From the NCBI GenBank assembly GCA_023249375.1, contig JAHFCT010000032.1:1-34801 (forward strand): a stretch of 34,801 nucleotides of DNA. Reading direction: 5' to 3'. Position 1 is the stretch's first letter, and every line of letters starts with the position of its first letter. A program made the position numbers and the translations under genes. The notes beneath the pieces were generated by a model. That model saw only the letters and a list, made by a program, of their open reading frames with translations, made no database searches and was not told where the DNA came from. Source of the stretch: Gemmatimonadota bacterium. Its GTDB lineage: Bacteria; Gemmatimonadota; Gemmatimonadetes; Gemmatimonadales; Gemmatimonadaceae. Positions 1 through 34,801 of the stretch are shown here, piece by piece.

Positions 1-87
1 CTGAACGTCGTCGACGGCAAGGTCACGTATAAGGGCGTGGCCGATGCGTTCGGCATGGAGTACGTCGCACCGGAGAAGTTCCTCTAG
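1..87 (+). CDS. ald: Alanine dehydrogenase, C-terminal fragment (probable)
   Basis: Only the last 28 codons are in the window and the 5' part is missing. The end contains LNVVDGKVTY, then GVADAFGMEYV, and closes with PEKFL and TAG. This resembles the extreme C-terminus of NAD-dependent alanine dehydrogenases, which interconvert L-alanine and pyruvate plus ammonia in the cytoplasm. The gene is followed by a second TAG inside a heptamer repeat and by a strong hairpin, so it probably ends its own transcription unit before mreB. The assignment rests on a short tail from memory of the family; another Rossmann-type dehydrogenase cannot be excluded. Confidence 0.6.
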   Translation: MNVVDGKVTYKGVADAFGMEYVAPEKFL

Positions 88-136
88 TAGATGGTAGATG
101 GTAGATGGTAGATGGTAGATGGTAGATGGTAGACGG
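88..136. repeat. Heptanucleotide tandem repeat TAGATGG x7
   Basis: There are six perfect copies of TAGATGG and a seventh with one change (TAGACGG). They start at the base after the stop codon of the upstream gene, so the first repeat gives a second in-frame TAG. Because the unit is 7 bp, TAG comes up in all three plus-strand frames. The minus strand has no stop in the array, which creates a long spurious minus-strand reading frame across it. Confidence 0.95.
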
Positions 137-165
137 TTGAGGGTGGACCGTCGGCCGACGTGGGT

Positions 166-204
166 GAGGGAGGGCGCTCCGGGTAATCCGGGGCGCCCTC
201 TCTC
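166..204 (+). terminator. Hairpin terminator after ald
   Basis: Bases 166-182 pair with 188-204 in a 17-bp stem with two G-U wobbles and a 5-nt loop (GTAAT). It follows the end of the upstream gene by 78 nt and precedes the mreB promoter candidate. No long T tract follows (only TCTCTCCATTT around it), so it is an imperfect intrinsic terminator, or an mRNA-stabilising hairpin that works with Rho. Confidence 0.7.
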
Positions 205-243
205 CATTTGGCGCGCTTGGCTAGGTGGTGGCGGGGCAACGGC

Positions 244-272
244 TTGTCTGGCTTCGGCGCGGCCCGTAACTT
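244..272 (+). promoter_or_regulatory. Candidate sigma70-type promoter for mreB
   Basis: TTGTCT (244-249), a 17-bp spacer and TAACTT (267-272) lie 78 bp before the mreB ATG and downstream of the hairpin terminator. The same -10 variant TAACTT at 17-bp spacing occurs in the ptsN promoter candidate of this window. The rest of 205-350 shows no gene. No strong Shine-Dalgarno sequence is visible before the mreB start. Confidence 0.45.
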
Positions 273-350
273 ACGGTTCGTTCCGCAAACGCCTTTATAG
301 TTGTCTGCCCCCAGCCGGTCGCGCGTTGCCGCGATCGCGCGTGAGCCTCG

Positions 351-1394
351 ATGCGCTGGAATATTCCGTTCTTCAAATCGGGATCGTTTTTCCCTGCCAA
401 CGCGATCGCCGTCGATCTCGGGACGGCCAACACGCTCGTGTATGTGAAGGGCGAAGGGATTGTGCTCAACGAACCATCCGTGGTTGCGATGGATCGCGAG
501 ACCAAGAAGATCAAGGGCGTGGGCCTCGAAGCCAAGCGCATGCTCGGCCGCACGCCCGAGGGCATCATCGCGGTGCGCCCGATGAAGGACGGCGTGATCG
601 CCGACTTCGACGTCACCGAGAAGATGCTGCGCTACTTCCTCGAGCTGATCATCGAGAAGCATGTCTTTCGCGTGAAGCCGCGCGTGATCGTGTGCGTGCC
701 CTCTGGCATCACCGAAGTGGAGAAGCGCGCGGTGCGCGACTCGGCGCTCGGCGCCGGCGCGAAGGAAGTGTTCATGGTAGCCGAGCCGATGGCGGCGGCG
801 ATTGGCGTGGGACTGCCGGTAGAGACGCCGACGGGCAACATGGTGATCGACATCGGTGGCGGCACGACGGAGATCGCCGTCATCGCGCTCAGCGGCATCG
901 TGAGCGACACGTCGATCCGCACCGGCGGCGACGAACTGGACACGAGCATCGTGCAGTTCATGCGCTCGGGCTACAACCTGCTGATCGGTGAGCCGACGGC
1001 GGAGATGATCAAGATCCAGGTGGGCAGTGCGTCGCCGATGTTCGAGGAACGCGAGATGGAAGTGAAGGGGCGCGATCTCGTGTCCGGCATTCCGAAAACG
1101 GTGCGTGTGCACAGCGCCGAGATTCGCGACGCGATGCAGCAGCCCATTCAGCAGATCGTCGATGCGGTGCGCCGCGCGCTCGAGATCACGCCGCCGGAGC
1201 TGGCGAGCGACATCGTCGACCGCGGCATCGTGATGACGGGCGGGGGCGCGCTGATTCGCGGACTCGACGTGCTGCTGACGCAGGAGACGGGGCTCCCGAT
1301 CCACGTCGATGAGGATCCGCTGACGTGCGTGGTGCGCGGCACGGGCCGGATTCTCGACGACGAAGAGAAGTACTGGTCGGTCCTCTCCACGTAG
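351..1394 (+). CDS. mreB: Rod shape-determining actin homologue MreB
   Basis: This 347-residue protein is full length for MreB, the membrane-associated bacterial actin whose filaments direct lateral-wall synthesis by the elongasome. The phosphate-1 motif DLGTANT is at about residues 22-28 and the phosphate-2 motif DIGGGTTE starts at D167. The adenosine-side motif MTGGGALIRG lies near residue 288. An N-terminal stretch WNIPFFKSG could form the amphipathic membrane-binding segment typical of MreB. It is first of five cell-shape genes; mreC starts 6 nt after its stop. The ATG at 351 gives the normal family length. Function is well established for this family. Confidence 0.97.
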   Translation: MRWNIPFFKSGSFFPANAIAVDLGTANTLVYVKGEGIVLNEPSVVAMDRETKKIKGVGLEAKRMLGRTPEGIIAVRPMKDGVIADFDVTEKMLRYFLELIIEKHVFRVKPRVIVCVPSGITEVEKRAVRDSALGAGAKEVFMVAEPMAAAIGVGLPVETPTGNMVIDIGGGTTEIAVIALSGIVSDTSIRTGGDELDTSIVQFMRSGYNLLIGEPTAEMIKIQVGSASPMFEEREMEVKGRDLVSGIPKTVRVHSAEIRDAMQQPIQQIVDAVRRALEITPPELASDIVDRGIVMTGGGALIRGLDVLLTQETGLPIHVDEDPLTCVVRGTGRILDDEEKYWSVLST

Positions 1395-1400
1395 CGCACG

Positions 1401-2510
1401 GTGCCGCGCCCGGCACGCACATCCTCCCGCGCGGACCAGGCGATGCTTGTCGCCTGCGTGGTGCTGTCACTGGCCGCGCTCGTGCTGCCAGCGCGGCTGC
1501 GATCGACGATCGCCGGCGGACTGCGCGGTTCGGTGGTGGTACCGCTGGCCGCGCTGCAGGATCGCGCCGAAGTCTCGCGCCGCGCGGTGCTCGCGTACGA
1601 CGCCTCGCTGCGGATCGCCGACAGCGTGCGGTTGCAGGCGTCGCAGGCGGCCGTGAGCGAGGCGGAGAATGAACGCCTTCGGCGCCTGCTCGGACTCGGC
1701 GCCGCGCTCAAGTGGGGCTTCGTGCCGGCGGAGGCGCTGCACGGACGCGGGCTGGGCGACGACTACACGATGACGCTCGCGGTTGGCCGCAATGAGGGCG
1801 TGGAGCCGTTTAGCGCGGTGGTTGCCCCCGACGGACTCGTGGGGATGATCGACGCGGTAGATGCCCACTCTTCGGTGGCGATTGTCTGGCCGCATCCCGA
1901 CTTTCGCGTCAGTGCGATGTCGGCCGACGGCACTTCGTTTGGCATTGTGTATCCGCATCTGGGTTCGGGCGCGACGCGCTTCCTGCTCGAGCTGCGCGGC
2001 GTCGCGTTCCGCAACGCGCTCGCGCCGGGTACGCTCATCGTCAGCGCGGGACTCGGCGGCGTGTATCCGCGCGGCATTCCCGTGGGCGTGGTGCTGTCGG
2101 AGATCAGGACGGCCGAAGCGTGGGCGCGAAACTACCTGCTGCGCCCCGCGGTGCGGCCGGCGGATGCCACCACCGTGATGGTGCTGCAGCCGCGCCGTTC
2201 GAAAGACGGCGTGTCGATTGCGTGGCAGACGTCGGTGGACAGCGCGCTCAAGATGCTGGTGTCCGCTGGCGATTCCCTTGCGAAACATCGCGCGGATTCA
2301 CTGGCGACGGCCGAACGACTGCGGCTGGACTCGCTGCAAGCGTTGCAGCCTCGCGCGGACACGGGCGCGGTGTCGTCTGCGGCAGGCGCCGCGCCACCCG
2401 GCGCCGTGCCGCCGGTGGTGAAGCCGGCCGTCACGCGCGGAGCATCGACGCCCGCAAAGCCGGGCACAATTCCCATCAAGCCGCCGATGGCGCCGAGGCC
2501 GCTGCGATGA
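1401..2510 (+). CDS. mreC: Rod shape-determining protein MreC
   Basis: This 369-residue protein starts with GTG six bases after mreB. A single N-terminal membrane segment (about residues 15-35) anchors it, followed by a coiled-coil stretch (about residues 50-95) and the periplasmic two-barrel MreC domain (about residues 105-265, including VGRNEGV and the GVYPRGIPVG loop). MreC links MreB and MreD to PBP2 and activates wall synthesis. After residue 265 there is an extra tail of about 100 residues rich in Ala, Pro and Lys, likely disordered, which makes it longer than typical MreC. The last codon overlaps the mreD start (ATGA). Confidence 0.94.
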   Translation: MPRPARTSSRADQAMLVACVVLSLAALVLPARLRSTIAGGLRGSVVVPLAALQDRAEVSRRAVLAYDASLRIADSVRLQASQAAVSEAENERLRRLLGLGAALKWGFVPAEALHGRGLGDDYTMTLAVGRNEGVEPFSAVVAPDGLVGMIDAVDAHSSVAIVWPHPDFRVSAMSADGTSFGIVYPHLGSGATRFLLELRGVAFRNALAPGTLIVSAGLGGVYPRGIPVGVVLSEIRTAEAWARNYLLRPAVRPADATTVMVLQPRRSKDGVSIAWQTSVDSALKMLVSAGDSLAKHRADSLATAERLRLDSLQALQPRADTGAVSSAAGAAPPGAVPPVVKPAVTRGASTPAKPGTIPIKPPMAPRPLR

Positions 2511-2995
2511 ACATGGCTCGGGGTCTGTGGTTTGCGCTCGTCTTCCTGGCGCTGGTGGTGCTGCACTACACGCTGCGGCCGGTGCTCGACTGGCGCGCGT
2601 CGATTGATTTTCTTTCGATCGCGGTGCTGCTGGTGGCGGTGCGTGCGCGTCCCGGGGTGGCGACGCTCGTCGGATTCGCGGTTGGCATCATCTCCGACTC
2701 GATGACGCCGGGCGCGTTTGGGGCGGGGGCCTTGGCGTTCAGCGTGGTGGCGTACGCGGCATCGACGCTGAAGGCCGCGTTCTTTGCCGACAACATCGCG
2801 CTGAACGCGGTCTTTGTCTTCCTCGGCAAGTGGGTTGGCGATCTTGTCTTCCTCGCGGCTGAACACCGCCTGGGCGGCAGCGACTTCCTGGCGCAGGCGC
2901 TGCTCTGGTCGCCGCTGGCGGCCACGGTCACTGCGGTCGTGGGACTCGCGGTGCTCGTGCTGGTCCGCCCCGTCGTCGGGACGCCGAAGGGATGA
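2507..2995 (+). CDS. mreD: Rod shape-determining membrane protein MreD
   Basis: This 162-residue integral membrane protein has about five hydrophobic segments and a small loop pattern typical of MreD. A RARPGVATLVGFAVGIISDS stretch contains the G-x-x-x-D signature of the family. The ATG at 2507 overlaps the mreC TGA by 4 bp; a second ATG at 2513 is possible. Its own TGA overlaps the mrdA ATG. It is the membrane partner of MreC and PBP2 in the elongasome. Primary sequence is weakly conserved in this family, so the call rests on operon position as well as on topology. Confidence 0.88.
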   Translation: MNMARGLWFALVFLALVVLHYTLRPVLDWRASIDFLSIAVLLVAVRARPGVATLVGFAVGIISDSMTPGAFGAGALAFSVVAYAASTLKAAFFADNIALNAVFVFLGKWVGDLVFLAAEHRLGGSDFLAQALLWSPLAATVTAVVGLAVLVLVRPVVGTPKG

Positions 2996-4779
2996 GCTTC
3001 CATCCAAACGAAATGCAGCGCCGAGCGCGGCTGGCCGCCGCGCTGCTCTTCCTCGCGTTCGTGTTTCTCGTGGGGTCGTTCTTCCGGACGCAGGTGCTGC
3101 AGCACGCGCAGTACGTGCTGCAGTCTGAGGAGAACCGCCTGCGTGAAGTGCCGCTGCCGGCGCCGCGCGGCGTGATCTACGACCGCAACGGCCAGATCAT
3201 CGCCGAAAATCTCCCGGGGTACTCGGTATCGCTGCTGGCGCCGGGCGTCGATTCGCTGCGCGCCGCGCTCAAGCGGCTGGCAGGGACGATCACGCTGTCG
3301 CCGGAGCAGATCAATCAGGCGGTGCGAAGATTCCGGCGCGCGCCGAATCGGCCGGCGGTGATCTTCCCCGATGCGTCGTTTGACGTCGTGTCGGTGCTCG
3401 AGGAGCATCGCGTCGAGTTCCCGGGCCTGATCATCCAGAGCGCGCCGAAGCGGTACTACCCCGACGGTCCGGCGATGGCGGCGTTCATCGGGTACACCGG
3501 CGAAGTCAACGAAGCCGAACTCGCGAGTCCGAGCTTCCGCGGCTACAAGGCGGGGCAGCAGGTGGGGAAGGACGGACTCGAGAAACAGTATGAGAGCCGA
3601 CTGCGCGGGCGCGAGGGGACGCGGTTTGTGGAGGTGGATGCGCGGGGCCGCGTGGTGCGCGAGGCCGGAGCGCGGCAGGACCTGCTGCCCGAGGCGGCGC
3701 CGCCGCTGTACACGAACATCGATCTTGATCTGCAGAAGTTCGTGGTGGAGCTATTCGGCGATTCGCTCATCGGCGGCGTGGTGGCGTTGGAGCCGAAGAC
3801 GGGCGCCGTGCTCGCCCTGCATTCGGCGCCCACGTTCGATCCCAATCGCTTCATCGGCGGCATTCCCGCGGAGTATTGGCGGGCGCTGAACGAGGACGCG
3901 CGCCGGCCGCTGTACAACAAGGCAATCAAGGGATCGTACGCGCCGGGCTCGACGTGGAAGCTGGCGACGGCCGTGCTCGCGCTGCAGTCGGGGGCGGTCA
4001 CGCTCGACGACCGCATGCCGATTGCCTGCAACGGCGGATATCAGTACGGTAACCGGCGCTTCAAGTGCTGGGACAAGAAGGGGCACGGGAGCGTGACGCT
4101 GGCGCAGGCCATCGAGCTGTCCTGTGACGTGTATTTCTACCAGCTCGGTCTCAAGATCGGATTGTCGCGACTCGTGGCGGGCGGCGTCGATCTTGGTGCG
4201 CGTGAACGCACCGGCATCGACCTGCCGTCGGAAACGCGACCGTCGTTCCCGAGCGCGCCGGCCACGGATTATTACAACCGGCGCTTTGGAGCGCGCGGAT
4301 GGAGCAATGCCGTGTCGCTCAATCTCGCCATCGGCCAAGGCGAGAATGCGCAGACGGTGGTGAACATGGCGCGGTTCTACACCGCACTGGCGACCGATGG
4401 ACAGGCGGCACAGCCGCGCATCCTGCGCGGCGACTCGCAGCGTCAGGCGGTCTTCCGCCTGGATGAGGCGCAGATGGCGGGCGTGCAGAAGGCGCTGGCG
4501 GGCGTGGTGCAGTTCGGCACGGCGGCGGCGTCGCAGATTCGCGGCGTGATGCTCGCGGGCAAGACGGGCACGGCGCAGAGCGGCAAGTTCAGAGGTTCGA
4601 CCGAGCTGAATCACGCGTGGTTTGTGGGCTTCGCGCCGGCGAACGATGCGAAGATCGTGGTGGCCGTGATGCTCGAGTTTGGCGGGCACGGCACGCGCGC
4701 GGCGCATATTGCCTCGAAGATCATCGAACACTACCTGAAGGTGCAGACGACGCAGGTGCTCAACACGGAGGGCGAGTGA
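2992..4779 (+). CDS. mrdA: Penicillin-binding protein 2 (elongasome transpeptidase)
   Basis: This 595-residue class B PBP cross-links peptidoglycan during lateral-wall growth. One N-terminal membrane segment (about residues 12-30) is followed by the pedestal domain (starting RGVIYDRNG near residue 60) and the transpeptidase domain. Active-site motifs are S320-TWK (nucleophile Ser320), S377-C-D in the SxN position, and K524-TGT. SCD in place of SxN is usual in PBP2. It overlaps mreD by 4 bp upstream and rodA by 4 bp downstream, so it is probably made stoichiometrically with its glycosyltransferase partner RodA. Confidence 0.96.
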   Translation: MSFHPNEMQRRARLAAALLFLAFVFLVGSFFRTQVLQHAQYVLQSEENRLREVPLPAPRGVIYDRNGQIIAENLPGYSVSLLAPGVDSLRAALKRLAGTITLSPEQINQAVRRFRRAPNRPAVIFPDASFDVVSVLEEHRVEFPGLIIQSAPKRYYPDGPAMAAFIGYTGEVNEAELASPSFRGYKAGQQVGKDGLEKQYESRLRGREGTRFVEVDARGRVVREAGARQDLLPEAAPPLYTNIDLDLQKFVVELFGDSLIGGVVALEPKTGAVLALHSAPTFDPNRFIGGIPAEYWRALNEDARRPLYNKAIKGSYAPGSTWKLATAVLALQSGAVTLDDRMPIACNGGYQYGNRRFKCWDKKGHGSVTLAQAIELSCDVYFYQLGLKIGLSRLVAGGVDLGARERTGIDLPSETRPSFPSAPATDYYNRRFGARGWSNAVSLNLAIGQGENAQTVVNMARFYTALATDGQAAQPRILRGDSQRQAVFRLDEAQMAGVQKALAGVVQFGTAAASQIRGVMLAGKTGTAQSGKFRGSTELNHAWFVGFAPANDAKIVVAVMLEFGGHGTRAAHIASKIIEHYLKVQTTQVLNTEGE

Positions 4780-6029
4780 GCATCACGCGCCGGCGCATGG
4801 CCGACCCCACGCTGGTGGTCATTGCCGTGGCGCTGTCCGTGTTTGGCATCGCGATGGTGTACAGCGCGGGGCAGACCGACGTACCGACGCTCGTCGCACG
4901 GCTGTACAAGGCGCAGATCGTCTGGTTCCTCCTCGGGCTCACCGCCGCGTGGGCACTGAGCCGAGCGTCGGTGCGATTTCTCGACTGGGTGACGACGCCG
5001 GCCTACGCGGTGTCGATCTTCCTGCTTTTCATTCTGTTGTTCGTCGGCGCGGGAGCGGGAACGGCGGCCAGCACCAAGAGTTGGTTGCAGATTGGCGGCG
5101 TGCGGCTGGGTCAGCCGTCGGAGCTGGCCAAGATCGCGGTGGTGCTGATGCTCGGGCGGATTCTCGCGGCACGCAAAGAGGCGCCCAAGTCGCTCGTCGA
5201 GCTGTGGCAGCCGGCGCTCGCCGTGTTTGTCCCGTGGGTGCTGATCATGCGGCAGCCGGACCTCGGCACGGGCATCGTGTTTGTCGGCATCTTCTTCGCG
5301 ATGCTCTTCTGGGCCGGGGTGAGCTGGCCGCTGCTCGTGATGGTGGCGAGTCCGGTGGTGAGCCTCATCCTGGCCTTTGGCCCGGGCGTGTGGGGCGCGT
5401 GGTTCCTCGTGCTCATCGCGCTCGTGCTGTGGTACCGGCCGTATCTCGTCGAGGGCGTGGTTGTCGTGCTCGCCAATGTCGTCACGGGCGTGGTGGCGCC
5501 GGTGCTGTGGGACAAACTGAATCCATACCAACAGAAGCGGCTGCTCGTCTTCCTCGATCCGTCCGCGGATCCGCGCGCGTCAGGCTACCACGTGATCCAG
5601 TCGCAGGTGGCGATTGGATCGGGTGGGTGGATCGGCAAGGGCTTCACCCTCGGCTCACAGAAGCGGCTCGCCTTTCTCCCGGCGCAGCACACCGATTTCA
5701 TTTTTCCGGTGGTCGGCGAGGAACTCGGCTTCATCGGCGTGACGATCGCGCTGTCGCTGTTCCTGTTCCTGCTGCTCCGCTCCGTGCGCATCGCGGCGCG
5801 TTCGCCGGATCCGTTTCCGTCACTCGTGGCGTTCGGGCTCGCCTCGGCGTGGTTCGTACACATCGTCGTCAATGTCGGCATGACGCTGAACCTCATGCCG
5901 ATCACCGGCATTCCGCTGCCATTCTTCAGCTACGGCGGATCGTTCATGCTGTCGTGCTGGATCAGCGTGGGCATCCTCGGACGGATTTCGAGCGAGGGGC
6001 GCGGGCCGGCGGATATGCTCGTTATCTGA
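4776..6029 (+). CDS. rodA: SEDS peptidoglycan glycosyltransferase RodA
   Basis: This polytopic SEDS-family protein of 417 residues polymerises lipid II in the elongasome with PBP2. It has about ten hydrophobic segments, the catalytic-loop region WDKLNPYQQKRLLVFLDP, a GSGGWIGKGF motif, HTDFIFPVVGEELGF, and the C-terminal GIPLPFFSYGGS motif. These are classic SEDS signatures. I chose the GTG at 4776 because it overlaps the mrdA stop (GTGA), as at the other junctions of the operon; ATG at 4797 is the alternative. It is the last gene of the shape operon; the next gene starts 100 bp later. Confidence 0.95.
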   Translation: MSITRRRMADPTLVVIAVALSVFGIAMVYSAGQTDVPTLVARLYKAQIVWFLLGLTAAWALSRASVRFLDWVTTPAYAVSIFLLFILLFVGAGAGTAASTKSWLQIGGVRLGQPSELAKIAVVLMLGRILAARKEAPKSLVELWQPALAVFVPWVLIMRQPDLGTGIVFVGIFFAMLFWAGVSWPLLVMVASPVVSLILAFGPGVWGAWFLVLIALVLWYRPYLVEGVVVVLANVVTGVVAPVLWDKLNPYQQKRLLVFLDPSADPRASGYHVIQSQVAIGSGGWIGKGFTLGSQKRLAFLPAQHTDFIFPVVGEELGFIGVTIALSLFLFLLLRSVRIAARSPDPFPSLVAFGLASAWFVHIVVNVGMTLNLMPITGIPLPFFSYGGSFMLSCWISVGILGRISSEGRGPADMLVI

Positions 6030-6084
6030 GGTGCAGGGGAAGGGGCACGGTGGGGTGATGGGAAAGGGCACCGAGGTGCCAACT

Positions 6085-6099
6085 GCGGCGCCTTGCCGC
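6085..6099 (+). terminator. Weak hairpins in the rodA-accD gap
   Basis: GCGGC-gcctt-GCCGC forms a 5-bp stem, and just before it GGCACC/GGTGCC (6067-6080) is a second inverted repeat. Neither has a T tract. They may mark the end of the rodA unit or belong to the accD promoter region; evidence is weak. Confidence 0.25.
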
Positions 6100-6103
6100 T
6101 CAC

Positions 6104-6119
6104 TGTGACGGGTGTCACA
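6104..6119. promoter_or_regulatory. CRP/FNR-type operator TGTGA-N6-TCACA before accD
   Basis: TGTGA (6104-6108), six bases, TCACA (6115-6119) is a perfect copy of the CRP consensus half-sites and spacing; the identity extends to a 6-bp palindrome, TGTGAC/GTCACA. It ends 10 bp before the accD ATG. A possible promoter TTGCCG (6093-6098)-N17-CACATT (6116-6121) would place the site between and over the promoter elements, where a bound regulator would repress. The regulator itself is not in the window. Confidence 0.5.
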
Positions 6120-6129
6120 TTTCCTCTCT

Positions 6130-6993
6130 ATGGCTTGGTTTCGCAAGGAGAAGAAGCCCCGCGAGCCCCGCGTTGAACGGCTGGAGATTCCGCCGGACGT
6201 CTGGGAGAAGTGCGAGGCCTGTGGGCATACGGACATCCGGGAGAAGTTGGTCCGGAACTGGCACGTATGCCCCTCCTGTGATTTTCACCGTCGGATGCGC
6301 GCCCACGAATACGCGGCGTTGCTGCTCGACGAGGGCTCGATCGAGGAGACCGAGGTCGACCTCAAGTCCACCGACCCGCTGCAGTTCCCCGATTACCCGG
6401 CGCGCCTGAAGAAGGCGCTGACGACGGCGGGCGACAGCGACGCGATCCTGACCGCGACGGGGACGATGGAAAAGATGCCCGTCAACCTTGGCGTCATGGA
6501 CTTTGCCTTCATGGGCGGTTCCATGGGTTCGGTCGTCGGCGAGAAGATCGCACGCCTCGCGCAGCGGTCGCTGGAAAAGAAGTTTCCGCTGATCATCGTC
6601 TCGGCGTCGGGCGGCGCGCGCATGCAGGAAGGCGTGCTCTCGCTCATGCAGATGGCCAAGACCTCCGCCGTGCTCTCGCAGCTGCATGACCGCGCCATCC
6701 CGTACGTGTCGATTCTCACCAACCCTACCACGGGCGGCGTAAGCGCCTCGTTTGCGATGCTCGGCGACGCGATTCTCGCCGAGCCGGGCGCGGTGATCGG
6801 GTTCGCGGGGCCGCGCGTGATTCGGCAGACGCTGGGACAGGACCTGCCCGAGGGATTCCAGACCGCGGAGTTCCTGCTGGAGCGCGGCATGGTGGATCAC
6901 GTGTCGCACCGCCATCAGTTGAAGCAGACCGTGGGGCGCCTGCTTCGCCACATGAGCCTCAAGCCAGTGGCGTCCGGGTGGGAATCGGCCTGA
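6130..6993 (+). CDS. accD: Acetyl-CoA carboxylase carboxyltransferase subunit beta
   Basis: This 287-residue protein transfers the carboxyl group from carboxybiotin to acetyl-CoA to give malonyl-CoA, with AccA, for fatty acid synthesis. The N-terminal zinc ribbon is complete (C28, C31, C47, C50), and the crotonase-like carboxyltransferase fold follows with SASGGARMQEG, NPTTGGVSAS and GFAGPRVI motifs. I chose ATG 6130, which gives the usual MAWF start; the GTG at 6112 lies inside the palindrome and is unlikely. No Shine-Dalgarno sequence precedes it. accA is not in the window. The 3' end overlaps folC by 16 bp. Confidence 0.96.
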   Translation: MAWFRKEKKPREPRVERLEIPPDVWEKCEACGHTDIREKLVRNWHVCPSCDFHRRMRAHEYAALLLDEGSIEETEVDLKSTDPLQFPDYPARLKKALTTAGDSDAILTATGTMEKMPVNLGVMDFAFMGGSMGSVVGEKIARLAQRSLEKKFPLIIVSASGGARMQEGVLSLMQMAKTSAVLSQLHDRAIPYVSILTNPTTGGVSASFAMLGDAILAEPGAVIGFAGPRVIRQTLGQDLPEGFQTAEFLLERGMVDHVSHRHQLKQTVGRLLRHMSLKPVASGWESA

Positions 6994-8267
6994 AGACGTA
7001 CCAAGACGCGCTCGATTTTCTCTACGCGCGCACTACGGGAAAATGGAAGCTTGGCCTCGAACGAGTGCAGGCACTCCTCGGCGCGCTGGGCAATCCGCAC
7101 GCATCATTGCGCACCCTGCACATCGCGGGGACCAACGGGAAGGGCAGCGTCTGCGCCACGCTCGACGCCGTGCTGCGTGCCCGCGGCCTGAAGGTGGCGC
7201 GCTATACCTCGCCTCACCTGATCGACTTCCCTGAACGCTTCCTGGTGGACGGCGTGCCGGTGACGAGCGATCGCATCGTCGAGTGGGTGTCACGGTGGAC
7301 GCCGGAGGTGGAGCGCCTAGGGGCGACGTTTTTCGAGGCGACGACGGCGATGGCATTTCAGTTCTTCGCGGAAGATGGCGTCGACGTGGCGGTGATCGAG
7401 ACGGGGCTCGGTGGACGGCTGGACGCGACGAACGTGATCACGCCGATGGTGGCTGGGGTGACGAACATCCAGATCGACCACGTCGAGTACTTGGGTGCGA
7501 CGCGGGAAGAGATCGCCTTCGAGAAGGCGGGCATTTTCAAGCCCGGCGTGCCGGCGATTGTCGGCGAGCCGGAGCTTGGCATTCGCGACTTGCTCGTGAC
7601 GCACGCACGCTCGCACGGTGCCTCGCCGGTGCGCGCCGTATTCGGCGAAGGGGCGGTCGAAGAGGTGAAAGTGACGGCCGAGGGGACGCGGTTCACGTTG
7701 CGGCACGACAACGATGTGCGGATGGTGAATACGCCGCTCATCGGGCGCCATCAGGCTTCGAACGCGGCGGTCGCCCTCGCGATGCTGGGCGCGCTCCCGG
7801 CCGACCTGCGGCCCGACGCGGCGACCGAGGAAGCCGGATTGCGGCGCGTGAGCCTGCCCGGACGCTTTCAGCGCGTGGGCAAGCACGTGCTGGACGTGGC
7901 GCACAACCCGGACGGATCGCGCGTGCTGGCGCAGACGCTCGCCGAGACGAGGATGCCGCGTCCGGTGGCGGCCGTGTTCAGCGTGCTGAGCGACAAGGAT
8001 TGGCAGGCGATGATGGCGGCGCTGGCACCGCACGTGGACCTGTTTGTCCTCACCAACACGCCCACCGCCCCCGCCAGCCGCGCGTGGAACATCACCGACG
8101 TCATGGCGCACGCCCGGGCGAAGGGATGGGCGGCGGAAGTGGTGCGCGACTTCGACCAGGCACTGGCGCGCGCGGCGGAAGAGGGCGAAACGGTGGTCGT
8201 GACGGGGAGCTTCCACACGGTCGGCGATGCGATGTCAAGGTTGCAGGTATCGCCCACCGACGGGTAA
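6978..8267 (+). CDS. folC: Folylpolyglutamate synthase / dihydrofolate synthase
   Basis: This 429-residue Mur-ligase-family enzyme adds glutamate to dihydropteroate and to folates in the cytoplasm. Near the N-terminus, LGLERVQALL and the P-loop HIAGTNGKGSVCA (about residues 47-59) are diagnostic. Then come TSPHLIDFPER, ETGLGGRLDATN and the C-terminal domain motif DVAHNPDGSRVLA. The GTG start at 6978 overlaps the end of accD by 16 bp. accD-folC adjacency is common in many bacteria, which supports the call. hisS begins 9 nt downstream. Confidence 0.95.
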   Translation: MGIGLKTYQDALDFLYARTTGKWKLGLERVQALLGALGNPHASLRTLHIAGTNGKGSVCATLDAVLRARGLKVARYTSPHLIDFPERFLVDGVPVTSDRIVEWVSRWTPEVERLGATFFEATTAMAFQFFAEDGVDVAVIETGLGGRLDATNVITPMVAGVTNIQIDHVEYLGATREEIAFEKAGIFKPGVPAIVGEPELGIRDLLVTHARSHGASPVRAVFGEGAVEEVKVTAEGTRFTLRHDNDVRMVNTPLIGRHQASNAAVALAMLGALPADLRPDAATEEAGLRRVSLPGRFQRVGKHVLDVAHNPDGSRVLAQTLAETRMPRPVAAVFSVLSDKDWQAMMAALAPHVDLFVLTNTPTAPASRAWNITDVMAHARAKGWAAEVVRDFDQALARAAEEGETVVVTGSFHTVGDAMSRLQVSPTDG

Positions 8268-8276
8268 TTTCCATGG

Positions 8277-9635
8277 ATGCAACCGAGGCAATCGCTCCCT
8301 GGCTTTCGGGACTTCTATCCTGAGGATTTGGCCCGCCGCACGGCGATTTTCCGTGCCTGGCGTTCCGTCGCGCGCCGTTACTCGTTTGTCGAATACGATG
8401 GACCGCCGCTGGAGCCGCTCGAACTGTACACGGCAAAGAGCGGCGACGAGATCGTCGGGCAATTGTTCAATTTTACTGACAAGGGCGACCGCGCGGTCTC
8501 GCTGCGCCCCGAAATGACGCCGACGTTTGCCCGCATGGTGGCGGCGCGCGCCAACGCGCTGCCCAAGCCCGTGCGCTGGTATTCCATTCCGCAGCTGTTC
8601 CGCTACGAGCGCGCCACCAAGGGGCGTCTGCGCGAGCACTTTCAGCTGAACGTCGATATCGTCGGCGAGCCGAGCGAACTGGCCGACGCGGAGTTGCTGT
8701 GCGTGGCCATCGACATCATGCGCGAGGTCGGGCTGGGGCCCGATGACGTGCGGGCCAAGGTCAGCGACCGGCGGCTGCTGAACGTGCTGCTCGCGGCCAT
8801 CGGCATTGCGGAAGGGCAGCAGGGCGCCGTGTACGCGGTGCTCGACAAGATTGCCCGCCAGCCGCACGAGATCTCGCGCGAGAAGCTCGAGGAAGCGGGG
8901 CTGGTGCCGCATCAGATCGATCGTGTCATTGCGCTGCCGGACATCTCGTCGATGGACGATCTGGATCGCGACTTCGGACACGTGGAATCGTGCAAGTCGG
9001 CGATCGCGACGTTCGGGCGCTACCTGTCGCACCTGCGTGCACTCGGCGCTGAGGCGTGGATCGACATTGATCTTTCGATAGTCCGCGGGCTTGCGTATTA
9101 CACGGGCACCGTGTTCGAGCTGTTCGACGCGAAGGGTGAACTGCGCGCCATCTGCGGCGGGGGGCGCTACGACACGCTGCTGAACCAGTTGGGTGGCGTT
9201 GACCTGCCCGCGCTCGGCTTTGGCATGGGTGACGTGGTGCTGGGCGTACTGCTCAAGGAGCGCGGCCTGCTCGAAGACCTCGTGGCCGACGCCCCCGAGT
9301 TCTGGGTCGTGAGCACCGAGAAGTGCGAACCGGCGTCGGTGCTGCGCGCGGCCGCGGCGTTGCGGCGCATGGGATACAGCGCCGAGTACGTGCTGAACGA
9401 GGAGAAGCTGCGCACGCAGAAATCGTCGGCGCAGATCAAGGCCGCCGAGCGCGCCGGCGCGGCGTGGTTGATGATCGTGCGCGATGATGAGCGCGCCGAA
9501 GTGCGTCCCCTCGCGCGCACGCCTGGCGAACCGGCGCGCGACGGCGCGGAGATTCTGCTGCACGAACTGCATGACGCCGAGCGCGGATTCGCCGCGCTCG
9601 AAGAGGCGGGCGTGCCCGCCCCCCGTGAAGACTGA
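8277..9635 (+). CDS. hisS: Histidyl-tRNA synthetase
   Basis: This class II aminoacyl-tRNA synthetase has 452 residues, slightly above the usual 420-430. It has motif 2 (RPEMT, residues 77-81), the histidine-binding motif RGLAYYTG (from about R270) and the CGGGRYD segment, followed by an anticodon-binding domain with TQKSSAQIKAAERAGA. It charges tRNA-His with histidine. The lysine expected in the LRKQ/QLKAADR region of HisRS anticodon domains is present. The start ATG at 8277 gives MQPRQSLPGFRDF, which matches the family start; an overlapping ATG at 8273 is out of frame. proS follows after 12 nt. Confidence 0.95.
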   Translation: MQPRQSLPGFRDFYPEDLARRTAIFRAWRSVARRYSFVEYDGPPLEPLELYTAKSGDEIVGQLFNFTDKGDRAVSLRPEMTPTFARMVAARANALPKPVRWYSIPQLFRYERATKGRLREHFQLNVDIVGEPSELADAELLCVAIDIMREVGLGPDDVRAKVSDRRLLNVLLAAIGIAEGQQGAVYAVLDKIARQPHEISREKLEEAGLVPHQIDRVIALPDISSMDDLDRDFGHVESCKSAIATFGRYLSHLRALGAEAWIDIDLSIVRGLAYYTGTVFELFDAKGELRAICGGGRYDTLLNQLGGVDLPALGFGMGDVVLGVLLKERGLLEDLVADAPEFWVVSTEKCEPASVLRAAAALRRMGYSAEYVLNEEKLRTQKSSAQIKAAERAGAAWLMIVRDDERAEVRPLARTPGEPARDGAEILLHELHDAERGFAALEEAGVPAPRED

Positions 9636-9647
9636 CCCCCAGGACCG

Positions 9648-11120
9648 ATGGCTGACGACAAGAAGCTGACGACCCGCGCCGAAGACTTCAGCGCGTGGTA
9701 CAACGAATTGGTGCTGCGTTCCGAACTGGCCGACTACTCGCCCGTGAAAGGCTCGATGGTCATCCGGCCCAATGGCTACGGCATCTGGGAACGCATGCAG
9801 CGCGCGCTGGACGACATGTTCAAGGCGACGGGGCACCAGAACGCGTACTTCCCGCTGCTGATCCCCGAGAGCTTCATGAAGAAGGAAGCGCAGCACGTCG
9901 AGGGTTTTGCCCCCGAGTGCGCGGTGGTGACGCACGGCGGCGGCAAGCTGCTGGAGGAGCCGCTGTTCATCCGGCCGACGTCCGAGACGATCATCTACCA
10001 CATGTTCGCCAAGTGGACGCAGTCGTACCGCGACCTGCCGATCCTGATGAACCAGTGGGCCAACGTCGTGCGCTGGGAAATGCGCACGCGGCTCTTCCTG
10101 CGCACGTTGGAGTTTCTGTGGCAAGAAGGGCACACGGCGCACGCCACGCATGACGAGGCCGAGGAAGAAGCCGTCCGCATGCTCGGCGTCTACCGCACAT
10201 TCATGGAAGGCTGGATGGCGATGCCGGTCATCACCGGCATAAAGAGCGATGGCGAGAAGTTTGCGGGGGCGCTGCGCACGTATGCGTGCGAAGCGATGAT
10301 GCAGGACAATAAGGCGCTGCAGGCGGGCACGTCGCACGACCTCGGGCAGAACTTCGCCAAGGCGTTTGAGCTGCAGTTCCAGGACGAGAAGGGCGAGATG
10401 GCGTTCGCCTGGAACACGTCGTGGGGCGTGAGCACGCGCATGGTGGGCGGGCTGGTGATGACGCACGGCGACGACAACGGCCTGCGGACGCCGCCGAAGC
10501 TGGCGCCGATCGAGATTGTCATCGTTCCCATCTGGAAGAACGACGACGAGAAGGCGCGGCTCACCGAGGCGGCGCTGAAGGTGAAGGCTGAGCTCACCGA
10601 GTGGACGGGGCGCGGCGCGACGGACCGCCTGCGCGTTCACGTCGACCTGCGGGACGGCATGCGGTCGGGCGCGAAGTACTACGAGTGGGAGCTGCGCGGC
10701 GTGCCGCTGCGCTTCGAGCTTGGGCCCAAGGATCTTGAGAAGCAGGCCGTGTTTGCCGCGCGGCGCGACACGCGGGCCAAACAGTCGCTGCCGATGGACG
10801 GGTTGCCGGCCGCCGCCGCAGCGCTGCTCGAGACAATTCAGAACGACATGTTTGCCGCGGCGTTGGCGCGGCGCGAGGCGAACAGCGTGCGCGGCAAGAT
10901 TTCGTACGATGAGTTCCGCGCGCTGATGGACGGCAAGGGCGGGTTTGTCTTTGCCGGCTGGTGCGGCAGTGCCGCGTGCGAGGCCAAGGTCAAGGAGGAG
11001 ACGAAGGCGACCATCCGCGTGATGCCGGACGCGGAGTTCCGGAGTGCTGAAGCGCCGGCCACGTGCCTGTGCTGCGGCGGTCCCTCCATGGCCGAGGCCG
11101 TGTGGGCGCGGGCGTACTGA
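9648..11120 (+). CDS. proS: Prolyl-tRNA synthetase, archaeal/eukaryotic-like short type
   Basis: This 490-residue class II synthetase charges tRNA-Pro. It begins like type 3 ProRS (DFSAWYNELVLRSEL, then GSMVIRPNGYGIWE). It has motif 2 region RWEMRTRLFLRTLEFLWQEG and motif 3 TRMVGGLVMTHGDD. It lacks the large editing insertion of the typical bacterial form and ends in AY, as this type does. The C-terminal zinc-binding domain has cysteines at 439, 444, 473, 475 and 476. A short AGGA lies 3 nt before the ATG. It overlaps the chosen lysA start by 19 bp. This form occurs in several bacterial phyla, so it does not by itself indicate recent transfer. Confidence 0.96.
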   Translation: MADDKKLTTRAEDFSAWYNELVLRSELADYSPVKGSMVIRPNGYGIWERMQRALDDMFKATGHQNAYFPLLIPESFMKKEAQHVEGFAPECAVVTHGGGKLLEEPLFIRPTSETIIYHMFAKWTQSYRDLPILMNQWANVVRWEMRTRLFLRTLEFLWQEGHTAHATHDEAEEEAVRMLGVYRTFMEGWMAMPVITGIKSDGEKFAGALRTYACEAMMQDNKALQAGTSHDLGQNFAKAFELQFQDEKGEMAFAWNTSWGVSTRMVGGLVMTHGDDNGLRTPPKLAPIEIVIVPIWKNDDEKARLTEAALKVKAELTEWTGRGATDRLRVHVDLRDGMRSGAKYYEWELRGVPLRFELGPKDLEKQAVFAARRDTRAKQSLPMDGLPAAAAALLETIQNDMFAAALARREANSVRGKISYDEFRALMDGKGGFVFAGWCGSAACEAKVKEETKATIRVMPDAEFRSAEAPATCLCCGGPSMAEAVWARAY

Positions 11121-12385
11121 CGCGGCCCTACGAGCGCCGCGATGGGGCCCTGTGGTGCGAGGGGGTCCCGCTGGAGGCGATTGCCGCGGCGGCGGGGACG
11201 CCGGCGTACGTGTACAGCGCCAACGCCTTGCGCGAGCGGTTCCGTGCGCTCGACGCCGCGCTGGCTGGTGTGCCGCATCGCATTCACTACTCGATGAAAG
11301 CGAACAGCAGCCTCGGCCTGCTGCGCGTGCTGCGCGCCGAAGGCTGCCGGGCCGATGTCGTATCGGGCGGAGAGCTGATGCGCGCGCGGCGCGCCGGCTT
11401 TGCGCCGGATCACATCATCTTTGGCGGCGTGGGCAAGCGACGCGACGAGATTCGCGCCGGGCTTGAGGCGGGCGTGCTGCTGCTGAACGTCGAGTCGGGC
11501 GCTGAACTCGATCTAGTGGAGGCAGAGGCGAAGGCGATGGGAGTGGTGGCGCGCATTGCCTTTCGGGTGAATCCGGAAGTGCACGTCGCGAACGCGCACG
11601 AGTTCATCGCCACGGGGTCGCGCGGACACAAGTTCGGCATTCCGTGGGGCGACGTGCCATCGGTGGCCGCACGCGCGCTCGCGTCAAAGCACATCGAAGT
11701 CGCCGGGCTCGACATGCACGTCGGGTCGCAGCTGCTGTCGCTGGCGCCGTATCGCGACGGCGTGGAACGACTGGCTGAGCTGGCGCGGGGGCTGCAGGCG
11801 CAGGGCGCGCCGCTGCGGTTCTTTGACGCCGGCGGCGGCCTGCCGGCGCGATACGATGCGGAGGAAGCGCCGGATCTCGCGCTATTTGCGGAGATCATTG
11901 TCCCCGTGGTCCAGCAGCTCGGGTTGGAGCTCATCGTCGAGCCGGGCCGGTTTGTCGTGGCGGAGTCGGGAGCGCTGCTGACGCGCGTGCTGTACCGCAA
12001 GCCGAGTGGCGGCACGGACTTTGTAATCACGGATGCGGGCATGTCGGAGCTGCTGCGCCCGTCGCACTACGATGCGTATCACGCCATCGAGGCGGTGCGG
12101 CCGCGCGGCGGGATGCGCACGGTGGACGTGGTGGGCCCAATTTGCGAGACGGGCGATTTCATCGCGCGCGACCGCCTGATGGACGACACGGTGCCGGGGG
12201 ACCTGCTAGCGGTGCATACCACGGGCGCGTACGGTTACGTGATGGCGCTGACGTACAACTCGCGCCCGCGGGCTCCCGAAGTGCTGGTGGACGGAACGCG
12301 GTGGGCGGTGATCGCCCGGCGCGAGACGCTGGATGATCTGGTTCGGCTGGAAGCCGAGACCCTCGACTGGAAGGAGTCCACATGA
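11102..12385 (+). CDS. lysA: Diaminopimelate decarboxylase
   Basis: This 427-residue fold-III PLP enzyme decarboxylates meso-diaminopimelate to L-lysine, the last step of lysine synthesis. The PLP lysine is K66 in HYSMKAN. Other signatures are HVGSQL, the glycine-rich phosphate loop GGGLPARY, EPGR, and the substrate Cys motif CETGDF. The start is uncertain. I chose the GTG at 11102, which gives MGAGVLTRPYERR and a normal length; a GTG at 11063 would add 13 residues and overlap proS by 58 bp. The TGA overlaps the next gene by 4 bp (ATGA). Confidence 0.93.
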   Translation: MGAGVLTRPYERRDGALWCEGVPLEAIAAAAGTPAYVYSANALRERFRALDAALAGVPHRIHYSMKANSSLGLLRVLRAEGCRADVVSGGELMRARRAGFAPDHIIFGGVGKRRDEIRAGLEAGVLLLNVESGAELDLVEAEAKAMGVVARIAFRVNPEVHVANAHEFIATGSRGHKFGIPWGDVPSVAARALASKHIEVAGLDMHVGSQLLSLAPYRDGVERLAELARGLQAQGAPLRFFDAGGGLPARYDAEEAPDLALFAEIIVPVVQQLGLELIVEPGRFVVAESGALLTRVLYRKPSGGTDFVITDAGMSELLRPSHYDAYHAIEAVRPRGGMRTVDVVGPICETGDFIARDRLMDDTVPGDLLAVHTTGAYGYVMALTYNSRPRAPEVLVDGTRWAVIARRETLDDLVRLEAETLDWKEST

Positions 12386-12891
12386 AGGTTGGTCTCATTA
12401 GCGACACGCATGATCGCGTGCCGGCCATCAAGGCGCTGCTCGAGGAGTTCCGCGCGCGCGGCGTGGAAATGGTGCTGCACGCCGGCGACTACTGCGCGCC
12501 GTTCGCGCTGCAGCCGTTCGTCGAGTACGCGGCGCCGATGGTTGGCATCTACGGACGCACCGACGGGGACAAGGAAGGGCTGCGGGGCATGGCCGCCCAG
12601 GCACTGGCCTGCGAACTGTTCGAGTCGCCGCACTCGATGCAAATCAGCGAGCACAAGATTCTGCTCGTGCACGACCTCGCGGACGTCACGGAGCGCTCGA
12701 TGCTCGCGCACACGCTCGTCGTGCACGGCGGAGAGCACAAGCAGGAGATGAAGACGCGCGGTGACACGCTGATCGTGAATCCCGGGGAAGGGTGCGGCTG
12801 GGTACACGGCGCGCCGACCGCGGCGATCATCGACCTGGACTCGAAGCACGTGGAGTTCGTGAAGCTCGATGGGCCCGAGTGGAAGTGCTGA
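12382..12891 (+). CDS. YfcE/MJ0936-family metallophosphoesterase, altered metal site
   Basis: This 169-residue protein has the calcineurin-like phosphoesterase layout of the MJ0936/YfcE family: SDTHD (D8, H10), HAGDYC and NPGE near the C-terminus. Family members are small manganese- or nickel-dependent phosphodiesterases with poorly defined natural substrates. The usual GNxD motif reads GRTD here, so the ligand Asn is replaced by Arg, and the usual GHTH motif reads GGEH, so one ligand His is missing. Activity may therefore be changed. It is coupled to lysA by a 4-bp overlap and guaA starts 8 nt after it. The physiological role is unknown. Confidence 0.85.
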
Positions 12892-12899
12892 GGGGCGGC

Positions 12900-14438
12900 G
12901 TGTCGCGCATCCTCATCCTTGATTGCGGGTCCCAGTTCACGCAGCTCATCGCGCGCCGCGTGCGCGAGGCCCACGTGTTCTGCGAGATTCATCCGCCGAC
13001 GCGGTCGCTGGCGTGGATCCGCGAATGGAATCCATCGGGCATCATCCTCTCCGGCGGGCCATCGTCGGTGACGGACGACGGGGCGCCGTCGTTTGACCGC
13101 GGCATCCTCGACGTCGCGCCGCTGCTCGGCGTCTGCTACGGCATGCAGTGGCTCGCGCACGCGGAAGGCGGCGCCGTCGTCGGCGGCGGCGGGCGGGAGT
13201 ACGGCCGCGCCGAGGTGCAGGTGGTGGAATCGGCGGGACTCTTTGCGGGCTTTGACGCCGGCGAGAAGACGACGGTCTGGATGAGCCACGGCGATCACGT
13301 GGAAGTCGCGCCGCCGGGCTACGTGGTGACGGCGCGCAGCGACCGTGTGATCGCGGGCTTCCGGCACGAGAGCAAACCCGTGCACGCCGTGCAGTTTCAC
13401 TCCGAAGTGCAGCACACGGTGCGAGGCGCCGAGATCATCCAGAACTTCCTGTTCGGCGTGTGCGGATGCACGCCCGACTGGACGCCGGGCCACTTCATCG
13501 ATATTGAGGTGGCGAAGATCCGCCAGCAGGTGGGCTGCAAGCATGTGATTTGCGGTCTCTCCGGCGGCGTGGACTCGTCGGTCGCGGCCGCGCTGGTGCA
13601 CAAGGCGATCGGCGATCAGCTCACGTGCATCTTCGTCGATACGGGTATGCTGCGGCTGCACGAGCGCGAGCAGGTGGAGCGCACGATGGGCCAGCACCTG
13701 GGGATGAAGATCGTGACGGTGCGTGCTGAAGACCGGTTCCTCGATGCGCTGGCCGGCGTCGAAGATCCCGAGCAGAAACGCAAGATCATCGGGCACACGT
13801 TCATCGATGTGTTTGAGGACGCGGCGGCCAAGGAAGGGAAGGGCGCCGAGTTTCTGGTGCAAGGGACGCTGTATCCCGACGTGATTGAATCGGTGAGCGC
13901 CAAGGGCGGCCCGAGCGCGACCATCAAGACGCATCACAATGTCGGCGGCCTCAAGCCCGACATGATGTTCACGCTCATTGAGCCGCTGCGCGAGCTGTTC
14001 AAGGATGAAGTGCGCAATGTGGGCCGTGAACTCGGGCTGCCGGAGGAAGTGGTGGGGCGGCATCCGTTCCCCGGCCCCGGCCTTGCCATCCGCGTGCTCG
14101 GCGCGGTGGACCGCGGCATTCTCGACACGCTGCGGCAGGCGGACGCGATCTACCTGTCGGAGATTCGGGCCGCGGGACTGTACGCGACCATCTGGCAGGC
14201 GTTCGCCGTCTTTCTCCCGGTGCGCAGCGTCGGTGTGATGGGAGACGGCCGCACGTACGAGCATGTGGTGGCGCTGCGCGCGGTGACGAGCACCGACGGC
14301 ATGACGGCCGACTGGTTTGCGTTCGCGCCCGAGGTGCTCGGCCGCATCTCGAGCCGGATCATCAACGAAGTGAAGGGTGTGAACCGCGTCGTGTACGACG
14401 TGAGTTCGAAGCCGCCGGCGACGATCGAGTGGGAGTGA
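12900..14438 (+). CDS. guaA: GMP synthase (glutamine-hydrolysing)
   Basis: This two-domain enzyme of 512 residues converts XMP to GMP using glutamine and ATP. The N-terminal class I glutamine amidotransferase domain has the nucleophile Cys79 in GVCYGMQ and the His167/Glu169 pair in FHSE (commonly FHPE). The ATP-pyrophosphatase domain has the PP-loop SGGVDSS starting at S221, and the C-terminal dimerisation domain has [11 protein letters not shown] and a final IEWE. The start GTG at 12900 gives the usual [11 protein letters not shown] start and normal length; in-frame codons further upstream would run into the preceding gene. A GAGGGG stretch precedes it. Confidence 0.97.
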
Positions 14439-14483
14439 GTCGTTGCGTCGCGGAGACGTCGGCGCGCGCCGCGGTTTGACGAC

Positions 14484-14517
14484 GATCGCCATGGCGCACG
14501 GCCTCATGGCGTCGATC
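14484..14517 (+). terminator. Bulged hairpin between guaA and the MATE gene
   Basis: GATC-GCCATG (14484-14493) pairs with CATGGC (14505-14510) and GATC (14514-14517) with a 3-nt bulge. A 12-bp perfect palindrome CGGCGCGCGCCG lies at 14460-14471. There is no T tract. The 93-nt gap is the only sizeable gap in the run from accD to the MATE gene, so a partial terminator or attenuator is possible. Confidence 0.25.
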
Positions 14518-14531
14518 ATCGGCGGGCGCGA

Positions 14532-15911
14532 ATGACCACGGGATCGCTGGCCTGGCCCACCCGCGCCGAACTGCGCGACATGCTCGGCATTGCCGGTCCC
14601 ATTGTCATCGTGCAGGTGGGGCTGCAGCTGATGGGATTCACCGACGTGCTGATGGTGGGGCACATCTCGGCGAATGCGCTCGGCGGCGTCGCGCTTGGCA
14701 ATTTCTATTTCTTCAACATCGCCATCTTCGGCATGGGGATGCTGATGGCGCTCGACCCCGTGGTCGCGCAGGCGATTGGCGCCGACGATCACGCGGCCGC
14801 GCGACGCGGGATTCAGCGCGGCGTGCTGCTGGCGCTTGGCGTGAGTGCGGTCGTCAGCGCGGCGTGCGCCGTGAGCGGCGCGGCGTTCCAGTTGCTGCGG
14901 CAGCCGCCCGAGGCGGTGCCGCTGGCCACCGCGTTCGTGCGCATCAGCATTGTGGGGCTGCCGCCGTTCTTCATCTTCATCGTACTGCGCCAGTCGCTGC
15001 AAGCGATGCTCAGCGTGCGGCCCGTGCTGCTTGCGGTGCTGGCCGGCAACGCGGTGAATCTCGCGGCCAATTGGGTGCTGATTTTTGGCCACTTCGGCGC
15101 ACCGCCGATGGGGATCGCCGGATCGGCGTGGTCCACGGTGCTGGCGCGCTGGGTGATGCTGGCGATCCTGCTGTACACGGGGTGGCCGCAGCTGCGGCCG
15201 CACCTGCGGGGCTCGTGGCGTGCCGCGACCGCCATCGGGCCACTCTGGCGCACGGTGCGTCTCGGCGCGCCGATCGGGTTCCAGTGGTTCTTCGAAGCCG
15301 GCGCGTTCGCCATGGCGACGCTGATGTTCGGCTGGCTCGGCACGATTCCACTCGCCGGTCACGAGGTGGCGCTGAGCCTTGCGTCGCTGACCTTTATGGT
15401 GCCCGTTGGCTTTTCGTCAGCGGCCGCGGCGCTGGTGGGGCAGGCGATTGGACGCCGCGACATGCCGTCGGCACGGCGCCACGCAGCAGGGGCGTGGGTA
15501 CTGGGAGTTGGCTTCATGGCGTGCAGCGGCGTCGCCATGCTTGTGGCGCCGACGCCCATCGCGCGGTGGTTCACCGGCGATCCGGCGGTGGTGCTCGTCG
15601 CGGCGTCGCTGATCACGATTGCCGGCGTGTTCCAGGTCTTCGACGGCACGCAAGCGGTGGCGCAGGGACTGGCGCGCGGCACGGGAGACACCACGCTGCC
15701 CATGGTGATGCACCTGTGCGGCTTCTGGGTGGTCGGCGTGCCGCTTGCGGCGTACCTGGGTTTTCGTACCGCGCTCGCCGGACGCGGCATCTGGTGGGGA
15801 CTGACGACCGGGCTCATCATTGCCGCGCTGCTGCAGGCGTGGCGCGTGCAACGGCGCCTGCGGCTCGACATCGATCGGGTTGTGGTAGAACACCCGACGG
15901 ACCTGTCATAG
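14532..15911 (+). CDS. MATE family efflux transporter
   Basis: This 459-residue membrane protein has about twelve hydrophobic segments in two similar halves, as in multidrug and toxic compound extrusion transporters. N-terminal landmarks are GPIVIVQVGLQLMGFTDVLMVGHI, and the second half begins near GAPIGFQWFFEAGAFAMATL with GHEVALSLASLTFMVP further on. Family members export cationic drugs or metabolites in exchange for sodium or protons; the substrate here cannot be read from sequence. It is separated from guaA by 93 nt and converges with ptsN. It may be a late member of the housekeeping operon or have its own promoter. Confidence 0.93.
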   Translation: MTTGSLAWPTRAELRDMLGIAGPIVIVQVGLQLMGFTDVLMVGHISANALGGVALGNFYFFNIAIFGMGMLMALDPVVAQAIGADDHAAARRGIQRGVLLALGVSAVVSAACAVSGAAFQLLRQPPEAVPLATAFVRISIVGLPPFFIFIVLRQSLQAMLSVRPVLLAVLAGNAVNLAANWVLIFGHFGAPPMGIAGSAWSTVLARWVMLAILLYTGWPQLRPHLRGSWRAATAIGPLWRTVRLGAPIGFQWFFEAGAFAMATLMFGWLGTIPLAGHEVALSLASLTFMVPVGFSSAAAALVGQAIGRRDMPSARRHAAGAWVLGVGFMACSGVAMLVAPTPIARWFTGDPAVVLVAASLITIAGVFQVFDGTQAVAQGLARGTGDTTLPMVMHLCGFWVVGVPLAAYLGFRTALAGRGIWWGLTTGLIIAALLQAWRVQRRLRLDIDRVVVEHPTDLS

Positions 15912-15919
15912 ATGCGCAG

Positions 15920-15947
15920 CGGGCAGTGCGCTTCCGCGCACCGCCCG
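15920..15947. terminator. Bidirectional hairpin between MATE and ptsN
   Basis: CGGGC-A-GTGCGC pairs with GCGCAC-C-GCCCG (one A-C mismatch) around a TTCC loop. It lies between two convergent stop codons, where a shared terminator is expected. On neither side is there a clear T tract. Confidence 0.5.
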
Positions 15948-15958
15948 ATGAGGTCCCG

Positions 15959-16411
15959 CTAGATCTTTTTCTCCTCGAGCAGCTTCATGAACTGCGCGGG
16001 GTCGGCGAGCCCAAGCAGGCGTTCGGGCAAGTCAGGCTCCTTGGAGAACTGGGCGATCTTGCCCAGCACCGGGAGATACTGATTGGATACTTCGAGCGGC
16101 GGCGCGACGATGAGGAAGAAGAAATGCACCGGCTGGCCGTCCATCGCCTTGAAGTCGATGCCTTCCTTCTTGCGACCAAAGGCCACACGCAGCTTGCTCA
16201 CAACGAGCGAGCGGCAGTGCGGGATCGCGATGCCGCGACCGATGCCCGTGGAGCCGAGGTTCTCGCGGCGCTTGAGCATCTTGAAGAGCATCTGCTCGTT
16301 CTTCTCATCAAGGCCGAGCAGGCTGATGAGTTCTTTGAGGATGTCGTCTTTCGTGGTGCCGGCCAGGTTAAGCTGAACGGCATCTTCTGAGAAAAATTCA
16401 CGCAGTTCCAT
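15959..16411 (-). CDS. ptsN: PTS EIIA-Ntr/fructose-type (PtsN-like) protein
   Basis: This 150-residue soluble PTS IIA domain of the fructose/nitrogen class has the phosphorylated His65 in GRGIAIPHCRS. The sequence starts MELREFFSEDAV and is full length for a single-domain PtsN. Such proteins take phosphate from NPr and act as regulators of potassium transport, carbon-nitrogen balance or stress responses rather than sugar uptake. No EIIB or EIIC gene is nearby, which favours a regulatory role. An in-frame upstream codon would add 23 residues, but it would start inside the promoter and is not supported. The gene is divergent from dus. Confidence 0.92.
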   Translation of the reverse strand: MELREFFSEDAVQLNLAGTTKDDILKELISLLGLDEKNEQMLFKMLKRRENLGSTGIGRGIAIPHCRSLVVSKLRVAFGRKKEGIDFKAMDGQPVHFFFLIVAPPLEVSNQYLPVLGKIAQFSKEPDLPERLLGLADPAQFMKLLEEKKI

Positions 16412-16451
16412 GCAGGGCCCCGGAAGCGCAGAAATTGTCGGTTGAGAGCCG

Positions 16452-16480
16452 AAGTTAGCGCTCGGCACGAGTGAAGTCAA
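16452..16480 (-). promoter_or_regulatory. Sigma70-type promoter for ptsN
   Basis: On the minus strand TTGACT (plus 16475-16480), a 17-bp spacer and TAACTT (plus 16452-16457) are present. Transcription would start near 16445, giving a leader of about 34 nt. The -35 box matches the consensus at five of six bases. Confidence 0.6.
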
Positions 16481-16489
16481 ATCGTGTTA

Positions 16490-16518
16490 TTGCACGGACT
16501 TGGCCTTCCAATTAGGTT
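16490..16518 (+). promoter_or_regulatory. Candidate promoter for dus, with a possible leaderless start
   Basis: TTGCAC (16490-16495), a 17-bp spacer and TAGGTT (16513-16518) lie so close to the dus ATG at 16526 that the predicted start of transcription falls at or next to the ATG. No Shine-Dalgarno sequence is visible. The -35 box is only 9 bp from that of the divergent ptsN promoter, so the two may compete or share a regulator. Confidence 0.4.
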
Positions 16519-16525
16519 GATCTGA

Positions 16526-17584
16526 ATGCCCCGTTTTCCCTTTCAGGTTTCTTCGGACGTCCCTGTCTTCCTGGCGCCGATGGCGGGGGTGTCGGAGTCC
16601 CCATTCCGGCGCCTGTGCCGCCGCTTTGGCGCGGACGTGGTGGTCACGGAGTTCCTGTCGGCCGAGGGGATTCGGCGCGAGAACCAGGCGACGCTCGGTA
16701 AACTCGCGTTTGGGCCGGACGAGCGCCCGATTGGCGTGCAGATCTTCGGTGGCGAACCGGAACCGATGGGTGAGGCCGCACGCGTGGTCACGGAGTTGTT
16801 CCAGCCCGACTACATCGACATCAACTTCGGCTGTCCGGTGAAGAAGGTGGTGCGGCGCAACGGCGGTTCAGGCTGTTTGCGCGATCTCGACCTTGTGCAG
16901 GCGGTCATCCGCGCGGTGATTGCGCGGACGCACTTGCCGGTGACGGTGAAGATCCGCAGTGGGTGGAACGAGGATATGCGCGATCCGGTCGGGATCGCGC
17001 TACGCTGCCAGGACGCCGGCGCGCAGGCGCTGGCGTTGCACGCGCGCACGCGCACGCAGATGTACTCGGGCGCGGCAAACTGGGACGAGATTGCGCGCGT
17101 GGTGGAGGCGCTGGAGATCCCGGTGATCGGCAACGGCGACATCAAGACGTCGGCGGATGCGTTCCGCATGTGGCAGCACACCAACTGCGCCGGCGTGATG
17201 ATTGGACGCGGCGCGTTTGGGCAGCCGTGGATTTTTCGCGAGACGCGCGCGCTGATCGACGGCACGCCGGTGCCGGCGGCGCCCGACGTGGAAGGGCGGT
17301 TTGAAGCCGCACTCGATCACGCGCGCATGGTGCAGGAATACGAGCAGGATCCGGAAGGCGCGGCGATTGAATTTCGCAAGCACCTCGGCTGGTATGTGCG
17401 CGGGCTGCCCAACTCTGCGTCATTGCGCCGCCGGCTGCACGCGGTGGAGTCGTTTGACGAAGTGGAAGGCATCTTCCGCGAGTATCTCGCCAGCGGCTGG
17501 CTGCACGATGCGCACGGCGAGAGCGACATCCTGCCGACCGATGCGGGCGACGGCGCGGCGGACGCCGTGGAGCCGGCGGCATGA
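16526..17584 (+). CDS. dus: tRNA-dihydrouridine synthase, DusB-like
   Basis: This 352-residue FMN-dependent TIM-barrel enzyme reduces specific uridines in tRNA to dihydrouridine. It begins with LAPMAGVSESPFRRLC, followed by VQIFGGEP, DINFGCP with the likely catalytic Cys103, KKVVRRNGGSG, VTVKIRSGW, HARTRTQMY, GNGDIKT and GVMIGRGAFGQPW. These motifs fit the DusB branch. The C-terminal helical domain is present, with a further acidic tail of about 25 residues. It is first in a group with larB (4-bp overlap) and a diguanylate cyclase. E. coli dusB is linked to fis, which is absent here. Confidence 0.94.
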   Translation: MPRFPFQVSSDVPVFLAPMAGVSESPFRRLCRRFGADVVVTEFLSAEGIRRENQATLGKLAFGPDERPIGVQIFGGEPEPMGEAARVVTELFQPDYIDINFGCPVKKVVRRNGGSGCLRDLDLVQAVIRAVIARTHLPVTVKIRSGWNEDMRDPVGIALRCQDAGAQALALHARTRTQMYSGAANWDEIARVVEALEIPVIGNGDIKTSADAFRMWQHTNCAGVMIGRGAFGQPWIFRETRALIDGTPVPAAPDVEGRFEAALDHARMVQEYEQDPEGAAIEFRKHLGWYVRGLPNSASLRRRLHAVESFDEVEGIFREYLASGWLHDAHGESDILPTDAGDGAADAVEPAA

Positions 17585-18336
17585 TGCGTGATCGCGTGCG
17601 GGCGGTGCTGGCCGATGTCGCGGCCGGGCGTCGCACCGTGGAGGACGCGCTCTCACAGCTCGACGCAGCGCCGGTGGACGATCTGTCGTTTGCGCAGATC
17701 GATCATCATCGGGCGCTGCGGCAAGGCTATCCCGAAGTCGTTTTTGGCGAAGGGAAGTCAGTGGAGCAGGCGCTGCAGATCTGCGCGCGGCTCGCCGAGC
17801 ATGGCGACGGGTTCCTCGTGACGCGCGCCGAAGCGGCGATGCGACTGGCGCTGCGCGGTGCGCATCCGGAGGCCGAGGACGATGACGTCGCACGCACCGT
17901 GTTGCTGCGCCGCGCGGGCGCCGCGGCACCGGCGGAGTCGGGCGCGCTCGTGGTGACGGCGGGAACGGGCGACTTGCCGGTGGCGCAGGAGTGCATCGTG
18001 ACGCTGCGCGCGTTTGGCCACGCGGCGCGTCGCGTGGCCGATGTTGGCGTGGCCGGTATTCATCGCGTGCTCGCGCAGCAGGATGTCTTGCGTGCCGCAC
18101 GGGTGGTTGTGGTGGTGGCGGGAATGGACGGTGCGCTGCCGTCGGTGGTTGGCGGCATGGTGCGCGTACCGGTGATTGCCGTGCCAACGAGCGTGGGGTA
18201 TGGCGCAAGCTTCCACGGGCTCTCGGCGCTGCTCACGATGCTCAACTCGTGCGCGGCCGGCGTGGTGGTGTGCAACATCGACAACGGGTTTGGCGCGGCG
18301 GTAGCGGCGGCGCGCATTCTCGAGCTGGGCGCGTAA
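17581..18336 (+). CDS. larB: Nickel pincer cofactor biosynthesis protein LarB
   Basis: This 251-residue protein is an AIR carboxylase (PurE)-like LarB. LarB carboxylates and hydrolyses nicotinic acid adenine dinucleotide to a pyridinium dicarboxylate mononucleotide, the first step of the nickel pincer cofactor of lactate racemase and related enzymes. Signatures are HRALRQGYPEVVFGEGK near the N-terminus, TAGTGDLPVAQE, GMDGALPSVVGG, PTSVGYGASF and LNSCAAG with the conserved Cys224. The start codon ATG at 17581 overlaps the dus stop; a second ATG follows immediately. LarC, LarE and a LarA-type enzyme are not in the window. Confidence 0.93.
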   Translation: MMRDRVRAVLADVAAGRRTVEDALSQLDAAPVDDLSFAQIDHHRALRQGYPEVVFGEGKSVEQALQICARLAEHGDGFLVTRAEAAMRLALRGAHPEAEDDDVARTVLLRRAGAAAPAESGALVVTAGTGDLPVAQECIVTLRAFGHAARRVADVGVAGIHRVLAQQDVLRAARVVVVVAGMDGALPSVVGGMVRVPVIAVPTSVGYGASFHGLSALLTMLNSCAAGVVVCNIDNGFGAAVAAARILELGA

Positions 18337-18339
18337 GCG

Positions 18340-19959
18340 GTGTTCGCCGCCGGTGCGCTGCTGCTGATCATCGGTGCCGCCACGGGCTTTGCGGGCGGCT
18401 ACTGGATTGCGGTGCGCCGTCCGCGCGTGCCGGTTCCCCCGGTGACGCCGACACCCAAGCCGCTGCCACCGCCACCACGCCCCAGTTTGTATCCGATGCA
18501 GGTGCTGCGCGGCGAGGATATCGCGGCGCTGCTCGAGCGCGACGCGCTGGAACTGGCGGATGAGCTGCGGCCGTTTCTCACTGACGTTGCTCGGCAGCAC
18601 GGCGCGACCGAGGTGACGCTGTGGCGCCATAGCGGCGGCGACGGCGGCGCACTCGAAATCGTCGCATGGTCGGGGGACGGGATGCTGCCGCTTGCGGCGC
18701 TGTGGGGAACGCCGCCGGAACGCGCGCTCGTGCAGTGGTCCGCCGCGGAGCAGATGGTGGGCTTTGAACGCCGCGACGGCGAACCGCGCGTCGCGATCTG
18801 CCCGGTGCGGTTTGCGTCAGGCGAGAGCGCGGGAGCGATTGTGCTGATCACCGCCGAACGCTTTGGCACCTCGCGCGACGCGCTGCGCGACTGGCTGCCT
18901 CGGCACGCGGCGCAGGTGGGGCGCCTCGTGAGTCTGTTCTCCACGCGCAACGAGGTGGCACGGCAGAGCCGGTTTACGCGCGCGCTGCTGCGCATCGCGC
19001 GCGACCTGCAGCGCACGCATCAGCCCGACGTGCTCGAGAAGGCGCTGTGCAGCTATGCGGTGGAAGTGACGGGCGGCGAGTTTGCGCTGCTGGTGCGGTG
19101 GGACGCCGCGCAGCGCGCGGGGCGCGTGGCGGCGAGCAGCGAGCAGACGCCGGAGACGCTGCGCGAGGGATTGGTGACACCGGGATCGGTGGCCGGCACG
19201 GCGTGCGTGGAGGGGAGCGCGGCGTTTTGGGAGGACGCGCGTTTTCTTGCCGAGCGCGGCGGCTTGCTGCGAGAGGACGACCGCGGCATCGTGGCGGGTT
19301 CGATGGCGGTGCTGCCGATGATGCGCGGGGCGCAGTCGATTGGCGCGCTGGTGGTGGGTGCCTCGCGCCCCGGTGTGCTGCGCGCGCTGGAGATTCGCAA
19401 TGGCAGCGTGCTGTCGGCGCTGGCGGTGAATGCGCTGGAGGCGGCCTGGGAGCTGGCCGAGTCGAGCCGGCGGTCGCGGACCGACGCGCTGACGGGGCTG
19501 TGGAACCGCCGCCATTTTGACGAACAGCTGGAGCGTGTGCTCGCCGAGACGGACCGGTTCGGCGGCTCGTGCGCGCTGGTGATCGCCGACATCGACTTCT
19601 TCAAGAAGGTGAATGACACGTACGGCCACGACGCGGGCGACGTGGTGCTGCAGCGCGTGTCGGCGGTGCTGCATGAGGGCGTGCGCACGGTGGATGTGTG
19701 CGCGCGGCTCGGCGGCGAGGAGCTGGCGCTGATTCTGCCGCAGACGTCACCCGAGGGCGCGATGGAGCTCGCGGAGCGGCTGCGTCAGCGCATCGAGGCG
19801 ATGACGGTGGCGCACGCGGGGGCGGCCATCGGCGTGACGGTGAGCATGGGCGTGGCGACGTATCGCGCCGGCGACGACGGCAAGGGGAGCATGTTCAAGC
19901 GCGCCGACGAGCGGCTGTACGCGGCGAAGCACGGAGGGCGGAACGCGGTCGTCGGCTAG
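18340..19959 (+). CDS. Membrane-anchored GAF-GGDEF diguanylate cyclase
   Basis: This 539-residue protein starts with GTG, 3 nt after the larB stop. It has one N-terminal membrane segment (about residues 2-24), a Pro-rich linker, a region resembling a GAF-type sensor (about 60-200), a second GAF-like domain (about 225-365) and a C-terminal GGDEF domain (about 375-535). The active-site motif is GGEEL from G458, a common active variant. The inhibitory I-site RTVD (449-452) sits exactly five residues before it, so product inhibition by c-di-GMP is likely. SRTDALTGLWNRRHF and DIDFFKKVNDTYGHDAGD confirm the fold. It makes cyclic di-GMP from two GTP; the sensed signal is unknown. Confidence 0.92.
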   Translation: MFAAGALLLIIGAATGFAGGYWIAVRRPRVPVPPVTPTPKPLPPPPRPSLYPMQVLRGEDIAALLERDALELADELRPFLTDVARQHGATEVTLWRHSGGDGGALEIVAWSGDGMLPLAALWGTPPERALVQWSAAEQMVGFERRDGEPRVAICPVRFASGESAGAIVLITAERFGTSRDALRDWLPRHAAQVGRLVSLFSTRNEVARQSRFTRALLRIARDLQRTHQPDVLEKALCSYAVEVTGGEFALLVRWDAAQRAGRVAASSEQTPETLREGLVTPGSVAGTACVEGSAAFWEDARFLAERGGLLREDDRGIVAGSMAVLPMMRGAQSIGALVVGASRPGVLRALEIRNGSVLSALAVNALEAAWELAESSRRSRTDALTGLWNRRHFDEQLERVLAETDRFGGSCALVIADIDFFKKVNDTYGHDAGDVVLQRVSAVLHEGVRTVDVCARLGGEELALILPQTSPEGAMELAERLRQRIEAMTVAHAGAAIGVTVSMGVATYRAGDDGKGSMFKRADERLYAAKHGGRNAVVG

Positions 19960-19960
19960 A

Positions 19961-20062
19961 GGACAGGGATCACGGATTGCGATGGAGGATTGCGATTCAG
20001 GATCAAGATCGCGATCGGATTCCGGAGTCGTGATCATCGATCGCGATCCGTGATCCGTGTCC
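19961..20062. repeat. 102-bp imperfect inverted repeat with 13-bp internal direct repeats
   Basis: The arms 19961-19983 and 20040-20062 are inverted copies matching at 21 of 23 positions. The left half is also built from 13-bp units starting at 19961, 19974, 19987 and 20000, each beginning GGA; units two and three share GGATTGCGAT. The element starts one base after the stop of the diguanylate cyclase gene and ends 28 bp before the tmRNA -10 box. No clear target-site duplication flanks it. It could act as a terminator hairpin or be a small non-autonomous repeat. Confidence 0.85.
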
Positions 20063-20090
20063 AGGATCTCCCGTTCGCACCACCGTCTGC

Positions 20091-20096
20091 TATATT
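20091..20096 (+). promoter_or_regulatory. -10 box of the tmRNA promoter
   Basis: TATATT lies 13 bp before the predicted 5' end of the mature tmRNA and is one of the few AT-rich hexamers in the area. A convincing -35 box at normal spacing is not visible. Confidence 0.45.
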
Positions 20097-20109
20097 TCAG
20101 TCGTAGTCT

Positions 20110-20470
20110 GGGGGCGACCTGGTTTCGATTGTGTAGGTGGCTCTATGGCTGCGTGCCGAGGTCCTCGGGTTCCTCGTAAAACCGCCTGGGAAACGTTACC
20201 TGCGAACAACAACTTCGCTCTTGCTGCGTAAAGCTTAGGCTTTACCCCAGCTCGTGCCCGACAGGCAGCCCTCCCGGGGCGGTTTGACGGGTATCGCAAA
20301 TCCGGGATAGCGTGGCCGTACGCCTTCGGCGGCCGTGCGAAGCTTTAGAGGGCTCATCTTGCAGTCGGGCGCTCACCACCCAGCTGCCGGAGACATCAAT
20401 CGGTGAGCTACGCACGTAGATGCTGTGGATGATCCTGTGCAAGACGAGGGTTCGACTCCCTCCGCCTCCA
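20110..20470 (+). ncRNA. ssrA: Transfer-messenger RNA (tmRNA)
   Basis: This 361-nt tmRNA rescues ribosomes stalled on broken mRNA and tags the unfinished protein for proteolysis. The 5' end GGGGGCG (20110-20116) pairs with CGCCTCC (20463-20469) to form the acceptor stem with one G-U pair, and A20470 is the discriminator. The T arm GAGGG-TTCGACT-CCCTC lies just before the 3' strand. The 5' tRNA-like part contains CTGGTTTCGA. The terminal CCA is not encoded (TGA follows), so it must be added after transcription. The one-piece order (5' tRNA part, tag, 3' tRNA part) excludes a permuted two-piece form. Confidence 0.96.
20202..20231 (+). other. tmRNA tag-peptide reading frame (ANNNFALAA)
   Basis: Starting at the resume codon GCG, nine codons encode ANNNFALAA, followed by TAA. 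The C-terminal ALAA is the degron recognised by ClpXP/ClpAP-type proteases in other bacteria. The tag is one residue shorter than ANDENYALAA of E. coli. Confidence 0.92.
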
Positions 20471-20477
20471 TGACGAA

Positions 20478-20508
20478 CAACGGGCCGCGCGATGAGCGCG
20501 GCCCGTTG
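20478..20508 (+). terminator. Hairpin after ssrA
   Basis: A perfect 13-bp stem (20478-20490 with 20496-20508) and a GATGA loop begin 8 nt after the mature 3' end of tmRNA. It has no T tract. It is probably a terminator or a barrier for 3' trimming. Confidence 0.7.
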
Positions 20509-20516
20509 GCGTGTGA

Positions 20517-20626
20517 ACGGCAGTTGTACGGCAGTTGTACGGCAGCTGTGCCTTACTCGTAGGGCACCAGCATGGCATGTACACGGCATGTGCACGGCAT
20601 GTACACGGAATCTGCACGGCGCCAGC
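20517..20626. repeat. Phased array of ten 11-bp units downstream of ssrA
   Basis: Units start every 11 bp from 20517 to 20616. Units 1-3 are ACGGCAGTTGT twice, then ACGGCAGCTGT. Units 6-9 follow ACGGCATGTRC with changes. Unit 5 (AGGGCACCAGC) and unit 10 (ACGGCGCCAGC) resemble each other, and unit 4 is degenerate. The shared start is ACGGCA. Within it GTGCCTTA/TAGGGCAC (20548-20567) can form a hairpin. The array fills most of the 170-bp gap between tmRNA and the transglycosylase stop; no gene is seen in this gap. Confidence 0.85.
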
Positions 20627-20640
20627 GCCGCGCATCGGCG

Positions 20641-21264
20641 CTAGCGCTTCCGGTCAAACCCCGTGTAGTAGCGGTCGATCTTGCGCACGTAATCCAGCGT
20701 CTCGCGATAGCGCCAGCGCGGCACCGTGGGGGCCACCTGCTCGATGTGCGACCACTCGGCAGCGCTGCCGACGACGTCCTTGGCCGTCGATTGCGCACGC
20801 ATGATGGTACCCTCGCCGGCGTTGTAGCTGCCGAACATGAAGGCGGGCCGCTGCGGTTCGCTGATCGACTTGGCCCAGAGCGTCCAGAGATAGCGGTCGT
20901 GCATGATGCCGGCGGCGATGTTCCACTCGGGATCGTCGATGGCGCCGAACTCCTTGCGGTGCGAGGCGATGTCGCGATACGTGGACGGCATGAGCTGCAT
21001 GACGCCCTTGGCGCCAACCCAGCTGGTGGCGGTGGGGTCGAGCCCGCTCTCGGCCATGCCCTGCGCCTTGAAGTAGCGCCAGTCGAAGCCGACGCCGAAG
21101 AAGCGCTTGCTGTAGCGGCGAAAGGTGTCGTCGTAGCGGGCGGTGTTGCGGTCGGCGAGCCGCTTGGCGGCCGCGCCGCGCGGTGCGTTCTGCGCCGGCA
21201 GCGCGCCGGCCGGGAGCGTAGACGCGGCGAGGAGCAGTGGAAGAAATCGGGCGCGCAGGCTCAC
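20641..21264 (-). CDS. Secreted lytic transglycosylase (SLT domain)
   Basis: This 207-residue protein starts with GTG at 21264 and has a signal peptide (about residues 1-24, with LPLLLAAS and ALPA before the likely cut). A lysozyme-like SLT domain follows. The catalytic Glu72 is in AQGMAESGLDP, and GAKGVMQLMPSTYRDIA and FGSYNAGEG match the Slt/MltF-type motifs. It cleaves peptidoglycan glycan strands with formation of 1,6-anhydro ends. No LysM or substrate-binding domain is visible, and no lipobox Cys is seen at the cut, so it is probably periplasmic. It starts 5 nt after the DUF350-like gene and is probably co-transcribed with it. Confidence 0.9.
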   Translation of the reverse strand: MSLRARFLPLLLAASTLPAGALPAQNAPRGAAAKRLADRNTARYDDTFRRYSKRFFGVGFDWRYFKAQGMAESGLDPTATSWVGAKGVMQLMPSTYRDIASHRKEFGAIDDPEWNIAAGIMHDRYLWTLWAKSISEPQRPAFMFGSYNAGEGTIMRAQSTAKDVVGSAAEWSHIEQVAPTVPRWRYRETLDYVRKIDRYYTGFDRKR

Positions 21265-21269
21265 GGTGG

Positions 21270-21473
21270 TCAGTTGAGCGCGTGGCCGATGATGAGCGCA
21301 ATCGAGATGAAGATTGACGCCACGAAGATGGCCACGGCCACGTTCCCCTTGCTCAATTCGGCGGGGAAGTTGACCTCTGGCGTCAGGCGGTCGATGGCGC
21401 GGTAGCTCAGGAACATGAGCACCACGCCGGCGACGGCGTACAGCAGGTTCACGGCGATGATGTCGAATTGCAC
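21270..21473 (-). CDS. Two-TM DUF350-like small membrane protein
   Basis: This 67-residue protein has two hydrophobic segments (about residues 8-24 and 44-62) separated by DRLTPEVNFPAELSKGN. The AELSKGNVAVAIF stretch resembles the DUF350/YjfL family of inner-membrane proteins, which normally carry the unit twice in about 130 residues; this is a half-length version. GGGAG lies just upstream of the GTG at 21473. A longer in-frame reading upstream (to 21677) overlaps the promoter area of the divergent kinase and lacks protein-like features. The function of the family is unknown. It is probably co-transcribed with the lytic transglycosylase. Confidence 0.75.
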   Translation of the reverse strand: MQFDIIAVNLLYAVAGVVLMFLSYRAIDRLTPEVNFPAELSKGNVAVAIFVASIFISIALIIGHALN

Positions 21474-21685
21474 GCGGGCTCCCGGTCGCTGGTGACGGTC
21501 CGCGGTCAAACGTATCACCGCGCGCCTCACGCGGTAACGGTGGGCGGCCGATACTCGAAGCAACGCGGCGCTGCCCATTCCTCTGGCGACGCCGCCGCAA
21601 GGGTGCCAAGTTGCCCACACCGACGCCGGGTGCGCGCGTAGGGTGCCCGTCGTGCGTTCATTTGCCGAAGAGACCACCTCGCGTC
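21474..21685. other. Divergent intergenic region with small inverted repeat
   Basis: This 212-bp region separates the minus-strand DUF350-like gene from the plus-strand kinase gene. The only clear structure is ACCGCG (21517-21522) and CGCGGT (21530-21535), a perfect 6-bp inverted repeat with a 7-bp spacer that could be an operator. No convincing -10/-35 pair and no gene were found. Confidence 0.4.
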
Positions 21686-23710
21686 ATGACCGCGTCCGCG
21701 GCGAAGCCCCTGAATGAGCCACGCAGCACGCGCCTGATCGCCATGGTCGACGGCGCGGCGATTGCGTGGACGGCCGCCTTCGTGATCTGGCTCTTCGTGG
21801 CCGGCCGTTGGCCGGCGTACGCGACGGCCATCGACCTTGCGTTCTTCATTCCGCTGGGGATCGGCGGTTTCCTGCTCATGGTGCGTGCGGGACTCGCGGC
21901 ACGGGCACCGCGCGACCGATGGGCGTGGTACGCGCTGGCCGCGGCCATCGCGACACGCCTCACCGCGGGGAGCATCTGGCGGCTCATCACCGCCGCCGGG
22001 CTGCACCCGCCGTCGTCGACGTGGCTCAGCCTGGTGCGATGCGCGCTCGAGCTGGGCGCGGTGCTGCTCTTTGCCAGCGCGCGCTTCCAGCGGTCCGACC
22101 GCATTCGATACTTGCTGGATGCCGCCACCGTGGCGATTGGCGTCGCGCTGATCGAGTGGTTCCTCGCCGTGCGCGTGATCTCCGAGCCGACGGCCGCGGG
22201 CACGAAGCTGCTCTCCGACTACGCCGTGTTCCTGACGAGCGCGGTGGGCGCAATGCTGAGCGCGCTGCTCTACCTGCGGCGCACGGATTCGTCGACGCGG
22301 CACGCCGCCGTGTGCCTGATGCTGGCGTTCAGCATGCAAACGTATGCCGATGCGCTCCAATGGAACGGCCCGATTTACGAGTCTGGAAGCGCCGTGACCG
22401 CCTGGTGGTGGGCCATTTGGCTTCTCCGCCTGACGGCGGCGCGGGTTGCCCTTGGCGCGCGCAGCGCCGACGAAGCCGATGTGCGGACGTACAACGGCCA
22501 CGCGATGCCGTATGTCTTTCTTGCGGGGGCCAACGTCACGCTCTGGATGGGAATGTCGTACCCGCTCTTTTCGAACGAGTGGCTGGTGCTCGCGACGTCC
22601 GTCCTGACGGCGTCCATCGTGATCCGGCACATCGTGGAGCAGCGGGACCAGGTGGTGATGACGCGCGAGCTCGCGGCGGAAAAGGCGCGGTTTGGCGCCC
22701 TCGTGGAACACTCGTACGACGCGGTGGTGCTCGTCGTGGGCGATGGCGGCGCGCTCTATGTGAGTCCCACGACGCGGCGCCTCGTTGGCGATGACCCGGC
22801 CTTCGGCGCGCCGTGGGGGTTGTTGACGGCGCTGCACCCCGACGATGCGCCCAAACTGAAAAAGGCACTGACGCAGTCTGGGAACGCGAGCCAGCTGATG
22901 ACGTGCCGAGTGCGAAGCGCGGAGGGCGAGTACCACATGTTCGCCATCCGCATAGTGGACTTGCGGCTTGATCCGCGCGTGGGGGCCATCGCGCTGCACG
23001 GCCACGACATCACGCGCGAGATGCAGCTGGCGCGGCGGTTGCACGAAACGGCGGAGGTCGAAGCGCTGGGTGTGTTTGCCGGCGGGCTCGCGCACGACCT
23101 GAATAATGTGCTCGGCGCGATCTCGAATCACGTGGACCTGCTGCTGCTGGATGTGCCCGAGCAGAGCGGGGCGGCGCTGGAACTGCACGCCATCGAGCGC
23201 GCCGTGTCGCGCGGCGTGCGCCTGACGCGCGCCCTGCTTGGACTGAGCCGGCGCAAGGCGACGGCGCTGGAAGTCGTCGATCTGGGAGACTTCCTGGCGG
23301 TGCACGCGCCGGCCACCAGTCAGGTGGACGTGCCCGCTGACATTGTGCGCGTGCGAATGGACCAGACGTCGCTGGCGTACGCGCTGGATGCCGTGCTCGA
23401 CGAGGACGCGCCGTTGGGGCGCCGTTTTTCGCGCTGGCGTCTCTCGGTGACGCGGCGCGATCTGCCGGGGTCGGAGGCGACGGCGGTCGATCTCGCGGCG
23501 GGGGCGTACGCGGTGCTCCACTGCGATACCGGGCGCCCGGACGCGGGCTTTGAGAGGAGAACCAGCGTCGAAGGCGCCGCCATCGACGAGGGACTGGACG
23601 TGCTGCTGGCGCGCGCCGTGCTGCGCGAGATGGGCGGTACGCTCGTGGTGCACGCGGGCATGCCGCCATCGCGCCATCTCACGTTCTTCCTGCCGGCGGA
23701 AGTGGCCTGA
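21686..23710 (+). CDS. Membrane PAS histidine kinase with degenerate ATP-binding domain
   Basis: This 674-residue protein has a multi-pass N-terminal sensor (about eight membrane segments, residues 20-310), a PAS domain (about 325-440) and a HisKA-type dimerisation domain with the phospho-acceptor His470 in GLAHDLNNVLG. A C-terminal domain follows that still resembles HATPase_c in its last part (EMGGTLVV, LTFFLPAE). The ATP boxes are lost: the N-box region from D559 has no Asn, the G1 box reads DTGRP, and the GTGLGL loop is replaced by DEGLDV. It therefore probably cannot bind ATP itself. I chose ATG 21686 because the segment before it has no features. Its stop overlaps the next kinase start (TGATG). 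Confidence 0.87.
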   Translation: MTASAAKPLNEPRSTRLIAMVDGAAIAWTAAFVIWLFVAGRWPAYATAIDLAFFIPLGIGGFLLMVRAGLAARAPRDRWAWYALAAAIATRLTAGSIWRLITAAGLHPPSSTWLSLVRCALELGAVLLFASARFQRSDRIRYLLDAATVAIGVALIEWFLAVRVISEPTAAGTKLLSDYAVFLTSAVGAMLSALLYLRRTDSSTRHAAVCLMLAFSMQTYADALQWNGPIYESGSAVTAWWWAIWLLRLTAARVALGARSADEADVRTYNGHAMPYVFLAGANVTLWMGMSYPLFSNEWLVLATSVLTASIVIRHIVEQRDQVVMTRELAAEKARFGALVEHSYDAVVLVVGDGGALYVSPTTRRLVGDDPAFGAPWGLLTALHPDDAPKLKKALTQSGNASQLMTCRVRSAEGEYHMFAIRIVDLRLDPRVGAIALHGHDITREMQLARRLHETAEVEALGVFAGGLAHDLNNVLGAISNHVDLLLLDVPEQSGAALELHAIERAVSRGVRLTRALLGLSRRKATALEVVDLGDFLAVHAPATSQVDVPADIVRVRMDQTSLAYALDAVLDEDAPLGRRFSRWRLSVTRRDLPGSEATAVDLAAGAYAVLHCDTGRPDAGFERRTSVEGAAIDEGLDVLLARAVLREMGGTLVVHAGMPPSRHLTFFLPAEVA

Positions 23711-26259
23711 TGACCGGCTCCGCCGAGCGAAGCCCGGGAAGCGGCTCTCCATCCGCCACCGCGGACGGCCGCGGCCATGAGCCGCGGCGCGGCTTTGGAC
23801 ACGAACGCGTCGTGGCTGCATTCGTCGTCGTCTGGCTCTTGCTCTTTGGCGCCGCTCGGCTCTGGCCAGTGCTGCTCGGTGCGGCGAATCTGTCGTATTT
23901 CGGGATCGGCATCATTACGACGTGGGCGATGTGGAACTCGGCGGCGCATCCATCTGCCGATCGCGCGACCGCGCGCGCCTGGCGCGTCCTCGCGGTCGCT
24001 GCCGTGTGGCTCATCGTCGGCGGCGTGACGTGGACCTACATCGTCCTGCTTTCCCCAACCGAGCCGACGCCGTGGTGGTCGAAGCTGGCCGATGTCGGAT
24101 ACGCCGTGGTGTCGATCGCGGCATTCCTGTCGTTTCCCCATCATTCGATGGCGATGCTGCGCAAGCGCGAGGCGAAACTCGATGCCGCGCTCCTGGTGCT
24201 CGGGACGTCGGCGCTCGCCTGGTACTTCTCGCTTCGCCCACTGCTCGTCAGCGACATCGAACGATCCTCTTGGCTATCGTGGGCGGACAGCATCTCGTCC
24301 TGGCTCGTTGTGTTTGCCGCCTGCTGGGCCTACCTGCGGGCCAGGGATCTCGTGACGCGCGCTGCCATCGCGCTGCTGATGATCTCGCAGGTGGTGTTCA
24401 ACATCAGCGATCTCGTGCTCGCGATGGCCGGCGACACGTACCAGTCCGGCGATGCGCTGGACGTGGTCTTCTTTGGCGCGTGGCTGTTCCGGTGGGCCGC
24501 CGCACGCTGGGCGTGGCATCGGGCCGGAGCGTCGCGCAACGATGAAGCGTCCGACGATGCGGAGTACCGCAGCGGCATCGCACCGGCCGCGTTCGTGGCG
24601 ATCGCGTTCGCGCTGCTCGTCTACATGGTGTTCGCCGACCGCAGCGCACGGATGGGCGGCAAGACCGGCATCGCGGTGGTGACCTCGGCCATGACATGGC
24701 TGCTGGTGGCCCGCCACGCCTCGCACCTGGTGACGACGCGGCGTCAACTGCGCGCGGTGGAGCGGCAGAAGGAGCGTTTCCGCGCGATCATGGACAGCCT
24801 CACGGACTTTGTCTTTGTTACCGACGGCGGCGGACGCGTGACATGGGCGAGCGCGTCGGTGCAGCAGGCGCTTGGCCCGGTCGATCGCAACCCGTTCGTC
24901 AGCTTGGTGCATCCGGATGATCAGGCGAGCGTGCTGGCGTGGCTGCCGTGCGACGGGCGCGCGCTGTCACCGCAGCCGGTGCACGCGCGGCTTCGGCGCG
25001 TGGACCACGAGTGGCTGCACGTTGAGCTGCGCGGCAACGACCTGCTGCACGATCCGGTGGTGGGCGGTCTTGTCCTCAACGGCCGCGACCGCAGCGAGGA
25101 AGTCTCCCTCGAGGGGCGCGTGCGGCACGCCGAGAAGCTGGCGACGCTGCACGACATGGCGGGGCGCATTGCGCACGCGTTCAACAACGTGCTGGCGGTG
25201 GTGCAGGGGCACGCCGAACTGCTCGCGGCCGACACCGCGCTGGATCCGGCGTGGCACGGCGACGTGAGTGACATGCGGAGCGCCGCCAACCGCGGGGCCG
25301 CCATCACGCGGCAACTGCTGGGATTCAGCGGGCGGCAAGTCATTCACACCGAAGCGCTCGATGTGGCCGCCGTCCTTGGCGACGCGATCCCGAGCTGGCG
25401 TCGCCTGCTGCCCGTGGGCACGACGGTGCGCCTGGAAGGCGCCGCGGGGACGCTGCGCGCCTTCGTCGATCGCGCGCAGATGGAGCAGGTGTTGCTGAAC
25501 CTCGTGGTGAATGCGCGCGACGCCATGCCCGACGGCGGAGAGATCGTGATTGCGATTGCCTCGGGCGAAGCGGAGGACGGGGCGCGCCGCGTGCTCGTCT
25601 CCGTGCGCGACTCGGGCGTGGGCATGGATGCCGGACACCTCGAACGCATCTTCGAACCGTTCTTCACGACCAAGGCACCCGGTGTGGGCACCGGGCTCGG
25701 CCTGGCGATGGTCGACACGATCGTGCGGCGCGCGGGCGGCGAGATAAGCGTGAGCAGCGCCGTTGGTGAAGGCTCGGTGTTCACCGTGTCGCTCCCCGCG
25801 GTTGATGCGCGGCAGTCAGGCCCGCACGACGTGCAGGGTGAGCCGAGTGAAGTGGCACCAGATGCGCCGCAAGCCACCGTGCTCTTGGTGGACGATGAGG
25901 AGGCCGTGCGCAACGTGAGCCGCCGCATTCTCTCCCGGGCGGGCTTCGACGTGCGCGCGTGCAGCGGAGGCGCCGAGGCGTTGGAGGCGGCGGCGACGAT
26001 GGGCCCGGGCATCGACGCGGTGGTGACCGACATGATGATGCCCGGCATGTCGGGGCGCGAACTCATCGACCGGCTAGTCGTCGTCTATCCGCAGATCCCG
26101 ATCATCGTCATCACGGGCTTCACGGCCGACGTGGACACGCGCGTGCCGATGCCCCCGCAGGTGCAGAAGATCATCGAGAAGCCGTTCGCGGCCGCCGACC
26201 TCGTGGGCGCCGTGCGCCGCGCGGTGTCGTGGCGCCGCGCTCAGGGCACGCGCGCGTAG
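23710..26259 (+). CDS. Hybrid histidine kinase with C-terminal receiver
   Basis: This 849-residue protein has an N-terminal multi-pass sensor (about residues 30-330) like that of the preceding kinase and a PAS domain (about 355-450). The dimerisation domain has His489 in GRIAHAFNNVLA, the HATPase is intact (NLVVNARDAMP, DSGVGMD, FEPFFTT, GTGLGL), and the receiver starts at about residue 722 (LLVDDEE) with phospho-acceptor Asp774 in TDMMMPGMSG. The residue after the His is Ala490, where HisKA kinases have an acid. It overlaps the previous gene by 1 bp and converges with the DUF1080 gene with a 19-bp overlap. The two kinases look like tandem paralogues. No output domain is attached. Confidence 0.92.
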   Translation: MTGSAERSPGSGSPSATADGRGHEPRRGFGHERVVAAFVVVWLLLFGAARLWPVLLGAANLSYFGIGIITTWAMWNSAAHPSADRATARAWRVLAVAAVWLIVGGVTWTYIVLLSPTEPTPWWSKLADVGYAVVSIAAFLSFPHHSMAMLRKREAKLDAALLVLGTSALAWYFSLRPLLVSDIERSSWLSWADSISSWLVVFAACWAYLRARDLVTRAAIALLMISQVVFNISDLVLAMAGDTYQSGDALDVVFFGAWLFRWAAARWAWHRAGASRNDEASDDAEYRSGIAPAAFVAIAFALLVYMVFADRSARMGGKTGIAVVTSAMTWLLVARHASHLVTTRRQLRAVERQKERFRAIMDSLTDFVFVTDGGGRVTWASASVQQALGPVDRNPFVSLVHPDDQASVLAWLPCDGRALSPQPVHARLRRVDHEWLHVELRGNDLLHDPVVGGLVLNGRDRSEEVSLEGRVRHAEKLATLHDMAGRIAHAFNNVLAVVQGHAELLAADTALDPAWHGDVSDMRSAANRGAAITRQLLGFSGRQVIHTEALDVAAVLGDAIPSWRRLLPVGTTVRLEGAAGTLRAFVDRAQMEQVLLNLVVNARDAMPDGGEIVIAIASGEAEDGARRVLVSVRDSGVGMDAGHLERIFEPFFTTKAPGVGTGLGLAMVDTIVRRAGGEISVSSAVGEGSVFTVSLPAVDARQSGPHDVQGEPSEVAPDAPQATVLLVDDEEAVRNVSRRILSRAGFDVRACSGGAEALEAAATMGPGIDAVVTDMMMPGMSGRELIDRLVVVYPQIPIIVITGFTADVDTRVPMPPQVQKIIEKPFAAADLVGAVRRAVSWRRAQGTRA

Positions 26260-27305
26260 CTGCGCTCCTGCTCGGCGATGATGACGTCGACGCGCATCGG
26301 CGCGCCGGCGGCGCCTGCCGTGAATCGCACGCGCCCGGCCGTGTAGCGGAACGTGAACGCGCCGTCCGCCGTCGTCACCAGCGGCATCGTATCGGGACGA
26401 TCGAAGATCGCGAGTCCAAGACCGTCGCGCAGCGGCACGATACGGCAGGTGTCACCGTCGGAGGCGCGGTACACGCCGACGTATGCCCGCAGCTGCGCCG
26501 CCGTCAGCGCGCGCGCGTTCTTCGCCTCACCGGCGCGTGCGGTCGCCGAGGGCTCATCAGGCAGCGGGCGCATCCAGATATTCCGGAAGCGCACGGGGTT
26601 GCTGTGGTCCTGCAAGACAAGCGGGAGCGCGGCGGCATGCCGCTCGTACGGCGCGTGCCGCAGCCACGCGGTTCCGCCCCACAGGGTGACGCGCTCCTGC
26701 ACAAGCACCCCGTTGTGAAAGACGGTGATGCGCGCCGGGCGGGTCAGCGTGCCCGACGTGTTCCATCGCGGGCCGCGAAAGATGATTTCATACGTCTGCC
26801 ACTGGCCCGGCGGCCGCGATGCGTTGGCGAGCGGCGGATACTGGCCGTACACCGCCGCGGCCTGTCCGTCGGCGTACGTGGTGTTCTCGTACGAGTCGAG
26901 GATCTGCACCTCGTACAGGCCCATGATGATCACACCGCTGTTGCCGCGCCCCTGGCCGCGTCCGGCGGGCGGCGTTGGCGCAGCCCACTCGATGTGCAGC
27001 TGCATGTCGCCGAGCGGCTCAGCGGTCTGGATGGCGCCCGTGCCCGGCGCGGCTTCCATGTATCCGTCACGCATCACCCAGCGGGCGGGCTCCGTGCCCT
27101 TGTTGCCGCGCCACGCGTTCAGCGAGCTGCCATCGAACAGCACCACCGCATCACTGGGGGGCGCGCCGAGCGCCGCGCCCGGCGTGACGATGGGCGGATG
27201 CGGGCGATCGGGATCGTGCTGGCGCCAGTTGGTGGACTGAGCGAGCAAGGCGGGCGCGAGGAACGCCGTGAGCAGGGCGGCACATGTGCCGGTTGATACG
27301 CGCAT
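26241..27305 (-). CDS. Secreted DUF1080 protein with C-terminal lipocalin-like domain
   Basis: This 354-residue protein has a signal peptide (residues 1-22, ending LLAQ) and a DUF1080/3-keto-disaccharide hydrolase-type concanavalin fold (about 45-255). Recognisable parts are VVLFDGSSLNAWRG, GMEWE-like LHIEWAAP, NSGVIIMGLYEVQILDSY, YGQYPPLANASRPPGQWQTYEI and FRNIWMRPL. Characterised relatives bind or cleave sugars. After residue 265 an extra domain of about 85 residues (LRAYVGVYRASDG and following beta strands) resembles the DUF3471-type barrel found after serine-hydrolase domains. The pairing is less usual than a lone DUF1080. Its end overlaps the hybrid kinase by 19 bp tail to tail. Confidence 0.86.
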   Translation of the reverse strand: MRVSTGTCAALLTAFLAPALLAQSTNWRQHDPDRPHPPIVTPGAALGAPPSDAVVLFDGSSLNAWRGNKGTEPARWVMRDGYMEAAPGTGAIQTAEPLGDMQLHIEWAAPTPPAGRGQGRGNSGVIIMGLYEVQILDSYENTTYADGQAAAVYGQYPPLANASRPPGQWQTYEIIFRGPRWNTSGTLTRPARITVFHNGVLVQERVTLWGGTAWLRHAPYERHAAALPLVLQDHSNPVRFRNIWMRPLPDEPSATARAGEAKNARALTAAQLRAYVGVYRASDGDTCRIVPLRDGLGLAIFDRPDTMPLVTTADGAFTFRYTAGRVRFTAGAAGAPMRVDVIIAEQERSYARVP

Positions 27306-27345
27306 GGGAGCACCAGGAAGCGGGTCGCCCCCAATCTACGGCGCG

Positions 27346-29790
27346 TTACGCGGTCTGGCGGAGGGGGTCGTCGTCTGTCGTTCGCGAGGCGGCCGGCAGT
27401 GCCGGCGAATCACCGACGAGCGTCAGCGTGGCACTCTCCCCTTCGCGTGGCGCCGCGTCGATCCACCGCGCACAGAGACCAAGGAGGCCTGGCAGGTCGA
27501 TGGGCTTGCGCGCGTACTCGTCGCATCCGGCGTCGAGACAGCGCTGGCGGTCCTCGGACAATGCGTGCGCGGTGAGCGCGATGATCGGCAGCGTCGAGCC
27601 GCGCGCGCGCAGCGTTCGCGCGAGCGTGTAGCCATCCATCACGGGCATCTGCATGTCGGTGATGAGGAGATCATACGGCGTGCCATCACCCTCGCTCGCA
27701 TCCAGCAGCGCCAGCGCCTGTGCGCCGTCCGACGCGACGCGAACGCTCGCGCCAGCCTTGGCGAGGAAGACCTCGAGCAGCCGCTGATTCACCGGATTGT
27801 CTTCGGCCACGAGCACGCGGCCAGCCAATCGCTGCGGTGCCTCAGCGCCGCCCGCCAGCGAGGCGCGCGCGCTCGCCGCGCGCAGCGATGTGACGGCCGC
27901 GGCATCGGCCTGGGGGACGATTTCCACGTCAATGCGGAAGGTGCATCCTTGGCCGAGGCCGGAGCGATGCAAGCGAACGTCGCCCCCCATCAGCTCCGCC
28001 AGCCGGCGCGAGATGATGAGGCCGAGGCCGGTGCCGCCGTGCAGGCGCGTGACGGACGCGTCGCCTTGCGCGAACGCCGCGAAAAGCGACGACGACTGCT
28101 CCGGCGTCAATCCGGGACCCGAATCATCGACATCGATGCGCAGTGTCTGCACCATCTCGTCGGGGTTGACGACGGACGCTCGAATGGAGACGTGTCCCGC
28201 CGTCGTGAACTTGATGGCATTGCCCGCGAGGTTCAGGATGATCTGGCGCAGCCGCGTCGGGTCCGCGAGTGCGCGATCGGGGATGGGCGTGTCGAGTCCG
28301 ATGGAAAAGGCGAGGCCCTTGGCCGCGGCGCGCGGTGCGAGGAGGCTCTCGCATTCGATGAAGAGCCTGGGCAAATCGATGGCGACCGTCTCCACGGTCA
28401 TGCGGCCGGCCTCGATCTTCGAGAGATCGAGGATGTCATTGATGATCGCGAGCAGGTGCTGGCCGGCCGTACGAATCGTATCGATCGTCTGCAGCCGCGC
28501 GACCGGCGCCGAGCGGGCGTCGCCGTCTTCGCGCAACAATTCGGCGTAGCCGAGAATCGCGGTGAGCGGTGTGCGAATCTCGTGGCTCATATTGGCCACG
28601 AACGCACTCTTGGCCTGGCTGGCGGCGACGGCGGCTTCGCGCAGTTGCCGGGCCTCGCTCACGTCGAGCAGCACGCCGCTGATCACCGAGGGCCGGCTTT
28701 CGTCCTGATCAATCGAGATGACCAGTTGCACCCAGGTATCGCGGCCGCCGGCGCTCCGCAGGCGGAATTCGATGCGGTCGCGTGCTCCCGGTGTGCGTGC
28801 TTCGCCCATGAAGCGGGCGAGCGGCTCCTGATCAGCCTCGTGCAGGATGCCGCGAAGGAAGCGCGGCGTCGCCCAGTCATCCATGCCGTAGCCAAGACTG
28901 AGGCCGTGCGGCGAGACGGACGTGATTCGTCCGAGCGACCGGTCGTACTCGAGCGCAAGGACACCGGCTCCTTCGATCACGGAACGGAACCGGCGCTCCT
29001 GCCGCGCAACGCTCGTTTCCGCGTCCAGCACCTGCTGCTGCTGGCGCATGACCTGCCGGTGCGCCGCGAGCTGGCGGCGGCGCACACGATAGATCCCGAG
29101 ACTGAGCGCGAGCACGAGGACCGCGGCGGGGATGACGCCGAGGATCAGGGCGCGGCGGCGCGCTGCGATGGCGGCAACGTAGTCGGCCGCGTCCACGTCG
29201 ATGCCGAGGATGCCGATCTGCTGATGCTGCGCGTCGAGAAGCGGAGCGTATCCGCTGATAAACGTTCCCCACTCGTCGCTGGATGGGGAGCGCGATGCGA
29301 GCGCATGGCCCGGGTGTCCCGGGGTGCCGAGCGCTACCAGCATTTCCGAATCGGCATCGGCGTAGGCTTGGCCGACCAGCGCCCGGTCCTCCTTGCCATC
29401 GCCATCGTGGTCGCCGGGCTCTGCGGTGTCGAGGATGATCCGCAGGGTGTCATCCTGGCGCATGATGGTGTAGACGTACTTGACGCCGACAGCCGCCTTG
29501 TGGGCGCGACGCAGCGGCGCAATGGCGCGCTGGTAATCCGGGGTATCCGTCAGGCCCGCGGCGCGGATGCGCTCGTGCTGGACAGGGTCAACGAGCGTCG
29601 CCATCGTGGCCGCCAGACGCGGGAGGTCGCTGCGCACCTGTTCAAGGGCGGTGCGTTGCGCCTCCATCCACAGACCGTACACGGCAACGAAGAGCACGAC
29701 GGTGAAGGCCACGCCCGCGAACAGCGTCTCGCCTAGGGCGCGGCGGTGATCATCCATGGGAGGGTGCGGCTGGCCTTTGGATTCGTGCAT
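27346..29790 (-). CDS. Hybrid histidine kinase with Cache-like sensor and calcium-loop motif
   Basis: This protein has 814 residues from ATG 29790 (ATG 29757 is an alternative). Two membrane segments (about 24-43 and 214-235) enclose a periplasmic sensor of about 170 residues. The sensor contains [10 protein letters not shown] and an EF-hand-like acidic loop DHDGDGKED (127-135). A PAS-type domain (about 265-380), HisKA with His403 in [10 protein letters not shown], HATPase with [18 protein letters not shown] and GTGLGL, and a receiver (about 670-790) with Asp712 in TDMQMP follow. All phosphotransfer residues are present. No output domain or cognate regulator is adjacent. Neighbours encode secreted proteins, which suggests but does not show a link to extracellular substrates. 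Confidence 0.92.
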
Positions 29791-29986
29791 GCCGGGCAAA
29801 CGGAAGACGTGGTGAGGGTAGCTCTGTAGCGGAGTATCGGCGCCGAATCGCCGTACATTAGAGAGGCGCGCGCCGCCGACGCGGGAGCACGGCTGCCCGA
29901 CGGCGGGTTGGGCGGCAACGTTGTCGTGCCGTGCAGCGTTTCGTACTCGTATGCACTTTCGCGGCAACCTGACTGAGGATCATCGC
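29791..29986. other. Divergent intergenic region between kinase and Asp-box gene
   Basis: This 196-bp region must hold the promoters of both the minus-strand hybrid kinase and the plus-strand Asp-box protein. GAGG at 29975-29978 is a good Shine-Dalgarno sequence 8 nt before the ATG at 29987. TTGTCG (29921-29926) is a weak -35 candidate with TACTCG 17 bp later. The palindrome CGGCGCCG at 29838-29845 is seen. No further gene is visible. Confidence 0.4.
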
Positions 29987-33184
<3,198 letters not shown>

Positions 33185-33193
33185 GCCGCGCGA

Positions 33194-33223
33194 GGCGCAC
33201 GCCGGCAACCGCCGGCGTGCGCC
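33194..33223. terminator. Bidirectional hairpin between Asp-box gene and osmC-like gene
   Basis: A perfect 13-bp stem (33194-33206 with 33211-33223) encloses an AACC loop. It starts 9 nt after one stop codon and ends 12 nt before the other convergent stop. T tracts are weak. Confidence 0.75.
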
Positions 33224-33235
33224 GTCTGGACTTCG

Positions 33236-33661
33236 CTAGCCTTCGAGCTTCGCGTCCAGTGTCATTGGCACCGCCGCCAGCGCTCGCGACACGATGCAGC
33301 CGGTCTTCGTCTGCTCGGCGGTCTTCAAGAACTCCTCCGCCGACAGCCCCGGCACGACGCCGCGCGTGGTCAGCGCGATGCCGGTGATGGCGAAGCCAGC
33401 GTCGGTCTTGTTCGCGCTCACCACCGCGGTTGTCTTGACGCTCGTCACCTTATGCCCGGCCTGCGACAGCGCGTTGGAGAGCGCCATCGAGAAGCAGCCG
33501 GCGTGCGCCGCCCCGAGCAGTTCCTCGGGATTGGTGTCGCCGCTATTCTCGAACCGGCTGATGAACGAGAACGGGCCGCTGAACGCCTTGCTCCCCACCG
33601 CCATGGTGCCGTGCCCGGACTTCAGGTCACCAAACCACTGAGCATCTGCCTTGCGATCCAT
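33236..33661 (-). CDS. OsmC family peroxide-protection protein
   Basis: This 141-residue protein has the OsmC/Ohr layout with the two reactive cysteines Cys56 (in GAAHAGCFSMAL) and Cys122 (in TKTGCIVSRAL). These reduce organic hydroperoxides or peroxide in the cytoplasm. The sequence RFENSGDTNPEELLGAA before Cys56 favours the OsmC over the Ohr subgroup. GGAG lies about 11 nt before the ATG at 33661; a longer reading frame upstream has no homologous features. Typical OsmC lengths are 140-145. It stands alone between the convergent Asp-box gene and ppdK. No OhrR-type regulator gene is adjacent. Confidence 0.94.
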   Translation of the reverse strand: MDRKADAQWFGDLKSGHGTMAVGSKAFSGPFSFISRFENSGDTNPEELLGAAHAGCFSMALSNALSQAGHKVTSVKTTAVVSANKTDAGFAITGIALTTRGVVPGLSAEEFLKTAEQTKTGCIVSRALAAVPMTLDAKLEG

Positions 33662-33731
33662 ATGAAGAGTTCTCCGGGTAGTAGATGGAAAGGGAGCACG
33701 AAATCTAGCGTGGTGCGCGACCGCATCTCCC

Positions 33732-34801
33732 CTAGGCCAGCGCCGCGTGCGCCGCGGCGAGCCGCGCGATGGGCACTCGGAACGGGGAACACGACACGTA
33801 GTCGAGATTCTGCGCATGACAGAACTGAATGGAACGCGGCTCGCCGCCGTGTTCCCCGCAAATCCCGACCTTCAGCGACGCGCGCGCCGCACGCCCGTCG
33901 CGCACGGCAAGCGTGATGAGCTTGCCGACACCGTCGACATCGAGCACCTGGAACGGGTCGTTGGGAAAGACCCCCTGATCCACATAGAACGGCACGAACC
34001 GTCCGGCGTCGTCGCGGCTGAGTCCCAGCGTCGTCTGCGTCAGGTCATTGGTGCCAAACGAGAAGAACTGCGCGCCGGCACCGACGATCTCCGCCGCCGT
34101 CAGCGCAGCGCGCGGCAGTTCAATCATGGTGCCCGTGAGGAATGGCACCTCGACGCCGGTTTCACGGGCGACGTCCGCCGCCACCCGGACGATGATGTCG
34201 CGCTGATTCACGAACTCACGGAACGTCGCGACGAGCGGCACCATGACTTCCGGCAGCACGACGCCGCCCTTTGAGACGACCTCCGCCGCCGCCTCGAAGA
34301 TCGCCCGCGTCTGCATCTCGGTGATTTCGGGATAGGTGATGCCCAGCCGGCAGCCGCGATGCCCGAGCATGGGATTGGTTTCGCGGAGCGACTCGACAAT
34401 GTGCGTGAGCTCCTGGCGATTCATCCCCAGCGTGCGCGCGAGGAGCTTGGCTTCTTCGCCACCGTGCGGAAGGAACTCGTGCAGTGGCGGATCGAGCAAC
34501 CGGATGGTCACGGGCAGGCCGTCCATTGCCTCGAAGATCCCCACGAAGTCGCCACGCTGCATCGGCAGCAGCTTGGCCAGCGCACGGCGGCGCCCCACTT
34601 CGTCGTGCGCGCAGATCATCTCGCGCATGCCCGTGATGCGGTCGCCCTCAAAAAACATGTGCTCGGTGCGGCAGAGTCCGATTCCCTCCGCGCCGAAGCG
34701 CCGCGCCTGGCGCGCATCATGCGGTGTGTCGGCGTTGGCGCGAACCTTGAGGCGGCGCGCGCCATCGGCCCAGCGAAGGATCTCGCTGTACGCCTGATAG
34801 A
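33732..34801 (-). CDS. ppdK: Pyruvate, phosphate dikinase, C-terminal part (5' end outside window)
   Basis: The last 355 residues or so of PPDK are present and the reading frame is open to the window end. They form the PEP/pyruvate-binding TIM barrel. Motifs are [25 protein letters not shown], the regions [11 protein letters not shown] and [26 protein letters not shown], and CGEHGGEP with the catalytic Cys. The N-terminal ATP-binding domain and the phosphohistidine domain are outside the window. PPDK interconverts pyruvate, ATP and phosphate with PEP, AMP and pyrophosphate. The call against the related PEP synthase or EI of the PTS rests on LCRTEHMFF and TNDLTQTT with CGEHGG. The gene ends 70 bp before the osmC-like start, so the two may be co-directional but separate. 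Confidence 0.95.

Follow-up and report, generated by a model that had tools for sequence, protein, structure and literature searches.

Histidine kinases are nearly always homodimers in which each chain contains both catalytic parts. In the CheA3/CheA4 system of Rhodobacter sphaeroides, the acceptor histidine and the ATPase domain reside on separate proteins, neither of which autophosphorylates alone, and the phosphatase sits on the acceptor protein (PMC3591291). Split kinases of this kind have been modelled as switch-like devices, the biochemically characterised example in that work being this chemotaxis CheA pair, and 711 HisKA proteins (1.7%) that carry a phosphatase motif without an HATPase domain have been put forward as further candidates (Amin et al. 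2013, PMC3591291).

The ATPase domain of RetS is degenerate and devoid of G boxes, and RetS does not autophosphorylate; it binds and inhibits GacS, dephosphorylates the GacS receiver, controls GacS negatively by three routes, and is still a regulator that keeps its H box and phosphatase threonine despite its dead ATPase domain (PMC5992135). In ChpT, a dimer built on a DHp domain, the ATPase-like domain is unable to bind ATP, and the protein passes on phosphate that it receives from CckA (PMC3433190). The ChrS pseudokinase of Corynebacterium glutamicum, a paralogue without a working ATPase domain, raises output through its intact paralogue HrrS; native ChrS and HrrS heterodimerise, whereas no heterodimers were detected for the truncated form (PMC9491836).

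The window analysed here (the whole stretch of 34,801 nucleotides) encodes two adjacent histidine kinases, HK1 and HK2, which constitute no new category, since split and pseudokinase-paired histidine kinases are already known. Like CheA3/CheA4, the pair would divide a candidate acceptor (HK1) and an ATPase subunit (HK2) between two proteins; CheA3 and CheA4, however, are of the CheA type with whole domains deleted, whereas HK1 and HK2 are full-length HisKA-type membrane sensors with point and motif losses, and HK2 carries a receiver on the ATPase subunit, unlike CheA3/CheA4. The likeness to RetS/GacS of Pseudomonas aeruginosa lies in the HisKA family and in the combination of a full-length sensor bearing a degenerate ATPase domain with an intact hybrid partner, but GacS autophosphorylates by itself, with RetS lowering its output, whereas HK2 lacks the acid after the histidine. 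We know of no loss of this acid in GacS, and the RetS and GacS genes are unlinked, not tandem. ChpT/CckA of Caulobacter also pairs a protein of DHp and ATPase-like domains with a CckA-like hybrid, CckA being an H-D-F-N-N kinase, but ChpT is a soluble phosphotransferase without a sensor, whereas HK1 is a membrane sensor with no match to the ChpT Pfam family. The ChrS/HrrS case differs in that the pseudokinase arose in laboratory evolution and its histidine was dispensable. The literature searched yielded no description of a pair of full-length membrane sensor kinases that stem from one duplication and whose reciprocal motif losses have become fixed jointly within a bacterial family.

Two tandem kinases with complementary defects

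The coordinates, reading frames and one-base overlap given in an earlier note on this DNA are correct (Table 1). HK1 consists of a multi-pass membrane sensor, a PAS-like domain, a HisKA (DHp) domain and a degenerate ATPase-like domain, without a receiver; HK2 has a multi-pass membrane sensor, a PAS-like domain, HisKA, an intact ATPase domain and a receiver. Residues and Pfam matches agree with the note's description of HK1 as keeping His470-Asp471 and lacking the N-box asparagine, the G1 box and the GTGLGL loop, and of HK2 as possessing all ATP boxes and a receiver with Ala490 after His489. The sensor and PAS domain that it assigned to both proteins were recovered in unequal measure: the multi-pass sensor is clear (about five to six strong hydrophobic N-terminal segments in each protein by a simple hydropathy scan), and PAS is present but weak, below the Pfam cut-off in both window copies and matched in seven of the ten HK1 orthologues.

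Table 1. Positions and supporting evidence of the features of the HK1-HK2 locus in the window
Feature	Position	Strand	Evidence or remark
HK1 gene, 674 aa	21686..23710	+	start ATG 21686, stop TGA 23710; translation, Pfam, ten orthologues
HK1 DHp helices, residues 448-530	23027..23275	+	alignment; helical hairpin in model
HK1 His470-Asp471, phospho-acceptor and adjacent acid	23093..23098	+	invariant in 10/10 orthologues
HK1 ATPase-like domain, residues 545-670	23318..23695	+	without N-box Asn, G1, G2; least conserved, 27.7%
TGATG stop/start overlap, HK1-HK2	23708..23712	+	one shared base
HK2 gene, 849 aa	23710..26259	+	start ATG 23710, stop TAG 26259; translation, Pfam, ten orthologues
HK2 DHp helices, residues 467-550	25108..25359	+	alignment
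HK2 Arg486 (His minus 3)	25165..25167	+	invariant in 10/10 HK2, glycine in HK1 and in single-gene relatives
HK2 His489-Ala490	25174..25179	+	His kept in 10/10 orthologues; next residue Ala (9) or Thr (1) in place of the acid
HK2 ATPase domain (HATPase_c)	25468..25800	+	N, G1, F, G2 boxes kept in 10/10
HK2 receiver	25879..26214	+	D728, D729, D774, T802, K824 invariant
HK2 Asp774, receiver phospho-acceptor	26029..26031	+	alignment

Translation of HK1 gives an H box of H470-D471-L-N473-N474. Pfam finds a weak HisKA and a weak PAS domain in the window copy and nothing else, with no HATPase match even at E = 1. Alignment of the two proteins places DAVLDEDA of HK1 against NLVVNARDAM of HK2 at the N box, DTGRPD against DSGVGM at the G1 box and DEGLDVLLA against GTGLGLAMV at the G2 site. 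An AlphaFold2 model of HK1 residues 425-674, a weak one built on five alignment rows (mean pLDDT 69), consists of a helical hairpin and an alpha/beta sandwich whose loop at the ATP-lid region is of low confidence, and its Foldseek matches include CckA, ZraS and RetS, among others. HK1 possesses the features of a bifunctional split-kinase acceptor (HisKA bearing H-E/D-x-x-N/T, HATPase domain lacking) and equally those of a regulator of the RetS/GacS type (degenerate ATPase domain, H box kept). We infer that HK1 is a natural phospho-acceptor that does not bind ATP.

The H box of HK2 reads H489-A490-F-N492-N493 in translation, and Pfam matches the window copy to HATPase_c (5e-25) and Response_reg (5e-21). 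By sequence, HK2 supplies the ATPase domain that a split kinase has on its second protein, HATPase_c being found in 10/10 copies. Comparisons with NCBIfam and the PDB show its catalytic half to be CckA-like, and both proteins fall below the curated cut-off of the NCBIfam CckA equivalog (1000 bits), HK2 at 271.6 bits and HK1 at 63.3 bits. Pfam HPTransfase, the family of the ChpT C-terminal domain, is matched weakly by two HK2 members and by no HK1 member at E <= 0.1.

Occurrence and joint conservation of the pair

HK1 searches, first among relatives and next across the family, yielded ten genomes with the pair, all belonging to one family-level group. Among 288 genomes of the order, profile searches detect HK1 at 786-973 bits in exactly these ten (the next score being 386) and HK2 at 1026-1298 bits in the same set (the next being 540), so that neither gene was found without the other; relatives with only one of the two genes, which would have spoken against the earlier note's proposal, were thus not encountered in the order. 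A sample of 395 genomes of the phylum added no further HK1, and when HK1 by itself was used to scan species genomes, three distant CckA-like kinases were all that was reached. The pair is patchy, occurring in three of the 11 genomes of the genus, yet it is never half present; the two genes are thus gained and lost as one unit. Eight of the pairs are contiguous, and contig ends interrupt the other two, in one of which (G006) the tail of HK1 lies just upstream of HK2 on a second contig; every contiguous pair of relatives has an overlapping stop and start (TGATG, ATGA or GTGA). An assembly or pseudogene artefact is ruled out, as the pair is intact on the sole contig of genome G099 and the frames, that of HK1 included, stay open in every copy.

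In each of the ten orthologous pairs the losses are retained jointly, which answers a check that the earlier note had proposed, at pairwise identities across the ten genomes of 29-56% for HK1 and 37-66% for HK2. The H, D, N and N residues of the H box are kept in 10/10 HK1 copies, all of which match HisKA and none an HATPase family (E <= 0.1), and the N, G1 and G2 boxes are missing from all complete copies. In HK2 the histidine is invariant and followed by alanine (nine copies) or threonine (one), with all ATPase and receiver residues intact in 10/10. Co-functioning of HK1 and HK2 is well supported by these comparisons, and the two probably work only as a pair.

Origin and constraint

The profiles of HK1 and HK2 align over 665 columns (E 3.9e-86) that stretch from the membrane sensor to the ATPase region, which indicates that the end of HK1 is a homologous ATPase domain devoid of its motifs. 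In a tree of 37 kinases that left out the sensor region, HK1 (100/100) and HK2 (100/99) each form a clade, the two are joined as sisters at 98/89, and all single-gene relatives, which have AHDFNN and an ATPase domain, fall outside them; the stem branch of HK1 is long. Distances within HK1 and within HK2 are correlated (r = 0.93), as expected of co-inherited genes. By alignment and phylogeny, HK1 and HK2 are full-length paralogues from one old duplication, in which an ancestral complete hybrid kinase gave rise to one copy that lost the receiver and ATP site and another that lost the acid.

Mean pairwise identities in HK1 are 35.0% for the sensor, 37.3% for PAS, 53.6% for DHp (its best-kept part) and 27.7% for the ATPase-like domain; in HK2 they are 36.3%, 40.6% and 62.6% for the corresponding regions, 55.6% for the ATPase domain and 53.3% for the receiver. 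Helix 1 of HK1 (residues 462-486) reaches 72% identity, with H470, D471, N473 and N474 invariant. Constraint is relaxed on the ATPase domain of HK1 and held on the HK1 DHp domain and on the ATPase domain of HK2.

Loss of the acid after the histidine in HK2

The CckA-like H box H-D-F-N-N, which the compared single-gene relatives carry, is absent from HK2, where it is H-[AT]-[FY]-N-N. DNA encoding AHD[FY]NN occurs 420 times in 60 relatives, spread over 59 genomes, whereas DNA encoding AH[AT][FY]NN occurs there four times, once in each of the set's four pair genomes and always in HK2. That HK2 lost the acid by chance is ruled out by the conservation of the loss in 10/10 copies together with the motif count of 420 versus 4. 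Across 390 genomes of the phylum there are 12 occurrences of AH[AT][FY]NN: eight in HK2, three in proteins that are not kinases, and one in an unrelated solo hybrid kinase from another order (L142, G410:C323), which has LAGGVAHAFNNLL (HAFNN) with an intact ATPase domain and a receiver. This last protein suggests that alanine after the histidine may be tolerated; it lies near a contig end and has no known partner. Arg486, one helical turn before position 490, is a second clade-specific change of the HK2 H box and may belong to the loss of the acid.

The earlier note's premise that the acid after the histidine aids autophosphorylation in HisKA kinases is borne out by the kinases tested: replacement of this acid by alanine in CrdS, HK853, HK4262 and HK1190 abolished autophosphorylation and spared phosphatase activity, for which asparagine or threonine at +4 is needed in turn, this residue being dispensable for kinase activity, and the phenotype of an NtrB mutant is cited as agreeing with the results for the acid (Willett and Kirby 2012, PMC3510030). 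These assays were performed in vitro on HisKA kinases of subfamilies other than the CckA-like, and no test of the role of the acid in CckA-like H-D-F-N-N kinases was found in the literature searched. By analogy, HK2 would be nature's counterpart of the kinase-minus, phosphatase-plus mutant, and its ATP site is good.

A possible split kinase and its alternatives

The explanation that we rank first, in which we place about even confidence, is that HK1 and HK2 are the subunits of a single split hybrid histidine kinase that arose by duplication followed by reciprocal loss. The two proteins would form a membrane-bound hetero-oligomer, to which HK2 would contribute the ATP-binding catalytic domain and the receiver, and HK1 the phospho-accepting helix with its acid; by the most likely route the ATPase domain of HK2 would phosphorylate His470 of HK1, assisted by the acid Asp471; the phosphoryl group would pass from His470 to Asp774 of HK2 and from there to an unlinked downstream partner; and the HK2 helix (His489-Ala490-x-x-Asn493) would remove the phosphate again. 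Consistent with such a division of labour are the fixation of the motif losses together in ten pairs, the strict co-occurrence, the common origin and the gene overlap, and it is the simplest arrangement that uses both conserved halves. It is ranked first because none of the RetS, ChpT and ChrS models predicts loss of the acid in every intact partner. The earlier note's proposal that a heterodimer would use the intact parts of each subunit is partly supported: it fits the complementary losses but, in its simplest version, makes the invariant His489 superfluous unless that residue is given a second job; the retention of both His489 and Asn493 would be explained if the HK2 helix were a phosphatase. 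Further points weigh against the split kinase: RetS keeps its H box and phosphatase threonine yet regulates, so that the H-D retained by HK1 is no proof that it receives phosphate derived from ATP; the HAFNN hybrid kinase of another order has no known partner; the role of the acid was assayed in other HisKA subfamilies; and all ten pairs stem from a single family-level group. We propose more tentatively an obligate two-gene HisKA kinase with two full-length membrane sensors and reciprocal catalytic defects, in which HK2 would phosphorylate only its neighbour's histidine, its own helix would be a dedicated phosphatase, and the sensors would be joined as an AND gate or as a balance of kinase and phosphatase.

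Retention of His489 in every HK2 would also be expected if HK2 were self-sufficient, though perhaps slow, and autophosphorylated this residue, with HK1 as a pseudokinase regulator that heterodimerises with HK2 and dephosphorylates its receiver, after the pattern of RetS-GacS or of DivL, which tunes CckA. RetS, which acts on GacS with a degenerate ATPase domain, provides the precedent (PMC5992135); RetS structures are among the Foldseek matches of the HK1 model, and HK1 retains the asparagine needed for phosphatase activity. We nevertheless regard this arrangement as somewhat unlikely, because the acid is lost in 10/10 HK2 copies, a change that killed kinase activity in all HisKA proteins tested (PMC3510030), and because a model of the RetS type does not foresee loss of the acid in the active partner.

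The CckA-like catalytic half of HK2 and the fact that neither an Hpt domain nor a response regulator was seen beside the pair would accord with a membrane-bound phosphotransferase role for HK1 of the ChpT/Spo0B kind, in which phosphate would travel from H489 to D774 of HK2, then to His470 of HK1 and on to an unlinked response regulator, much as in the relay from the hybrid kinase CckA to ChpT (PMC3433190). This relay is distinctly improbable: it requires H489-A490 to be a good autophosphorylation site, and the HK1 members lack any Pfam HPTransfase match at the threshold given above. ChpT and Spo0B, moreover, are soluble and not known to have a sensor, unlike HK1 with its full membrane sensor and PAS domain. 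That HK1 is a decaying duplicate without a phosphotransfer role, kept as a sensor or membrane partner only, would suit the drift of its ATPase-like domain and its long stem branch but is highly implausible given frames that are open throughout, a helix 1 that is the most conserved part and invariant at its four H-box residues, and the presence of HK1 wherever HK2 occurs.

If the split-kinase explanation is true, the pair represents a split enzyme of the sensor-kinase type with ten natural replicates, in which the acid for autophosphorylation has been separated from the ATP site. It would then become testable how duplicated kinases turn into a two-input unit, whether an ATPase domain can be restricted to action in trans, and whether helices of the H-A-x-x-N kind serve as phosphatases in nature.

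Gene neighbourhood

Among the neighbour genes checked in the pair genomes, no linked response regulator or Hpt domain is conserved; the genes around the pairs encode a 3-keto-disaccharide hydrolase, a Na/H exchanger and peptidases. The 3-keto-disaccharide hydrolase domain protein (26241-27305, minus strand) is encoded convergently to HK2 both in the window and in a congener (G007), and judging by the start of an ORF its gene is apparently also beside the G006 pair; it was not seen beside the pair in the other genera checked. Just downstream, on the minus strand at 27346-29967, lies another hybrid histidine kinase (HisKA-HATPase-receiver, SHEIRTP type), whose counterpart in G006 may be a partial ORF that matches it in location and strand (L039:3897-5624). 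Divergent from HK1 is the gene of a DUF350 membrane protein (21270-21677, minus strand), and an ORF upstream of HK1 in G006 has the same start sequence as this gene.
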